Part shown: positions 1 through 64,000 of the stretch, piece after piece
Layout of the letters: each line of letters begins with the position of its first letter
How positions within the stretch are numbered: position 1 is the first letter of the stretch
Origin: Chloroflexota bacterium
GTDB taxonomy: Bacteria; Chloroflexota; UBA11872
Direction of reading: 5' to 3'
NCBI GenBank assembly: GCA_026706485.1
Contig: JAPOYR010000013.1
Coordinates: 124,001 to 188,000 of the forward strand
DNA: 64,000 bases
Notes under the pieces: generated by a model
Database searches by the model: none
Seen by the model: only the letters and a program-made list of their open reading frames with translations
What the model was told of the DNA's origin: nothing
Made by a program: the position numbers and the translations under genes

Positions 1-1131
1 GATGTTGAGCAGGGTGGACTTGCCGGCGCCGTTGCGGCCAATGACCGCCAGCCGCTGGCCACGCTCCAGGGAGAAGCGAACCTGGTGCAGGACCGGCACG
101 GTCCCGTACGCATGGGCGACGTCGCGCACGTCCAGCACTAGGCGTCCCGACCGCGGCGCCTGCCCGACGCGCATGCCGATCTCGCCCGGCTTGAGGGGCA
201 GCTCGACCACCTGCTCGCGCATGCGATCGAGCCGGCGGTCCATGACCTTGACGCGGCGGGCGAGCTTTTCGCTCTTGAAGGCATGGGCGCGCAGCCGGTC
301 GGTGGTAGCTTCGAAGCGCTTGATCTCGCGCTGCTGCCGCGCGTGGGTCGTCTCTAGCGTGGCCCGGCGCGCCTCGCTCCAGGCCAGGTAGTCGGAGTAG
401 CCGCCCTTGAACTCCGTGAGTCTGCGCGACCGGCCATCGAGCTCGTAGACGCGCGATATGGCGTGGTCAAGCAGGCGCAGGTCGTGGGACACGATCAGCA
501 CTGCCGCTTCGGTCCGAGCCAGAAAGTCCATGAGCCAGCGCGTGGCGTCAACATCGAGGTGGTTGGTCGGCTCGTCAAGCAGCAACAGGTCGGCGCCGCT
601 GGCCAGCACGCGCGCCATCTCCAGCCGGGTGCGTTGCCCGGCAGACAGGGTGCGCACGGCTCGGCCCGCCAGGCCCGCCGGCAGCCCAAGACCGTTGAGC
701 ACGGTGGCCGCGGTGGCATGTGCCGCGTAGCCGCCGGAATCGCGGAATTCCTCTTCGACGCGGCTGTAGGTCTCCACGGCGGCGTCAAGATCGGGACCGG
801 CCGCGCCGGCGAGCGCTCGCTCGGCCTGGGCCAGCCGGCCGGCCAATGGTGCCGTGGGACCACTGGATATCACGACGTCGATGAGTGTTGCGTCGGGCGA
901 CAGCGCGTCGGAGAGCTCCGGCTCCTGCGGCAGATGGCCGATGCGTCGCGGGCGAGCCACCCCTCCGGCGTCGGGGGGCAGGGTCCCGGCGGCGACGTGC
1001 AGCAGCGTGGACTTGCCGGCGCCGTTCACTCCGGCCAGTCCCACCTTCTCACCGCGCCCGACGAACAGCGACGCGCCGCGCAGGACCTCCTGGGGGCCCC
1101 AGGCGTATGAAAAGTTGGTGATGCTCAACAT
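1..1131 (-). CDS. ABC-F family ATP-binding protein (C-terminus cut by window edge)
   Basis: ABC-F proteins are soluble ATPases with two nucleotide-binding domains; they act on ribosomes as translation factors or as antibiotic-protection proteins. The visible 377 residues hold the first ATPase domain (Walker A GVNGAGKST at about 34-42, signature LSAGQ at about 162-166, Walker B and DEPTNHLD at about 183-193, switch SHD at about 215-217). A charged linker follows (about 240-310), then the second domain as far as its Walker A, GRNGAGKST, at about 365-373. The rest of the second domain lies beyond position 1. The ATG at 1131 fits the family start (MLSITNFSY). A promoter, a small reading frame and an intrinsic terminator lie upstream, an arrangement known for antibiotic-responsive ABC-F genes. 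Whether this one protects from a drug or is housekeeping cannot be told here. Confidence 0.93.
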   Translation of the reverse strand, partial: MLSITNFSYAWGPQEVLRGASLFVGRGEKVGLAGVNGAGKSTLLHVAAGTLPPDAGGVARPRRIGHLPQEPELSDALSPDATLIDVVISSGPTAPLAGRLAQAERALAGAAGPDLDAAVETYSRVEEEFRDSGGYAAHATAATVLNGLGLPAGLAGRAVRTLSAGQRTRLEMARVLASGADLLLLDEPTNHLDVDATRWLMDFLARTEAAVLIVSHDLRLLDHAISRVYELDGRSRRLTEFKGGYSDYLAWSEARRATLETTHARQQREIKRFEATTDRLRAHAFKSEKLARRVKVMDRRLDRMREQVVELPLKPGEIGMRVGQAPRSGRLVLDVRDVAHAYGTVPVLHQVRFSLERGQRLAVIGRNGAGKSTLLNI

Positions 1132-1160
1132 AGGTCTGGTCTGTTCCTTTTGATCCGCCC

Positions 1161-1204
1161 AAACAAAAAACCGCGGACGATGTGGTGTGGTGGCCCGTCC
1201 GCGG
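1161..1204 (-). terminator. Intrinsic terminator in the ABC-F leader (putative attenuator)
   Basis: Read on the minus strand, CCGCGGACG (1204-1196) pairs with CGTCCGCGG (1179-1171) in a perfect 9-bp GC-rich stem, followed at once by TTTTTTGTTT (1170-1161). It lies 30 nt upstream of the ABC-F start codon and downstream of a good promoter, so it would stop transcription before the gene unless antitermination occurs. I could not identify a clear competing antiterminator stem by eye. Confidence 0.85.
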
Positions 1205-1227
1205 CTGGCGTTGCTGGTGGTTGCCGG

Positions 1228-1323
1228 TCAGGTCGGAGGGCGCACTCCACCTAGGGCAGCCCGGCGCACGGAGCAGCGGCGCCGCAATTCGGGTCGGACG
1301 GTGGGAACGATTAATCCGCGCAT
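1228..1323 (-). CDS. Candidate 31-aa arginine-rich leader peptide of the ABC-F gene
   Basis: The frame opens with ATG at 1323 and encodes 31 residues with eight arginines, including an RRR run (MRGLIVPTVRPELRRR at the start), ending in TGA 24 nt before the terminator stem. The ATG sits 7 nt after a TATGCT -10 hexamer, so it would be at or next to the transcription start and translated leaderless. Leader peptides that sense stalled ribosomes are an established way to control ABC-F antibiotic-resistance genes; applying this here is inference. A short frame in GC-rich DNA can also be accidental. Confidence 0.4.
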   Translation of the reverse strand: MRGLIVPTVRPELRRRCSVRRAALGGVRPPT

Positions 1324-1330
1324 GACTTTG

Positions 1331-1358
1331 AGCATAGGCACGCCCATTTCGCTGTCAA
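1331..1358 (-). promoter_or_regulatory. Sigma-70-type promoter for the ABC-F leader
   Basis: On the minus strand TTGACA (1358-1353) is followed after 16 nt by TATGCT (1336-1331). Transcription would start near 1324, giving a leader of about 190 nt before the ABC-F start codon at 1131. Confidence 0.65.
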
Positions 1359-1415
1359 GCCGACGTGGTGAGCGAGAGCGCTCGGCGCCGCGCGCCGTCA
1401 GGGCCATACTGACGC

Positions 1416-1901
1416 ATGGAAAACCGCTTGACCTACGCGCCACCGGGCTACGACTGCCCGTTCTGCCGCATCGCCCGCGGGGTGTTTGGCGGCCCGGTGC
1501 GCGGCGGCGCGGAAGCCGACGTGCTGCGGACGCCAGACGTGACGGCGTTTGTCGGCTCCCACTGGTGGCCGCGAAACGAGGGGTCGGTGATCGTGATCCC
1601 CAACGCCCACTACGAGTCGATATTCGACCTGCCCGCCGAGGCCGCGGCGCGGATTCACGCGGTGGCGCAGCGCGTCGCCGTGGCCATGACCCGCGTCTAT
1701 CGTTGCGAAGGCGTCTCCACGCGTCAGCACAACGGCCCCGGGGGCGGCCAGGAGGTCTGGCACTACCACCTCCACGTGTTGCCGCGGTGGCCCAACGACC
1801 AGCTCTACGAGCGCACGGCGGAACGCTTCAGGGCGCCGCCGGACGAACGGGCGCGGCGGGCCGCCATGCTGCGGGCCGCGCTCGACTCCGACCGCGGCTG
1901 A
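1416..1901 (+). CDS. HIT (histidine triad) family hydrolase
   Basis: HIT proteins hydrolyse or transfer nucleotidyl groups on substrates such as AMP-lysine or dinucleoside polyphosphates. The 161-residue protein has the zinc-site start CPFC (14-17) and the family motif HYHLH at 116-120 (histidines 116, 118, 120), with an upstream histidine and asparagine at 105-106 (QHN) of the usual active-site strand. Length is close to the family norm (about 110-160). A CATACT hexamer ends 5 nt before the ATG, suggesting a leaderless transcript; no Shine-Dalgarno sequence is seen. It is divergent from the ABC-F gene. The exact substrate cannot be assigned. Confidence 0.9.
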   Translation: MENRLTYAPPGYDCPFCRIARGVFGGPVRGGAEADVLRTPDVTAFVGSHWWPRNEGSVIVIPNAHYESIFDLPAEAAARIHAVAQRVAVAMTRVYRCEGVSTRQHNGPGGGQEVWHYHLHVLPRWPNDQLYERTAERFRAPPDERARRAAMLRAALDSDRG

Positions 1902-2014
1902 GCGCTGAGGCCAGGGCGGGCGTTCGCCCATCCCCGTCTCCGTGGGCGGCCAGGGTCTCCGACCCGCGGCGCCGCTGCGTCACAATGGCTGCCGCCGTTA
2001 CCCGAGGACGACCC

Positions 2015-2455
2015 ATGCAAGAAATCGCCCGCATCCAGATCGACGCCTCCCCGGACAACGTGTTTGCGCTGCTGGCCGACACCGACCGCCGCGGCGAGTG
2101 GCAGCAAGGCGTCGAGACGTTCGACTACGCGTCCGAGTTCGACCCCGACAACGCGGTGGGCGCGACATTCACCCAGCGCATCCGCGAAGGCTGGCGCGTG
2201 ACGGAGTACCAGGGTGAGATCACGACCTACGATCCGGGTGCGTGCTGGGGCTCGCGCACGACTGGCGGCTCCTACTCGATGGTCGTGGAATACCGGCTCG
2301 CGCCGGTGGACGGCGGCACGACGGTGACCACCGTCGTGGACGTGGGGTCGGACTCGTGGTTCGTGCGCCTCATGGGATTCCTGTTCGGCTGGCTCACACG
2401 CTCGCTGGGCCGCAAGCACCTGCGCGCGCTCAAGGAGCTGGTCGAAGCGTCCTGA
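2015..2455 (+). CDS. SRPBCC-fold (START/polyketide cyclase-like) protein
   Basis: The 146-residue protein matches the helix-grip SRPBCC pattern of polyketide cyclase and ligand-binding proteins. It opens with an I-x-I-D-A-S-P-x-x-V-F-A-L-L-A-D segment, has repeated beta strands in the middle and a long C-terminal amphipathic helix (ending LRALKELVEAS). Such proteins bind hydrophobic ligands; no ligand can be named. The start at 2015 has a GAGGA ribosome site 9 nt upstream; an in-frame ATG at 1985 is possible but would add a nonconserved stretch. The next gene starts 10 nt after the stop, suggesting co-transcription. Confidence 0.75.
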   Translation: MQEIARIQIDASPDNVFALLADTDRRGEWQQGVETFDYASEFDPDNAVGATFTQRIREGWRVTEYQGEITTYDPGACWGSRTTGGSYSMVVEYRLAPVDGGTTVTTVVDVGSDSWFVRLMGFLFGWLTRSLGRKHLRALKELVEAS

Positions 2456-2465
2456 TGTGCTCGCG

Positions 2466-3245
2466 ATGCCGCGCATTCGCCTGATCCACTGGAACGCCGA
2501 CGAGGCCGCGGAGCGGGCGGCGCGGCTGGCGAATGATGAGATTCGGGTCGATCACGCGCCGCTGGACCCGGCCGGACTCCGGGCGCTGCGCGCCGACCCG
2601 CCGGATGCCGTCGTGATCGATTTGAGCCGCCTGCCGTCGCACGGGCGCGACCTGGGCGCGGCGCTGCGGCAGACCAGGGCCACGCGTTTCGTCCCGCTGA
2701 TATTCGCCGACGGGGATCCGGCCAAGGTCGCCCGGGTGCGGGAGCTGCTCCCGGACGCCACGTTTACCGACTGGCCGGGGGTTCACGAGGCGCTGGCGCA
2801 TGCCCTGGCGCATCCGGCGGCGGAGCCGCTAGTCCCCGCCTCGAGCATGGCCGGATACTCGGGCACGCCATTGCCGCGCAAGCTCGGCATCAAGCCTGGC
2901 TACGCGGTGGCGCTCGTGGGCGCGCCCGAAGAGTTCGAGCGCACCCTGGGCGAGTTGCCGCCCGACGTGACCCTGCGCCGCCGCGCGCAGGGCCGCTGCG
3001 ATCTGATCGTCTGGTTCGTCGGGTCGCGCCGCGATCTCGAGCGGCGCGTCGCGCGCTACGGCGCCAGGGCGGGCGCGGGCGGGCTCTGGATCTGCTGGCC
3101 CAAGAAGGCCTCCGGCGTGGTGTCCGATTTATCTGAGCGCGTGGTGCGCGAAACCGGGCTCGCGCAGGGTCTGGTGGACTACAAGATCGCGTCCATCGAC
3201 CAGACCTGGTCGGGATTACGCTTTACGCGCCGCAAATCCGGCTGA
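2466..3245 (+). CDS. DUF3052-type protein with an N-terminal receiver-like domain
   Basis: The 259-residue protein has two parts. Residues 1 to about 115 resemble a CheY-like fold: an acidic strand end (VVIDLSRLP), a second strand (FVPLIFADGD) and alternating helices. The second half starts with GYSGTPLPRKLGIKPG, the hallmark opening of DUF3052 proteins, and ends with the DYKIASIDQTWSGLRF segment also typical of that family. DUF3052 has no established function. A GTG at 2457 is an alternative start; ATG 2466 was preferred. It probably shares an operon with the SRPBCC gene. The receiver half seems degenerate, because the usual acidic pocket and lysine are not all evident. Confidence 0.7.
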   Translation: MPRIRLIHWNADEAAERAARLANDEIRVDHAPLDPAGLRALRADPPDAVVIDLSRLPSHGRDLGAALRQTRATRFVPLIFADGDPAKVARVRELLPDATFTDWPGVHEALAHALAHPAAEPLVPASSMAGYSGTPLPRKLGIKPGYAVALVGAPEEFERTLGELPPDVTLRRRAQGRCDLIVWFVGSRRDLERRVARYGARAGAGGLWICWPKKASGVVSDLSERVVRETGLAQGLVDYKIASIDQTWSGLRFTRRKSG

Positions 3246-3265
3246 CTCCGGCGCGGATTCCGCGG

Positions 3266-4420
3266 CTACCCGGACCGCGGCCAGGGATGCTCGGCGATTG
3301 CCACCTCATCGAGGTCCGTGCCCCAGCCCGGCGCGGTGGGAATGCGCATGTGGCCATCGGCGATCTCGGGCAACGCGGTCACGATATCGTCGCGCCAAGG
3401 CGCCGAGTCCACGTCGACCTCCATCATGGCCAGGTTGGACACGCAGGCGCTCCACTGCGCCGCGATGAACGTGGCCAAGTGGCTGTAGTAGTTGTGCGGG
3501 GCGACGTTGATCTCGTAGGTCGCGGCCAGCGTGGCGATCTCCACCGACTGGGCCAGGCCGTTCCACGGCACGTCGATCACCGCCACGTCCACGGCGTGCC
3601 CCTCCAGGAACGGCAGGAAGTCGCGCACGGTGTTGAGGCTTTCGAGCGAAGCCAGCGGCATGGGCGCGGCGTCGCGGATGTCCCGCAGCGCGGCCGGGTC
3701 GTACATGTCGATTTCGATCCAGCGCAGGTCGAACGGCTCCAGCGCCCGCACGAGCTTGATGCAGGCCTCCGGGCGGAAGCGAAAGTTCAGATCGAGGCAA
3801 ATGTCGACGCGCGGCCCCACGGCCTCGCGCAGCGTGCCGATCAGCTGCACCGCTGTGTCCAGCGTCGCGTGGTCGAGGTTGGCGTCCCCCCGCGTCCAGA
3901 AGTTCGCCGGTTCACCCGGCGTGAAGATGTTGGTCTTGAGCGCCGTAAAGCCCCGGCGCACGGCCTCGCGGCCCAGCTCGGCGACATCGTCCCAGGTCCG
4001 CAGCGGCGGGGTGCCGAGAATCTCCGGGCTGCGGGCGCGGTAGCTGCCGAAGTGCGACCAATAGAGCCGCACGCGATCGCGCGTGGGACCGCCCAGCAGC
4101 CGGTGCACCGGCACGCCGAGCGCCTTGCCCTGGATGTCCCACAGCGCCAGCTCGATGCCCGCGATGCTCTTGGTCAGCAGCCCGCCCAGGTTCTGCTGCG
4201 TGTGGCGGCTGAGGTCGCGCACGACGGCGCGAATGGCGCCCGGATCGCGCCCGACCACCAGCGGGGCCAGGTCGCGGATGCCGCCGGCCAGCGCGTGCGC
4301 CCCGCGCCAGTCGGTGCACTCGCCGTATCCGGTGATGCCCGCGTCGGTGGTGATCTTGACGAAGGTCCAGGCCGTCCAGCCCGCGTCGCATTGCAGCGGC
4401 TCGACCGACGTGACTCTCAT
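3266..4420 (-). CDS. Mandelate racemase/muconate lactonizing enzyme family protein (sugar-acid dehydratase-like)
   Basis: This is a member of the enolase superfamily, which abstracts a proton alpha to a carboxylate using a Mg-stabilised enolate. The 384-residue protein has the N-terminal capping domain and a TIM barrel. Visible catalytic-type residues are Lys162 (ALKTN, where racemases have KTK), metal-ligand candidates Asp210 (DLN), Glu236 (WIEI) and Glu260 (SLES), and His309 in APHN. The K-x-N form and APHN loop resemble D-galactonate dehydratase-like members more than true racemases, so dehydration of a sugar acid is the likeliest activity, but the substrate is unknown. It converges with the DUF3052 gene; radC lies upstream on the same strand. 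Confidence 0.88.
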   Translation of the reverse strand: MRVTSVEPLQCDAGWTAWTFVKITTDAGITGYGECTDWRGAHALAGGIRDLAPLVVGRDPGAIRAVVRDLSRHTQQNLGGLLTKSIAGIELALWDIQGKALGVPVHRLLGGPTRDRVRLYWSHFGSYRARSPEILGTPPLRTWDDVAELGREAVRRGFTALKTNIFTPGEPANFWTRGDANLDHATLDTAVQLIGTLREAVGPRVDICLDLNFRFRPEACIKLVRALEPFDLRWIEIDMYDPAALRDIRDAAPMPLASLESLNTVRDFLPFLEGHAVDVAVIDVPWNGLAQSVEIATLAATYEINVAPHNYYSHLATFIAAQWSACVSNLAMMEVDVDSAPWRDDIVTALPEIADGHMRIPTAPGWGTDLDEVAIAEHPWPRSG

Positions 4421-4463
4421 TGGGGTGACGGACGGCGATGGGCGGCAAGTGATCGTGGCACGG

Positions 4464-5192
4464 CTACCACTCGATTCCGTGCTCGCGCAGGCTCACGAAT
4501 TTGGGCGGATTGGTCGGACCGCGGGCAATCACCAGGTGGTCGAGCACCTCGACGCCGAGGAGCTTGCCCGCCTCGGCGGCCGTGCGCGTCAGCTTGGCGT
4601 CGTCGTCGGAGGGTGAGGGATCGCCCGACGGATGGTTGTGGGCCAGGATCACCGCGGGGCATTCCCGCCGCACGGCGTCGCGAAAGACATCCGCCATGCT
4701 TGCGCCCACGGTGTTGACCCGGCCTTCGGCAATCTTTGATAGGTCCATCACGCGATGTCGACCATCGAGCAGCACCACTTGAAACGTCTCACGCGGCAAG
4801 GCCGCCATGCGGGGCGCCAGGAATTCCGCGGCATCGGCCGGGCTGCGAATCTCGGGGCGCGAATCCACCGGCTCGATCTGCAGGCGGCGCCCAAGTTCCA
4901 GCGCCGCCTTGATCTGCACCGCCTTGGCGCGGCCGACGCCGTGATAGGCGCAGAGCTCGTCCATGGTCGCCGCCTCCAGCCCCGCCAGCCCGCCCTCGGC
5001 CAGCAGCTTTTGGGCCAGCTCGACGGCGCTGCCGCGATCAGACCCGACGCGCAGGATGATGGCCAGCAGCTCGGCCTCGCTCAGCGCCTGCGCGCCGTCT
5101 TCGGCGAGCCGCTCCCGCGGACGGCTCGAGGCCGCCATGTCGCGAATGCGAACGCTATAGCCCGGTCGTCGTCCGTCGGGCGCGGCGGCCAT
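4464..5192 (-). CDS. radC: RadC-family JAB/MPN metalloprotein
   Basis: The 242-residue protein has an N-terminal helix-hairpin-helix part (SEAELLAIILRVGS, then YHGVGRAKAVQIKAALELG) and a C-terminal JAMM-like metal site: His185, His187, Ser195 and Asp198 in HNHPSGDPSPSDDD. The start at 5192 gives the conserved RIRDM...RPRERL opening of the family. RadC was once linked to DNA repair, but its biochemical role is unsettled. It follows the membrane-anchored carbonic-anhydrase-like gene after only 8 nt, so it is probably the last gene of the transcript carrying the aro genes. Confidence 0.92.
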   Translation of the reverse strand: MAAAPDGRRPGYSVRIRDMAASSRPRERLAEDGAQALSEAELLAIILRVGSDRGSAVELAQKLLAEGGLAGLEAATMDELCAYHGVGRAKAVQIKAALELGRRLQIEPVDSRPEIRSPADAAEFLAPRMAALPRETFQVVLLDGRHRVMDLSKIAEGRVNTVGASMADVFRDAVRRECPAVILAHNHPSGDPSPSDDDAKLTRTAAEAGKLLGVEVLDHLVIARGPTNPPKFVSLREHGIEW

Positions 5193-5200
5193 CCGGCGGA

Positions 5201-6025
5201 TCAGCCCGCCGCGGTGTTGTGGCCGGCGTCGCGCTCGTCGGCCGCCAGCGCGCGGTATTCCGCCGCCCGCTCGATGATCAGGTGCTGGACCTCCGGCGCG
5301 GTGACGTCGCGCATCGGCCGCGCCGGCACGCCGACCAGCAACGACGATTCGGGAAACTCTTTGTTCTCCGGCACGAGCGCGGCCGCGCCCACGATCGAGT
5401 GACGGCGCACGTGCGCCCCGCTGAGCACCGTCGACTGGATGCCGATGAGGCACTCGTCCTCGATGATGCAGGCGTGCAGCACGGCCATGTGTCCCACGGT
5501 GACGTCGGCCCCGATGCGCAGTGGAACGCCGGGGTCCACGTGCAGCACGCAGCCATCCTGGATGTTCGTGCCCGCGCCGATGATCACCGGCGCAATGTCG
5601 GCGCGGATCACCGTGTTGAACCACACGCTGACGCCGTCCCCGAGGCGCACGTCGCCTATGAGCTTGGCCCCGGGCGCCACGAAGGCGCCGCGGCCGATGG
5701 TGGGCGCCTTGCCATTGATCGCCAGTAGGCTCGGGTCGGACTCCGCCGCAGGCGACGGGCCCATGTCCCGCAGCAGGACCTCTTCCTGCAACGCGCGCAG
5801 GTAGGCATCGTCAAGGGTTTCGCGGGGCCGCAGGATCAGATACAGCACCGCGCCGATGGGGCCGAGCAGCAGCACCATCAAGGTGGCGAACATGCGGACG
5901 TAGAGGTCCTGGGTGCGCCGCCCGATGTCGTAGTGCGCCCAGATGGCGCCGGCCACCCACGCCGCCGCCGCAAAGGCGGCGGCCAGCGCCAGCGCCACGG
6001 TGATTCCGCGGCCGAGCGGCTCCAC
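5201..6025 (-). CDS. Membrane-anchored gamma-carbonic anhydrase-like hexapeptide-repeat protein
   Basis: The 274-residue protein starts with two predicted membrane helices (about 8-30 and 45-65) and a charged segment (RPRETLDDAYLRALQEEVLL), then a left-handed beta-helix domain from about 100 to 250. That domain is of the gamma-carbonic anhydrase/YrdA type: Arg141, Asp143, Gln156 and Asp157, and zinc-ligand candidates His162, His179 and His184 (VLHVD and VGHMAVLH). These match the order of catalytic positions in archaeal gamma-carbonic anhydrases, though many YrdA-like proteins have no shown activity. The usual protein is soluble and about 170-180 residues; the membrane extension of about 95 residues is unusual. 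It lies 51 nt downstream of aroB and 8 nt upstream of radC. Confidence 0.85.
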   Translation of the reverse strand: MEPLGRGITVALALAAAFAAAAWVAGAIWAHYDIGRRTQDLYVRMFATLMVLLLGPIGAVLYLILRPRETLDDAYLRALQEEVLLRDMGPSPAAESDPSLLAINGKAPTIGRGAFVAPGAKLIGDVRLGDGVSVWFNTVIRADIAPVIIGAGTNIQDGCVLHVDPGVPLRIGADVTVGHMAVLHACIIEDECLIGIQSTVLSGAHVRRHSIVGAAALVPENKEFPESSLLVGVPARPMRDVTAPEVQHLIIERAAEYRALAADERDAGHNTAAG

Positions 6026-6076
6026 GCTAGATAGTCCCGGGCCGGAAAGGCATGCGCGATTGTAGTGGCGGCGGGC

Positions 6077-7141
6077 TCATGCGGCCGGGGCCCGAAGCTC
6101 GCGCAGCACGTCGTGAACGATCGTGGGGTCCACGTGATGCCCCGGGCTGGCCGCGCCGATGCGCTGGGCCAGCACCCATTGGATGCGCCCCCCGCGCACT
6201 TTCTTGTCCCGCTGCATCGCCTGCCGCAGGTCGTCGGGCGCGGCACTCGCATACGTTTGCGGCAGGCCGACGCGGCGCAGCAGCGCGTCTTGACGCTCGG
6301 CGTTGGCTTCGGTCAGCACAGCCGCGCGAACACTGATGGCCGCGGCCCCGCGCATGCCGATGGCCACCGCCTCGCCGTGCCGGTAGGCGCCGTAGCCGCA
6401 CACGGTTTCGAGCGCGTGGGCGATGGTGTGCCCGTAGTTGAGCACGGCGCGCGGGCCGCGGTCGTGCGGATCCTCGTCCACGATCCGCGCCTTCCAGCGC
6501 ACGCAGCGTGTCACCAGCTCTTCGAGCAAGGCGGGGTCGTGCAGCGCATCGACGCTCCGCTCGATCAGCTCGAACATGTCTGCGTCGAAGATCATCGCGG
6601 TCTTGATCACTTCGGCGTAGTCCGCCACCAGCTGCTCGCGGGGAAGGGTGGCCAGCAGGTCGGTATCGATCACGCTCGGCCGTGCCGGGTAGAAGGCGCC
6701 GACGAGGTTCTTGCCCGCCGCCAGATCAACGGCCACCTTGCCGCCGACGCTGCTGTCGATCTGGGCCAGCAGGGTGGTCGGCACCTGGATCAACGGCACC
6801 CCGCGCAGGTAGGCGGCGGCCACGAATCCGGCAAGGTCGCCAACCACGCCGCCGCCGAGGGCGATGATGGGGTCGCCGCGCTCGGCGCCTTGCTCCGCCA
6901 GCCAGATCCACAAATCGGATGCAATCTCGACCGACTTGCTGGATTCGCCGGGGGGAACGGCCTGCGCGTTGACGTTGACGCCGTCGCGGGCCAAGCCCGC
7001 CACGATACGGTCGCCGTGCAGCCGCATCACGGTGGCGTCGGCAATCACCCACGCGCGCGGGGGCAAGCCCTCCCGCTCCAGCACCCGCGCCAGCCGACTG
7101 CTGGCGCCGCGCTCGATCTGGATGTGGTCCATGGTGTCCAT
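6077..7141 (-). CDS. aroB: 3-dehydroquinate synthase
   Basis: AroB converts DAHP to 3-dehydroquinate, the second step of the shikimate pathway, using NAD and a divalent metal. The 354-residue protein has the GGGVVGDLAGFVA nucleotide-binding segment, the QVPTTLLAQIDSSVGGK active-site segment and NLVGAFYPARPSVIDTDLL. Metal-ligand histidines are visible in NYGHTIAHALE and RHGEAVAIGM. Length is normal (about 350-370). Its ATG shares one base with the aroK stop (TGATG), so translation is probably coupled. It is the last aro gene of the operon. Confidence 0.97.
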   Translation of the reverse strand: MDTMDHIQIERGASSRLARVLEREGLPPRAWVIADATVMRLHGDRIVAGLARDGVNVNAQAVPPGESSKSVEIASDLWIWLAEQGAERGDPIIALGGGVVGDLAGFVAAAYLRGVPLIQVPTTLLAQIDSSVGGKVAVDLAAGKNLVGAFYPARPSVIDTDLLATLPREQLVADYAEVIKTAMIFDADMFELIERSVDALHDPALLEELVTRCVRWKARIVDEDPHDRGPRAVLNYGHTIAHALETVCGYGAYRHGEAVAIGMRGAAAISVRAAVLTEANAERQDALLRRVGLPQTYASAAPDDLRQAMQRDKKVRGGRIQWVLAQRIGAASPGHHVDPTIVHDVLRELRAPAA

Positions 7142-7689
7142 CAGGCCGAGCCGGTGGCGTTTGCGGCGCGCACCTCAGCGGCCAGCGTGTCGGCAATTTC
7201 GGCCACCGAGCGGTCGTCGGTCGCGACATGCAGGTGGGCCTGTCGGTAGGCGGCTTCGCGCGCCGCGATCAAGTCGGCGAGGCGGCGGCGTGGATCGTCG
7301 CCGAGCATGGGCCGCGGCTCGGCCGCCAGCCCGGCTTCCAGACGGACGGCGGCCACGTCCGGGCTGACCTGCAGCCAGGCGACGAGACCGCGCGCGAGCA
7401 GCCGCTCGCGGGTCGGCGCATCGGCCATGGCGCCGCCGCCGAGCGCCCCGACGGCGCACGGTCGCGCGCTCAAGGCATCCACCACGTCCCGTTCCAGGTC
7501 GCGAAACGCCGGCTCGCCGTCCTGGGCGAAGATCTGTGGAATCGACCTGCCGTCGCGCGCCGCGATTTCCGCGTCGCTGTCCCAGGCCGACCAGCCGAGT
7601 CGAGCCGCGGCGGCCCTGGCGACCGACGATTTGCCGGCGCCGCTCATGCCCACGAGGAACAGTCGGTCCACGGGGCGGCGGCCGCTCAC
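7141..7689 (-). CDS. aroK: Shikimate kinase
   Basis: AroK phosphorylates shikimate at the 3-hydroxyl with ATP. The protein has the P-loop GMSGAGKSS, the DSD shikimate-binding motif (WDSDAEI), the GEPAFRDLE segment, GGGA (substrate loop) and the lid arginine in RPML. I chose the GTG at 7689 because it overlaps the aroC stop as GTGA and gives 182 residues; a second GTG at 7671 (176 residues) begins directly at the VDRLFLVGMSG strand and is equally compatible with the family. It is coupled downstream to aroB. Confidence 0.95.
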   Translation of the reverse strand: MSGRRPVDRLFLVGMSGAGKSSVARAAAARLGWSAWDSDAEIAARDGRSIPQIFAQDGEPAFRDLERDVVDALSARPCAVGALGGGAMADAPTRERLLARGLVAWLQVSPDVAAVRLEAGLAAEPRPMLGDDPRRRLADLIAAREAAYRQAHLHVATDDRSVAEIADTLAAEVRAANATGSA

Positions 7690-8870
7690 GTGGCCGCGGG
7701 CGCTGCCCGCGAGGCCGCCCGCTGTGCGCGCACCGCGGCCGCGATGTCCTCCATGTTGTCGCCGCCGAACTTCTCGAGCAGCGCGTCGGCCAGCACCAGC
7801 GCCACCATGGCCTCGCCGATCACGCCGGCCGCCGGCACCACGCACACGTCCGAGCGTTCGAAGTGCGCCTGGGTGCGCTCGAGGGTCTTGACGTCGACGG
7901 TTTGCAGCGGGGTGCGCATGGTCGAGATGGGCTTCAGGGCGCCGCGCACGATCAGCGGCTGCCCGTTGGTCATGCCGCCCTCGGTGCCGCCGGCGCGATT
8001 GCTCAGGCGCGTCCAGCCGCGCGCCTGCGTGCGATCGATCTCGTCGTGCACGTCGTGGCCCCGGCGCGCGGTGTTGTCGAACGCGCTCCCGATCTCCACG
8101 CCCTTGACGGCGTTGATGCTCAGGATGGCTTGCGCCAGGCGTCCATCGAGCTTGCGGTCCCAGTGCACGTGGCTGCCAAGACCGATGGGCAGGCCCCAGG
8201 CGACGACCTCGAACACGCCGCCCAGAGTCGAGCCGGCCGCACCGGCGGCGTCGATGGCTTCGATCATGGCGTCGGCGCGCTCGGGCGTGACGGCCCGCAC
8301 CGGCGAGGCCTCGACGTCGTCCCAGGGCCAGGATTCCGGCTGCAAGGGGTCCAGATCGGGCGTGTCGTCCACGGGACCGATGCGCGCCGCGCGGCTGCGG
8401 ATCTCGATGCCGGCGGCGGCCAGCAGCCGACGCGCGACCGCGCCCGCGGCCACCCGCGAGGTGGTTTCGCGCGCGCTGGAGCGCTCCAGGATGTTGCGCA
8501 GGTCGTCGGTGCCGTACTTGACCATGCCCGCTAGATCCGCATGACCAGGCCGGGGCTTGGTGACCGGCGGAATCTCTCCGTCGATCGGCTCCACCGCCAT
8601 CTTGTCCTGCCAGTTGGCCCAGTCGCGGTTCTCGATGAGCAAGGCCACCGGACTGCCCAGGGTGCGACCGTGGCGCACGCCGCTGCGGATGGTGGCCTGG
8701 TCGCGCTCGATCTGCATGCGCCCGCCGCGACCGTAGCCGCCTTGCCGACGCGCCAGATCGGGGTTGATGTCGTCCGCGGTGAGGGCGAGTCCGAACGGCA
8801 GCCCCTCGACGATGACGGTCAGTCCGGGGCCGTGCGACTCGCCGGCGGTGAGAAAACGAAGGCGTCCCAT
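7686..8870 (-). CDS. aroC: Chorismate synthase
   Basis: AroC removes phosphate from EPSP to give chorismate, the last step of the pathway, with reduced FMN as cofactor. The 394-residue protein shows the family N-terminus (RFLTAGESHGPGL), the ARRQGGYGRGGRM signature, the SARETTSRVAAGAVAR segment and RAGGTEGGMTNGQP near the C-terminal third. Length is in the usual range (350-400). The start codon follows the aroE stop by 4 nt and the stop overlaps the aroK start. Confidence 0.97.
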   Translation of the reverse strand: MGRLRFLTAGESHGPGLTVIVEGLPFGLALTADDINPDLARRQGGYGRGGRMQIERDQATIRSGVRHGRTLGSPVALLIENRDWANWQDKMAVEPIDGEIPPVTKPRPGHADLAGMVKYGTDDLRNILERSSARETTSRVAAGAVARRLLAAAGIEIRSRAARIGPVDDTPDLDPLQPESWPWDDVEASPVRAVTPERADAMIEAIDAAGAAGSTLGGVFEVVAWGLPIGLGSHVHWDRKLDGRLAQAILSINAVKGVEIGSAFDNTARRGHDVHDEIDRTQARGWTRLSNRAGGTEGGMTNGQPLIVRGALKPISTMRTPLQTVDVKTLERTQAHFERSDVCVVPAAGVIGEAMVALVLADALLEKFGGDNMEDIAAAVRAQRAASRAAPAAT

Positions 8871-8874
8871 GGTG

Positions 8875-9738
8875 CTAGGCCCCTGACGCGGCCAGCGCGT
8901 TCCGGGCAGCGTCCATCATAGTGTCCACGGGCGCCGGCCGGCCCAGCCATCGTTCGAGGCTGGCGGCGCCCTGCAGGACCAGCATTTCCAGACCGCCGAG
9001 CACGCGACAGCCGATGGACCGCGCGTGCGCCAGCAGGGGCGTTTCCGCGGGGCGGTAGACGATGTCGCAGACGAAGAGCCCGTCGTGCAGCCACGACAGC
9101 GGCAGTGGAGCGGCCATCGGATCCGGGCCGCCGACCATTCCCAGGCTCGTGGCATTCACCAACAATTCGGCGTCGCGCACCTCGCGTGGCAGCGCCGAAT
9201 CGGCAAGACCGCAGCTGGTGACGGCCAGCGGCTGGCCGGCGAGGGCCGCAGCTAACGCGTCGGCGCGCTCGCGGCGCCGGTTGGCCAGGGTCAGATGCTC
9301 GACTCCGAGGTCGGCGAGCGCCCAGGCCACGGCGCGGCCCGCCCCGCCCGCGCCCAACAGCACGGCGCGTGCGCCGGCAGGGTCGAAGCCGCCGTGCTCG
9401 GTGAGCGCGCGCGCGAAGCCTTCCATGTCGGTGTTGTCGCCGATGAGCTTGCCGTCGCGGGCGTCGACCGTGTTCACGGCCGCCAGACGCTCGGCGGCGG
9501 GGGTGCGCCGGTCGACCAGCTCGGCCACGCGCAGCTTGTGGGGAATCGTCACGTTGAGCCCGCGCCACTCGCCGCGGCGAGCCTCGCGCACACGCGCCTC
9601 GACATCCTCCGGCGGCGTCGGGACGGCGCGATAGACCGCGGGCACGCCCAGGGCGTCAAGCGCCGCCTGCTGAAACGCCGGGGACAGCGTGTGTCCGAGC
9701 GGCCAGCCGATGACGCCAAAGCGGAGGTCGGGGCTCAT
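8875..9738 (-). CDS. aroE: Shikimate dehydrogenase (NADP+)
   Basis: AroE reduces 3-dehydroshikimate to shikimate. The 287-residue protein has the substrate-binding start VIGWPLGHTLSPAFQ, the catalytic lysine in LNVTIPHK, NTVD and the catalytic aspartate in GDNTDMEGF. A Rossmann motif GAGGAGRAVA is followed by ANRRRER, whose arginines suit NADP. ATSLGM and VLQGAASLERW close the family pattern. Its ATG overlaps the aroA stop as ATGA. Confidence 0.96.
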   Translation of the reverse strand: MSPDLRFGVIGWPLGHTLSPAFQQAALDALGVPAVYRAVPTPPEDVEARVREARRGEWRGLNVTIPHKLRVAELVDRRTPAAERLAAVNTVDARDGKLIGDNTDMEGFARALTEHGGFDPAGARAVLLGAGGAGRAVAWALADLGVEHLTLANRRRERADALAAALAGQPLAVTSCGLADSALPREVRDAELLVNATSLGMVGGPDPMAAPLPLSWLHDGLFVCDIVYRPAETPLLAHARSIGCRVLGGLEMLVLQGAASLERWLGRPAPVDTMMDAARNALAASGA

Positions 9739-11027
9739 TCGCTCAGGGTCGCCAGATCGTCCCAGAAGCCGGGGTAGGACACCGCGGCGCTGTCCGCGCC
9801 GTCGATGGTGACGGGGCCGTTGCCCGAGAGCGCGGCGGCCGCCGCCAGCATGGCGATGCGGTGGTCACCGGCGGCGTCGGCGCGGCCGCCGCCGGCCCGT
9901 TGGCCGCCGGCGGTCACGAAGCCGTCGGGCTGCTCGTCAACCTCGACGCCGAGCGCGGCGAGGGCCGCGGCCGTCGTGCGCAGCCGGTTGGATTCCTTGG
10001 CGGCCAGCTCGGCGGCGTCGCGAAGCCGGGACTCGCCGTCGGCATGCGCGGCCAGCAGCGCCACCAGGGGGGCCTCGTCGATGAGTCGCGGCACGAGGTC
10101 GCCGCCCGCGTCGGCGGCGTGCATGGATGACGATCGGGCCACGACGGTCCCGACGGGCTCCGGATCGTGGCGCTCGACTTCGACGCTCACGTCGGCGCCC
10201 ATGGTGCGCAGCACGTCGAGCAGGCCGGTTCGCCCGGGGTTGAGACCCACGTCGCGAACGGTGATCTCCGCGTCGGGATGCACCACGGCCGCCGCAATCC
10301 AGAATGCCGCCGACGAAAAATCGCCCGGAATGTCCAGGTCCAGCGGCGCCAGCGGCCCATTCGGCGTGCAGCCGACGGTTCCATCGTCAGAGGTGACCGT
10401 GGCCCCCTGCGCGCGCAGCAAGCGCTCGGTGTGGTCGCGGGAAGGCGCCGGCTGCTCCAGCGACGTCGGTCCGTCGGCTTGCAGGGCGGCCAGCAGGACG
10501 GCCGACTTGACCTGGGCGCTGGCCACCAGCGACCGCAGACGGGCTCCGTGCAAACGGGCCGGCGCGAAGGCCATGGGCGCGCGGGTGCCGTCGGCGCGGG
10601 CGTGAATCCGGGCGCCCATCGCGCGCAAGGGCTCGACCACCCGCCCCATCGGCCGGCGGCGCAGCGAGTCGTCCCCGGTAACGAACGAATGGAAGGACCG
10701 GCCGGCGAGGATGCCGCTGACGAGGCGCAGCGTAGTGCCGCTGTTGCCGCACGACAAGACATCGGCCGGCTCGCGCAAGCCCGAAAACCCGCCGCCGCGA
10801 ACCACCAGCTCGTCGCCGTGCACGGCGTGAGACACGCCCAACGCCGCGACGACGCCGGCCGTGGCCTGCGTATCGGCGCCGAGCCCCGGCCGTCGAACGC
10901 GCGAGTCCCCGGATCCGATCGCGCCCAGCAGCAGGGCCCGATGGGTGATGGACTTGTCGCCCGGCACGCGCAGCTCGCCGCGCAGGCGGCGCGCCGGCGG
11001 CACGACACGACTCCGCGCCGAGGACAT
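9735..11027 (-). CDS. aroA: 3-phosphoshikimate 1-carboxyvinyltransferase (EPSP synthase)
   Basis: AroA joins PEP to shikimate 3-phosphate. The 430-residue protein has GDKSITHRALLLGAIGSG near the N-terminus, CGNSGTTLRL (PEP site), RRRPMGRVVEPLRAMGA, SAQVKSAVLLAAL, DHTERLL and PGDFSSAAFW; the RPMxRV and SAQVKS forms resemble class II enzymes. The ATG at 11027 shares a base with the aroF stop (TGATG), and a longer frame upstream is only the overlap with aroF. Some positions in the C-terminal half are rich in alanine but no key motif is missing. Confidence 0.96.
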   Translation of the reverse strand: MSSARSRVVPPARRLRGELRVPGDKSITHRALLLGAIGSGDSRVRRPGLGADTQATAGVVAALGVSHAVHGDELVVRGGGFSGLREPADVLSCGNSGTTLRLVSGILAGRSFHSFVTGDDSLRRRPMGRVVEPLRAMGARIHARADGTRAPMAFAPARLHGARLRSLVASAQVKSAVLLAALQADGPTSLEQPAPSRDHTERLLRAQGATVTSDDGTVGCTPNGPLAPLDLDIPGDFSSAAFWIAAAVVHPDAEITVRDVGLNPGRTGLLDVLRTMGADVSVEVERHDPEPVGTVVARSSSMHAADAGGDLVPRLIDEAPLVALLAAHADGESRLRDAAELAAKESNRLRTTAAALAALGVEVDEQPDGFVTAGGQRAGGGRADAAGDHRIAMLAAAAALSGNGPVTIDGADSAAVSYPGFWDDLATLSE

Positions 11028-12061
11028 CAGCTCACCGCGGCGGGAGCCGGCACCGGGCGGCCCAGCGCCTGCGCCATTGGCACGAGCTTGCCCATGAGCT
11101 GCGTGAAGTGCTCCAGGCTGAGACTCTGCGCCCCGTCGATCAGCGCCGTGTCCGGCGAGGGATGCACCTCGAGCAGCACGGCGTCGGCGCCGGCGGCGAC
11201 CGCGGCCAGGGACATGGATTCCACCATGTGCCACTTGCCGGTGCCCTGCGACGGGTCCACGACGATTGGGAGGTGGGTCGCCCGGCGCAGCAGCGGCACG
11301 GCGTTTAGGTCGAGCGTAAAGCGCGATTCGGTTTCAAAGGTGCGGATGCCGCGCTCACACAGCAGCACGTTGGGATTGCCCGCCGCCAGGATGTACTCCG
11401 CGCACATGATCCACTCTTCGATGGTGTTGCCCATGCCGCGCTTGAGCAGCACCGGCGTCTCGAGCCGCCCCACCTCGTTGAGCAGGGGGTAGTTCTGGGC
11501 GTTGCGCGTGCCGATCTGCAAAATGTCGGCCACGTCCGCGATTTCCTCGACCTGCCGCGGGTCGAGAATCTCGGTGATGACGGGCAAGCCGGTCAGGGCC
11601 TTGGCTTCCTCGAGCAGCCGCAGGCCCTCGGTTCCCATTCCCTGGAAGCTGTAGGGCGAGCTGCGCGGCTTGAACGCCCCGCCGCGGAGAATCTGGGCGC
11701 CTTGCGCCGCCACGTGCTCGGCGGTGACGATCAGCTGGTCGCGGCTTTCCACCGTGCACGGTCCCGCCATGACGGCGACCGAGCCGTCGCCGATCGTGAC
11801 GCCGCCCACGGTGATGGCGGTGCGCTCCTGCCCGTCGCGCCGCGCCGCCAGCTTGTAGGGCGCGCCGACCGGCATGGCGGTTTCGACCCCCGGCATGCGC
11901 TGGATCTGCTGCAGCAGCTCAGGCGGGCGGTGGCCAATCACCGCGATCACGGTCTTCTCGACGCCGTAGAGCATCCGCGTTTCCAAGCCCTCGGCGCGGA
12001 TACGCCCGGCGACGGCTTCGATCTGGTCACTGGAGGCCTGCTTGGCCAGGACGACAATCAT
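11027..12061 (-). CDS. aroF: 3-deoxy-7-phosphoheptulonate (DAHP) synthase, type I-beta with N-terminal regulatory domain
   Basis: This enzyme condenses PEP and erythrose 4-phosphate and commits carbon to the shikimate pathway. The 344-residue protein has a ferredoxin-like N-terminal domain (about 1-75, MIVVLAKQAS onward) of the kind that gives feedback control in Thermotoga-type enzymes. The barrel follows: MAGPCTVES, LRGGAFKPRSSPYSFQG, IGTRNAQN, LLKRGMGNTIEEW and DPSQGTGKWH. The start at 12061 has a strong AAGGAG site 9 nt upstream. It is the first gene of the aro operon and sits behind a leader peptide and an intrinsic terminator, so both enzyme-level and transcript-level control are likely. 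Confidence 0.96.
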   Translation of the reverse strand: MIVVLAKQASSDQIEAVAGRIRAEGLETRMLYGVEKTVIAVIGHRPPELLQQIQRMPGVETAMPVGAPYKLAARRDGQERTAITVGGVTIGDGSVAVMAGPCTVESRDQLIVTAEHVAAQGAQILRGGAFKPRSSPYSFQGMGTEGLRLLEEAKALTGLPVITEILDPRQVEEIADVADILQIGTRNAQNYPLLNEVGRLETPVLLKRGMGNTIEEWIMCAEYILAAGNPNVLLCERGIRTFETESRFTLDLNAVPLLRRATHLPIVVDPSQGTGKWHMVESMSLAAVAAGADAVLLEVHPSPDTALIDGAQSLSLEHFTQLMGKLVPMAQALGRPVPAPAAVS

Positions 12062-12093
12062 GGGTGGGTTCTCCTTCGCTCGGATTCGGGCAA

Positions 12094-12121
12094 CAAAAAA
12101 GCAGAGGCTTTGACCTCTGCT
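12094..12121 (-). terminator. Attenuator terminator in the aroF leader
   Basis: On the minus strand AGCAGAGG (12121-12114) pairs with CCTCTGCT (12107-12100) around a 6-nt loop, and the 3' arm runs into TTTTTTGTTG (12100-12091). It lies between the stop of a Tyr/Phe-containing leader peptide and the aroF ribosome site. The 9-nt segment just before it (12130-12122) is perfectly complementary to part of the leader reading frame (12177-12169), which could form an alternative structure; two further pairs across a mismatch would invade the terminator's 5' arm. Confidence 0.85.
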
Positions 12122-12146
12122 GCCGGCGCGTTCTCGATCGGGGGAG

Positions 12147-12224
12147 CTACATGACGTGCGCACCCAGCCGCGCCGGCCGCGTAAACGCGAAGGTATACCG
12201 CTCGACCCGGCTGATTCGTGGCAT
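12147..12224 (-). CDS. Leader peptide of the aro operon (25 aa, Tyr and Phe codons)
   Basis: The 25-codon frame begins MPRISRVERYTFAFTRP and ends GAHVM. Codons 10, 12 and 14 are Tyr, Phe and Phe, the two aromatic end products of the pathway. The stop codon is 25 nt before the terminator stem, the geometry expected of ribosome-mediated attenuation as in pheA-type leaders. Starvation for charged tRNA-Tyr or tRNA-Phe would stall the ribosome just upstream of the segment able to pair with the terminator-proximal sequence. No tryptophan codon is present. The ribosome site is weak. Function is inferred from position and composition. Confidence 0.65.
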   Translation of the reverse strand: MPRISRVERYTFAFTRPARLGAHVM

Positions 12225-12255
12225 TCGTGAGCCTGCGCCGTCCCCGTGCGCCGCG

Positions 12256-12284
12256 AGTGTGCGCGCGAAGCGCCGATTCGTCAA
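12256..12284 (-). promoter_or_regulatory. Candidate promoter of the aro operon
   Basis: On the minus strand TTGACG (12284-12279) is followed after 17 nt by CACACT (12261-12256), a good -35 and a weak -10. Transcription would start near 12249, about 25 nt before the leader peptide ATG. Confidence 0.45.
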
Positions 12285-12390
12285 CGCCGAATCACAAAAG
12301 TCACGATTGGCTTCGCGCCCTCGGTCCCGCGCAAATCGCCGCGGATCCCTGATGCAACACGCTGAGAACGGCTGCGGCGAAGGGGGCGAT

Positions 12391-13821
12391 ATGCTTAATC
12401 GCTCCGGCCGGATCGATATGAGTGGCACAGCGCTGAACGGCGACAGGCAACGGCCGGCCTCCGAGGCCGAGCTCGTGGCGGCGTGGCTGCGACAGGCCGT
12501 GCGGCGCGGCCCGTGGCGCGATAGCAGCGGCCGCACCGTCGCCGTCATCTACCCCGGGCGCTGGACCGGCCTGCCGGGCCCGGATCTGCGCGACGCCATC
12601 GTGAGCATCGACGACGGGCCGGCGCGCCGCCTCGATCTCGAGGTGCATCTGGCGGCCGCCGACTGGCGGCGCCACGGTCACGATCGCGACCCGGCCTATG
12701 CCGCCGTCGGCCTGCACCTGGTCTGGGAAATTGGATCGCACCCGCCTGCGGCGGGGCCGCCGACGATCGCCCTGGCGCCTGCGTTTTCCAGGGCCGCCGG
12801 GCCGGCTGCGGCCGACCCGGCGTCGGCGCACGAGGCGCTGCCATGCCGACGACCCGGTCCGGCGGGCGCCGCCTCACGCCGCGAAACCGTCGCCGCCATC
12901 GAGCGACAGGGCCAGCGCCGCCACGCCGAGCGCACGGCGGTGCTGGAAAGCAACATCGTCGCCCTGGGGCCCGATCAGGCGCTGCACCAGGCCATCCTGC
13001 GCGCGCTCGGCTACCGCCCGAACGCCGAGACCTTCGAAGTCCTGGGCGGCTGCGTGACGAGCGACCTCGGCGAGGCGCTGGCCGCGAACGGCGCGGACGC
13101 CGGCCTGGCAGTGCTCGAGGCCGTGCTCATGGGCGCCGCCGGGCTGCTGCCCATGCAGCGCGGCGCGCCAGCGGCTGACGGCTACGCGCGGACGCTGCAG
13201 CGCATCTGGCAGTCCTACGGGCGGCTCACGTGCCTGCACGCGGCCGACTGGACCCTGCAATCGGTGCGGCCGGCCAACCGGCCGACCCGCCGCATCGCCG
13301 CGGCGGCGCGGCTGCTGTCGCGCGCGCCGGATCCGGGCCGGAGCCTGGTGGAAACCGCGCTGGCGGAGGTACGCCGCGCGGCTGAGGCGTCGGATCCGCG
13401 GCGGCTCCAGGCCCGATTTCAGGTGGCCGAGCCGCCGGACGCCTATTGGGCCCGGCATTTCGACTTTGGAAAACCCACACGGCGCCCGGCGTCCGCGCTG
13501 GTGGGCACGGGCCGCGCGCGCGAGATCCTGGTCAACGCCGTGCTCCCGTTCGCCGCGGCCATGGGCCACACGCTCGGAGATTCCGACCTGCCGCGGGCCA
13601 GCGCCGCGATCCTCGCCGCGCTGCCGGGCGGCATGTGGAATCAAGACTCGCGCTATATGGTCCAAACGCTGGGGATCGAGCGCCGCGGCCTCGGCGGGGC
13701 AAACGCGCAGCAAGGGCTCTTGCGGCTCCACCGCCGCTGGTGCCGGGACAAGCGCTGCGACGCCTGTCCGATGGCCCGCTGCGCCGCGACGCCCGGCGTG
13801 GAAACGGCGGCTGCCGTCTAG
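12391..13821 (+). CDS. DUF2851 family protein
   Basis: The 476-residue protein matches DUF2851, a family of unknown function common in Bacteroidota and Chloroflexota. Family landmarks are the N-terminal VIYPGRWTGLPGPDLRDAIV and LDLEVHLAAADWRRHGHDRDPAY segments, then RPANRPTRRIAAAARLL, GRAREILVNAVLPFAAA and a cysteine-rich tail (CRDKRCDACPMARC). The first part (E-V-H near DWRxHGH) looks like a nuclease-type fold, but that is speculation. The start ATG at 12391 has a GGGGG stretch just upstream; ATGs at 12352 and 12418 are alternatives. It is divergent from the aro operon and shares its regulatory region. Confidence 0.82.
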   Translation: MLNRSGRIDMSGTALNGDRQRPASEAELVAAWLRQAVRRGPWRDSSGRTVAVIYPGRWTGLPGPDLRDAIVSIDDGPARRLDLEVHLAAADWRRHGHDRDPAYAAVGLHLVWEIGSHPPAAGPPTIALAPAFSRAAGPAAADPASAHEALPCRRPGPAGAASRRETVAAIERQGQRRHAERTAVLESNIVALGPDQALHQAILRALGYRPNAETFEVLGGCVTSDLGEALAANGADAGLAVLEAVLMGAAGLLPMQRGAPAADGYARTLQRIWQSYGRLTCLHAADWTLQSVRPANRPTRRIAAAARLLSRAPDPGRSLVETALAEVRRAAEASDPRRLQARFQVAEPPDAYWARHFDFGKPTRRPASALVGTGRAREILVNAVLPFAAAMGHTLGDSDLPRASAAILAALPGGMWNQDSRYMVQTLGIERRGLGGANAQQGLLRLHRRWCRDKRCDACPMARCAATPGVETAAAV

Positions 13822-13848
13822 GGCGTTCGTTCCGCGGCGACCGCGACG

Positions 13849-15201
13849 CTAGCCGCCCGAGTCCAGGGCCAGCTCGCGCGCGACGGCTTCCGCCGCCGCC
13901 AGGGCTCCGTCGGCCGACTGGCGGCCGAAGATCGCCTCCTGCACCTGAATCTGCAACTCGTGCTCCCAGGACAAGAACCAGCGTTCCCACAGCCGCTCCA
14001 CGGGACGCGCGGCGGCCAGGATCGACGTCAGGGCATTCGGATCGATCCAGGCCGCCAGGTCGCCTTCGACCTCCGGACGATCGAGCAGCTGGCGGTAGGC
14101 GGGAATCAGGCCCTCCTGCTGCAGCCAAAAGGCCGCCGAGGCATAGTCGCCGGCCGGTCCCGGCCCGCCCAGATAGTTCACCAGGTCGACGGCGTCCGCC
14201 GGCCGCGGCGTGTTGGCGGCCACCGAATAGAGGGGCGTCCAGGCGACGGTGCCGAGCGGCGAGGCGATGCCCGGGATCGGCGCCACGCCGAAGGCGCCGG
14301 GCGACGCTTGATTGAGGCGGCGGAGCACATGGGCGCCGACGATGCTGAAGATGTGCTGCTCGCGGGCCAACGCGTCGTAGGTAGCCAAGCCGAAGTCGGG
14401 ATCCACGACGTTCGACACCGCGCTGGCGTCGCGCAGCCACTCCAGCACCGCGACCGCCGCCGGGTCCGGGCCGTCCGGCGCCGCCAACCGACCGCCGGAG
14501 GCATACACGAGCCCCCACCACGGAAGATTGGTGAAGACCTTGGGCGCGAGGTTAAGGGAAATGCCGAATTCGACGATCTGCCGCCGCGCGGCATCGCGGC
14601 ACACGTCGGTGAGCTCTTCGAGCGTGCTCGGCACGGGCGCGCCCACGCGATCCAGCAGCTGCCGGTTGTAGGCCAGCAGCATCACGTCGGCGTAATACGG
14701 CAGGCCGACCACCTGCCCGCCAAGGGTGACGGACTGCCGGGCGTGGGGCCACATGGCGTCCAGCACCACGCGCCAGGTGTCCTCGGCGCCCATGGTTTGC
14801 AACGCGCGACCCGACCACCACGCGCCCACCAAGCCGTCGCGCGCCTGTACCACGTCCACCGAAGGCAAGCGGGTCAGGGCCTCGAGGGCTCGCACCGGAT
14901 AGTCGTGCTGCGCCTGCTCGTGGAGCACGCGCACGTCGCCGCGATACCGTTCGAAGGCGTCGAGCCGCTGCCGCAGCAGATCCGGACGGAATGGCCAGCC
15001 CAGCAAGCGCAGCTGCGCCGGAGCCGGAGGCTGCGGCGGCGGCGCGGTGGGCGGCGGCGTCGGGATCGGCGACGGCGCGGGCGTCGCCTCCGGCGCCGCT
15101 TCGCCGCACGCCACGAGGGCGGCGGCTCCTAGCCCCGCACCGAGGACGCGCCGGCGGGAGAAGCGGCGGCGGCGCACCGCCGGGCGTTGGGCGTTCGGCA
15201 T
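13849..15201 (-). CDS. Extracellular solute-binding protein (family 1-like), predicted Tat-exported lipoprotein
   Basis: The 450-residue protein has an arginine-rich N-terminus (RRRRFSRRRVLGAG), a short hydrophobic stretch and a lipobox ending in Cys (ALVAC), followed by a proline-rich linker. The rest looks like a periplasmic-binding fold of the sugar ABC transporter type: GLPYYADVMLLAYNRQLLDRVGAPVPSTLEEL is divided here as GLPYYADVMLLAYNRQLL then VPSTLEEL, both typical. The twin arginines suggest Tat export; a tatA gene is at 41.6 kb. No permease or ATPase lies next to it, so the transporter it serves is unknown. Start 15201 was chosen so that the signal peptide is N-terminal. Confidence 0.82.
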   Translation of the reverse strand: MPNAQRPAVRRRRFSRRRVLGAGLGAAALVACGEAAPEATPAPSPIPTPPPTAPPPQPPAPAQLRLLGWPFRPDLLRQRLDAFERYRGDVRVLHEQAQHDYPVRALEALTRLPSVDVVQARDGLVGAWWSGRALQTMGAEDTWRVVLDAMWPHARQSVTLGGQVVGLPYYADVMLLAYNRQLLDRVGAPVPSTLEELTDVCRDAARRQIVEFGISLNLAPKVFTNLPWWGLVYASGGRLAAPDGPDPAAVAVLEWLRDASAVSNVVDPDFGLATYDALAREQHIFSIVGAHVLRRLNQASPGAFGVAPIPGIASPLGTVAWTPLYSVAANTPRPADAVDLVNYLGGPGPAGDYASAAFWLQQEGLIPAYRQLLDRPEVEGDLAAWIDPNALTSILAAARPVERLWERWFLSWEHELQIQVQEAIFGRQSADGALAAAEAVARELALDSGG

Positions 15202-15294
15202 AGGCTGGAAGTGTAGCCCGGAGCGGGCGTCGAGCCGCGCGCCCTCGGCGGAGAGTCGGGACAGGCGAAGGTATAACGTCACGCACTGAGCATT

Positions 15295-15324
15295 CTTGAC
15301 ATGGCCACACTCAATCTTTAGACT
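15295..15324 (+). promoter_or_regulatory. HAIR-like HspR operator overlapping the lon-dnaK operon promoter
   Basis: CTTGACA (15295-15301) and ACTCAAT (15309-15315) are separated by 7 nt, close to the actinobacterial HAIR consensus CTTGAGT-N7-ACTCAAG (11 of 14 positions agree). The same DNA supplies a TTGACA -35 (15296-15301), and TAGACT (15319-15324) lies 17 nt later as the -10. A repressor bound here would block the polymerase. The matching HspR regulator is encoded at 21172 in the same operon. Confidence 0.7.
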
Positions 15325-15332
15325 CGATCTCG

Positions 15333-17759
15333 ATGGGTCGAAGTGCGGAGCAGTCGGTGTTGGGAAACCTGGCGGCGTCGGTCGACGAAACGGCGGCGAC
15401 CACCGCCGAGACGCGGTCGGAGCTGGTGGTCATGCCCGTGGTGCCGCTGCTCGATTGGGTCGCGTTCCCGGAAATGGCCATGCCCTTGCAGGCCAGCCGC
15501 GACGCCTCGCTGGCCGCCGTGGCGGCGGCCGAGACGCGCGGCGGCCGCGTGGTGCTGGTGGCGCAGCGGCGCGCCAGCGACAAGGTGCGTCCGTCGGACC
15601 TTTTTGAGGTCGGCACCATTGCCGAGGTCATTCGCAAGCTGCGCATGCCCGACGGCAGCCAGCAAGTGCTGCTGCAAGGCCGCCAGCGCGCCCGGCTCGA
15701 GTCCGTGGAAGAGCGCGAAGGCCATCTCGTCGCCCGCGTCGAACCCGTCGAGATTCCCCACGAGTCATCGCTGGAGCTCGAGGCCCTGCGCCGCGTCGTG
15801 GTGGCTCAGGTGGAGGCGGTGGCCGAGGAGACCAACACCTTTCCCCCCGACGTCGTGGCCATGACGCGCCGCGTGTCCGATCCGAGCTGGCTGTGCGACT
15901 ACATCTGTTTTTCCTCCGACATGCCGATGCGGGAGCGCCAGGACGTGTTGGAAGCGTTCGAGCCCGTCGAGCGCCTGCGGCGCGTGGCCCGCTACCTGGC
16001 GCGCCAGGCGGAGATGCTGGACATCCGCAACAAGATTCAAGGCGAGATCCAGGACGGCATTGAGAAAGTTCAGCGCGACTTCTACCTGCGCGAGCAGCTG
16101 CGGGCGATCCAACGCGAGCTCGGAATCTCGAACACCCAGATTGACGACACCGACGAGTTGAGCCGACGGGTGGAGGAGTCCGACCTGCCCGAGGTGGTGC
16201 GCGAGAAGGCCGAGCACGAAATCAGCCGGCTCGAAGCCACGCCCCCGACCTCGCCGGAGATCGGCGTGATCCGCGGCTACCTCGACTGGCTCCTCGGCCT
16301 GCCCTGGAGCACGGAAACCTCGGATCGCCGCGATCTGCGCCGCGCGCGGCGGGTGCTGGAGCGCGATCACTACGGCCTGGTGCACGTCAAGCAGCGGGTG
16401 CTGGAGTTCCTCGCCGTGCGCATGCTGTCGGACGCCTTCCGCACGCCGATCCTTTGCCTGGTCGGGCCGCCCGGCGTCGGCAAGACGAGTCTGGGGCGCT
16501 CAGTGGCCCGAGCCCTGGGACGCGAGTTCGTGCGCATCTCGCTGGGCGGCGTGCGCGACGAGGCGGAAATCCGCGGCCATCGCCGCACCTACGTGGGGGC
16601 CCTGCCGGGCCGCATCGTGCAAGCCATGCGCCGCGCCGGCTCGCGCAATCCGGTGCTGCTGCTCGACGAGGTCGACAAGATCGGGCGCGACTTTCGGGGC
16701 GATCCCTCGTCCGCCCTGCTGGAAGTGCTCGACCCGGAGCACAACCACAGCTTCACCGACCACTATCTCGAAGTGCCGCTCGATCTGTCGCGCGTGCTGT
16801 TCGTCACCACGGCCAACGACGCCGAAGCCATCCCCGCAGTGCTGCGCGATCGGATGGAGGTCATCGAGCTGCACGGCTACACCGAGGATGAGAAGGTCCG
16901 CATCGCCGACGGGCATTTGCTCCCGCGCCAGCTCAAGCAGCACGGGCTCGGCGGACGCGGCATCGAGTTTTCCGATCGCGCCATCCGCGAAGCGATCCGG
17001 CACTACACCCGCGAGGCCGGCGTGCGAAACCTCGAGCGCGAGCTCGGGTCGGTCTGCCGCAAGCTGGCGCGCCGCGTGGCGGACGGGCGGCGTTTCGCGC
17101 GCCGGGTCACCCCGCGCGTGGTGCGCTCGCTGCTCGGCGCGCCGCGCTATCTGCCGGAAGACGACGACCGCTCGCCGCTGGTGGGCGTCGCCACCGGCCT
17201 GGCCGTCACCCCGTTCGGTGGCGAGGTGCTCGACGTGGAGGCGTCCGCCGTACCGGGCAGCGGCAAGCTGCGCCTCACCGGTCAGCTGGGCGAGGTGATG
17301 CGCGAGTCGGCGCAGGCCGCGCTGTCCTACGTGCGGGCGCGGGGTGACGCGTTCGGCATGGATCGACCTAATTTCGGGCAAACGGACGTGCACGTGCACG
17401 TGCCGGCGGGCAGCGTGCCCAAGGACGGCCCCTCGGCGGGCATCACCATGAGCACCGCCATCATGTCGGCCGTCGCCGGCGTGCCCGTGCGGCGCCAGGT
17501 GGCCATGACCGGCGAGGTCACGCTGCGCGGCCGCGTCCTGCCCATCGGGGGGCTCAAGGAGAAGGTGCTGGCGGCGCACCGGGCCGGCCTGCGCACGGTG
17601 GTGGCGCCCGCGGAAAACCGGGCGGACGTCGACGACGTACCCGCGAAAGTCCGACGACAGATGCGATTTGTGTGGGTGGACGACATGGACGCGGTCCTGA
17701 CGACCGCATTGATGACACCGGCGACGAGCCGGCCCGCGCCCCATGGCGCGACGGCCTAG
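15333..17759 (+). CDS. lon: ATP-dependent protease Lon
   Basis: Lon unfolds and degrades damaged and regulatory cytosolic proteins. The 808-residue protein has the N-terminal substrate domain (starting VVMPVVPLLDWVAFPEMAMPL), a coiled-coil region (EIQDGIEKVQRDFYLREQLR), the AAA+ module with Walker A GPPGVGKTS at about 376-384, LLLDEVDK, and the protease domain with catalytic Ser701 (KDGPSAG) and Lys744 (GGLKEK). Length is close to the usual 780-820. ATG 15333 lies 8 nt after the -10 hexamer, suggesting a leaderless start; Met34 at 15432, with GGAG upstream, is an alternative. It is the first gene of the heat-shock operon, 12 nt before dnaK. Confidence 0.97.
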   Translation: MGRSAEQSVLGNLAASVDETAATTAETRSELVVMPVVPLLDWVAFPEMAMPLQASRDASLAAVAAAETRGGRVVLVAQRRASDKVRPSDLFEVGTIAEVIRKLRMPDGSQQVLLQGRQRARLESVEEREGHLVARVEPVEIPHESSLELEALRRVVVAQVEAVAEETNTFPPDVVAMTRRVSDPSWLCDYICFSSDMPMRERQDVLEAFEPVERLRRVARYLARQAEMLDIRNKIQGEIQDGIEKVQRDFYLREQLRAIQRELGISNTQIDDTDELSRRVEESDLPEVVREKAEHEISRLEATPPTSPEIGVIRGYLDWLLGLPWSTETSDRRDLRRARRVLERDHYGLVHVKQRVLEFLAVRMLSDAFRTPILCLVGPPGVGKTSLGRSVARALGREFVRISLGGVRDEAEIRGHRRTYVGALPGRIVQAMRRAGSRNPVLLLDEVDKIGRDFRGDPSSALLEVLDPEHNHSFTDHYLEVPLDLSRVLFVTTANDAEAIPAVLRDRMEVIELHGYTEDEKVRIADGHLLPRQLKQHGLGGRGIEFSDRAIREAIRHYTREAGVRNLERELGSVCRKLARRVADGRRFARRVTPRVVRSLLGAPRYLPEDDDRSPLVGVATGLAVTPFGGEVLDVEASAVPGSGKLRLTGQLGEVMRESAQAALSYVRARGDAFGMDRPNFGQTDVHVHVPAGSVPKDGPSAGITMSTAIMSAVAGVPVRRQVAMTGEVTLRGRVLPIGGLKEKVLAAHRAGLRTVVAPAENRADVDDVPAKVRRQMRFVWVDDMDAVLTTALMTPATSRPAPHGATA

Positions 17760-17771
17760 GAGGCAGAGCGA

Positions 17772-19709
<1,938 letters not shown>

Positions 19710-19712
19710 CCC

Positions 19713-20237
19713 ATGAGCGCCACCGAACCCCGTGAATCCACGTCCCGCATGAGCGACGACCCGATGGCCGAGCACCGCGAGCCGGAGGAGGAGATCGCCA
19801 CGCTGCGCGCCGAGATCGAGTCGCTCAACGACAAGCTGCTGCGCGTGCGCGCCGACACCGACAACTATCGCAAGCGCCTGGAACGCACCACCGAGGACCT
19901 GGTGCGCGACGCCAAGCGCCGGCTGTTCATGGATCTGCTGCACCTCGCCGACGACCTGGAGCGGGCGCTGGCCGCGCCGCACGACGACGGCCGGGCGCTG
20001 GCCGAGGGCGTGGATCTCACGCTCACGCGCCTGCGGGACGTGCTGGCCGGCTATGGCGTGCGCCGAATGGACTCCGGCGGCGCCTTCGACCCGAACCTGC
20101 ACGAGGCCGTGGCCACCGCGGCCACCGGCGACGTTCCCGACGGTCACATCCTGGACGAGGTCAGCCGCGGCTATCTCTGGGGCGACATGGTGCTGCGCGC
20201 GGCGCGCGTGCGCGTCGCGGTGGCACCCGACGACTAG
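19713..20237 (+). CDS. grpE: Nucleotide exchange factor GrpE
   Basis: GrpE releases ADP from DnaK. The 174-residue protein has an acidic N-terminus, a long coiled-coil helix ([21 protein letters not shown]), [10 protein letters not shown], a four-helix region with [14 protein letters not shown], and the beta domain with FDPNLHEAV and [17 protein letters not shown]. This is the normal GrpE layout and length. The gene starts 3 nt after dnaK stops and 7 nt separate it from dnaJ. In-frame ATGs at 19749 and 19764 are possible alternative starts. Confidence 0.95.
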
Positions 20238-20244
20238 CGACGCC

Positions 20245-21171
20245 ATGGAATACCGGGACTACTACAAGACGTTGGGCGTCAGCCGGCAGGCCAGCGACGA
20301 CGAGCTCAAGCGGGCCTTCCGCCGTCTGGCGCGTCGCTTCCACCCCGACGTCAATCCCGGCGATCCGCAGGCCGACGCGCGCTTCAAGGAGATCAACGAG
20401 GCCTACCAGGTGCTCAGCGACCCCGACAAGCGCAAGCGCTACGACCGCTTTGGATCGAACTGGCGACAGACCGGGTCGTTCGAGGAGGCGTTTCGACGAG
20501 CCGGAGCCCCGACCGGCGCCTCGCCGGGAGGCTTTGGCGGCGCGGGCTTCAGCGACTTCTTCGAGTCCCTCTTCGGCAGCATGGGGTTCGGCGGTCAGCG
20601 TCCGGGTCCGCCGCCCAGCGCGGACGTCGAAGATCGGCTGGACATCACCCTGCGCGAGGTCTCCGAGGGCGGCCGGCGCTCGCTGATGCTGCGCGCGCCG
20701 CACGCCGACGGCCAGATGCGCCAGGAGCGCATCGACGTCACCATCCCCAAGGGGGTTCGCGACGGTCAGCGGCTGCGCGTGACCGGCAAGGGCAGCATCC
20801 GGCCGGACGGCACCCGCGGCGATCTGTATCTGCGCGTCGCGGTGTCGCCCGACTCGCGCTTCGAACGCCACGACGCGGACCTGCACACCACGGCGACCAT
20901 CGGCCTCTCGGAAGCCATGCTCGGCGCCAACGTCAACGTCTCCACCCTCGGCGGGCCCACCCTGACGGTGCAGGTGCCGCCGGAAACGCGCGACGGCGCT
21001 CGGCTGCGGCTGCGCGGCCAGGGACTGCCGAAGGCCCGCTCGAATCAGCGCGGCGACATAATCGTGCGCATTCGGGTGCGGCTGCCGCAGGATCTCTCAC
21101 ACCGCGAGCAAGCGCTGTTCCGCGAGCTCGCCGAGCTGCGCGGCGAACAGCCGCTGCCCCAACGAAGCTAA
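20245..21171 (+). CDS. dnaJ: DnaJ/CbpA-type Hsp40 co-chaperone lacking the zinc domain
   Basis: The 308-residue protein has a full J domain ([20 protein letters not shown] onward) with the HPD tripeptide in [11 protein letters not shown], a Gly/Phe-rich linker (about 80-130) and two C-terminal substrate-binding domains ([24 protein letters not shown] and LRGQGLP). The CxxCxGxG zinc repeats of type I DnaJ are missing, so it is a type II (CbpA-like) Hsp40. It stimulates DnaK ATPase. The ATG at 20245 follows the grpE stop by 7 nt; the stop abuts the hspR ATG (TAAATG). Confidence 0.94.
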
Positions 21172-21582
21172 ATGCGCTCCCCCGACGACTTTGACGCCGT
21201 CAGCGAACCGGACGCCGGCATGCGCGAGCGGCCCGCGGTGTTCATCGGCGTGGTGGCCGAAATCACCCGCGTGCATCCGCAAACGCTGCGCCACTACGAG
21301 CGCATCGGCCTGGTCACGCCGGGGCGGTCCCGGGGCAACGTGCGCCTCTATTCGCAGGAAGACATCGAGCGCGTGCGGCTGATTCAGCGCCTGACCCATG
21401 AGCTGGGCGTGAACCTGGCGGGCGTCGAGGTGATTCTGAACATGCGCGAGACCCATGAGCGGCAGCGGCAGGAATCGGAACGCCGGGAGCAACGCCTGGG
21501 CGATCGCCATCAGCTGGAGATCGAGCGCCTGCAGGCGGAGATCGATCGACTGCGCGCCGCGCTGCGCCGCCTGGTCGGATAG
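21172..21582 (+). CDS. hspR: MerR-family heat-shock repressor HspR
   Basis: HspR represses heat-shock operons by binding HAIR inverted repeats, often with DnaK as co-repressor. The 136-residue protein has a MerR-type winged helix ([20 protein letters not shown], then [20 protein letters not shown]), the [19 protein letters not shown] segment typical of HspR, and a C-terminal coiled coil rich in Glu, Arg and Gln. It directly follows dnaJ and precedes clpC by 27 nt. The HAIR-like site upstream of lon implies autogenous control: excess free DnaK would keep the operon off. Confidence 0.92.
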
Positions 21583-21609
21583 CGGGGCGGGCAAGGAGCC
21601 ACGAGCACC

Positions 21610-24138
21610 ATGATGAACTTCGACCGATTCACCGAAAAGGCGCAAGAGACGGTGCAGCGCGCCCAGTCGATCATGCTGGAGCATGCGCACAACCAGCTCG
21701 ACGCCGAGCACATCCTCCTGGCGCTGCTCGAGCCGGCGGACGGCGTGGCGGTGCGCATCGTCCAACGGCTGCGCGTCTCGCCGGACCTGATACGAGGCGA
21801 GCTGCGCCGCCTGCTGGCCGACAAGCCCCGCGTCAGCGTCGAGGACGGCGACGGCGGTGTGGCGCAGGGCCAGATGTTCGTGACGCCCCAAACCCTGGAG
21901 CTGATGAACGCGGCCCGCGAGGAGGCCGAACGCCTCAGCGACGAGTTCGTGGGCAACGAGCACCTGCTGCTGGCCGTGGCGCGCTCGCGCAACTCCGAGG
22001 CCGGGCACGTGCTGCGCCGCACCGGAGTCGATACGGAGGGCATCTACGGCGCCCTGCGCGACGTCCGGGGTGCCCAGCGCTCCTCCAGCCCGTCGGCTGA
22101 AAGCCGCTACGAGGTGCTCGAGAAGTACAGCACCGACCTCACCGAAATCGCGCGCCACGACAAGCTCGATCCGGTCATCGGTCGGGAGCAGGAAATCAAG
22201 CGCGTGATCCAGGTGCTCGCCCGCCGGACCAAGAACAACCCCGCCCTCATCGGCGAGCCGGGCGTCGGCAAGACCGCCATCGTCGAGGGCCTGGCCCAGC
22301 GCATCGCCGGCAACGACGTGCCGCGCATCCTGCGCGACCGCCGCGTGCTGGCCATCGACATGGGCGCCATGGTCGCCGGCTCGAAGTTCCGCGGCGAGTT
22401 CGAGGAGCGCCTAAAGGCCGTGATCAACGAGGTCCGCGCCTCCGACGGCGAGATCATCCTATTCTTCGACGAGCTGCACCAGGCCGTGGGCGCCGGCGCG
22501 GCCGAGGGCGCCATCGACGCGTCGAGCATGCTCAAGCCGGCCCTCGCGCGCGGCGAGCTGCAAGCCATCGGCGCCACCACGCTCGACGAGTTCCGCACCC
22601 ACGTCGAGCGCGACAAGGCACTGGCGCGGCGGTTTCAGCCGGTCTACGTGGAAGAGCCCTCGGTCGAGGAAACGGTGGCGGTGCTACAGGGGTTGCGCCC
22701 GCGATACGAGCAGCACCACGACCTCAAGATCAACGACGAGGCCATCGATGCCGCCGCCCGCCTCTCCGACCGCTATCTCACCGAACGCCACCTGCCCGAC
22801 AAGGCGATCGACCTGATGGACGAGGCAGCCGCGAAGGTTCGGGTCGACATCTTCGACACGCCGCCCGAGCTGCGCGACGTCGAGAAGCGCATCGAGGAGC
22901 TGCAGGAGGCGGAGGAAAACGCCTGGCAGGCCCGCGACTACGAGCGCGCCGCCAACGTCAAGTCGGACGTGCTGCAGCTCAACGCCAAGCTCGAGGACTG
23001 GCGCAAGCGCTGGCTGGCCGAGCGGGACCTGGACGACGTGGTCAGCCGCGAGGACATCGCCGACGTGGTCTCCAACATCACCGGCATTCCCGTGGCGCGC
23101 ATGTTCGAAGAGGAGGCCGCGCGCCTGCTCCACATGGAAGACGCGCTGCACCAGCGCATCGTCAATCAGAAAGAGGCGGTGACCGCCGTTGCCGACGCCA
23201 TCCGGCGCTCGCGCGCGGGCATCGCCGACCCGCGCCGGCCCATCGGCTCGTTCTTCTTCCTGGGACCCACCGGCGTGGGCAAGACCGAGCTGGCGCGCGC
23301 GCTGGCCGAGTTCATGTTCGACGACGAGTCGGCCATGCTGCGCATCGACATGTCCGAGTTCGGCGAGCGGCACTCGGTCAGCCGGCTGGTGGGGGCGCCG
23401 CCCGGCTACGTCGGCTACGACGACGCGGCCCAACTCACGGAGAAAGTCCGGCGCCGGCCCTACCAGGTGGTGCTCTTCGACGAGGTCGAAAAGGCCCACC
23501 CGGAAATCTTCAACGTCCTGCTGCAGGTGCTCGACGACGGGCGGCTCACCGACGGCCACGGGCGCGTGGTGGACTTCAGCCACACCATCATCATCATGAC
23601 GTCCAACGTGGGCGCGCAGCAGATTCGACGCGAGAACGCCTTGGGATTCCGGCAAAGCGATGCCGCGGACTCGGCCGCCAGCGAAGACCGCGCCATGCGC
23701 ACCCGGCTGCGAAACGAGCTGCGCAAGACCTTCCGGCCCGAGTTCCTCAACCGCGTGGACGAGATCATCATCTTCCACTCGCTGACCCAGCCGCAGCTGC
23801 GCGAGATCGTGGACCTGATGGCTGCCGACCTGGGCCGCCGCATGGCCGCGCAGGGCATCGGCGTCGAGCTCACCACCGCCGCCAAGGACCGCGTGCTCGA
23901 GCTCGGCTGGAACCCGGACTACGGCGCGCGGCCCCTGCGGCGCACCCTGCAGCGCGAGGTCGAAAACCACATCGCGCGGCTGCTGCTCGACCAGAGCTGC
24001 GATGCCGGCTGCAGGGTCCGCGTGGACGTGGCCGACGACGACTTCACGTTCGACGTGCAGCAGGCGGCGCCCGCGGTGGACGGCAACAACGGCGCTGTCT
24101 CCGACGCTGCCGTCGAACCGGCGACCACCAGCACTTAG
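21610..24138 (+). CDS. clpC: ClpC-type AAA+ unfoldase (Clp ATPase, class I)
   Basis: This double-ring ATPase unfolds proteins, for ClpP in ClpC-type enzymes or for disaggregation in ClpB. The 842-residue protein has an N-terminal Clp repeat domain (about 1-145), AAA domain 1 with GEPGVGKTA and [12 protein letters not shown], a short middle region with a UVR-like element ([17 protein letters not shown]) and AAA domain 2 with GPTGVGKTE and a sensor region ([17 protein letters not shown]). The short middle domain argues for ClpC rather than ClpB, although DELH and the [11 protein letters not shown] segment are ClpB-like. A ribosome site (AAGGAG) precedes the ATG. It ends the operon. Confidence 0.9.
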
Positions 24139-24166
24139 GGAGGCGCTGAAAGCGCCAATGGATCCA

Positions 24167-24226
24167 ACCCGAATCCGTTCGCCCTGAGCTTGTCGAAGGG
24201 ATAGCCGAACGGATTCAGGTTCGGGT
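24167..24226. repeat. Palindromic REP-like element, copy 1
   Basis: AATCCGTTCG (24172-24181) pairs with CGAACGGATT (24206-24215), flanked by outer arms ACCCGAA and TTCGGGT. The loop holds CCCTGAGCTTGTCGAAGGG, itself partly self-complementary. A second copy is at 54722-54771 with the same core differing at a few bases. Such short palindromes recur between genes in many bacterial genomes. Confidence 0.8.
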
Positions 24227-24229
24227 GGA

Positions 24230-24311
24230 CCGGGGAGCCGCGCTTCTTCAGAGGTTCCCCGGACGCCGCCGGTCGGGGAACGGCCCTCGCGGCCTCCCCA
24301 GCGCGAGGGCC
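24230..24311. other. Tandem stem-loops downstream of clpC
   Basis: CCGGGGA (24230-24236) pairs with TCCCCGG (24256-24262), and GGCCCTCGCG (24282-24291) pairs with CGCGAGGGCC (24302-24311). Neither is followed by a T tract on either strand. They may end the heat-shock transcript in a factor-assisted way or protect its 3' end, or be part of the repeat cluster. The 297-nt space between clpC and the next gene holds nothing else recognisable. Confidence 0.5.
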
Positions 24312-24435
24312 GCTCGTTGACCGGGAATGGCATTGTTCCGCGCCATTCGGCTCAAGGCAACGAAATTCGGCGGTTGCGGGGGGCGGCCAGGTGCCCCACC
24401 ATTTCATCCAAGGCATCGCCGTGAGAGGTGCGCGA

Positions 24436-25203
24436 ATGGCCCATGTGGCGTTTGAACGGATGACACGCGATGAAATCGGCGCCCTGGCGCCCTCGGCGGT
24501 GGCCATCCTGCCCACCGCGGCCATCGAGCAGCACGGGCCGCACAATCCCGTGGGCCTCGACACCATGTGCTGCATGGCGGTGGCACGCGCCGCGGCGGAG
24601 GCCGCCGGCCCGGACCTCAACGTGGTCGTGTGCCCGCCGCTGCACTTCGGCAGCTCCCACCATCACCTGCCGTGGCCCGGCGTGCTGACGCTCACGAGCC
24701 ACACCTTCGGCGTGGTGGTCTTCGAGCTGCTCGACAGCCTGCGCATGATGGGGTTCCGCCGCGTGCTGGTGCTGAACGGCCACGGCGGCAACGAGTTCCT
24801 GATCCAGCAGACCGCGCGCGACTTCGTCCTGGACTTTCGCGAGATGCACGTCGTCGCCGGCAGCTATTGGGATGTCGCTCGCGAGGCGCTGGAGGCCGTT
24901 CCGCGCGATGGAGGGTTCTCCATTCCCGGCCACGCGGGGTCGTTCGAGACGTCGCTCATGCTCCACCTGGACCCCGAGTTGGTGCGGACCGAACACATTC
25001 CCGTGACCGGCGACACGCCGCTGCCGGCCGGCCTCGCCAACGTCACTGAGGCGCGCGACGGAGACTTCCTGGGCGACCGGCCCACCGGCGTGAGCGACGA
25101 CGCGTCGCACGGCACGGCCGAGTTGGGACGCCAGTATCTCGACGCGGCGGCGACGGTGGTGGCCGCACAGATTCGGGAGATCGCCGAATCGGCGCCCGAA
25201 TGA
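24436..25203 (+). CDS. Creatininase family amidohydrolase
   Basis: The family includes creatininase and related metal-dependent amide hydrolases such as those acting on formylated pathway intermediates. The 255-residue protein has the N-terminal metal motif AAIEQHGPHNPVGLD, HFGSSHHHLPWPG, the VLNGHGGNE glycine motif and the HAGSFETSLML segment, all family hallmarks with metal ligands (Glu and His of EQHG, Asp, His of SSHHH, Glu of FET). Length is normal (about 240-260). The substrate is not determined. It stands alone between the repeat cluster and a convergent gene. Confidence 0.88.
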   Translation: MAHVAFERMTRDEIGALAPSAVAILPTAAIEQHGPHNPVGLDTMCCMAVARAAAEAAGPDLNVVVCPPLHFGSSHHHLPWPGVLTLTSHTFGVVVFELLDSLRMMGFRRVLVLNGHGGNEFLIQQTARDFVLDFREMHVVAGSYWDVAREALEAVPRDGGFSIPGHAGSFETSLMLHLDPELVRTEHIPVTGDTPLPAGLANVTEARDGDFLGDRPTGVSDDASHGTAELGRQYLDAAATVVAAQIREIAESAPE

Positions 25204-25211
25204 GCTGAGAC

Positions 25212-27104
25212 CTAGCCCGAATCTCCGTCCGGCGCCGGGAAGCCCATGGCGTCGCCGAACTGATCCTGGAAGTCGGGGACGGCGGACAGCTCGACATAAT
25301 GCACGTGGCCGGGCAGGTCGGTGGCGCGCACGCGCGACGTCAGCGAGAGCAGGCACATGCGCGCGCCGTGGCCGGCGGCGTTGCCAATGGCCTCCACCGC
25401 CTCCTCCGGCACCGGCGGCAGCAGCCCGATGGCCAGGGCTTGCGCCGGGTCGATATAGCTGCCGAAGGCGCCCGCCAGCAGCACGCGGTCGAGATCGGAG
25501 GGCTGCAGGCCGGCCTCGCGCAAGAGGACGTTCGTGCCGCAGCGAATGCTGCCCTTCGCTAACTGCAAACGGCGGATGTCCTGCGCATGCAGCGCGATGC
25601 TCTCCTCCGGCAACGCCGGATCGCCCGTGAGCACGAACTCGCCGCCCGTGTCGTCCGGCCGCACCCGGCCGGCCAGGCCGGGCAGGACCTGCTCCATTTC
25701 GTGCCGCGAGAGCAGCCGGCCGCTCGGCGCCACCGCGCCCACGCGCAGCAGCTCGGCCACGGCATCCACCAGGCCCGATCCACAGATGCCCTCGGGCTCG
25801 CCGCCGCCGATCACGTCCACATCCACCGACGTGGGGGTAATCCGCACGCGCTCGATCGCCCCGGGCGCCGCGCGCATGCCGCGCGTGATCTCTGCGCCCT
25901 CGAATGCCGGTCCGGCGGGCGCCGCCGTCGCGAAGAGCCGCCGCTTGTGCGCCAGCACGATCTCTCCATTGGTGCCCACGTCGATCACCAGCGTCGTACC
26001 GCGGCGGCGGCCCAGGTTCGTGCTCAGCATCACGCCCACGATGTCGCCGCCGACATAGCTGGCCACCGCCGGCGCCACCCACACCCACGCCGACGGGAGC
26101 ACCGGCAAGTCGAGCTCCGACGCCCGCAGCGATACCGGGTCCACCGTGGTCGGCGCGAACGGCGAATACGAGATGCGCGACGGATCGATGCCCAGCAGCA
26201 GGTGCGTCATCACCGTGTTGCCGACGAACGTGGCCTCGTACACGCGGTCCGGCCGCACGTCGGCGGCCTCCAGGCAGCGCGTGGCGATGCCGCGCACGGT
26301 GTCCAGGATCGCCCGATGCAGCCGCTCGACGAACTCGGGACCGCGCATGGTGGCGCTCATGCGGCTGATCACGTCGCCGCCGTAGATGTGCTGGCCGTTG
26401 ATGTCCGACGCCACGGCGACTTCTTGCCCGGTGGTCAAGTCCATCAGCGCCCCGACCACCGTGGTCGTGCCGATGTCGAAGGCCAGGCCGTAGGCCGTGC
26501 CGGTGGTATCGCCGCGCTCGACCGAGATCACCCGGTTGCCCGCGATCACGATCGTGACGCCCTGGCTGATGTCCTCGCCGATCGCCCCCAGCCGGCTCAA
26601 CGCATCCCGTGTCGGATCGAGGTCGCCCGCGGCCGCGGCCAGCTCGTCCTGCACCAGGCTCCAGTCGGCGCGAGGATCGTGCAGGGTTGGCGGTGACGGC
26701 TTGACATAAATCTTCTGGATGTTGGGGTCGAGACTGATGCGCCCCAATCCGGCGCTTTCCACCACCCGCACCGCGCGAATCCCAAGCGGATGCGAATAGA
26801 CCGCGCCTTGGTCCACCGGGTGCTGGCAGGCCAGCCGCCAGCCGCCGGCCAGCTGCGCGATCGCCAGGCGGCGCTTGTCGTGCGGCGTGGGTTCGGGAAC
26901 CTCGGCGTCGCGCACCAGCACCCGGCAGGTGCCGCAGGTGCCCTTGCCGGCGCACACCGTCTCCACGGGAACGTCGTTGGCATGGGCGGCGTCGAGGATC
27001 GTGGTGCCGACTTCGGCTTCGATCGCGCGGTCCTCGGGCAGGAAGCGGCACGAAACGGTGCTGGGGGCGCTGATTGGACGGACCTCCGGGGTCGATGTGG
27101 GCAT
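25212..27104 (-). CDS. Corrinoid-protein reductive activator (ASKHA ATPase, N-terminal 2Fe-2S domain)
   Basis: This is a RACE/RamA-like protein: such enzymes use ATP and reduced iron-sulfur centres to bring Co(II) corrinoid proteins back to Co(I). The 630-residue protein has a plant-type ferredoxin domain with Cys51, Cys57, Cys60 and Cys93, a linker, and a DUF4445 ASKHA ATPase part with AFDIGTTTVVGAL, GNTVMTHLLLG, VIDVGTNGEIVL and LAGAFGSYID. Length matches the family (about 600-650). The likely client, a B12-binding corrinoid protein, is encoded at 53 kb; none is adjacent. It is convergent with the creatininase gene and divergent from nuoB. Confidence 0.87.
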   Translation of the reverse strand: MPTSTPEVRPISAPSTVSCRFLPEDRAIEAEVGTTILDAAHANDVPVETVCAGKGTCGTCRVLVRDAEVPEPTPHDKRRLAIAQLAGGWRLACQHPVDQGAVYSHPLGIRAVRVVESAGLGRISLDPNIQKIYVKPSPPTLHDPRADWSLVQDELAAAAGDLDPTRDALSRLGAIGEDISQGVTIVIAGNRVISVERGDTTGTAYGLAFDIGTTTVVGALMDLTTGQEVAVASDINGQHIYGGDVISRMSATMRGPEFVERLHRAILDTVRGIATRCLEAADVRPDRVYEATFVGNTVMTHLLLGIDPSRISYSPFAPTTVDPVSLRASELDLPVLPSAWVWVAPAVASYVGGDIVGVMLSTNLGRRRGTTLVIDVGTNGEIVLAHKRRLFATAAPAGPAFEGAEITRGMRAAPGAIERVRITPTSVDVDVIGGGEPEGICGSGLVDAVAELLRVGAVAPSGRLLSRHEMEQVLPGLAGRVRPDDTGGEFVLTGDPALPEESIALHAQDIRRLQLAKGSIRCGTNVLLREAGLQPSDLDRVLLAGAFGSYIDPAQALAIGLLPPVPEEAVEAIGNAAGHGARMCLLSLTSRVRATDLPGHVHYVELSAVPDFQDQFGDAMGFPAPDGDSG

Positions 27105-27197
27105 TGTGCGCCAATGCGCCCGTGAAGACGACGGCGCAACCGCTTACAATTGTCGAGGTTCGCAGGGACGACGCAAGCGGACGGAGGTCCGAGCACC

Positions 27198-27848
<651 letters not shown>

Positions 27849-27886
27849 GTTGCGACCACGCGCGCCCGGCCTCAGGCCACCACTGA

Positions 27887-28576
27887 ATGACGACACCTGA
27901 CGGCCGCCTCCGCCTGGAGCTTCACGCCCACACGCACGCGTCGCCCGACTGCGGGCTGAGCCCGACCCGACTCATCGAGCTGCTGCAAGATCGCGGCATC
28001 GAGGCGCTGGCGGTGACGGATCACAACACCATGGCGGGCGCCTTCGAGATGGCGCGCGTCTCACCCCTGCCCACCATCCTCGCCGAGGAGATCAAGAGCA
28101 CCGCCGGCGACATCATCGGCCTCTTCCTGGAAGAAGAAATCCCGCGCGACATGTCGCCCAGGGACACCGTGGCCGCCATCAAGGACCAGGGCGGGCTGGT
28201 GCTCGTGCCGCACCCCTTCGACAGCCTGCGCCGGTCGGCGCTGCGGGAAGCCACGGAGAGCATTCGCGAGCACATCGACATCCTCGAGGTGTTCAACGGG
28301 CGCACCCTGCGCGAGCGCGACAACCGCACGGCGCAGGACTATGCGCACGACCATGGCCTCGTGGCGTCCGTCGGCTCGGACTCGCATCTCGCCCGCGAGG
28401 TGGGCGTGAGCTGGCAGGTGCTCAAGCCGTGGAACGATCCCGCCGAGTTTCTGGACAACCTGCGCGAGGCCGAGCTGCACATGGAGCTGGCGCCGGCGTG
28501 GGTGCATGCCGGCAGTTCGCTGCACGCCTACGCCACGAAGTTCCGGAAGCGGCTGAATACCTGGTTCGCCGGCTAG
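27887..28576 (+). CDS. PHP domain metal-dependent phosphoesterase
   Basis: The 229-residue protein has the PHP metal motifs: HAHTHASPDCG at the N-terminus (HxH), VTDHNT, the glutamate in AEEIKS, LVPHPFD, and GSDSHLAREVG near the C-terminus. PHP proteins hydrolyse phosphoesters, as in nucleotidases and RNA or polymerase proofreading domains; the substrate is unknown. It begins 38 nt after nuoB and ends 10 nt before a membrane protein gene, so the three may be co-transcribed. Confidence 0.85.
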   Translation: MTTPDGRLRLELHAHTHASPDCGLSPTRLIELLQDRGIEALAVTDHNTMAGAFEMARVSPLPTILAEEIKSTAGDIIGLFLEEEIPRDMSPRDTVAAIKDQGGLVLVPHPFDSLRRSALREATESIREHIDILEVFNGRTLRERDNRTAQDYAHDHGLVASVGSDSHLAREVGVSWQVLKPWNDPAEFLDNLREAELHMELAPAWVHAGSSLHAYATKFRKRLNTWFAG

Positions 28577-28586
28577 CGCGACGCGC

Positions 28587-29936
28587 ATGACGGCGGAAGC
28601 CGCGTCCGACGGCTGGGCGGCGTTCACGCGACGCGGAGTGACGCTGTGGCTCCCGGCCTCGGTGAACCTGGGCATTGCCAGCCTGCTGGCCCCGGCCATG
28701 AACGCCCTGCTGGCGCGAGCCGTCGATCCCGAGGCGTCGATTGCTGGCTTCTCCGTGGCGTTGGGGGTCATCACCATCGTGGCACTGCCCCAGTTCCGCA
28801 TTCAGCAGCTGACGCTGGTGTTCCTGCACGATCATCACGCGTTGCGCAGCCTGCGCCGGTTCGTCGCCATCACGGCCGCGGTCGTCGGTGCGATCAGCTG
28901 CGTCGCGGCCCTCACCCCGCTGGCCGAGTTGATCCTCGAAGGCATCTTTGCCGCCACCGGCGACTTGCTCACTCAAGCGCGGGCGGCGTTGGTGGCGCTG
29001 TGCCCGCTGCCGATATTCATGGTGGCGCGCACGCACCTGCACGGCGCCGCGCTGCGACTCGGGCAGGCGCGGTTGGTGTGGCTGGGCACCGGGCTCGGGG
29101 CCGGAGGCGCCGTTGCCATCTCCGCCGCGCTGATCGCGACGGGCATACAGGGCGCGGCTGCGGCCGGTGTGGGGACGACCCTGGCCGCCGGCCTGGAGAC
29201 CGTCATGCTGATGGCGGCCACGCGCAACCTGTTGCGGCACGGGCTGCCCGCGCACTCACCGCGCGGCCTCGATTCCAGCCTGGGCGCCGTGGCGCGCTTC
29301 TTCACGCCGCTCATCTTCGCCTCGCTGCTTCCAGCCGCGACCACCCCAATCGTCAACGCGGCCCTGGCCCGCACCGCCGAGCCCGAGACCTCGTTGGCCG
29401 CCTTCGCCATCGCCATCGGGCTCTTTCAGTTCCTGACCATCCTGCTGTGGGGCGCCCAGCCCTCGATTCTCGCGCTGCTGGCGCGAGGCGACGGCATGCG
29501 CCGGATCACGGTCTTGACCAACGGCGTCGCCGGCGTCGTTTTGATCGCCGCGATGGCGTCGGCATTCGTGCCGCCGCTGAGCCAGCTGGTCATCGAGGAC
29601 ATCAGCGGCGCGCGTGACCGGCTGGGCGAGCTATCGCTGCTGGGGCTGCGCGTGCTGGCGCCCCTACCGTTGATCCTGGTGCAGGAGCAGGTATTCGCCT
29701 CGGCGCTCATGCAGGTCCGACGCACCCGCCCGATTCTCTACGTGAACGTGTGGCGGCTCGCCGCGCTGCTGGTCTTCGTGGTGCTGGCGCTCGGGTTGGA
29801 GGGACTACCCGGCGTTGCGGTGGGCGCCGGCGCCTGGGCGGCCAGCCTGATCGTCGAAGCCATCGCGACCTACGCCTATGGCCGCGGAGCCTATCGCCAG
29901 CTCACGACCGCCGAGGCGTTGACATTCGGCCGTTAG
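28587..29936 (+). CDS. MATE/MOP-superfamily-like polytopic membrane protein
   Basis: The 449-residue protein has about 12 hydrophobic segments and no signal cleavage site. The two halves look like an internal repeat: ASVNLGIASLLAPAMNALLA with an AVDPEASIAGF segment in the first half, and SLLPAATTPIVNAALA with TAEPETSLAAF in the second. This two-bundle layout and the N-terminal helix pattern resemble MATE and ANKH-type exporters of the MOP superfamily. The substrate cannot be predicted. The gene end carries the TTGACA -35 of the promoter for the next operon. Confidence 0.65.
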   Translation: MTAEAASDGWAAFTRRGVTLWLPASVNLGIASLLAPAMNALLARAVDPEASIAGFSVALGVITIVALPQFRIQQLTLVFLHDHHALRSLRRFVAITAAVVGAISCVAALTPLAELILEGIFAATGDLLTQARAALVALCPLPIFMVARTHLHGAALRLGQARLVWLGTGLGAGGAVAISAALIATGIQGAAAAGVGTTLAAGLETVMLMAATRNLLRHGLPAHSPRGLDSSLGAVARFFTPLIFASLLPAATTPIVNAALARTAEPETSLAAFAIAIGLFQFLTILLWGAQPSILALLARGDGMRRITVLTNGVAGVVLIAAMASAFVPPLSQLVIEDISGARDRLGELSLLGLRVLAPLPLILVQEQVFASALMQVRRTRPILYVNVWRLAALLVFVVLALGLEGLPGVAVGAGAWAASLIVEAIATYAYGRGAYRQLTTAEALTFGR

Positions 29937-29946
29937 CGCCTAGGAT
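29919..29946 (+). promoter_or_regulatory. Promoter of the ABC exporter-hisG leader
   Basis: TTGACA (29919-29924) is followed after 16 nt by TAGGAT (29941-29946). It lies across the end of the membrane protein gene. Transcription would start near 29953, giving a leader of about 215 nt before the ABC ATPase gene. Confidence 0.65.
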
Positions 29947-29958
29947 GCTAGTCAGCAG

Positions 29959-30065
29959 TACGACGTTGAGATTGCGATAGTTCCTGATGGGGACGAAGAT
30001 CCGCTTCCGCCACGGCAGCCATATGCCGACTCCGGGAGGACTGTGCCCCAACCGCTGACGTCGTA
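29959..30065 (+). promoter_or_regulatory. Structured leader RNA (unknown class) upstream of the ABC exporter
   Basis: TACGACGT (29959-29966) is exactly complementary to ACGTCGTA (30058-30065), closing a domain of about 107 nt. Inside, TGGGG (29988-29992) can pair with CCCCA (30046-30050) and CGGCA (30013-30017) with TGCCG (30024-30028), giving nested helices. A terminator follows after 17 nt. The layout is that of a riboswitch or another sensing leader. It does not match any riboswitch core I recognise. A short frame (MGTKIRFRHGS onward, 29987-30058) also lies inside and could be a leader peptide instead. Confidence 0.4.
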
Positions 30066-30082
30066 AACCAACGCGCGAACGA

Positions 30083-30130
30083 CCGCGGACGTCGGGCACA
30101 AGCCCACCAGACGCTCCGCGGTTTTTTTTG
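30083..30130 (+). terminator. Strong intrinsic terminator before the ABC exporter genes
   Basis: CCGCGGA (30083-30089) pairs with TCCGCGG (30115-30121); CGTC and GACG, then GGGC and GCCC with an ACAA loop, continue the stem inside small bulges. Eight T residues follow at 30122-30129. No promoter is seen between it and the gene at 30170, so it probably acts as an attenuator rather than only ending the upstream gene. Confidence 0.88.
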
Positions 30131-30169
30131 TTGTCGCAAACCGCCGCACCCCAACCGCAAGGATGAGAA

Positions 30170-31024
30170 ATGACCACCGCCGTTGAAATCGTTGAATTGG
30201 AAAAAGCCTTCGACCCGTCGGGTCTCGCGGGCGAGCTGCGCCGCCTGGTCGGACGGCCCGTGACCCGGGTCGCCGCACTGCGCCGCGTCACGTTGCGGGT
30301 GGCGCGAGGCGAGATTTACGGCGTCGTCGGCTCGAACGGCTCCGGCAAGTCCACGCTGGCCCGCATCGTGGCCACGCTTTTGACGCCCGACGCGGGCCGC
30401 GCGCGCGTGTTTGGCCGCGACGTGGAGCGTGAGTCCGCCGACGTGCGGCGCCTGCTGAATCGCGTGTCGGTCGACGCGTCGTTCTTCAAGAAGCTGAGCC
30501 CGCTGGAAAACCTCGTGTTCTCGGGGCGGCTCTACGACCTGCCGCCGCGCGCCGCCGAGCCCCGCGTGCGGCAGATTCTGCAACGGCTGGGCATCAGCGG
30601 TGACCCGCTCACGCGACCGGTCGAGCAGATGTCGCGCGGCATGCAGCAGAAGGTAAAGGTAGCGGTGGCGCGAGCCTTCCTGACCTCGCCAGTGCTGCTG
30701 GTGCTCGACGAGCCGACCACCGGGCTGGATCCGGCCTCTAAGCGCGACGTACAGGCCTTCATCCAGGAAGTACGCGACAGCCACGACGCCACGGTGCTGC
30801 TCATGTCGCACGACATGGACGAGATAGCCCGGCTGTGCGATCGCATGGCCGTGCTCGACGACGGCCGGATCGTCGCCGAGGGAACGCCCGAATCGCTGGC
30901 CGCGCCCGGCGAGACGCTTGAGGACGCCTTCATTCGCCTCACGGGCCATGCCCTGGGCGACACCACCAATGGACGCTCGGCGCGGCTCGAGCCTGCCGGC
31001 GTCGGGGAGGAGACGAGACCATGA
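30170..31024 (+). CDS. ABC transporter ATP-binding protein (ABC-2 export type)
   Basis: The 284-residue ATPase has Walker A GSNGSGKST, a Q-loop region (RVSVDASFFKKLSPLENL), the signature MSRGMQQKVKVA, Walker B LLVLDEPTTGLD and the switch histidine MSHD. The signature and the 'FFxxLSxxENL' segment are typical of daunorubicin or Nod-type export ATPases. The ATG follows AAGGA by 6 nt. It overlaps the permease start by 4 nt (ATGA). The cargo may be a lipid, polysaccharide or drug-like molecule; the attenuated leader suggests an inducing ligand. Confidence 0.9.
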   Translation: MTTAVEIVELEKAFDPSGLAGELRRLVGRPVTRVAALRRVTLRVARGEIYGVVGSNGSGKSTLARIVATLLTPDAGRARVFGRDVERESADVRRLLNRVSVDASFFKKLSPLENLVFSGRLYDLPPRAAEPRVRQILQRLGISGDPLTRPVEQMSRGMQQKVKVAVARAFLTSPVLLVLDEPTTGLDPASKRDVQAFIQEVRDSHDATVLLMSHDMDEIARLCDRMAVLDDGRIVAEGTPESLAAPGETLEDAFIRLTGHALGDTTNGRSARLEPAGVGEETRP

Positions 31025-31845
31025 TTGCCGCCCGGCGTGAATGGCGCGCGTCCTACGCCTTTGTGGAACTGAATTTCCGCGCCATCAAGCGCTACTGGGG
31101 CTGGGAAGCCGTTTGGTTGGCCTTTGCCATCGTCAACGCGCTAACGGTGGCCTACATCGCGCCCGGCGGACGCGAGGTCACGGGCCAAGCCTTTGCCACC
31201 GACCGGCTGGTGCTCTTTCTGGTCGTCGGCACCGTGGTGTGGGCCTATCTGCAGCAGGTGTTCGACTCCGTCGGCTTCATGATCGCCTGGCAGCGCTGGG
31301 GAGGAACGATTGAAAGCACCTTCATGGCCCCGGCCCGGCGTCTCGCCATGGTGGCCGGCACCAGCGCCTTTGCGATTGTGTACGCCTTCATCCGCGCCCT
31401 CCTGGTGCTGGGTTTCGTCTCGCTGTTCTTCGACCTCGACCTGCTGCAGGCCAACTGGCTCACGGCACTGGCCACGATCAGCGTCGGCAGCGTTGGGTTT
31501 CTCGGATTAGCGCTTATGGTGGCCGCGCTGCCGCTGCTGTTCCTGGAACGCGGCGAACAGATGGTGATGATCACCCTCGCGGCGCTGCTGCTGGTGTCCG
31601 GCGTGTTCTACCCGATCGAGGTGCTGCCGGGCTGGCTCCAGGTCGTGGGGCGCTTGTCGCCGGCCACCTACGTGCTGGAGGGCATGCGCGCCGCGGTGCT
31701 GGACGGCGCAACCATCGGCGATGTCGCCGAGGTGTTCCCGCCGCTGCTGGCCATCGCGGCGGTGGCCCTGCCGCTGGGCGTCGTGGTCTTCCGCGCCGCC
31801 GAGCGCTATGCGCTGCGCAGCGGGCGCCTGAAGCGACACGGATGA
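31021..31845 (+). CDS. ABC-2 type transporter permease
   Basis: The 274-residue protein has six hydrophobic segments, the normal count for ABC-2 permeases. The family motif of the C-terminal half is visible: LLLVSGVFYPIEVLPGWLQ followed by LSPATYVLEGMRAAVL. It forms the export pore with the ATPase encoded just before it; overlapping start and stop suggest coupled translation. The cargo is unknown. The gene ends 146 nt before hisG. Confidence 0.87.
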   Translation: MIAARREWRASYAFVELNFRAIKRYWGWEAVWLAFAIVNALTVAYIAPGGREVTGQAFATDRLVLFLVVGTVVWAYLQQVFDSVGFMIAWQRWGGTIESTFMAPARRLAMVAGTSAFAIVYAFIRALLVLGFVSLFFDLDLLQANWLTALATISVGSVGFLGLALMVAALPLLFLERGEQMVMITLAALLLVSGVFYPIEVLPGWLQVVGRLSPATYVLEGMRAAVLDGATIGDVAEVFPPLLAIAAVALPLGVVVFRAAERYALRSGRLKRHG

Positions 31846-31872
31846 TGCGTCAGCAATCGCAAACCGATGGCA

Positions 31873-31897
31873 GAAGCCGCGCACGTGTCGCGGCTTC
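31873..31897. other. Perfect 9-bp hairpin between the permease gene and hisG
   Basis: GAAGCCGCG (31873-31881) pairs with CGCGGCTTC (31889-31897) around a 7-nt loop. No T tract follows on the plus strand. It could end some transcripts, act as an RNA-processing site, or be incidental. The rest of the 146-nt gap shows no clear promoter. Confidence 0.4.
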
Positions 31898-31991
31898 CAC
31901 CCGACCCAAACCGCCGCGCGCAGCGTCGAATGCGCGACAATCAGCCGGCGCGCCCAGGCGGCGCGCGTTTATGTGGGAGCGCACATCAGCT

Positions 31992-32864
31992 ATGGATCCG
32001 GTGCAGTTGGGAATTCCCAAGGGCAGTTTGCAGGACGCGACCATTGAGTTGCTCCGCCGCGCGGGCTGGAGCGTCTCGGTGTCGTCGCGCAACTACGTAC
32101 CGGGCATCGACGACGAGCATGTGCGCTGCAAGCTGGTCCGGGCTCAGGAAATCTCGCGCTACGTTGCCGACGGCAGCCTCGACGCGGGCATCACCGGGCT
32201 CGACTGGACCCTCGAGAACGCCTCCGACGTGCGCGTCGTCGCGGATCTGGTCTATTCCAAGGCCAGCTTCCAGCCGACTCGCTGGGTGCTGGCGGTGCCC
32301 AACGACTCGCCGGCCCAGTGCGCGGAAGATCTGCAGGGCGGCAAGATCGCCACTGAGCTGGTGAACTTCTCCACCAAGTACTTCAGCGATCGCGGGATCG
32401 ACGTCTCCGTCGAGTTCTCCTGGGGCGCTACCGAGCTCAAGGCCGCCGAGGGCCTGGCCGACGCCATCGTCGAGGTCACCGAAACCGAGACCACGATCCG
32501 GGCGCACGGGCTGCGCGTCATCGAGACGCTCACCACCTCGAATCCGCAGCTGATCGCCAACCACACCGCCTACGCCGACCCGGACAAGCGGCGCAAGATC
32601 GATCAGATCGCGCTGTTGCTCAAGGGCGCGCTGGAAGCGGAGTCACGGGTGGGGCTCAAGATGAACGTGCCGCGGACGCGAGTGGAAGACATCGTCGAGG
32701 TGCTGCCGAGCATCACCGCGCCGACGGTCGCCAATCTCTTCGGCACCGACTGGCTGTCCATCGAGATCGTCGTGTCGGAGCACGAGGTGCGGGAGCTGAT
32801 CCCGGAGCTTCGCGCCAAGGGCGCCGAAGGCATCATCGAGTACCCGCTCAACAAGATCGTCTGA
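31992..32864 (+). CDS. hisG: ATP phosphoribosyltransferase (long form)
   Basis: HisG starts histidine biosynthesis by joining ATP and PRPP. The 290-residue protein opens QLGIPKGSLQDATIELLRRAG, has GITGLDW, the PRPP-type VEVTETETTIRAHGLRVI loop and a C-terminal ACT-like regulatory region (MNVPRTRVEDIVEVLPSITAPT), which marks the long, hexameric, histidine-inhibited form. The ATG at 31992 is preceded by GGGAG at 12 nt. No other his gene is present in the window; it follows an ABC exporter pair. Its stop abuts the stop of the convergent MBL gene (TGATCA). Confidence 0.93.
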   Translation: MDPVQLGIPKGSLQDATIELLRRAGWSVSVSSRNYVPGIDDEHVRCKLVRAQEISRYVADGSLDAGITGLDWTLENASDVRVVADLVYSKASFQPTRWVLAVPNDSPAQCAEDLQGGKIATELVNFSTKYFSDRGIDVSVEFSWGATELKAAEGLADAIVEVTETETTIRAHGLRVIETLTTSNPQLIANHTAYADPDKRRKIDQIALLLKGALEAESRVGLKMNVPRTRVEDIVEVLPSITAPTVANLFGTDWLSIEIVVSEHEVRELIPELRAKGAEGIIEYPLNKIV

Positions 32865-33548
32865 TCAGCGGCGCTCGAGACGCCGCGCCAGGGCCGACAG
32901 AGCCTCGGGGTCGGTGCAGGGGCTGTAGTGCCCGGGTAGCACCACGCGCGCGCCGCTCGCCGCCAGGCGGCGGGCGGACGCGCGCTGCTCAGCGCGGCTG
33001 GTGGCCAGCCAGGGCACGTTTTCGTGCAAGCGGCCGCGACTGTGAAGGAGAGCGTCACCCGCCACGAGCACATCGCCGCGCTGGAGTGACATGCTGCCGG
33101 GCGTGTGGCCCGGCGTGTGCAGCACGTGCCAGTCGTCGATCATGTCGCCTTCTTGCACCGGCGAAACGTCCACCGGCGGTCGCCAGCGCATGATCCAGGG
33201 AATGAGTGGCCAGTAGAGCACCGAGCGGAGACGGGGACACGTCTCCGGCGCCGCCAAATATGGCACGTCGGCCTCGTGAATCAGGACCGGTGCCCCGGTT
33301 CGCCGCTGCAGCTCCACCGCGCTGCCGCTGTGGTCCATATCGAAGTGCGTCAGCACGATGCGGTCGATGCCGGACGGCTCGATGCCGACTTCGCGCGCGG
33401 CGCGCAGGATCGCGCCGGCCCGTCCGGGCATCCCGGTGTCCACCAGCAGCGTCGCGGCGCCCGTGAGCAGGTAGCACCACGAGCTGAGAAAGCGGTCCAC
33501 CGCGTAGCAGCCAGGCGCCAGTTCGAACGGCGGCTGGCGTTTGCTCAT
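32865..33548 (-). CDS. Metallo-beta-lactamase fold hydrolase
   Basis: The 227-residue protein has the MBL metal motifs LTHFDMDHSGS (HxDxDH), HTPGHTPGSMSL, GDALL and the C-terminal GHYSP. These bind two metals and hydrolyse esters, thioesters, lactones or phosphates. No feature narrows the substrate. The ATG at 33548 with GGCGGGG just upstream was chosen over an earlier ATG at 33575. It lies next to a flavin reductase-like gene on the same strand, 33 nt downstream of it. Confidence 0.87.
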   Translation of the reverse strand: MSKRQPPFELAPGCYAVDRFLSSWCYLLTGAATLLVDTGMPGRAGAILRAAREVGIEPSGIDRIVLTHFDMDHSGSAVELQRRTGAPVLIHEADVPYLAAPETCPRLRSVLYWPLIPWIMRWRPPVDVSPVQEGDMIDDWHVLHTPGHTPGSMSLQRGDVLVAGDALLHSRGRLHENVPWLATSRAEQRASARRLAASGARVVLPGHYSPCTDPEALSALARRLERR

Positions 33549-33581
33549 GCCCCGCCAGTCAGGCCAGGCAACCAAGCGAGA

Positions 33582-34061
33582 CTATCCCCCGTAGCTCATC
33601 CCCGTGGCGGACAGGAGCTGCGGCTCGCCGCCGCGTTCGGATCCGCCGACGACCTCGCCGAAGTAGACCACGTGATCGCCGGGCTGGCTGCTGCCCACGA
33701 CGCGGCACTCGAACCAGGCCACGGCCCCATCCAAGACGGGAGTGCCGGTGTCGTACGTCGTCACCGGCTCGCCTTCCAGGCGTCCCTCGCCGCTGGTGGA
33801 CTTGGCCGTGAACTTGAGCGAGAGGTCCTTGGAACCGTCCGGCAAGACCGAAATCGAAAAGACGCCCGTCGCGTCGATGTTCTGCCGCGTGTGCGCCCCG
33901 TCCTGAATCGCCACCGCGACCACGCGCGGATCGAAGGACACCTGGGTCAGCCAGTTCGCCGTCATGCCGTTCGGCTCGCCGTCCGCCGACTTCGTGCCGA
34001 CCACCACCAGACCGTAGACAAGGGCATTGAGCGCGTCGGATACCGGGTCGCTGTCAGACAT
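33582..34061 (-). CDS. Flavin reductase-like domain protein (FMN-binding split barrel)
   Basis: The 159-residue protein has the pattern of the flavin reductase domain: an N-terminal helix and strand (LNALVYGLVVVGTKSADGEPNG shortened here to YGLVVVGTKSADGEPNG), MTANWLTQVSFDPRVVAVAI, SISVLPDG and a C-terminal GDHVVYFGEVV. Such proteins bind FMN and supply reduced flavin to monooxygenases or reduce small compounds. No partner oxygenase is nearby. ATG 34061 (GGGA upstream) was chosen over 34073. A promoter lies just upstream. Confidence 0.8.
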   Translation of the reverse strand: MSDSDPVSDALNALVYGLVVVGTKSADGEPNGMTANWLTQVSFDPRVVAVAIQDGAHTRQNIDATGVFSISVLPDGSKDLSLKFTAKSTSGEGRLEGEPVTTYDTGTPVLDGAVAWFECRVVGSSQPGDHVVYFGEVVGGSERGGEPQLLSATGMSYGG

Positions 34062-34101
34062 GAGAGATCCCATCTAGGTGCAAGGGCCTTGGCTCCATGC
34101 A

Positions 34102-34131
34102 ATTATCCGCGCCCCGCCGCGTCCGCGGCAA
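34102..34131 (-). promoter_or_regulatory. Candidate promoter for the flavin reductase-like gene
   Basis: On the minus strand TTGCCG (34131-34126) is followed after 18 nt by GATAAT (34107-34102). Transcription would start near 34095, about 34 nt before the chosen ATG. Confidence 0.45.
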
Positions 34132-34215
34132 CGCCGACGCCGCGAAGCCCAGCGATGAACGGCCGCGGCTACGCTACGATGCCTCGCCGCCACGACCAGA
34201 TACCCGGGAGCCCAC

Positions 34216-35118
34216 GTGTCACGCGTCAATCGTTGCATCGAGCTGCTGGAGCAAGGACAGCCCGTCTACTACGACCGGGTGGACCCGCTCGAGCTCAGCT
34301 ATGACTTGGGCCGCGAGCTGAGCAGCACCTGGGCCGACTACCTGCGGATCGAGTTCGAGCACCAGGGACTCGATGCGGTCGCGCTGTCGCGCTTCATGCG
34401 CGGCATGGTCGATGCCGGTCCGACGCGCAGCGGACACCGCACGCCCACGGTGATGTGCACCCTGCCGGCCACGGGCATGAGCGCCGACGAGGTTCGGCTC
34501 AACGCCTGGCAGATTCGGCACATCCTCTCAGCGGGCGTCCACGGACTCTATCTGGCCCACGTGCGCGACCCCCGGGCTGTGCGGGCATTCGTCGAGGCCT
34601 GCCGCTTTCCGCATCAGACCGTTGGCATGGGCGACGACCTGGGCATCGGCACCCGCGGGCACGGCGCCGAGGGATACCCGGCCGACATCTGGGGACTGGA
34701 CGTGTCCGACTACGTGCGCGTCGCCGACCCCTGGCCGCTCAATCCGGCCGGTGAACTGGCCCTCGGCATCAAGGTTGAAGACCGCTTCGGCCTGCCGCAC
34801 GCCGACGCCTGCATGGCCGTTCCGGGCGTGGCATTCGGCGAATGGGGCCCCGGCGACATGGGCCTGTTCTTCGGCCATCCGGAGTGGAAAAACGCCCCCT
34901 ACAGCCCGCAAATGGAGGCCGCCTGGCGGCAGGTGAAGGCCGCTTGCGACCGTGCGGGCATCCTCTTCCTCTGCGCCTGGGACGACCCGGCCCTCACGCC
35001 GGAGCAGCGCGCCGACCTGCTAATCAACGAGATCGGCGCCAAGCTCATCGCGGCGGGTGACGGCCCCATCCTGGCCGCCGCGGGCCGGGCGCTCACCGGG
35101 CGAACCATGCCAGTGTGA
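34216..35118 (+). CDS. HpcH/HpaI aldolase family protein
   Basis: These metal-dependent class II aldolases cleave 2-keto-3-deoxy sugar acids or 4-hydroxy-2-oxo acids to pyruvate and an aldehyde. The 300-residue protein keeps the barrel order of the family: DYLRIEFEHQGLD (strand with a Glu), RTPTVMCTLPATG, the metal-ligand region LALGIKVEDRFGL and DACMAVPGVAFGEWGPGDMGLFFG. The residues before the metal site differ somewhat from the E. coli enzymes. The start is GTG with GGGAG 6 nt upstream and a TACGAT -10 at 34175. It may process the product of a sugar-acid dehydratase such as the one at 3.3 kb. Confidence 0.82.
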   Translation: MSRVNRCIELLEQGQPVYYDRVDPLELSYDLGRELSSTWADYLRIEFEHQGLDAVALSRFMRGMVDAGPTRSGHRTPTVMCTLPATGMSADEVRLNAWQIRHILSAGVHGLYLAHVRDPRAVRAFVEACRFPHQTVGMGDDLGIGTRGHGAEGYPADIWGLDVSDYVRVADPWPLNPAGELALGIKVEDRFGLPHADACMAVPGVAFGEWGPGDMGLFFGHPEWKNAPYSPQMEAAWRQVKAACDRAGILFLCAWDDPALTPEQRADLLINEIGAKLIAAGDGPILAAAGRALTGRTMPV

Positions 35119-35149
35119 CCACTCGACCCGTGGATCGGTGAGCACCGGG

Positions 35150-36220
35150 CTATTCGCGCAGGGGCGCCAGCTTCAGACACACGGGCGCGGGCACGGCGGC
35201 CTCGTGGCCGGTGAACTCGAGCCCGCCTGAAGCCGCATCGACCCGGAACGTGACGATGGTGTCGGAGTTCTGGTTGGCGGCAAGGAGGAACCGGCCGTCG
35301 GGCGTGATGAGAAAGTTCCGCGGGATATCGCCGCGGGTCGGAGTATGGCCAACCGGCGTGAGCCTACCGGTGCCTGACTCGACCGCAAACGCCGCTATCG
35401 AGTTGTGCCCCCGGTTCGAGGCGTAGACGAACCGACCGTCCGGCGATGCGTGAATGTCGGCGCAGGTGGTGTCGCCGCTCCACGCCGCGGGAAGCGTCGA
35501 GATCCTCTGCTTGACCGTCAGCGTCCCCGTCGCCGCCTCGTAGTCGTAGGCGGAAACCGACGACCCCAACTCATTCACCGCGTAGGCATGGGCGGAGGCG
35601 GGATTGAAGGTGAAATGCCGCGGCCCGTCACCCGGCTCGGCGCGCACCGCCAGGTCCGGTTGCTCGATCAGACGGCCGGTAGCGTGATCGATGCGGTAGA
35701 CCACGATGGCGTCCATGCCCAGATCGCAGGCGTAGACCAGCGTGTTGGCGCCATCGATCACCACGCAATGCGCATGGGCTTGTCGCTGGCGCTCGGGATG
35801 GACCGAGGAGCCGTGATGCTGGACGAAATCGGTGCGCGTTCCTAGTGACCCGTCCGGCTTGATCGGCAGCAGGCACACGCTGCCCCCGAAATAGTTCGCC
35901 ACGACGACGTAGGAATCCGTTTGGTCCACCTGCACGTGGCAGGGCCCAGCGCCGCCGGTGTGCGCCGAGTTGAGCACCGTGAGGGCGCCATTCCCATTGA
36001 TGGCGTAGGCCGTGACCACGCCGTGGCCGGATTCCTGTTCGGAAGCGGCATACAGGTGGTCGCCGGTTGGGTCGATGGCAACGAAGGTCGGATTCACGAT
36101 GCCGGGCTGCACGTCAATGCATTCGACGGCGCCGGTCGCAACGTTCAGGCGACAGGTATAGATACCCTCCGCGCCCAGATCGGTATAGGTGCCCACGAAC
36201 AGGAATCGCTCGTCGTTCAC
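35150..36220 (-). CDS. Lactonase family seven-bladed beta-propeller protein (6-phosphogluconolactonase-like)
   Basis: The 356-residue protein matches the YbhE/cycloisomerase 2 family, which includes 6-phosphogluconolactonase and muconate lactonizing propellers. Repeated blade motifs are visible: FLFVGTYT at the start, PTFVAIDPTGDHLYAASE, GPCHVQVDQTDSYVVVANY, GPRHFTFNPASAHAYAVNE, ADIHASPDGRFVYASNRGH and NFLITPDGRFLLAANQNSD. No signal peptide is evident with the GTG start at 36220, which has GAGG 8 nt upstream; longer in-frame starts lack family similarity. It may hydrolyse a sugar lactone. It is divergent from the amidohydrolase gene. Confidence 0.88.
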   Translation of the reverse strand: MNDERFLFVGTYTDLGAEGIYTCRLNVATGAVECIDVQPGIVNPTFVAIDPTGDHLYAASEQESGHGVVTAYAINGNGALTVLNSAHTGGAGPCHVQVDQTDSYVVVANYFGGSVCLLPIKPDGSLGTRTDFVQHHGSSVHPERQRQAHAHCVVIDGANTLVYACDLGMDAIVVYRIDHATGRLIEQPDLAVRAEPGDGPRHFTFNPASAHAYAVNELGSSVSAYDYEAATGTLTVKQRISTLPAAWSGDTTCADIHASPDGRFVYASNRGHNSIAAFAVESGTGRLTPVGHTPTRGDIPRNFLITPDGRFLLAANQNSDTIVTFRVDAASGGLEFTGHEAAVPAPVCLKLAPLRE

Positions 36221-36347
36221 GCTCACGGCCTCATTTCGCGCGTCGTTGCCGGTGCGATTGGCGGACCATAGCACCGGACACGGCTCGACATGCCGGATTG
36301 GCATTCGCGGGCACAATGCGAACGTGTCGACGACGGGAGCCCTGCCA

Positions 36348-37544
36348 ATGCACACCCACAGCCACGAGTCTCACGGCCCGTCGCCGACGGGGCAAACCGT
36401 CGTGCGCGCCGGCAAGCTCTTCGACGGGGTGAGCCGGACGCTCACCGATGACGCCGTGGTCGTGGTTGCCGGCGGCCAGGTGGCCGCCGCCGGATCGGCG
36501 TCCGATGTCGAGATTCATCCCGACGACCTGGTGGTCGATCTCCGGCCCTGCACGGTACTGCCGGGACTGATCGACGCTCATGTCCATCTCATGGGGCAGA
36601 ACCCGGCGCACGCGCACCCCGGCCCCATCGAATACCGCGCCATTCGGTCGGCGGGGCAAGCCAGGGCGCTGCTCGAGGCCGGGTTCACCACGCTACGCGA
36701 CCTGGGATCGCAGACCTCCGTGGCTCTCAAGCAAGCCATCGAGGATGGCGCAGTGCCGGGGCCCCGAATGATCGCCGCCGGCTATGCCATCGCCCGCACC
36801 GGCGGCCCCTGGTTCGGCATGGAGCCATCGTGGCGCTGGGTGCGGCCCGCGGACGGCGTCGACGCCTGCCGGCAGGCCGTGCATCGCTGCATTCGGGAAG
36901 GATCCAGCATCATCAAGATCGGAACCTCCACCGGGCGCGGCGACGCGGCGTGGGGCGAGATTCCGACCTACACCGTGGCCGAGGTTCAAGCCGTGGTCGA
37001 GGAGGCGCATGCCTGGGGCCTGCGCGTGGCGGCGCACGCCATGGGCGACGAAGGTGTCCGCCGGGCGGTGCTCGGCGGTGTTGACACCGTCGAGCACGGC
37101 TACAACATCACCGACGACACCCTGGGTTTGATCATCGAGCGCGGCACCTATCTGGTGCCAACCCTACGCGCGCGAGCGTTTTCCACCAGCGACGACGGCC
37201 GGCAGATCTACGACGCTCAGATGCGCTCGTTGCGGAGGGCCTACGCCGCCGGGGCGCGGCTGGCGCTCGGGACCGACACGACGGGCGGCGCCGAGATGCC
37301 GCACGGCCACGAGAACGCGGTTGAGTTCAGACTCATGGCCGAGACCATGGAGCCCGTTGACGCGCTGCTGTCGGGCACGCGCGTGGCGGCGCAGGCGCTT
37401 GGGCTCCATCCGCACGTGGGCAGCCTGCAACCTGGGGCAGCGGCAGACCTCGTCGCCGTGCGCGAAAACCCACTGCGTGACCTCGACACCCTGCAACGGG
37501 TCGAGTTCGTCATGCAGGGCGGCCGGGTCATCGTGGCGCCCTAA
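36348..37544 (+). CDS. Imidazolonepropionase-like amidohydrolase
   Basis: The 398-residue protein is a metal-dependent amidohydrolase with a beta-sandwich and TIM barrel. Visible motifs are GLIDAHVHLMG (HxH), a candidate carbamylated lysine in IIKIGTS, AAHAMGDEGV, VEHGYN and LGTDTTGGAEMPHG. C-terminal GSLQPGAAADLVAV is typical. This subgroup contains prolidase-like and organophosphate-, carbamate- or peptide-cleaving enzymes; the true substrate is unknown. An ATG at 36348 with GGGAG upstream was chosen. Two peptide-type ABC ATPases follow in convergent direction, which may hint at peptide-like substrates. Confidence 0.86.
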   Translation: MHTHSHESHGPSPTGQTVVRAGKLFDGVSRTLTDDAVVVVAGGQVAAAGSASDVEIHPDDLVVDLRPCTVLPGLIDAHVHLMGQNPAHAHPGPIEYRAIRSAGQARALLEAGFTTLRDLGSQTSVALKQAIEDGAVPGPRMIAAGYAIARTGGPWFGMEPSWRWVRPADGVDACRQAVHRCIREGSSIIKIGTSTGRGDAAWGEIPTYTVAEVQAVVEEAHAWGLRVAAHAMGDEGVRRAVLGGVDTVEHGYNITDDTLGLIIERGTYLVPTLRARAFSTSDDGRQIYDAQMRSLRRAYAAGARLALGTDTTGGAEMPHGHENAVEFRLMAETMEPVDALLSGTRVAAQALGLHPHVGSLQPGAAADLVAVRENPLRDLDTLQRVEFVMQGGRVIVAP

Positions 37545-37570
37545 GCCACGCACCGGTTCGAACCTCGGTC

Positions 37571-38656
37571 CTACTCCGTGGATGAACTCCGGACGGAGTC
37601 GGTGATGGCGTCGTGCATTTCGCTGCTGAGCTGCGGGAGCGGCGTGCCGCGCCGGTCAAAGTCCTCCGCGACGTGGCAGGCCACGAGGTGACCGTCACCG
37701 AAGTCGCGCAGGGGCGGCTCCTCGTTGAAGCACACATCCTGGGCGACGGCGCAGCGTGTGTTGAAGCGACATCCCTGGGGCGGGTTGGTCGGACTCGGCA
37801 ACTCGCCGGGAATGATCAGGCGTTCCCGCTGCTCGGACGGATCAGGAACGGGAATAGCGTCCATGAGCGCCCGGGTGTAGGGATGAATGGCGTTGCTGAA
37901 GAGATCCGGCGTATCGGCCTGCTCCACGATCTTGCCCAGATACATCACCGCCACGCGGTCGCACACGTACCGGACGACGGCCAGGTTGTGAGCGATGAAC
38001 AGGTAGGTGAGGCCGAACTCACCCTGCAAGTCGCGCAGCAGATTCAGAATCTGCGATTGAATCGAGACGTCGAGGGCGGAAACCGGCTCGTCGCATACGA
38101 GGAACTGCGGACGCAGCACCAGCGCGCGCGCGATGCCAATGCGTTGGCGCTGTCCGCCGGAAAACTCGTGCGGATAGCGCTGCGCGTAGTGGCTGCTGAT
38201 GCCGACGATGTCCATGATTTCGCGGATCTGGTCGTTGCGTTCGTCGGGGGTGCCAATCCTGTGGACCTCGAGGCCCTCGCCGATGATGCCGCCCACCGTG
38301 ATACGCGGATCCAGCGACCCATACGGGTCCTGGAAGATGATCTGCATGTTGCGGGCGAGCACCTTGCGGTCGAGCTTCGACACATCCTCGCCGCCGAAAT
38401 AGATCTCGCCGCTCGTCGGTGGATAGATGCGGAGGATCGTGCGGCCCACGGTGGTCTTGCCGCACCCGCTTTCGCCCACCAGGCCAAACGTTTCGCCGCG
38501 CTTGATGTCGAAGGAGACGTCGTCGGCGGCGTGCACGTGGGCGATGGTGCGCAGGAGGATGCCGCCTCGCACCGGAAAGTGCTTGGTGAGCTTCTGCACG
38601 GAAACGAGGACATCGTCGGAGGCACCGTTGCCCGCGGCATCGATTTCTGTAGCCAT
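37571..38656 (-). CDS. Oligopeptide/dipeptide ABC transporter ATP-binding protein, OppF type
   Basis: The 361-residue protein has Walker [25 protein letters not shown] (Q-loop, OppF/DppF form), the signature [13 protein letters not shown], Walker [13 protein letters not shown] and the switch H in AHNLAV. A C-terminal cysteine-rich region ([14 protein letters not shown] and a later ACH) is the oligopeptide-transport tail. It partners the OppD-type ATPase encoded directly upstream; their stop and start share a base (TGATG). No permease or binding-protein gene is adjacent. Confidence 0.93.
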
Positions 38657-39747
38657 CAGTTCGCCGATCCCGCGGTCGCCCGAGCTTGGGGCAGCGGCTC
38701 CCCGTCGTGTCCGGATGGTCGCTGGGGATACAGGTGACAGCGCACCGTGCGCCCATCGTCAAGCCGCTGAAGTTGCGGACGGTTGTCGCGGCAAATGTTC
38801 ATCGCCTCCGGACAGCGTGACTGGAAGAGACAGCCGAGCGGCAGCCGCATCATGTGCGGCACCGATCCGCGGATGGTCGAGAGCCGCTCGCTGCGATCCG
38901 TCATGAGGCTCGGAATGCTCGTCATCAGCCCCCGCGTGTACGGGTGCTTCGGCGCGGCGAACAAGGACTTGACGTCGGCGTACTCGACCACCTCACCGGT
39001 GTACATCACCGCCACGTCGTCGGCCATTTCCGCAATCACGCCGAGATCGTGGGTGATCAGCAACAGCGCCATGCCGGTCCGGGCCCGGATTTCCCGGATC
39101 AATTCGAGAATCTGGGCCTGAATCGTCACGTCGAGCGCGGTTGTGGGCTCGTCGGCCAGGAGCAGCTGGGGTTCGCACGCCAGCGCCATGGCGATCATCA
39201 CTCGCTGCCGCATACCGCCCGACAGTTCATGGGGATACGCCTTCACCCGCTGCTCCGGTTGGGGAATCCCCACCAGACGCAGCACCTCGATCGTCCGTTC
39301 GTAGCGCTGCTTGCCCGTGAAGTCGCGATGTTCGCGCAGGACCTCGCCAATCTGATTGCCGGTGTTGAACACGGGGTTCAGCGCCGTCATGGGCTCCTGG
39401 AAGATCATCGAAATCTCGTCGCCGCGCACGCGGCGCATCTCCCGGTCGCTGAGGCCACGCAGATCGCGATCCTGCCACATCACCTCGCCGCCGACGATGT
39501 CGCCCGGCGGACGAATCAAGCGCATCACGCTGAGCGCGCTGACGCTCTTGCCGCAGCCGGACTCGCCGACCAACCCGAGCGTCTTGCCGCGTTCGATGGC
39601 GTAGGACACGCCGTCGACGGCCCGAACCACTCCGTCGCGAACCCGAAAGTGCGTGCGCAGGTTTCGCACCGACAGCAGCAGGTCGCCTCTTTCGACTCGT
39701 TCCGGCAGCTGCATGCCGGGCTCGGGCGCGCCGTTGACTTCGCTCAT
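38656..39747 (-). CDS. Oligopeptide/dipeptide ABC transporter ATP-binding protein, OppD type
   Basis: The 363-residue protein has Walker [26 protein letters not shown] (the OppD/DppD Q-loop form), the signature [13 protein letters not shown], Walker [13 protein letters not shown] and ITHDLGV. The C-terminal tail has the oligopeptide-type cysteines ([14 protein letters not shown]). It is the first of two ATPase genes in its transcript and has a promoter at 39910-39939. Membrane and binding subunits must be encoded elsewhere. Confidence 0.93.
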
Positions 39748-39909
39748 GGCCGTTGCAGCGCGCGCTCCGCGCCGCCATTCCGAGTCCGCGGGACGCTCCG
39801 ACGATGCACTACCGACATTGTTGACCCGTTACTCCGTAGGTTGAGGCTCGGTACCCACCCGTGGGCGGCTCGCGCACGCTTCACGGACGACTGCTCAGCC
39901 GCGGGAATG

Positions 39910-39939
39910 AGTTTAGGTGCGAGCGCCGCAGGGCGTCAA
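39910..39939 (-). promoter_or_regulatory. Promoter of the OppD-OppF pair
   Basis: On the minus strand TTGACG (39939-39934) is followed after 18 nt by TAAACT (39915-39910). Transcription would start near 39903, leaving a leader of about 155 nt before the OppD start. The leader shows no strong terminator stem. Confidence 0.6.
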
Positions 39940-39948
39940 CGTGCGAAC

Positions 39949-41529
39949 TCATGCCAGCACACGCAACTCGATGCCTGTGTAGTAGTGGGTCAGGATTTCG
40001 TCGTAGGTGTGCCCGGCCAGCGCCATGCCCTGCGCGCCCCATTGGCTCATGCCCAGGCCATGGCCGAATCCGCGACCCGTGAGGACCAGCGAGGGCGGGC
40101 GCTCGAATACCGCGACGTGCACGGCGCCGTTCACCAGCTCGATATCGGACGGCGCCGTGGCGAAGGCGACGCTGCGGCGCACGGACGTCATGCGGAGTCC
40201 CTCTTGGAGCAACGCGCCCAGGCGGCGGGGCGCCGCGCCGATCAGCTCCAGCGACGCCACCGGGGCAAGCTCCAGCTCGACAAACGCGCTGGGCAGGCCG
40301 AGTGCCGTGCGCACCGCATCGCCGAAGAGTTCCACCTCGCCCGCGGCGCCGACCACCAGAACCCGCAGCGGACGTCCCGCCGGCGTGCGCTCCAGGACGC
40401 GCAAATCCACGATCGCGCCCACGCCCCCGTTGCGAAAGGTCCGGTAGTCGGCCAGCTCGGACAGCGGGATCGTCCGCGTCCAGCGATAACCCTCGGCGCC
40501 CCATGACACGGTCAGGGCGGCGGCGTCACCTGGAGACGGCACGCTGCGAAGATAGGGAACCGGCGTGCCCCACACGTGCTCGGAATCTTCGGTCACGTCG
40601 CCGGCATTCGCCGAGTACAGCGCCTCGATCGGCGCGCCGTTGAACATCGCCACGACTCCCGCCGTCGCCGCCACCGCCGCCTGCGTTCGCTCGGACTCGC
40701 TGCGCGTGCCGCTATAGGCCTGGCAGTTTTGGTTGTCGCAAATGTCGTAGATCTCGTCCGGCCGCAAGTGCTGGATGGCGTAGGTTCGTGCCGCCACCGC
40801 CTGCGCCTTCAGCGCCTCGATCTCCCAATTGCGGGGCATCTCCGCGCCCACCACCGACGCCAGGTAGTCGGCAAGGCCCACGTGATTAACCACGAGAAAG
40901 CCCCTATCGACCCGACGGATGTCGAATCCGCCGCGGTAGGGCGTACCGTTGAGATGCGTCGGGACATGAGACTCAGCCGGCCGCACGTCGAGTCGCTCCG
41001 GAAGCTCAAACGTCGCCCATTCGCCAACCGCCAGGGTGGGGCGCGGCGGCAGGACGCGCGCGGCGACGCCGGCCTCCGTCCGAAGCAACCGGCGATGGCG
41101 CTCGAGCACCGCAAGGTCAACGTAGGGACCGACATGCACCAGGCTTGGCTCGGCCGCCCGCACGGGGCCGTCGACGCCGATCTCCAGCGCCCACGGCGCC
41201 GCCCCTTGCACGGAGAATGCCAGGTATCTCGACGAGCGCCCGACGACAATTCGCTGCCCAGCGGCCACGTCCCGCGCGCGGCCGTCGATAACCGCCGTCG
41301 AAGGGCCTTGCGTCTCGAGCGTGAGCGTGTCGCCCATGTTGCTGAGCAAGACGCGAACGACCTCGGGCAAGGACAGGTCGCGCTGCTGAGCGCCCGCGCC
41401 GGTCGTTGGGAGCAGCGTGAGCGCAAGCGCCGCGCCGGCCGCGGCAATTGCCAGCGAATGCAGCCAGGCGATTGGCCGACTGACCACGCCGGAACGCAAG
41501 CGGGCGCCCGCCTCGCGCGGCGGGATCAT
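39949..41529 (-). CDS. SpoIID/LytB domain protein (secreted, cell-wall lytic transglycosylase-like)
   Basis: The 526-residue protein starts with a signal-anchor segment (LHSLAIAAAGAALALTLL) ending TGAGAQQ. The second half is a SpoIID/LytB domain: RGGFDIRRVDRGFLVVNHV, LADYLASVVGAEMPRNWEIE, ALKAQAVAARTYAI, EALYSANAGDVTEDSEHVWG and the C-terminal GFGHGLGMSQWGAQGMA. SpoIID in sporulating bacteria degrades peptidoglycan; similar proteins occur in non-sporulating phyla. The N-terminal 200 residues (beta-rich) are not recognised. ATG 41529 was chosen, with a GTG at 41550 as an alternative. It follows tatA, so Tat and wall functions sit together. Confidence 0.85.
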   Translation of the reverse strand: MIPPREAGARLRSGVVSRPIAWLHSLAIAAAGAALALTLLPTTGAGAQQRDLSLPEVVRVLLSNMGDTLTLETQGPSTAVIDGRARDVAAGQRIVVGRSSRYLAFSVQGAAPWALEIGVDGPVRAAEPSLVHVGPYVDLAVLERHRRLLRTEAGVAARVLPPRPTLAVGEWATFELPERLDVRPAESHVPTHLNGTPYRGGFDIRRVDRGFLVVNHVGLADYLASVVGAEMPRNWEIEALKAQAVAARTYAIQHLRPDEIYDICDNQNCQAYSGTRSESERTQAAVAATAGVVAMFNGAPIEALYSANAGDVTEDSEHVWGTPVPYLRSVPSPGDAAALTVSWGAEGYRWTRTIPLSELADYRTFRNGGVGAIVDLRVLERTPAGRPLRVLVVGAAGEVELFGDAVRTALGLPSAFVELELAPVASLELIGAAPRRLGALLQEGLRMTSVRRSVAFATAPSDIELVNGAVHVAVFERPPSLVLTGRGFGHGLGMSQWGAQGMALAGHTYDEILTHYYTGIELRVLA

Positions 41530-41591
41530 CAAACGCTCACGCTCCACCACCGCAGGTCAACGTCGCCTGCGGCGCGGTCGGGAGCGTGGGA

Positions 41592-41873
41592 CTAGGACTC
41601 GGGCTTCTTCTCGGCGGGAGCTTCGGCCGCGCCTTCGGCCGTGGCGTCGGCGCTTGCAACCGTAGTGGCCGGCGTCTCCGGCGCCTCGTCGGCTTCGTCC
41701 TGCTCACCCTCTTCTTCTTCCTCGTCCTCGAGGCCCGCCCGCGCCTCGCTGCGGAACTCGCGCACGCTCTTGCCGAGCGCCTGCCCCACGCCCGCGATGC
41801 GGCCGGCGCCGAACAGTGCGATCACGATGAGCAAGATGATGAGCAACTCAAGCGGCCCAAGTGATGTGAACAC
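41592..41873 (-). CDS. tatA: Sec-independent protein translocase protein TatA/TatE
   Basis: TatA oligomers form the protein-conducting part of the twin-arginine export system for folded proteins. The 93-residue protein has one N-terminal membrane helix (LGPLELLIILLIVIALFGAG), the amphipathic helix (VGQALGKSVREFRSE) after the conserved F-G, and an acidic, Ala/Glu-rich tail. Length is normal (60-100). The GTG at 41873 is preceded by GAGGGAG at 9 nt. tatC is not in the window. The predicted Tat-exported lipoprotein at 13.8 kb would be a client. Confidence 0.9.
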   Translation of the reverse strand: MFTSLGPLELLIILLIVIALFGAGRIAGVGQALGKSVREFRSEARAGLEDEEEEEGEQDEADEAPETPATTVASADATAEGAAEAPAEKKPES

Positions 41874-41954
41874 GGCTAATTTCTCCCTCGCTGCGGCAGC
41901 GAGAGCGCTGCCCTTGGTGGACGAGTCCTCATTGTCGGGGTTCTGCCACAGCCG

Positions 41955-41984
41955 CGGTCGCGACCGTTCCACGCGTCGCGACCG
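41955..41984. repeat. Two copies of a GTCGCGACCG palindrome core
   Basis: CGGTCGCGACCG (41955-41966) is a perfect 12-nt palindrome, and CGTCGCGACCG (41974-41984) repeats it imperfectly 18 nt later, upstream of tatA on the minus strand. Spacing of nearly two helical turns would suit a dimeric regulator, but there is no further support. Confidence 0.35.
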
Positions 41985-42088
41985 ACACGTTCCCGACCAC
42001 GGTGCTTCGATACACCGTACGTCACTTTACCTTTTCCCGGCGCCTTGGGATGAGAAATCGTCGCGTCTATCCTCGCAAGCACCGCATC

Positions 42089-43231
42089 CTAACCCTGGGC
42101 GTTGAGGAGTTGGAATCCGAAATCCAGGAGCACTGCCGCGTCCCGCTCGCGCTGGCTGCTCCCCAGGATCACGACCATCAGCCGGCGCCCGTCGCGTTCG
42201 GCCGCGGCGATGATGTTGCCGCCGGCATCCTGCGTGCGTCCGGTCTTGACGCCGAGGGCGCCGTCATAGGACCACAGCAGGCCGTTGAGGCTCGTGGCGG
42301 TGTAGGCGCCGTGATTCGGGCGGGCTGGAATCACATAGGAGCGCGTGGAGACGATGCGCGCGATGAGCGGAAAGCGTTCGATCGCGTCGGCGGCGAGCAC
42401 GGCCATTTCGAAGGCGGTGCTCCGGTGGTCGGGCGAGTCGAATCCCACCGGGTTGGCGAACGTGGTGTTGCCCAGCCCCAGCCGTCGCGCGAGGTCATTC
42501 ATCTGCGCCACGGTATAGGCCTCGCCGCCAATTCCATCCGCGACCGTCACCGCCGCATCGTTCGCCGACGGCAGCAACATGGCGAACAACAGATCTTGCA
42601 GCGTGAGCACCTCCCCAGGGCGCAGGCCGAGAACGTTGGGCGGCTGCTCGGCGGCCTCGGGCGGCACCTGGATGCGCAAATCGGCCGGCGCCTGCTCCAG
42701 GGCGACCACGGCCGTCGCCAGCTTGGCCAGGCTCGCGGGTGCGTGCGGCACGTGCGTGTCGCGCCCGTAGAGGATGGTGCGCTGCGAAAGATCGACAACC
42801 ATCGCCGAGGCGGCCGTGATGGGCGGAGCTTCCAGAGGTTGGATGAACGGGTCGTCGATGAATGCGGCGTTGCTGGTCCGAGCCAACGTCGGGGCATTGG
42901 CCTGCACGCGCTCGATGTCGCGGTCGAGCAAGTTCACCACCCGGCCCATGTCCGGCAGCGGCGCCTCCACCGACGAAAAGATCCGCGTCAGCACCAGCAC
43001 GCCAGAAATGGCCGCCAGCAGGACCAGGAGCAACTCCGCGCCCCGGCGAAAACGCAACGCCTGCACCCGGCGCACCCGCGGCTGTTGCGCTGGTTGCCGC
43101 AATTGGGCGTGGTAGATCGGCGGCGGCACCGCGGCGCCGGTCGCGTCCCCAGCGCCGGCCTCGAGCAACTCCTCTTGTCGCCAACCGTCCAGCGGGCGCC
43201 GTGCCCCGCGATCTCGTCTTCGTGTCGCCAT
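42089..43231 (-). CDS. D-alanyl-D-alanine carboxypeptidase (penicillin-binding protein, S11-type)
   Basis: These serine enzymes remove the terminal D-Ala of peptidoglycan stems and limit cross-linking. The 380-residue protein has a cytosolic Arg-rich tail, one membrane helix (about 63-85, ELLLVLLAAISGVLVLTRI) and an external catalytic domain with SLAK (SxxK), SAND (SxN) and KTG (GVKTGRTQDAGG). It lacks an obvious C-terminal anchor, consistent with the N-terminal one. It begins 6 nt after the pyrE stop, so both are probably in one transcript. Confidence 0.9.
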   Translation of the reverse strand: MATRRRDRGARRPLDGWRQEELLEAGAGDATGAAVPPPIYHAQLRQPAQQPRVRRVQALRFRRGAELLLVLLAAISGVLVLTRIFSSVEAPLPDMGRVVNLLDRDIERVQANAPTLARTSNAAFIDDPFIQPLEAPPITAASAMVVDLSQRTILYGRDTHVPHAPASLAKLATAVVALEQAPADLRIQVPPEAAEQPPNVLGLRPGEVLTLQDLLFAMLLPSANDAAVTVADGIGGEAYTVAQMNDLARRLGLGNTTFANPVGFDSPDHRSTAFEMAVLAADAIERFPLIARIVSTRSYVIPARPNHGAYTATSLNGLLWSYDGALGVKTGRTQDAGGNIIAAAERDGRRLMVVILGSSQRERDAAVLLDFGFQLLNAQG

Positions 43232-43237
43232 GGCCCG

Positions 43238-43879
43238 CTACACCACCTGATGCCGCGCGATGTAGTCGAGGCTGCGGCGGTAGTCCGCTTCCCGGATCAA
43301 CTGCTCGCTCATGTAGAAGTTGAGCATGGTGCGCAACGAGAGGATGGGCAGCAGGTGCAAGCCGTGGTGCTGGAGACGGCGAGCCGCCCCGAGATCGCGA
43401 TCGATCAGCACGATGACGTCGCGGACCACGAGCCCCTGCTCGCGCATGGCGTTCGCCGTGGCGATCACCGAACCGCCGGTGGTGATCAGATCGTCGACCA
43501 GCAGCGCATGTTGCCCGGGCAGGAATCGGCCTTCGAGCAATAGTTCGTCGGATGACAGCCGGGGCGACAGGTAGACGAGGGGCACGTCGGTGGCCAGGGA
43601 GTAAGCGGTCGCCAGATGCAGACCACCCAAGGGGACGCCCGCCACCAGCTCCCACGGCTCGGCGGGATGGTGCAGGCGCGCCACCGCGAGCTCCGCCGTC
43701 TGGCGTACCAAATCGGCGGCGGCGCGAAGCGCGGCGGGGACGGCAATGAGGCGCTTCGGGTTTACATAAACCGGCGAGTCGACCGTCGACCGCCCAAGCG
43801 TAAAGCTGCCAAACTCAATGCCGCCGAGCTCGTAGATCTGGCGAGCCAAGCCCAGCGTCGTGTTGTCGTCGGCCGTCAC
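43238..43879 (-). CDS. pyrE: Orotate phosphoribosyltransferase
   Basis: PyrE makes orotidine 5'-phosphate from orotate and PRPP. The 213-residue protein has GSFTLGRSTVDSPVYVNPKR, GVPLGGLHLATA, and the PRPP-binding segment LLVDDLITTGGSV, which is the strongest signature. The GTG at 43879 with GAGG 5 nt upstream was chosen; a GTG at 43921 is possible. The N-terminal 'S-G-x-x-S-x-x-Y' region is slightly variant, so a related phosphoribosyltransferase is not excluded. Other pyrimidine genes are absent. Confidence 0.85.
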   Translation of the reverse strand: MTADDNTTLGLARQIYELGGIEFGSFTLGRSTVDSPVYVNPKRLIAVPAALRAAADLVRQTAELAVARLHHPAEPWELVAGVPLGGLHLATAYSLATDVPLVYLSPRLSSDELLLEGRFLPGQHALLVDDLITTGGSVIATANAMREQGLVVRDVIVLIDRDLGAARRLQHHGLHLLPILSLRTMLNFYMSEQLIREADYRRSLDYIARHQVV

Positions 43880-44105
43880 GCGCGCCTCGCGCAAGCTGCG
43901 ACGCGCCACGCCCGCCGCCACGGCCTCCCAGGCGGACCCTGCGTCGCCGCAATTATTGGGGCCAGGCCACGCGCGGTCAAGAATCGCCGCCCAAATCGAA
44001 TCACCTGGGACTCGCTCGGCGCACCGGGGAGCGGCTGAGCTTCACGCCGGACGCAACAGGCGCACCTACAATGCGTCGGAATCCGGTTTTCGCACAGGCA
44101 GTCTC

Positions 44106-46787
44106 GTGGCCCACGACCCCGTCCCGGCTCCCGCCATCGCGGGCATGGAGGGACCCTACGACGCCTCGCGCGTCGAGACCCACTGGTACGACCTGTGGGA
44201 GGACGCCGGTCATTTCGTCCCGTCCGAGGATCCCGCCCGTGAGCCGTTCGTGATCGCCATTCCGCCGCCAAACATCACCGGCGCCCTGCACAACGGCCAC
44301 GTGATGTTCGTGTCCTACCAGGACCTCATGATTCGCTGGCATCGCATGCGGGGGCGCGCCGCGCTGTGGATTCCGGGCACGGACCATGCCGCCATCGCCA
44401 CGCAAGCGGTGATCGAGCGCGAGTTGCGCCGCGAAGGCACGACGCGGCACGAGATCGGCCGGACAGCGTTCGATCGCCGCTTTTGGCAGTGGCGCGACAC
44501 CTATGGCTCTCGCATCACGCAGCAACTCCGCCGCCTTGGGGCCTCCGCGGACTGGACGCGCGAGCGCTTCACGATGGACGACCAGCTCTCGCGCGCCGTG
44601 CGCGAGGCCTTCGTGCGCCTCTACGAAAAGGGCCTCATCTACCGCGGCGAATACCTGGTGAACTGGTGCCCGGAGGATCGCTCGGCAATCAGCGACCTCG
44701 AGGTCGAGCATGAGACCGTCGAGGGTCACCTCTGGCACATCCGCTATCCGCTGACGGACGGCAATCACATCGTCGTCGCCACCACCCGCCCCGAAACGAT
44801 GCTCGGGGACACCGCCGTGGCCGTGCATCCAGACGACGAGCGCTACCGGCACTTGGTCGGCGGCACCGCCGTCGTGCCCGGAATCGGACGCGAAATCCCC
44901 GTCATCGCCGACCCCGAGGTCGACCGCGAATTCGGAACCGGCGCCGTGAAGATCACCCCCGGCCACGACCCCAACGACTGGCGCATGAGCCGGCGGCACG
45001 GGCTCCCCGTCGTCAGCATCCTCAACGACGATGGCTCGCTCAACGACCAAGCCGGTCAGTGGGCCGGCTTGGACCGTTTCGAGGGGCGCCGCGCCTACGT
45101 GGCATACCTTGAGTCTGAAGGCCTGCTCGAGCGCGTCGAGTCGCACGCCCACGCCCTCGGCCATTGCCAGCGCGACGGCTCCGTGGTGGAACCGCGCGTG
45201 TCGGAACAGTGGTTCGTCAACGCGCGGCCCCTGGCCGACCGCGCCGCGCAAGCCGTCCACGACGGCACGCTCACGTTTTATCCGCAACGCGCCGCCGCCG
45301 AGTTCTTGCGCTGGATGGAAATGATCCAGCCCTGGTGCATCTCCCGCCAGCTATGGCTGGGGCACCGCATCCCGGTGTGGTACTGCGACGCCTGCGGCGA
45401 GACGCTGGTGAGCCGCACCGATCCGGAGCGCTGCTCGGCATGCGGCAGTGAGAACCTGGCTCAGGATCCGGATGTGCTCGACACCTGGTTCAGCTCCGGG
45501 CTCTGGCCCTTCTCGACGCTCGGCTGGCCGGACGAGACTCCCGACTTCAAGCGCTTCTATCCCACCGACGTGCTTGAAACCGGGAGCGACATCATCTTCT
45601 TCTGGGTCGCGCGCATGGTGATGCTCGGACTCGAGCTCACCGACCGGCTGCCGTTCCACACCGTCTATTTGAACGGCATGGTGCGGCATGCCGACGGGTC
45701 CAAGATCGAGAAATCGAACTATCAGCCCGGCGACGATCCCGCCGACATCATTGATCCCTACGGCGCCGACTCCCTGCGCTTCATGATGGTGACGTCCACG
45801 GCGGAAGGCGCCGACCTGCGCATCAATCTGAAGCGCGTCGAGGCCGCGGCCCACTTCGCCAACAAGCTGTGGAATGGCGCGAAGTTCGTGATCGGCGCCA
45901 TGGGGCGCACGACAGAGTCCGACGCGACGGCCGCGCCGACGATCGTCGACGAATGGATCACCGCCCAGTTCGGCGCGCTGCACGCGGACGTCGTGCGCCT
46001 GGTGGAGAGCTACCAGTTCGGCGAAGCCGGCCGCCGGCTGCACGACTTTCTGTGGTCCGAGTTCTTCGACTGGTACGTCGAAGCGGCCAAGACTCGCCTC
46101 TATTCGGACACTCCAGCCGAGGCGCGCCGGGTTGCCGCGACGCTGGCGCACGTGCTGGACGGCAGCCTGCGCCTGCTGCATCCCTTCATGCCGTCGTTGA
46201 CCGAAGAGATTTGGCGCCACTTCCGCGAGGCCGGCGGCGCGCCGGACGCACCCGAGTGGCTCATCGTGACGCGCATCGACGAGCCGCCGCCGCCGGGTAA
46301 CGCCGAGGCCGTGCGCCAGGTTCGGGATCTCATTGCCGTCGTGCAGGGGATTCGCAACGCGCGGCATGAGTCGCAGGTGGAACCGGGCCGCATGATCGAG
46401 GCGCGCATCGTTCTCAATGGCCAGGCCGCCTTTATCGAGCGCGAGCGGATCTTCGTGGAGCGGCTCGCGCGGGTGGAGCCGTTGTCCTTCCACCCCCAGG
46501 GCACGCAGTTCGACGATCCCGCGGTGACCGTGCGCACGGCCGGAATCGAGGTGAATCTGCCGCTCGCGGGGATGATCGACATTGCCGTCGAGCATGAGCG
46601 CCTGGCGCGTGAGCGGGCGGAACGATTGGCCGATCTGGAACGCGCGGAAGCCCTCCTCGCCAACCAGGCCTTCACGCAGCGTGCGCCCGCCGCCGTGGTC
46701 GACAAGGAGCGGCAAAAGGCCGCTGCCGCGCGTTCGGCGCTGGCGCAGATCGACGACCGCCTGGCGGCCCTTCCGCCCCGGTCCTAG
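44106..46787 (+). CDS. valS: Valyl-tRNA synthetase
   Basis: ValS charges tRNA-Val and edits mischarged Thr. The 893-residue protein starts with VETHWYDLWEDAG, has the HIGH-type motif HNGH at 62-65, the editing (CP1) domain with TTRPETMLGDTAVAVHPDD and GTGAVKITPGHDPND, a CxxC pair region (CDACGETL and CSACGSENL), FDTWFSSG-like DTWFSSGLWPFSTLGWP, and a C-terminal coiled coil. The KMSKS loop reads KIEKS (533-537). A TACAAT -10-like hexamer lies at 44067-44072. The GTG at 44106 was chosen; ATG 44145 is also possible. It converges with the YhaM-like gene, their stops overlapping in CTAG. Confidence 0.95.
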   Translation: MAHDPVPAPAIAGMEGPYDASRVETHWYDLWEDAGHFVPSEDPAREPFVIAIPPPNITGALHNGHVMFVSYQDLMIRWHRMRGRAALWIPGTDHAAIATQAVIERELRREGTTRHEIGRTAFDRRFWQWRDTYGSRITQQLRRLGASADWTRERFTMDDQLSRAVREAFVRLYEKGLIYRGEYLVNWCPEDRSAISDLEVEHETVEGHLWHIRYPLTDGNHIVVATTRPETMLGDTAVAVHPDDERYRHLVGGTAVVPGIGREIPVIADPEVDREFGTGAVKITPGHDPNDWRMSRRHGLPVVSILNDDGSLNDQAGQWAGLDRFEGRRAYVAYLESEGLLERVESHAHALGHCQRDGSVVEPRVSEQWFVNARPLADRAAQAVHDGTLTFYPQRAAAEFLRWMEMIQPWCISRQLWLGHRIPVWYCDACGETLVSRTDPERCSACGSENLAQDPDVLDTWFSSGLWPFSTLGWPDETPDFKRFYPTDVLETGSDIIFFWVARMVMLGLELTDRLPFHTVYLNGMVRHADGSKIEKSNYQPGDDPADIIDPYGADSLRFMMVTSTAEGADLRINLKRVEAAAHFANKLWNGAKFVIGAMGRTTESDATAAPTIVDEWITAQFGALHADVVRLVESYQFGEAGRRLHDFLWSEFFDWYVEAAKTRLYSDTPAEARRVAATLAHVLDGSLRLLHPFMPSLTEEIWRHFREAGGAPDAPEWLIVTRIDEPPPPGNAEAVRQVRDLIAVVQGIRNARHESQVEPGRMIEARIVLNGQAAFIERERIFVERLARVEPLSFHPQGTQFDDPAVTVRTAGIEVNLPLAGMIDIAVEHERLARERAERLADLERAEALLANQAFTQRAPAAVVDKERQKAAAARSALAQIDDRLAALPPRS

Positions 46788-47752
46788 CGCGAGCTTCCCG
46801 CTCCGTCGTCGCTGGTTGCGCGCACGTAGAGCTGACGCAGGCTGGTCGCCCCGCGCACGGTGGCTCCGCCGATGCCGCGCGCCCTGGCCGCGTTGACGTC
46901 TTCCAGCGCCGGCCGCACCTGCGACGAGAGTTGGTCGATGAAATGCAGCGCGATGGCCTCCGGAATCATGGGCTCCACCACGGCCGCGAACTCTCGAGTG
47001 CCCTGGTGGCTGAGCACCAGATGCCGCAGGAGCATGGCCGTTTCCGAATCACACTTGACCTCGTCAATGGCCGCGTCGAGCAACTGCACGCCGTGAACCA
47101 TGTGGCCTTCGAGGTTTCCCGCCGGCGTATAGGAGAACTCGCTGGTGACCTCGAGCTCCAGCACCTTGCCCAGGTCGTGCAGAATCACCCCGGCCACCAC
47201 TAGGTCGCGGTCCAGTTCGGGGAATGTCTCGGTCACCCGCTCCGCCAGTTCCAACATCTCGACCGTGTGTTCGGCCAGCCCGCCCACCCAGGCATGATGC
47301 CGCCCTTTGGCGGCGGGCCACGTCGTCAGCCGCTCCGTGACAGCCGGCTGCGCCAGCACCGCCCGCACCACGGCCTGCACGCCGGCGTTGCCGATCGAGT
47401 CGGCGGCGGCGGCGATAGCTACACTGAGCGCCGCCGGATCGCGTTCGCCCTGCGGCAATAGGGCCGTGGCGTCCCACTGCACCGCGGAACGCTCCATGCG
47501 CGTCAGCTTCACGTTCACCCGCCCCCGAAACTCCTCCGCGCGGCCTTCGACGGTGTAGGTCTGGCCCGCATCGACGGCAGCGGCGAGCTCCGGCGGCACG
47601 GAAAAGTAGATTGCGTCAATCGAGTCGCGGTCCTGATCCCGCAACGTCACCCGCAAATACGGGTCGCCGTTGCGGCTGGTGCGCACGTCCGGCGAGGCGA
47701 TTACGTACGTCCCGGACACCATCTGGCCGGGACGGATGTCGGCAATCCTCAC
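46784..47752 (-). CDS. YhaM-like 3'-5' exoribonuclease (OB fold plus HD domain)
   Basis: The 322-residue protein has an N-terminal OB-fold region (GQMVSGTYVIASPDVRTS, then YLRVTLRDQDRD) and an HD phosphohydrolase domain: HHAWVGGLAEHTVEMLEL, ILHDLGKVLELE, EGHMVHGVQLLD, LRHLVLSHQG and ALHFIDQLSSQV. This combination defines the YhaM/CvfA-like family, which trims RNA or single-stranded DNA from the 3' end. Length is typical (about 310-320). It converges with valS. Confidence 0.88.
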   Translation of the reverse strand: MRIADIRPGQMVSGTYVIASPDVRTSRNGDPYLRVTLRDQDRDSIDAIYFSVPPELAAAVDAGQTYTVEGRAEEFRGRVNVKLTRMERSAVQWDATALLPQGERDPAALSVAIAAAADSIGNAGVQAVVRAVLAQPAVTERLTTWPAAKGRHHAWVGGLAEHTVEMLELAERVTETFPELDRDLVVAGVILHDLGKVLELEVTSEFSYTPAGNLEGHMVHGVQLLDAAIDEVKCDSETAMLLRHLVLSHQGTREFAAVVEPMIPEAIALHFIDQLSSQVRPALEDVNAARARGIGGATVRGATSLRQLYVRATSDDGAGSSR

Positions 47753-47866
47753 GGGCGACTATCCGGGGGACGGACGGCCCATCCTACCCACGGCCGCCGA
47801 GCCGCCGGTCCAGGTCGCACGTCGAGTCGGCGCTGGCCCGAGGGCATCCTTGGCGCTGGCCGGCGG

Positions 47867-48307
47867 TTAGCGACGGCGGCGCCACCATGCGCGAAATCGG
47901 TCGCCAAACGACGGCGCCGGCCGGTGGTCGTTGAGATCGATCACTTGCCCGCGCCACATCTGCGGACTCGACGGCTTTGCAGGACCAGTTCCCGACCGGC
48001 GCTCGATAACTCCGCGGCCGATGGCCAGGAGAAACGTGATTCCGCCCGAAAGCGCGAACACCGCCGCCACCGGCCGCAGCGGCGTGGCATAGAGCAGCAG
48101 CCCCAAGACAACCAGGCTGGCAGCCGTCACCAGCATCTCGTTGGTGGTGGCGAAGCGGCGGCGCAGCCATGCGCCGAACGTATCCAGCCAGGGCCCGCGG
48201 GGTTGGTCTTGGTCCGGCTCCGACCGGGGCGGCTCGCCGCTCGCCGGCGAATTGAAGTCGTTCTCGTCGAGGATGTCCCGAACTTCCTCGCGCCAGTCCT
48301 TGGTCAC
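47867..48307 (-). CDS. Small membrane protein of unknown function
   Basis: The 146-residue protein has a charged, Asp/Pro-rich N-terminus (WREEVRDILDENDFNSP), two predicted membrane helices in the middle (EMLVTAASLVVLGLLLYATP and a second one, VAAVFALSGGITFLLAIG) and a basic C-terminal tail with MWRGQVIDLNDHRP. No enzyme motif is visible. The GTG at 48307 (VTKDW) was chosen; its ribosome site is weak, and a TTG at 48325 is also in frame. Similar small proteins with a WRG-x-x-I/V-D tail are common in Chloroflexota, but no function is known to me. Confidence 0.6.
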   Translation of the reverse strand: MTKDWREEVRDILDENDFNSPASGEPPRSEPDQDQPRGPWLDTFGAWLRRRFATTNEMLVTAASLVVLGLLLYATPLRPVAAVFALSGGITFLLAIGRGVIERRSGTGPAKPSSPQMWRGQVIDLNDHRPAPSFGDRFRAWWRRRR

Positions 48308-48362
48308 CCGTGCTCGCCGCTGCAACTCTGCCTACGGTCAAGTATACCCCCGACCCCCGTCC

Positions 48363-48387
48363 GTCATTCCTGCGAACGCGGGAATCC
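48363..48387. repeat. Short palindromic repeat (GTCATTCCTGCG type)
   Basis: ATTCCTGCG (48366-48374) and CGCGGGAAT (48377-48385) form a 9-bp stem with one G-T pair and a 2-nt loop. This resembles a widespread intergenic palindrome (CATTCCCGCG...CGCGGGAATC) seen in many bacterial genomes. It lies between the small membrane protein gene and hyuB. Only one copy is present in the window. Confidence 0.6.
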
Positions 48388-48494
48388 ACCCGACCGTCAC
48401 CTCCGCGCCCCCGGCATTCCCCCGCCTGGACGGCAACCTCCCCACGCCCCAATCGCTGTATCGCGCAGGCCGGCTTCGATATGCTCCACGAATC

Positions 48495-50078
48495 ATGGCC
48501 GCCGTAGCTTTTGAACTCGAAGTCTTTCGCCATCTCTTCGCCTCGGTTGCCGAGGAGATGGGCGTCACCGTGCAGCGCAGCGCGCACTCGCCCAACATCA
48601 AGGAGCGGCGCGACCACTCCTGTGCCGTCTTCGACCACGAGGGCCAAATGGTGGCGCAGGCGGCCCACGTGCCGGTGCACCTAGGCGCCATGCCCATGGC
48701 GGTGCAGGCGGCCGTCGATTTCTACGATAAGCGGGCGCCCGCCGCGGGCGACGTGATCATCGTCAACGATCCCTATCTCGGCGGCACGCACCTTCCCGAC
48801 ATCACCACCGTGTCACCGGTGTTCGTGGGCGAGCCGCTCGAAATGTGGGGCTGGGTAGCCACTCGCGCCCACCACGCGGACGTCGGCGGGCTCACTCCCG
48901 GCTCGATGCCCATGTCCACGGAGCTCTTCCACGAGGGCATCGTCATCCCGCCCCTCAAGCTCGTGGACGCAGGGACCGTCGACGAGCAGTTGGTCGAGCT
49001 CATTTGCCGCAACGTGCGCACGCCCGACGAGCGCCGCGGCGACCTGGCGGCCCAGCTGGCCTCGCACCGGGTCGGCGAGACCCGGTTGCAAGCGTTCGCC
49101 CGCCGCTACGGACCGAGCGAGCTGAGTCGCATGGCGCGGGAGCTCATGGCCTACACCGAGCAGCTGGTCGTCGCGCGACTGCGCCGCGTGCCCAACGGCG
49201 AATACGCGTTCGAGGACTTCCTCGACGACGACGGGAGGGGCGGTCCTTCGACGCCGCTTCGGGTCACCGTCACCGTGCGCGACGGGCGACTCATCGTCGA
49301 CTTCGCGGGCACGGCGGCGGCGGTGCCCGGATCGCTCAACGCCCCGTCGGCCATCACCCACTCCGCCGCCCTCTATGTCGTGCGCTGCCTGGCGGGCGCC
49401 GATGTGCCGGCCAACGACGGCGCCAGGGCCGTGCTGGACGTCCGGGTGCCGCTTGGAACCGTGCTCAATCCCCAACCGCCGCACGCCGTGGCGGCCGGCA
49501 ACGTCGAAACCTCCCAGCGAATCGTGGACGTGCTGTGGGGCGCCCTCGCCCAGGCGTTGCCGGACGAGGTGCCGGCGGCCAGCCAGGGCACGATGAACAA
49601 CTTGGTCATTGGTGGAACCGATCCGCGCTCGGGAGGCGCGTATACCTACTACGAGACCATCGCCGGGGGCTCCGGCGCAGGCCCCACGCGACCGGGGACG
49701 AGCGGCGTCCACGTCGCTATGACCAACACGCTGAACACGCCCATCGAAGCGCTCGAGCTCGCCTATCCGATGCGCGCGCGGCGTTATGCCCTGCGTCCGG
49801 GCTCTGGAGGCGCCGGAGCGCATCGCGGCGGCAACGGCGTCGTGCGCGAGGTCGAAATGCTGGCGCCGGCGTCGGTGACCATCGTGGCCGAGCGTCGTCG
49901 AATCGGCCCCTGGGGCCTGCGCGGCGGCGACTCAGGCCGCCGAGGACGGGATCGGGTCCACCGCGGCGGTCGCTGGCGCGACGTTCCGGGCAAGGGCACT
50001 CATGACCTGGAGGCGGGCGATCTGGTTCAGGTGTCCACGCCCGGCGGCGGCGGTTGGGGCGCTAACGCCGCCGATTGA
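48495..50078 (+). CDS. Hydantoinase B/oxoprolinase family protein (HyuB)
   Basis: HyuB pairs with HyuA to open hydantoin or 5-oxoproline rings using ATP, or forms part of acetone/acetophenone carboxylases. The 527-residue protein has the N-terminal [52 protein letters not shown], the HHADVGG metal region, GGTDPRSG and [14 protein letters not shown], all family landmarks. The ATG at 48495 follows a TATGCT hexamer by 9 nt and has no Shine-Dalgarno, suggesting a leaderless transcript. The usual hyuA partner is not adjacent. It overlaps the end of the convergent thpR by 17 nt. Confidence 0.9.
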
Positions 50079-50688
50079 ATAGACGAAATCCCCGCTCGGC
50101 CTCCGCGGCCGGCGGCGCGTCGGCGTCAAAGTCGACTTCCAGCACCTCGCGGTAGACGGCGCCGGCCGGCGACAGGTCGCTCTCGAATAGCGACACCGCC
50201 GTCACCGTGTGGGCACCGAGCGTCCCGAGGCGCGCGGCCTCGAAGCGACGCGCCACGCCCATCCGCGTCGACAGCGTCGCCTGCCGACCGATCCGCGCCA
50301 GCGTGACGTGCGGACTGAACGGCCGGGCCCCCATGCGCAGGCCGATACCCTGCATCTCGCGCGTGACGGCGGCCTGCAAATCGCGCACGGCGTCCAGGTC
50401 GCCGCTGATCCCCACCCACGCGACGCGCGGCTCGCCGCCCGTGGGAAACGTGCCGCCGCCGCCAAATCTGAGCACAAAGGGCGAACGCCCGCGCGTCGCG
50501 GCCTCCAGGCCCGACCGGATGCTGTCCGTGGAGTGGGCCGGCACTTCGCCAAGAAACGCCAGGGTGAGATGCAGACTCTCGGCCGACATGCAGCGCACAT
50601 CGCGCACATCGCCGACCAGCGATCTCGCGCGTCGGGCAAGCTCGACCCGCAGGTCCTGCGGATAGGAAATCGCGACAAACGCTCGCAT
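50062..50688 (-). CDS. thpR: RNA 2',3'-cyclic phosphodiesterase (LigT family)
   Basis: LigT/ThpR enzymes hydrolyse 2',3'-cyclic phosphates at RNA ends. The 208-residue protein opens MRAFVAISYPQDLRVEL, has the two catalytic HxT motifs, HLTLAFLGEV and HVTLARIG (H-x-T/V-L form), and a C-terminal VSLFESDLSPAGAVY segment. The ATG at 50688 lies 8 nt after a TATACT hexamer read on the minus strand, so it may be leaderless; an ATG at 50709 is upstream. It is divergent from a DXS-like gene whose -10 overlaps its own. Confidence 0.88.
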   Translation of the reverse strand: MRAFVAISYPQDLRVELARRARSLVGDVRDVRCMSAESLHLTLAFLGEVPAHSTDSIRSGLEAATRGRSPFVLRFGGGGTFPTGGEPRVAWVGISGDLDAVRDLQAAVTREMQGIGLRMGARPFSPHVTLARIGRQATLSTRMGVARRFEAARLGTLGAHTVTAVSLFESDLSPAGAVYREVLEVDFDADAPPAAEAERGFRLFNRRR

Positions 50689-50704
50689 AGGCTGCGAGTA
50701 TAAT
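50682..50704. promoter_or_regulatory. Divergent overlapping -10 elements and a palindrome between thpR and the DXS-like gene
   Basis: TATAAT on the plus strand (50699-50704) overlaps TATACT on the minus strand (50702-50697), so the two divergent genes may share one opened region. CTCGCA (50682-50687) and TGCGAG (50693-50698) form an inverted repeat across the thpR start. Neither -35 is strong. Confidence 0.45.
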
Positions 50705-50781
50705 TTCATGCCTCGGGTGGGCCTGATCGTCGGCTGCGCCCGCTGCACCGCTCGGGGCGTTCCCACGCGCGAGGTACAACC

Positions 50782-52083
50782 ATGGCCGCGGCTGAAGGCG
50801 TCCTCATCAGCGAAGGAACCGCGCCGCTGGACACCGCGCGCCGACAGGAATTGGGTGAGCAGCTTCGCGAGCGCATGCGTCGCGCCGACACCGGCGCCCC
50901 GGCATCCGCCATGGCCGCCGCCGACCTCGCCGTGGCCATCCACACCACGGTTCCCAACCCGGCGACGACAGTGTTCTGGGATGCCGGTGGACACACCGAT
51001 GCCTACCGGCACCTGCTCGGTCACCCACCGTCGACCGCGGCCCCGCCGGCACCGGGACGCGCGGTATCCGAGGCCGTCGGCGCCGCCGTCGCGCGCATGT
51101 TGCAGCATGAGGCCACGTCCATCGTCGCGGTCATCGACGGCCAGGGCCTGAGCGCCGGCCTGGCATTCGAGGCGGTCAACCACGCCGGCCATTTGCAACT
51201 GCCGCTGGTGCTGGTGCTGGTTGATGCCCCGTCCACGCGCACCCGCAGCGTCGGCGCGGTGTCGCGTCACCTCACCCGGTTGCGCGGTCACCCGCGCTAT
51301 GCCGATGCCAAAGTCCTAATCGAGCAGGCGCTCAGCCGGATGCCCGCCGGCGGCCAAGCCGTCGAGGTCGCCCGCCGACTCAAGAACTCCATGCGTGAGC
51401 TGCTCATCCCAACGGAGATCTGGGAAGAGTTGCTCGGCTTCACCTACTTGGGACCCGTCGATGGGGCCAGCGCCGACGCGTTGGCGGAATCGCTGGCGCT
51501 GGCGCTGCAAGTACGCCGGCCCGTGCTGCTGCACGTGGCGGCTCCTGCCGGCGCGGCGGTGCGGCGTCCCCGACTGGGCGCCGACCACAACGGCGTCGCC
51601 GCGGCGCGTGCGGCTTGGCTGGGGGCGGCGGCGGCCGCTCTCGCCGACCTCGCGGAAGCCGACGATCTGTGTGTGACCGTCAGCGCGGGCGCCACGGCCC
51701 GCGGGGCGTTGCACGCGGTGGCCGAGCGCGTGCCGGAGCGGTTCCTGGATGTCGAGCTCGGCGAGGCGCACGGCATGTCGCTGGCGGCGAGCTTGGCCCG
51801 AGAGGGTCTGCGACCGGTGGTGGCGCTCGCCGCATCGCGCACGCTGGCCACCATCGCCCCCCTGCTCGACGAAGCCACGCAAGCCGATGCGCCGCTCACG
51901 ATCCTGGCCTATCCGGACGCGGCGCCCGACATGGCTGCCGATGTGCTGTCGCGCAACGCCGTCCCAGGTCTCGACGTGATCGTCCCCACACATCCGCACG
52001 ACCTGAAAGAGCTTCTCGCGGCGGCGCTGGTCAGCCCGCGCTGGACTCTCATCCGGTTGCCCGCGTCCGTCACCCAGGAGTAA
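50782..52083 (+). CDS. DXS/transketolase-like protein with degraded thiamine-diphosphate site
   Basis: The 433-residue protein aligns along the first two thirds of 1-deoxy-D-xylulose-5-phosphate synthase: WDAGGHTDAYRHLLG (WDVGHQxYxHKLL in DXS), VIDGQGLSAGLAFEAVNHAG (GDGxxTGGMAxEAxN), EVARRLKNSMRELLIP, LGFTYLGPVDG and VELGEAHGMSLAASLA (DVGIAEQHA). Key positions differ: the first Gly of GDG is Ile118, the LNDN motif is LVDA (147-150), the N-terminal substrate His pair is missing, and the C-terminal domain is absent (about 430 versus 620 residues). Glu328 and Asp119 remain. A catalytic role is doubtful; a regulatory or partner role is possible. The ATG has GAGG 7 nt upstream. Confidence 0.75.
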   Translation: MAAAEGVLISEGTAPLDTARRQELGEQLRERMRRADTGAPASAMAAADLAVAIHTTVPNPATTVFWDAGGHTDAYRHLLGHPPSTAAPPAPGRAVSEAVGAAVARMLQHEATSIVAVIDGQGLSAGLAFEAVNHAGHLQLPLVLVLVDAPSTRTRSVGAVSRHLTRLRGHPRYADAKVLIEQALSRMPAGGQAVEVARRLKNSMRELLIPTEIWEELLGFTYLGPVDGASADALAESLALALQVRRPVLLHVAAPAGAAVRRPRLGADHNGVAAARAAWLGAAAAALADLAEADDLCVTVSAGATARGALHAVAERVPERFLDVELGEAHGMSLAASLAREGLRPVVALAASRTLATIAPLLDEATQADAPLTILAYPDAAPDMAADVLSRNAVPGLDVIVPTHPHDLKELLAAALVSPRWTLIRLPASVTQE

Positions 52084-52101
52084 CCCCTCGTCGGCGACGC
52101 G

Positions 52102-52977
52102 ATGCACGGCGCCCCCTCACCAATCATCGACGCCCACACCCACGTGGTGCCCCCGGAGGTCGCGGCCGACCGGGAGCGGTTCCTCGAAGCCGATCTCTGG
52201 TTTCGCCGCCTCTACACCAATCCCCGGCGCACCCTCGCCACCACCGACGACGTGGCGCTGGAGATGGCCCGCTCGGGCGTCGACACCACCGTGGCCTTTG
52301 GCTTCGCCTGGCGCGATCCGAGCCTGTGCGTGCTCAACAACGACTACATCCTGGAGCAGGCCGCGGCGCACCCCGAGTCGCTGGTGCCCTATTGCGTGGT
52401 TGCGCCGTCGGACCTGGAGTTCAGCATCGTGGAGATGGAACGCTGCCGGCGACGGGGCGCCGTCGGGGTGGGCGAGCTGTTTCCGGAAGGCCAGGGCTGG
52501 AACTTGAGCGACCGCGGCGCCCTGCGCGAGTTCGTTGGCGCGGTGCGCGGGCTCGAGCTGGTCCTCAACCTGCACGTCAGCGAGCCGGCCGGCCACGACT
52601 ATCCCGGCAAGGATTCGACCACGCCCGCGGCCATCTGGCCGCTGATCGAGATGGCGGGCGGCGAGGTGCCCATCGTGCTCTCCCATTGGGGCGGCGGCGC
52701 CGCGTTCTACGAGCTGATGCCCGAGGTGCGCGACCTCACCCGGCAGATCTACTACGACTCGGCGGCCAGCCACCTGCTGTACCTGCCGGCCGTGTTTGAC
52801 ATGATGGCGCGGCTGGCGCCCGGCCGGATTCTCTTTGGCAGCGATTTCCCGCTGATGACCCAGCGTCGGGCATTGCGTCACGTGCGCGCGGCGGGGCTCG
52901 ACGCCGACACGATGGCAGCCTTGCTGGGCGGCAACGCGCGCAAGCTCGGGCTGGGCGGCGCCTCTAGATTGACATAA
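52102..52977 (+). CDS. Amidohydrolase 2 family metal-dependent hydrolase (TIM barrel)
   Basis: The 291-residue protein is a single TIM-barrel amidohydrolase without the beta-sandwich of the imidazolonepropionase type. It has IDAHTHVVPP (HxH) at the start, LNLHVSEPAGHD, VLSHWGGGAAF with a metal-type His, and ILFGSDFPLM. Family members include decarboxylases of aromatic acids and lactone or amide hydrolases; the substrate is unknown. It starts 18 nt after the DXS-like gene and may be co-transcribed with it. Confidence 0.85.
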   Translation: MHGAPSPIIDAHTHVVPPEVAADRERFLEADLWFRRLYTNPRRTLATTDDVALEMARSGVDTTVAFGFAWRDPSLCVLNNDYILEQAAAHPESLVPYCVVAPSDLEFSIVEMERCRRRGAVGVGELFPEGQGWNLSDRGALREFVGAVRGLELVLNLHVSEPAGHDYPGKDSTTPAAIWPLIEMAGGEVPIVLSHWGGGAAFYELMPEVRDLTRQIYYDSAASHLLYLPAVFDMMARLAPGRILFGSDFPLMTQRRALRHVRAAGLDADTMAALLGGNARKLGLGGASRLT

Positions 52978-52996
52978 CGGGCACGACGCGAGTCCG

Positions 52997-53866
52997 CTAG
53001 CGCGCCAGCTCCCGTTCAATCTCGGCCGTCAGACGCGCCAGGTGGGTCGGGTCATAGCCCACCTCGGCCGCCTGCTCCACGAGCTGTCGAGTTTGCTCCA
53101 GTCCGGCGCGGTGCTCGGCCGATCCCGGCTCCTCGCGCACGGCCACCTGCAGCGCGTCACGCGCTTGGAGGTAGAGCTGGCGCCCCTGCTCCTCCGGCGA
53201 TTCTTCCTGGACGCCAACGCCGAGCAGCCGCTTGGTCAGCGTGACCGCGGAAGCTGCGTCCGGGGCGTACCCATCCGCATTGATCTCGTCGGCGTAGCGC
53301 TGCGTGACCGGCGCGCCGCCGATGATGCACTGCACCTGGTCGTCGAGACCCGCCGCCTCGACGGCTTCGATCGTGCTGCGCATGTTCGTCATCGTCGTGG
53401 TCAGCAGCGCCGACATGCCCACGATGTGCGCGCCCTGGCTCAGCGCTTCCTGGACATATTCGTCGGGGTGGGTGTCGATGCCCGTATCGGTGACATCGAA
53501 TCCAGCGCCCTCGAGCATCATCGCCACCAGGTTCTTGCCAATGTCGTGCAGATCGCCGCGGACGGTTCCGATCACGACCCTACCCAGCGGCTCGATTCCC
53601 GATTCCGTCAGCAGCGGACGCAGGATGGCCATGCCGGTCTTCATGGCCCTGGCGGAGATGAGGACTTCTGGCACGTAGTACTGGTTCGTGCGGAACAGCT
53701 CGCCTACGACGTCCATCCCCGGGATCATGCCGTCGTTGATGATCGCTCCGGGTGACACTTCGGCCTCGAGGCACGCCTTGACGAGGCGATCCACGCCCGG
53801 AGCGTCGCCCTTGATGATGCAGTCGCTCAGTTCCTGGAAACTCGCGTCGATGTCGATATCCGCCAT
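52997..53866 (-). CDS. B12-binding corrinoid protein of methyltransferase systems (MtbC/MttC-like)
   Basis: Corrinoid proteins carry a methyl group on cobalamin between two methyltransferases. The 289-residue protein has the helical cap (residues 1-90, DDxV-type KACLEAEVSPGAIINDGMIPGMDVVG shortened here to GAIINDGMIPGMDVVG and PEVLISARAMKTGM) and the cobalamin domain with Asp105-x-His107-x-x-Gly110 (GDLHDIGKN), MSALLTTTM and IIGGAPVT. A C-terminal helical extension of about 70 residues is longer than the usual protein of about 210. Its activator is at 25.2-27.1 kb; no methyltransferase gene (mtbA, mttB, mtrH) is in the window. Confidence 0.9.
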   Translation of the reverse strand: MADIDIDASFQELSDCIIKGDAPGVDRLVKACLEAEVSPGAIINDGMIPGMDVVGELFRTNQYYVPEVLISARAMKTGMAILRPLLTESGIEPLGRVVIGTVRGDLHDIGKNLVAMMLEGAGFDVTDTGIDTHPDEYVQEALSQGAHIVGMSALLTTTMTNMRSTIEAVEAAGLDDQVQCIIGGAPVTQRYADEINADGYAPDAASAVTLTKRLLGVGVQEESPEEQGRQLYLQARDALQVAVREEPGSAEHRAGLEQTRQLVEQAAEVGYDPTHLARLTAEIERELAR

Positions 53867-54054
53867 GGCACGTCCTGGGTCGTGGGGGGAAGTCTTGCCG
53901 GCCCTCCGCCGCGTCCTCTTCCACGTTGCGCGTACGGACCCGGTCCAGCCGCGAGCGTACCATCACCACGACCGCCGCCACCGCCAATCGAGTCGCCCAC
54001 GGTCGCCCGCCGCCGTGCCACGATGGGCTGCCCGGCATTGGTGAATAGGGTCTC

Positions 54055-54684
54055 GTGCGCTGGTCCCAAGCATCCGCCGTCGTGCTCGCCAGCGGCAGTC
54101 CGCACAAGCTGGCCGAGTTCCGGCGCCTGTTTCGCGGCTCGCCGGTGCGAATCGTGCCGCCAGGCGACTTCGGCTCTCCACTCCAGGTTGACGAGACCGG
54201 CGCCACCTTCCTGCAAAACGCGCGCATCAAGGCGGTGGTTTACGCCCTAGCCTGCCGGGTCTGGAGCCTGGCCGATGACTCTGGATTGGAAGTTGACGCG
54301 CTGGGGGGCGCGCCGGGCGTGCGGTCGGCGCGCTACGCCGGGCCCGGCGCGAGCGACGAGGCGCGCAACGACAAGTTGCTCGCGGCCCTGGCCGATGTAC
54401 CCGATGCGCGGCGCACCGCGCGTTTCCGCTGCGCGGTGGCGGTGGCGGCGCCGGATGGCTCGATCGTCTACACCGCCGTTCGCAGCTGCGAAGGCCGCAT
54501 CGCGCACGCGCCGCGAGGCGGGCAAGGGTTCGGCTACGACCCACTGTTCATTGTCGGCAGGGGGGATCGGACCATGGCGGAGCTGACGACCGACGAGAAA
54601 AACCGCGTGAGCCATCGTGGACAGGCGGCCCGAGCGGCGCGGCGCTTTGTGGAATCGCGCCGCGCCGCGACGCCATCCACCTGA
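54055..54684 (+). CDS. rdgB: XTP/dITP diphosphatase (RdgB/HAM1 family)
   Basis: This enzyme hydrolyses non-canonical purine nucleoside triphosphates such as dITP and XTP so that they are not built into DNA. The 209-residue protein opens VVLASGSPHKLAEFRRLF, has TFLQNARIKA, LADDSGLEVDALGGAPGVRSARYAG, FRCAVAVA, GFGYDPLF and the C-terminal MAELTTDEKNRVSHRGQAARA. All family motifs are present; length is slightly above the usual 190-200. The start is GTG with no clear ribosome site. A palindromic repeat follows 37 nt after the stop. Confidence 0.94.
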   Translation: MRWSQASAVVLASGSPHKLAEFRRLFRGSPVRIVPPGDFGSPLQVDETGATFLQNARIKAVVYALACRVWSLADDSGLEVDALGGAPGVRSARYAGPGASDEARNDKLLAALADVPDARRTARFRCAVAVAAPDGSIVYTAVRSCEGRIAHAPRGGQGFGYDPLFIVGRGDRTMAELTTDEKNRVSHRGQAARAARRFVESRRAATPST

Positions 54685-54721
54685 CCGCTAGGGACGATCT
54701 GAGAATGCCGGTCGGCTTGAC

Positions 54722-54771
54722 CCCAATCCGTTCGCCCTGAGCCTGTCGAAGGGGTGGTCGAACGGATTGGG
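54722..54771. repeat. Palindromic REP-like element, copy 2
   Basis: CCCAATCCGTTCG (54722-54734) and CGAACGGATTGGG (54759-54771) form a perfect 13-bp stem; the loop contains CCCTGAGCCTGTCGAAGGGG. It shares the AATCCGTTCG core and the loop with copy 1 at 24167, with a shorter stem flank and few differences in the loop. Confidence 0.8.
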
Positions 54772-54877
54772 ATTCGTGACTGCCCGCGCCCTTGCTTCGT
54801 CAATGGTCCCCCGGCGTTCGCGGCTCGCGGCACCCCCTTTGCTACGCTCCGGCGCGGCAGCGATCCCCCACCGACAC

Positions 54878-55549
54878 GTGCCACCCGACGCCCGCGCCGC
54901 ATTCGTCACCGCCGCCGGATCCCTCACCTCGCAAGCGATCGGACGTCGCCTGGCGCGCGACGGAGCATGCGTAGCGTTTGCCGACGCCGACCGCGACGCC
55001 GCATGCGCAGTCGCGGAAGCCATCCGCGCCGACGGCGGAGAGGCGGCGGGATTTGGGATGAATGCTCGCGACTGGTCGTCGACCCAACGCGCAGTCCGGC
55101 AGGCGCGAGATCGCTGGGGACGGCTGGACCTGTTGGTGAACCTGGTCGACGACTCGCCCGCGGCGCCCTTCCTGGCGCTGTCCGAAGACGACCTCACCGA
55201 GTCATTCGACGCCGCCCTGGCCGGCCTCATGCACGGCGTGCGGGCGGCCACGGAGCAGCTGCGGGAGGCGGATGCTGGATGCATCGTGAACGTGTTCCCC
55301 CTCGGCCGTGACGACAACGTGCTGGGCGGTGCGATGGCCGGTGCGGCGGAGATGCTCACGCGCGCCGCCGGCGTCGAGCTCGCCCCGCTCGGAATTCGCG
55401 TCGCCGGGATCGCCGCCGTCAGCGTTCGCGACGATCCGGCGGCCATTGCCGACGCCGTGGCGTTCCTGGCCTCGTCCGACGCCAGCTACGTCACCGGATC
55501 GACCCTGGTGATCGCAGAAAGGCACACCCAGCAGTGGATCGCCCGGTAG
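54878..55549 (+). CDS. Degenerate short-chain dehydrogenase/reductase-like protein
   Basis: The 223-residue protein keeps the SDR Rossmann outline (AAFVTAAGSLTSQAIG, ADAD, LDLLVNLVDD at the NNAG place, CIVNVFPLG, GIRVAGIAA, YVTGSTL) but not the key residues. The glycine motif TGxxxGIG is TAAGSLTSQAIG, NNAG is NLVD, and the catalytic Ser-Tyr-Lys is lost: the Y-x-x-x-K region reads GGAMAGAAEM. It cannot be a normal NAD(P) reductase. It overlaps the next SDR gene by 16 nt, so the two may form a mixed dimer. The start is uncertain: GTG 54878 fits the family best, ATG 54803 lies upstream. Confidence 0.7.
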   Translation: MPPDARAAFVTAAGSLTSQAIGRRLARDGACVAFADADRDAACAVAEAIRADGGEAAGFGMNARDWSSTQRAVRQARDRWGRLDLLVNLVDDSPAAPFLALSEDDLTESFDAALAGLMHGVRAATEQLREADAGCIVNVFPLGRDDNVLGGAMAGAAEMLTRAAGVELAPLGIRVAGIAAVSVRDDPAAIADAVAFLASSDASYVTGSTLVIAERHTQQWIAR

Positions 55550-56262
55550 CCATCGTCACCGGCGCCGCCCACGGCATCGGGCATGCCTGCGCCCTGCGAC
55601 TGGCCGACGACGGCTACTACGTCGCGGCCACGGACATCGACCCCGCGGTGCACGCGCACGCCGCCGAAGGCCGGACCGAAACGCACGAGCTCGACGCCGC
55701 GGATATCGCCGCAGGCCGCGCGCTGGTCGACGATCTCTCCCAGCGGCTCGGCGGCGTGGATGCGCTCGTCAACAACGCGGGATTCACGGAGCGACGCTCC
55801 ATCGACGAGCTGGAAACCGCCGAATGGCGCCGCATGCTCGACGTGCACGTGCGTGGGCCGTTGTTCCTGATCCAGGCCGTCGCGCGCGACCTGATTCGTC
55901 GCGGGGCATCCGGCGCCATCGTAAACATGACGTCCATCCGAGCCATCGTGGCCGAGCCGGGCCAATTGCACTATTGCGCCGCGAAGGGTGCCCTCCACGC
56001 GCTGGCGCCGGCGTTGGCCCCGGAGCTATGGAGGCACAACGTGCGGATCAACAACGTCTCGCCGGGCCTGGTTGCCACCCGCATGACGGCCAACGTGCGC
56101 GCCGACCCGGAGGCCCTGTCGCTGCGCCTGCCCCGCCTGCCAATGGCTCGCTACGCAAAACCGACCGAAGTCGCGGCCTGCGTGGCGCATCTCCTCTCAC
56201 GCAAAGCCCGGGCAATCTCCGGGCAAACGCTGGCGGCCGACGGCGGGTACCTGGCTGGCTAG
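55534..56262 (+). CDS. Short-chain dehydrogenase/reductase (FabG/GDH-like)
   Basis: The 242-residue protein has an intact SDR set: TGAAHGIGHA glycine motif, DIDP (acidic residue favouring NAD), NNAG, the catalytic Ser in NMTSIR, Tyr and Lys in YCAAK, and NNVSPGLVATRM, ending GQTLAADGGYLAG. Tetrameric or dimeric cytosolic oxidoreductase; the substrate is not known. It overlaps the preceding degenerate SDR gene by 16 nt and probably shares its transcript. Confidence 0.92.
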   Translation: MDRPVAIVTGAAHGIGHACALRLADDGYYVAATDIDPAVHAHAAEGRTETHELDAADIAAGRALVDDLSQRLGGVDALVNNAGFTERRSIDELETAEWRRMLDVHVRGPLFLIQAVARDLIRRGASGAIVNMTSIRAIVAEPGQLHYCAAKGALHALAPALAPELWRHNVRINNVSPGLVATRMTANVRADPEALSLRLPRLPMARYAKPTEVAACVAHLLSRKARAISGQTLAADGGYLAG

Positions 56263-56304
56263 GTCTCGTTCGGACCCGGCCGCGCCCATGCTCGATACTT
56301 GAGC

Positions 56305-57129
56305 ATGCGTGTCTCCGATCGCCCGGCATTTCGCCCTTCGCGCCGGCGCGGCCAGAACTTCCTGGTGGACCGCGGCATTCAGCGCCGCGTCGCCCAGGCG
56401 GCGCAATTGCCGCCCGCTGCGGTGGTGCTGGAGATCGGCGCGGGCACCGGGTTGCTCACCGAAGCGCTCCGCCCGTTCGCCTCGCGGGTGATCGCGGTCG
56501 AGGTCGAGCGTGAGCTGGCCGGGCAGTTGCGCGAGCGCTTCGCCGACGACGACTCGATCACCGTGATCAATGCCGACGCGCTGGCGTTGGACACCGCCAC
56601 CCTGGGCGTCTCCGACTATCACGTCGTCGCGAACCTGCCTTTCAGCGTTGGCACGCGGCTGCTGGTGGAACTGCTTGAGTCGCCGGCCCCGCCGCTGAGT
56701 CTCACGGTCCTGCTGCAACGCGACGTGGTCGACCGCGCCTGCGCGTCCCTCGGCAAGATGCGCCTGCTGAGCGTGATCGTGCAGTCGCTGGCGGTGCCGC
56801 GACGCCTCTTCGACATTCCGCCGGGCGCGTTCCGTCCCCGACCCAAGGTCACCTCCACGCTGCTGCGCCTGAAGCCGAGGCCGCTCGACACTCCGGACCG
56901 CGTCCGCATTTCCCGCCGCATCGCTGCCGCCCGCCGCGCATTTGGGCAGCCACGCAAGCAGCTGGCCAACGCTCTGGGGTCGCCGGCCGGAATCGCCGCG
57001 TCGCTGGAGGAGCGCGGCATCGACCCCAAGCGGCGACCCGAGACGCTCTCGCTGGAGGAATGGGACGCCGTGGCTGATGCGCTGGCATGCGAGTCAACGC
57101 CCGCCACGACCGCGTCGCTAGCCACGTGA
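56305..57129 (+). CDS. ksgA: 16S rRNA (adenine(1518)-N6/adenine(1519)-N6)-dimethyltransferase
   Basis: KsgA (RsmA) dimethylates two adenines near the 3' end of 16S rRNA during 30S assembly. The 274-residue protein has RRRGQNFLVDRGI, the SAM site VLEIGAGTGLLTEAL, the INADALALD acidic loop and the catalytic NLPF motif (NLPY in most homologues) in VVANLPFSVGT. C-terminal helices with FRPRPKV and LSLEEWDAVADAL complete the fold. The ATG at 56305 lies 5 nt after GATACT, suggesting a leaderless start. Its stop overlaps the pth start as GTGA. Confidence 0.95.
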   Translation: MRVSDRPAFRPSRRRGQNFLVDRGIQRRVAQAAQLPPAAVVLEIGAGTGLLTEALRPFASRVIAVEVERELAGQLRERFADDDSITVINADALALDTATLGVSDYHVVANLPFSVGTRLLVELLESPAPPLSLTVLLQRDVVDRACASLGKMRLLSVIVQSLAVPRRLFDIPPGAFRPRPKVTSTLLRLKPRPLDTPDRVRISRRIAAARRAFGQPRKQLANALGSPAGIAASLEERGIDPKRRPETLSLEEWDAVADALACESTPATTASLAT

Positions 57130-57755
57130 GCTGGCTGCGGCGCTTTCGACGCGACTCCACCGAGGCCGGCCCGGCCTACATGATCGTTGGACTGGGGAAT
57201 CCGGGGCCGGAGTATGCGCGCACGCGGCACAACGCGGGATTCGACGTGTGCGACCGGCTGGCCGATCGGCGCCGGGATTGGCGCCGCGTGCGCGATGCAC
57301 TCATCTGGCAAGGCGAGGTCGACGGCGTGTCCGTGACGCTCCTCAAGCCAAGAACCTACGTCAACGCCTCAGGACCGGCCGTGGGCCGGGCGCTCGACTC
57401 GGCCGGCCTTTCCGTCGACCGCCTTATCGTGGTGCAGGACGATCTCGACCTGGCGTTTGCCCGCGTGCGCCTTCGGCAAGGCGGATCGTCGGGCGGACAT
57501 CGCGGCATCGAGTCCATACTGCAAGCGGTGGGCGGCGCCGACTTTCTGCGCCTGAAGATCGGGATCGGCCGCCCGCCGCCGGAAATGGATCCCGCCGCGT
57601 ACGTCCTGCAACGATTCGCCGCCTCCGAGCGGGAGGCGATCGACGACGCATTCGATCGCGCGGCCGACGCGGTACGGGCGCTCCTGACGCGACCGCCGGC
57701 CGACGTGATGCAAGAGGTGAACCAACAGCATGCGGCTGTCCGACCTCGCGACTGA
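57126..57755 (+). CDS. pth: Peptidyl-tRNA hydrolase
   Basis: Pth releases peptides from tRNAs that drop off ribosomes. The 209-residue protein has an N-terminal extension of about 20 residues, then MIVGLGNPGPEYARTRHNAGF with the catalytic His, KPRTYVNASG, VVQDDLDLAFARVRLR and GGSSGGHRGIESI, the two signature motifs. The GTG at 57126 overlaps the ksgA stop. The 3' end overlaps mfd by 26 nt. Length is slightly above the usual 180-200. Confidence 0.95.
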   Translation: MSWLRRFRRDSTEAGPAYMIVGLGNPGPEYARTRHNAGFDVCDRLADRRRDWRRVRDALIWQGEVDGVSVTLLKPRTYVNASGPAVGRALDSAGLSVDRLIVVQDDLDLAFARVRLRQGGSSGGHRGIESILQAVGGADFLRLKIGIGRPPPEMDPAAYVLQRFAASEREAIDDAFDRAADAVRALLTRPPADVMQEVNQQHAAVRPRD

Positions 57756-60700
57756 GTTCGCCGCCGAACCGACGCTGACCGCGGCGTTGGCGGCGGCGGG
57801 ACAGCGTGACGACGCACTCACCGTCGAGCTGCGCGACGCGCTCAAGCCTCTGTACGTCGCGTTGCTGGTCGAACGCCTCAGCCGCCCGCTCATCATCGTG
57901 ACCGCCGAGGAAGCGCGAGCCGGCGAGCTGGCGCATGACATCGGCATGTGGGCCGGCGACATTCCGGTGCTCCACTTCCCCGACGTAGATCAACCGGCAT
58001 TCGCCATGCTGGCCATCAACCACGAATTGCTGGCGCGCCGGGTGGCAGTCATGGGCCGGCTGGCCCACGCGAATGAGGGCGACCCCATCGTCGTGGTCGC
58101 GTCGGCGCGCGCGCTCATGCGCCGACTCATGCCGGTGGACGAGTTCCGGAGCAACTACCTCACGCTGGTGCCCGGCGCCGTCACCGATCTGGACGCACTG
58201 ACGCGCCGCCTCGTGAGCTTGGGCTACGAACCGACCCCGCTCGTCGAACGGCCGGGCGAGTTCGCCCACCGCGGCGGCATCGTGGACATCTTTGCGCCCG
58301 GTTCCCCGCTGCCGGTGCGTGTCGACTTCTTCGGCGACGAGATCGAGTCCGTGCGCACCTTTGATCCCGACTCCCAGCGCTCCCTGCGACCGGCGCCGGA
58401 ATTGATCATCACGCCCGCGACCGAGGTGCCGATTTGGCTAGGCGATCGCGTCGCCGGACGCCTGCGCGAGCTGCCGCTTGCCGACCTGCGTCCCGAGGAT
58501 CGCCAGACCTGGAGCAGCCACCTCGATCGACTCGAAGGCGGCGAGTATTTCGACGACGCCGCCTTCTACACCACCAGCCTGCTCCCGGATGCCGTTTCCC
58601 TGCTCGACTACGCGCCTCACGGGAAATGCGTCGTCGACGAGCTCGAGCAGCTGCGGCTGGCGTTGCGCGACACCGAGCGCACCGCGACCGAAAACCGCGA
58701 GCGCCTGGCGGCCAACGGCGAACTGCCCGTGAACTTCGCGTCGCCGCTGTTTCCCGCGTCCGCCATGGTGGAACGCGTCGAAGGCGCGCCGGTGCGCCTG
58801 ACCTACGTGCCAAGTCTTCCCGGCGCCGCGGAAGGCCGGCGCGCGGTCATCGAGAAGTTTGGCCCCGTGCCGTCCTATGCGGGCCGGCTGCGGCGCCTCT
58901 CCGACGACCTGGAGACGTTGCGCCGCGACGGCCGCCGCGTCGTGATCGTGAGCTACCAGGGGCGCCGTCTGCAGCGGCTGCTCCTGGATCAGCACCTGCC
59001 GACGACATCGCTGGAAGAACTGGAACATTTGGACGCCTCGGGGGCTATCAGCGTGCTCGGCGGGACGCTCAGCGAGGGACTGCGCCACGACGGACTCGGT
59101 CTGACGTTGGTCACCGACGCCGAGGTATTTGGCCGTCGCCGCGTGCGGCGCGGACGCCGATCGCGCCGCGGCGCGGAGCGGACGTTCCTCGCCGACCTCC
59201 AGCCCGGAGATTTCGTGGTGCACGTCGACCACGGCGTGGCGCGCTTCAGCGGTATCGTGCAGTTGGAAGACACCGGCGGCGCGCGCGAATACCTGCTGCT
59301 GCAATACACGGGCGACGACCGCCTCTACGTGCCGGTGGACCAGGTCGCCCGGGTGCAAAAGTTCGTCGGCATGAGCGACGCCGAGCCCAAGCTCAGCCGG
59401 CTCAACACCGCCGATTGGCAGCGGGCCAAGCGGCGCGCGCGGAAGTCGGCGGAGTCGATCGCGGGAGAGTTGCTCGAAATCTACGCCGCGCGCGAGCTGG
59501 CCACCGGCATGGCGTTTGGCGCCGACTCGGCGGCCCAACGCGACTTCGAGGAGGCGTTCGCCTTCATCGAAACGCCGGATCAGCTCAGGGCCATTGCCGA
59601 CACCAAGACCGACATGGAACGTGAGCGCCCCATGGATCGCCTCGTGGCCGGCGACGTCGGCTATGGCAAGACCGAGGTGGCGCTGCGCGCGGCCTTCAAG
59701 GCCGCCATGGACGGGCGGCAGGTAGCCGTGCTGGTCCCGACTACGATCCTGGCGCAGCAGCACTTCGACACCTTCGTCTCGCGACTCGCCGAGTTCCCGG
59801 TCAAGGTCGATTTGCTCAGCCGCTTCCGCAGCCGCCGGGAGCAGCTGGACGTCTTGGCCGGCCTGACCTCGGGTGACGTTGACATCGTCATCGGCACCCA
59901 TCGGCTCCTGCAGAGCGACGTGACCTTCGCCGATTTGGGATTGATCGTGGTCGATGAAGAGCAGCGCTTCGGCGTCGCGCACAAAGAGCGGCTCAAGGCG
60001 CTGCGCAAGAACGTGGACGTGCTCACGCTCACCGCCACGCCGATCCCCCGCACGTTGCATATGGCGCTGGCCAGCCTGCGGGAGATCAGCGTCATCGAGT
60101 CCCCGCCCGAGCAACGCCTCGCCGTCAAGACTTACGTCACGACCTACAACGACGACATCGTGCGTGATGCCGTCCGCTCCGAGCTTGGGCGCGGGGGTCA
60201 GGTCTACTTCCTGCACAACCGCGTGCAGACGATCTACACCTGGCAACGGCGGCTGCAGGAGTTGCTGCCGGACGTAGAGATGCTCGTGGCCCATGGGCAA
60301 ATGCCGCCGGCGGAGCTCGAAGAGGTGATGTATCGCTTCGCCCGGGGCGACGCCCAGGTGCTGGTGGCGACCGCCATCATCGAGAACGGCCTCGACATTC
60401 CGAACGTCAACACCATCATCGTCAACGACGCCTGGCAGTTCGGCCTGGCGCAGCTCTATCAGCTGCGGGGCCGCGTGGGCCGGGCGGCGGCCCAGGCCTA
60501 TGCCTATTTCATGTATCAGAAGGGGCATACCCTCACCGAACAAGCCCAGAAGCGCTTGCAGACGATCTTGGAAGCGTCGGATCTTGGCGCCGGCTTTCGC
60601 ATCGCCATGCGCGACCTCGAGATTCGCGGAGCCGGAAACCTGCTCGGAGCCGAGCAGCATGGCCACATGAGCGCCGTGGGATTCGACCTCTATTCGCGCA

Positions 60701-61203
60701 TGCTGGCGGAAGCCGTGGACCGGCTGCGGGGCGTGGCGCCCGAGCCCGAGCTACCGTCCGCGGTGGTGGATCTTCCGCTGGACGCGTATCTTCCCGACGA
60801 TTACATGGGCTCCTACGCCACCAAGGTGCGCGAATACCAACGGCTGGCGCGGCTGCGCGGGATCGATGAGGTCGAAGCGGCGATCACGGACATCCGGGAT
60901 CGGTTTGGCGCGCTGCCCGAGCCCGTGGACAATCTGGCGTATCTGCTTCGGATCAAGGCGCGGGCCCAAGCGTTGGGGTTCTCCGCCGTCACAACCTACG
61001 CGCGCGAGCTCTTGATCAAGGCGCCGGCGGAGTTCGCGCCGAGCCCAACGGTGATGCTCAAGGCCACCGGCTGGGGCGTCAAGCGCGGACAGGCTGGCCT
61101 CGTGTGGCCGGATTTCGCGCGCGATGCAGAATGGCAAGCCAAATTGATGCGCTTGCTTGACGACCTCGTACGCTGGGACGCGCTCGCGCCGGCGTCTCGC
61201 TAG
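57730..61203 (+). CDS. mfd: Transcription-repair coupling factor
   Basis: Mfd pulls stalled RNA polymerase off DNA lesions and recruits UvrA. The 1157-residue protein has the UvrB-homology N-terminal modules (FAHRGGIVDIFAPGSPLPVRV is seen as HRGGIVDIFAPG and VRVDFFGDEIES), the RNA polymerase interaction domain (DFVVHVDHGVARFSG, LLLQYTGDDRLYVPV), and the translocase with Walker A GDVGYGKTE at 641-649, DEEQRFGV and TATPIPRTLHMAL. The C-terminal regulatory domain is also present. Length is normal. It begins within pth, so expression is coupled. Confidence 0.97.
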   Translation: MRLSDLATEFAAEPTLTAALAAAGQRDDALTVELRDALKPLYVALLVERLSRPLIIVTAEEARAGELAHDIGMWAGDIPVLHFPDVDQPAFAMLAINHELLARRVAVMGRLAHANEGDPIVVVASARALMRRLMPVDEFRSNYLTLVPGAVTDLDALTRRLVSLGYEPTPLVERPGEFAHRGGIVDIFAPGSPLPVRVDFFGDEIESVRTFDPDSQRSLRPAPELIITPATEVPIWLGDRVAGRLRELPLADLRPEDRQTWSSHLDRLEGGEYFDDAAFYTTSLLPDAVSLLDYAPHGKCVVDELEQLRLALRDTERTATENRERLAANGELPVNFASPLFPASAMVERVEGAPVRLTYVPSLPGAAEGRRAVIEKFGPVPSYAGRLRRLSDDLETLRRDGRRVVIVSYQGRRLQRLLLDQHLPTTSLEELEHLDASGAISVLGGTLSEGLRHDGLGLTLVTDAEVFGRRRVRRGRRSRRGAERTFLADLQPGDFVVHVDHGVARFSGIVQLEDTGGAREYLLLQYTGDDRLYVPVDQVARVQKFVGMSDAEPKLSRLNTADWQRAKRRARKSAESIAGELLEIYAARELATGMAFGADSAAQRDFEEAFAFIETPDQLRAIADTKTDMERERPMDRLVAGDVGYGKTEVALRAAFKAAMDGRQVAVLVPTTILAQQHFDTFVSRLAEFPVKVDLLSRFRSRREQLDVLAGLTSGDVDIVIGTHRLLQSDVTFADLGLIVVDEEQRFGVAHKERLKALRKNVDVLTLTATPIPRTLHMALASLREISVIESPPEQRLAVKTYVTTYNDDIVRDAVRSELGRGGQVYFLHNRVQTIYTWQRRLQELLPDVEMLVAHGQMPPAELEEVMYRFARGDAQVLVATAIIENGLDIPNVNTIIVNDAWQFGLAQLYQLRGRVGRAAAQAYAYFMYQKGHTLTEQAQKRLQTILEASDLGAGFRIAMRDLEIRGAGNLLGAEQHGHMSAVGFDLYSRMLAEAVDRLRGVAPEPELPSAVVDLPLDAYLPDDYMGSYATKVREYQRLARLRGIDEVEAAITDIRDRFGALPEPVDNLAYLLRIKARAQALGFSAVTTYARELLIKAPAEFAPSPTVMLKATGWGVKRGQAGLVWPDFARDAEWQAKLMRLLDDLVRWDALAPASR

Positions 61204-61253
61204 AGCCGGCGCCGAACCAGAGAATCACAGAGGCAAGGACACCCGACACGACC

Positions 61254-63965
61254 ATGGCCGCACGCAAACGCGCCGCCACCGCGGCGACCAAGACCCGCGG
61301 GGGCAAGAACCTCGTCATCGTGGAGTCAGGCGCCAAGGCCGCCACGCTGCAGCGCTTCCTGGGGTCGCAGTACAAGGTCGTGGCCTCGGTGGGGCACGTG
61401 CGGGACCTACCGGCCAGCGCCGCCCAGGTTCCCAAGAATCTCAAGGGCAAGAGCTGGGCCACGCTGGCGGTCAACGTGGACGAGGGCTTTCGTCCCGTCT
61501 ACATCGTGCCCGCCGACCGGAAGCGCGTCGTGGCCAACCTGCGCAGCGATCTGAAGACGGCCCGGGAGCTATTGATCGCCACGGACGAAGACCGGGAGGG
61601 AGAGGCGATCGCCTGGCACCTGGTGGAGGTCCTGAAGCCGAAGTTGCCGATCCGGCGCATGGTGTTCCATGAGATCACGCGCTCGGCCGTCGAGGCGGCG
61701 TTGGGGCGCACGCGCGACATCGACCAGCACCTGGTCCGCGCGCAGGAAGCGCGCCGCGTGCTGGACCGGCTGATCGGGTATCTCGTGTCACCCGTGCTGT
61801 GGCGCAAAGTGCAAAGCGGGCTGTCCGCCGGGCGGGTGCAAACGCCGGCGCTTCGACTGATCGTCGACCGGGAGCGCGAACGCATGGCCTTCGTGCATGC
61901 CGCCTACTGGGGCCTCACCGCCACACTGGCGCCGTCCGACCGCCCCGACGGCGCGTTTCCCGCGCGCCTCGTGAGCCTCGATGGCCAGGACATCGCGACC
62001 GGCGACGACTTCGACCCATCCACGGGCGCCTTGCTGGCCAACCGCCGGGTTCGCCGGATTGACGAGGCCGACACGCGCCGCCTGGCGACGGCGCTTACCA
62101 AAGCGGAGTTTCACGTCGTCAGCGTGGACAAGCGCCCGGTGACCCGCCGCCCGGCGCCGCCGTTCATCACGTCGACGCTGCAGCAGGCGGCCTCGCGCCG
62201 TTTGCGTTTCAGCGCTCGCCAAACGATGCGGGTGGCCCAGCAGCTGTACGAGGCCGGTTACATCACCTACATGCGCACGGACTCGCCCACGCTGTCCCAA
62301 CAGGCGATTGCCGCGGCGCGGGACGAGGTCGAGAGGCGCGCCGGCAAGGAGTACCTGCCCGAGAAGCCGCGGCGCTATCGCGCGCGAGCGGCTCGCGCGC
62401 AGGAGGCCCACGAAGCCATCCGGCCCGCGGGCGAGCGCTTCCGGCACCCGGACGAGCTTGGCAACGACGTGGATGCCAATGGAAAGCGCCTCTACACCCT
62501 GATCTGGCAACGCACGCTGGCCTCGCAGATGCGAGACGCCAACTTCGAGCGGACGCGCGTCCGGATCGAGGCAGCCGCCGGCGCCGACGGGACCGCGGTA
62601 TTCCAGGCCAACGGACAGATTGTGGTGTTCGACGGCTTCCTGCAGATCTACGGCGGCGGTGACGGTGACGACGACCGCGTGCTTCCCGACATGTCGAGCG
62701 GCGATGTCTTGGACGTCCAAGGCATCGAACCCACCGAGCACGCGACCCGACCGCCCGACCGCTGGACGGAGGCCAGCCTGATCCGCGAGTTGGAGCGGCT
62801 GGATATCGGTCGCCCGTCCACCTACGCCACCATTCTGGAGACGATTCAAGACAAGTACGTGGTGCGCAAGGGCTCGGCGCTGGTTCCCCGCTGGCACGCG
62901 TTCGCCGTGATCCAGCTGATGGCCGTGCACTTCCCCGAGTTGGCCGACGCCGACTTCACCGCCCGCATGGAAGACGGGTTGGACCGGGTCGCCGCAGGCG
63001 ATCTCGACCCGCTGCCCTGGCTGTCGGCGTTCTACTTCGGCGCCGACGGCGCGTCGGCCAACGGCAAGGAGGCCATGCTGCGCGACGGCCTGCACCACCG
63101 CATCGACGCCAGCTGGGACGCCATCGACGCGCGCGCCGTCTGCACCATCCCGCTGGCCGGAACGAACGGCTCACAGGTGGCGGTGCGCATCGGCCGCTAC
63201 GGTCCCTATATCGAATCGGCGGAGGGCGGACAACGCGCGCGGGTGCCGGAAGACCTGGAACCCGATCAGCTGACCGCCGCCGCCGCCGCCGAGCTGCTTG
63301 AGCAGGCGACGCGGGGGGATCAGCCGCTCGGCGCCGATCCCGAATCGGGACAGCCCATCTATCTCAAGCAAGGTCGCCGCGGCGCCTATCTTCAGCGTGG
63401 CGAAGGCCAGACCGGACGCGGAGCCGGCGGCCGGAAGCGCCCGCAGACCACCAGCGTGTGGCCCACCATCGATCCCGAATCGATCACCCTCGACCAGGCG
63501 CTGGAGCTGCTCGCGTATCCCAAGCGGCTCGGCACGCACCCCGAAACGGGCGAGGACGTGACAGTGCAGGACGGGCCGTACGGCCCCTACGTGAGATGCG
63601 GCGGCGAGTCTCGCAGCCTGCCCGGACGCGGCAATGCGCAGTACGAGAAACTGGCGTCCGTCGACCTGGCGGAAGCCCTCGAACTGCTGCGCACGCCGCG
63701 CCAGACACGCCGACGGGGCGAGGCGGCCCCGCCGCTGGCCGAACTCGGCGCCCACCCAAGCTCGCAGGCGCCCATCACGGTCCGCGACGGGCGCTACGGC
63801 CCCTATGTCACCGACGGCACGCTCAACGCCAGCCTGCCCAAGGACCGGGATCCGACCTCGGTCACCCTGGACGAGGCGGTGGCGCTGCTGGCGGCTCGCG
63901 CCGAGCGGGTCGCCGCCCAGGGCGGGCGCGGGCGCCGGCGGTCAGGCAGGCGGCGGCGCAGCTAA
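61254..63965 (+). CDS. topA: DNA topoisomerase I
   Basis: TopA relaxes negative supercoils through a transient 5'-phosphotyrosyl bond. The 903-residue protein has the TOPRIM domain (IVESGAKAATL, with ATDEDREGEAIAWHL), SAGRVQTPALRLIVDRE, and the active tyrosine at 339 in YMRTDSPTLS; LDIGRPSTYATIL follows. The C-terminal third holds repeated Topo_C-type modules (IGRYGPYIESAEGG, RRGAYLQRGEGQ, DGPYGPYVRCGG and DGRYGPYVTDGT) and a Lys-poor, Arg-rich tail (GRGRRRSGRRRRS), with no CxxC zinc fingers. This form is typical of Actinobacteria and some other GC-rich phyla. GGC-rich spacer of 50 nt separates it from mfd. Confidence 0.97.
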   Translation: MAARKRAATAATKTRGGKNLVIVESGAKAATLQRFLGSQYKVVASVGHVRDLPASAAQVPKNLKGKSWATLAVNVDEGFRPVYIVPADRKRVVANLRSDLKTARELLIATDEDREGEAIAWHLVEVLKPKLPIRRMVFHEITRSAVEAALGRTRDIDQHLVRAQEARRVLDRLIGYLVSPVLWRKVQSGLSAGRVQTPALRLIVDRERERMAFVHAAYWGLTATLAPSDRPDGAFPARLVSLDGQDIATGDDFDPSTGALLANRRVRRIDEADTRRLATALTKAEFHVVSVDKRPVTRRPAPPFITSTLQQAASRRLRFSARQTMRVAQQLYEAGYITYMRTDSPTLSQQAIAAARDEVERRAGKEYLPEKPRRYRARAARAQEAHEAIRPAGERFRHPDELGNDVDANGKRLYTLIWQRTLASQMRDANFERTRVRIEAAAGADGTAVFQANGQIVVFDGFLQIYGGGDGDDDRVLPDMSSGDVLDVQGIEPTEHATRPPDRWTEASLIRELERLDIGRPSTYATILETIQDKYVVRKGSALVPRWHAFAVIQLMAVHFPELADADFTARMEDGLDRVAAGDLDPLPWLSAFYFGADGASANGKEAMLRDGLHHRIDASWDAIDARAVCTIPLAGTNGSQVAVRIGRYGPYIESAEGGQRARVPEDLEPDQLTAAAAAELLEQATRGDQPLGADPESGQPIYLKQGRRGAYLQRGEGQTGRGAGGRKRPQTTSVWPTIDPESITLDQALELLAYPKRLGTHPETGEDVTVQDGPYGPYVRCGGESRSLPGRGNAQYEKLASVDLAEALELLRTPRQTRRRGEAAPPLAELGAHPSSQAPITVRDGRYGPYVTDGTLNASLPKDRDPTSVTLDEAVALLAARAERVAAQGGRGRRRSGRRRRS

Positions 63966-64000
63966 CCTCGCCGGTTCGTTGGCACCCGCCCGGCAAGCCG

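Follow-up and report, generated by a model that had tools for sequence, protein, structure and literature searches.

The 64,000-nucleotide stretch of Chloroflexota DNA analysed here, called the window below, carries in front of aroF what is probably a cis-acting, ribosome-mediated transcription attenuator, which would sense charged tRNA-Tyr and tRNA-Phe and control the aroF-aroA-aroE-aroC-aroK-aroB operon, possibly with a steric step at a helix termed P1. The sequence holds an open reading frame with aromatic codons, a terminator before the first gene, a helix just past the sensing codons, and sensed residues that match the gene downstream.

Architecture of the aroF leader region

The NCBIfam matches bear out the complete six-gene operon of the original prediction, in the order aroF-aroA-aroE-aroC-aroK-aroB. 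The first gene, aroF (11030..12061, minus strand), encodes a type I-beta DAHP synthase (NF006421, 457 bits; TIGR01361, 374 bits), and aroA, aroE, aroC, aroK and aroB (6080..11054, minus strand) follow with the same orientation and either overlap or lie close together. Upstream on the same strand lies the leader frame of 25 codons, MPRISRVERYTFAFTRPARLGAHVM (12147..12224), which runs from an ATG at 12224-12222 to a stop codon ending at 12147, 85 nt before aroF. Its RYTFAF core, with sensing codons Tyr10 (TAT), Phe12 (TTC) and Phe14 (TTT), is found just where it had been predicted. The 9-nt complement noted earlier is also exact: the P1 5' strand GCCGGCGCG (12169..12177, minus strand), identified by comparison and covariation, pairs over its full length with the 3' strand CGCGCCGGC (12122..12130, minus strand), which is supported by covariation. 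P1 begins 20, 14 and 8 nt past the first base of the Tyr10, Phe12 and Phe14 codons respectively. Directly adjoining the end of the 3' strand is the predicted hairpin with its T6 tract, an intrinsic terminator (12095..12121, minus strand) with a 9-bp stem AGCAGAGGT/GCCTCTGCT at 12121-12100, a 4-nt loop (CAAA) and a U6 tract whose last base, 12095, is separated by 33 nt from the start of aroF at 12061.

A promoter-like pair had also been proposed upstream, and this part of the prediction stands only partly. The hexamers are present, TTGACG at 12284-12279 and CACACT at 12261-12256, and the same hexamers with the same 17-nt spacing recur in the genus and family relatives that were read, which makes TTGACG-N17-CACACT (12256..12284, minus strand) the probable leader promoter. 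It is a poor match to the sigma-70 consensus, and a promoter scan with a cut-off found none. In four other upstream regions (L026, L022, L097, L101) a promoter-like TTGAC-N17/18-TANNNT lies very near the leader ATG, which would make the mRNA leaderless or nearly so.

A simple filter leaves just two terminator-like hairpins in the window, of which this one alone has a cluster of aromatic codons upstream. The 3.37 Mb genome has a single copy of the exact terminator, GCAGAGG-N(3-8)-CCTCTGCTTTT. A covariance model scores the element at 86.9 bits (E 3e-22) and gives no further significant match within the window, and a plasmid search returned no match. With the codon usage of the window, the chance of at least three aromatic codons among five is near 0.001 per position. 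In the nine window open reading frames from which the usage figures were taken, TTC (76%) and TAC (75%) are the preferred codons; as the last sensing codon, however, 40 of 53 leaders have TTT. Folding of the GC-rich leader region as a single sequence is not unusual (z -1.4), and the case therefore rests on comparison.

Conservation and covariation across Chloroflexota

A search of 301 Chloroflexota genomes gave AroF homologues in 270, and about 109 of the upstream regions were read. Automatic parsing resolved 53 of these aroF regions into one element. They come from 15 families, among them all five in the class to which the window belongs, and keep the leader and its aromatic codons while the flanks diverge. 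A loss of the frame or of the aromatic codons was looked for in close relatives; the frame and P1 are present in all six members of the genus, and the codons are retained there and in many families. The sequences differ across the class and many other Chloroflexota families and the layout is the same, consisting from 5' to 3' of a run of aromatic codons, the P1 5' strand, an inner stretch, the P1 3' strand, the terminator and a U-tract. The inner stretch is roughly 14-58 nt long and usually has its own hairpin, which is present in most families but counts for little as evidence (mean z -1.3 relative to mononucleotide shuffles). The aromatic run is YTFAF in the window's genus and YFAF in the sister genus; other lineages have YYTF, FYFF, YYYLF, YYFS, FFFFY, WYYYF, WYW or YYWW. 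P1 pairs in every family despite its differing sequence (GCCGGCGCG, CCCGGTGTG, GCCGGAGGGT, GGCATGACGG, TTCGGTGTGAC and others). A terminator of this kind was absent from the second aroF copies of three genomes (G030, G038, G040) and from the sampled members of f16, f22, f25, f34, f38, f44 and similar families. In one sister-genus genome (L013) the leader and P1 are kept and the 3' arm of the terminator is damaged (GCCACCGC, not GCCTCTGC), which is either real decay or an assembly error.

Covariation of P1, which had been suggested as a check, is strong. When the P1 3' strands were swapped between families, none of 20,000 permutations was as good as the true partners for 14 families (z 8.9), and none of 10,000 for 24 representatives (z = 13.8). 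Standard pairs fill 92.2% of cells against 79.8% after shuffling, 96 cells are changed on both sides against 24 in shuffles, and the covariation score is 0.371, compared with 0.156 for shuffled and 0.08-0.135 for slid controls. Given the alignment only, unguided RNAalifold predicts both P1 and the terminator, and the terminator stem covaries in alignment-based pair counts. For P1 these counts are underestimates, because the GGCATGA families are out of register by 4-5 columns in the MAFFT alignment; the permutation tests are independent of that alignment.

The spacing within the element is equally regular. In 47 of 52 elements the distance from the start of the last aromatic codon to P1 is 6-11 nt, most often 8; for the first aromatic codon it is mostly 15-23 nt. 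In 52 of 52 the end of P1 is 0-4 nt from the terminator. The position of the leader stop relative to the start of P1 has its own preferences, either about +7 to +10 nt or about +28 to +32 nt, and stops at +16 to +22 are less common.

We considered whether the leader frame could be fortuitous, with P1 and the terminator forming a plain terminator or an element that responds to a protein or ligand. The leader is known from sequence alone, which leaves some room for this reading. Yet from family to family the distance between the aromatic codons and P1 is fixed even as the residues switch among Y, F and W, the elements before tyrS described below carry Tyr only, and the element has no Rfam riboswitch match; we regard a fortuitous frame as very improbable. 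The conserved leader, codons, P1 and terminator together support the original prediction that these are the parts of a ribosome-mediated attenuator, presumably responsive to Tyr and Phe.

The element before other genes

Although the covariance model (R1) was trained on aroF elements only, it has matches in 90 of the 251 Chloroflexota genomes, some of them in families that were not used for training (f13, f14, f21, f32, f36, f39, f49), and it finds the element also before tyrS, pheS, tyrA and genes for an aroFGH-type DAHP synthase. The tyrS elements of four genomes (G024, G026, G028, G020) have leaders ending in DYPYLIPV, LYSYRIPV, ASYSYRIPV and CAYIGPARVALPLS, each followed by the stop codon, and Tyr is the sole aromatic residue near P1 (YPY, YSY, Y). 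Before pheS in G027 the leader, beginning MCRWAWLFTGPE, has Phe codons together with Trp; that of tyrA in G140 reads YAYWFYFSPPA up to its stop, and the DAHP synthase elements are those of G081 and G030. The sensed residues are thus Y, F or W for aroF and tyrA, Tyr only for tyrS, and Phe (with Trp) for pheS. Since the leaders before tyrS, pheS, tyrA and aroFGH carry matching residues, the codons follow the gene. Judged from these sequences, this independent match is the strongest argument for the leader peptide as the predicted sensor, and the putative attenuator is a phylum-level family of Chloroflexota and not peculiar to the operon of the window.

One of the tyrS leaders (L211) has a single sensing codon, 8 nt before P1. 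In three regions (L083, L086, L105) leaders with Trp codons tend to have CCAG or CCGG in the terminator arm, which could pair with the UGG codon; in a small test this pairing was below significance.

How the ribosome might control the terminator

According to our preferred mechanism, when Tyr and Phe are ample the ribosome would pass the aromatic codons and reach the leader stop, where it would cover the P1 5' strand or sit in the P1 loop. P1 would then be blocked, the terminator would fold, and transcription would end upstream of aroF. When Tyr or Phe is scarce, the ribosome would stall at Tyr10, Phe12 or Phe14 and P1 would pair across the remaining leader; P1, flush with the terminator, and the ribosome held next to it would stop the terminator from zipping up in the exit channel of RNA polymerase, and aroF would be transcribed. 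The stalling and the direction of the response, which we take from established attenuation biology, are very probably right.

The distances can be compared with the size of the ribosome. Counted from the first base of the codon in its A site, a ribosome covers about 12-13 nt; therefore stalls 14-23 nt before P1 would leave the helix free, and one at 8 nt would take up about 5 nt of P1. On this point the tyrS leader of L211 counts against the mechanism, as a stall at its only sensing codon would cover about 5 nt of P1. From the positions of the stop codons, a ribosome at the leader stop is predicted to mask P1 where the stop lies at most 22 nt past its start; with the stop about 28-32 nt past, the ribosome would be in the loop and would leave too little free RNA to close P1. 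As P1 would form with the ribosome held back and not after its passage, the sign of control is right only if P1 opposes termination.

How P1 would do so is less clear. The 9-nt pairing abuts the terminator without overlapping it, and the textbook scheme of alternative hairpins is for this reason not what we see in the sequence. P1 and the terminator share no base, and in minimum-energy folds the terminator forms with P1 in place, which counts against a switch: because the two coexist in these folds, equilibrium folding alone predicts none. The permutation tests found no helix competing for the terminator arm or for either P1 strand, and in the 52 elements we found no antiterminator of the classical trp/his kind, sharing nucleotides with the terminator 5' arm. 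Several candidates were tried and set aside. For an overlapping antiterminator, pairing of the aromatic codons, the inner region, the upstream 50 nt or the P1 5' strand with the terminator 5' arm was close to what permutation gives; a p of 0.03 obtained at first for the aromatic codons against the arm vanished with more families; pairing of the bases before the terminator with those after the U-tract gave p = 0.57; and a trp-like 1:2 helix was unsupported by the permutation tests. A partner for the arm was not found either in the few sequences of families with diverged arms. The near-invariance of the terminator arm (GCAGAGG) gives such partner tests weak power. As a separate observation, the stem AGCAGAGG/CCTCTGCT is nearly invariant even in very distant Chloroflexota families, though only pairing should matter, and no pairing partner was found to account for this.

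This near-invariance is also what could favour a textbook attenuator, in which P1 would be the analogue of the trp 1:2 hairpin (an anti-antiterminator), masked by a stall at the last aromatic codon, and a separate antiterminator, too short or too variable to be detected, would capture the terminator 5' arm; a conserved partner of an invariant arm would be invisible to permutation. Moreover, the best conserved sensing codon is 8 nt from P1, and a stall there would open about half of the 9-bp helix. Against this, the inner region, the 50 nt upstream and the aromatic codons do not beat permutation or shuffled arms in pairing with the terminator arm, a ribosome at the leader stop would block P1 too and so give the wrong sign, and the more upstream aromatic codons (14-23 nt) would serve no purpose. 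We consider this reading unlikely.

P1 ends directly upstream of the terminator arm, and a hairpin-paused polymerase stands about 10-11 nt downstream of its hairpin, for P1 within the terminator loop. P1 might therefore be mainly a pause hairpin that halts RNA polymerase until the ribosome comes, synchronising translation with transcription and leaving ribosome position alone to control the terminator. This alone would leave unexplained how the terminator is avoided in starvation, and a fixed distance between sensing codon and P1 would not be needed; we give it a rather small chance of being the main role of P1.

Since there is no shared base, both helices fold together and no third helix covaries, we prefer a model of exclusion by contact. 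A terminator hairpin has to close its base within the exit channel of the polymerase, and there would be no room for this next to a second helix that lies flush with it, or next to a ribosome that P1 tethers. That P1 excludes the terminator by adjacency and not by shared bases is close to an even bet, slightly on the doubtful side. More tentatively still, the element may represent a distinct class of attenuator, phylum-wide in Chloroflexota for aroF, tyrS, pheS, tyrA and aroFGH, in which a stall-dependent helix pins the ribosome and itself against the terminator and blocks it sterically, without an alternative fold of the terminator strands.

Comparison with known systems

In the trp attenuators of enterobacteria the sensing codons are combined with a stop codon near the switching helix, an intrinsic terminator, the direction of control predicted here, and an antiterminator and terminator that share a strand. 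The actinobacterial trp attenuators resemble the element in their sensing codons, stop near the switching helix, intrinsic terminator and predicted direction of control, but they have complementary triples in which antiterminator and terminator share a strand (PMC1262725), whereas here the covarying helix and the terminator only abut.

The Rfam 15 covariance models gave no match to the element at the gathering score or at E<=1. T-box riboswitches likewise respond, by way of tRNA charging, to a shortage of an amino acid and act on a terminator; the aroF element differs in its predicted translated leader, and by the Rfam covariance models it has no T-box sequence with a specifier loop. By contrast, trpE of the same genome (L162, G000:C11, 278345) and of the class (L149-L172) has a T-box-like GGGTGGCACCGCG followed by a terminator, and therefore Trp would be handled by another device than Tyr and Phe. 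Judging by these sequences, a single genome appears to use two different RNA devices, one for Trp and the other for Tyr/Phe, which fits the lack of Trp codons in the window leader; the leaders of several other lineages include Trp.

As of 2010, leader systems were described from Proteobacteria, Actinobacteria and, newly, Firmicutes only (PMC2965389). We found no leader-peptide attenuators of Chloroflexota in the openly readable papers searched; the Chloroflexota element is apparently an undescribed family of such attenuators, though its priority is not certain. Outside the phylum, four aroF regions of Eubacteriales/Oscillospiraceae (L039, L049, L050, L052) have other aromatic leaders, e.g. TTASFLFSFGWARFMGAGFFGM, with a terminator and a weak P1, apparently an independent attenuator of Firmicutes. 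The 500 nt upstream of aroF in an uncultured Photobacterium (L048) contain a candidate leader ending in CAFFSWWCHFPLRVV before its stop, then a strong terminator.

Two systems before aroF come closest. In Corynebacterium glutamicum the aroR leader (Phe-Tyr-Phe) precedes aroF (Neshat et al. 2014, as described in PMC11802643), and like the window element it combines such a leader with a DAHP synthase operon and read-through raised by ribosome stalling; it differs in being actinobacterial and reportedly Phe- but not Tyr-responsive (PMC11802643). This comparison covers the leader, the operon and the response. The uORFC-13-1 motif proposed before aroF in Acholeplasma shares a candidate uORF that codes for Phe and, close to an intrinsic terminator, a conserved helix, but its 24 examples, with at least one Phe codon, come from Acholeplasma and unassigned environmental sequences only, and it has no link to Chloroflexota, tyrS, pheS or tyrA (PMC8632094). 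Attenuation of aroF itself is thus already known (Corynebacterium) or proposed (Acholeplasma), and the Chloroflexota form is a variant. In it, one RNA layout is reused, with codons to match, ahead of several genes of a single pathway and of the tRNA synthetases that go with it, and the covariance model provides a means of annotating it. A helix that abuts the terminator, and does not overlap it as in the trp systems, poses a testable question: how a stalled ribosome prevents intrinsic termination.
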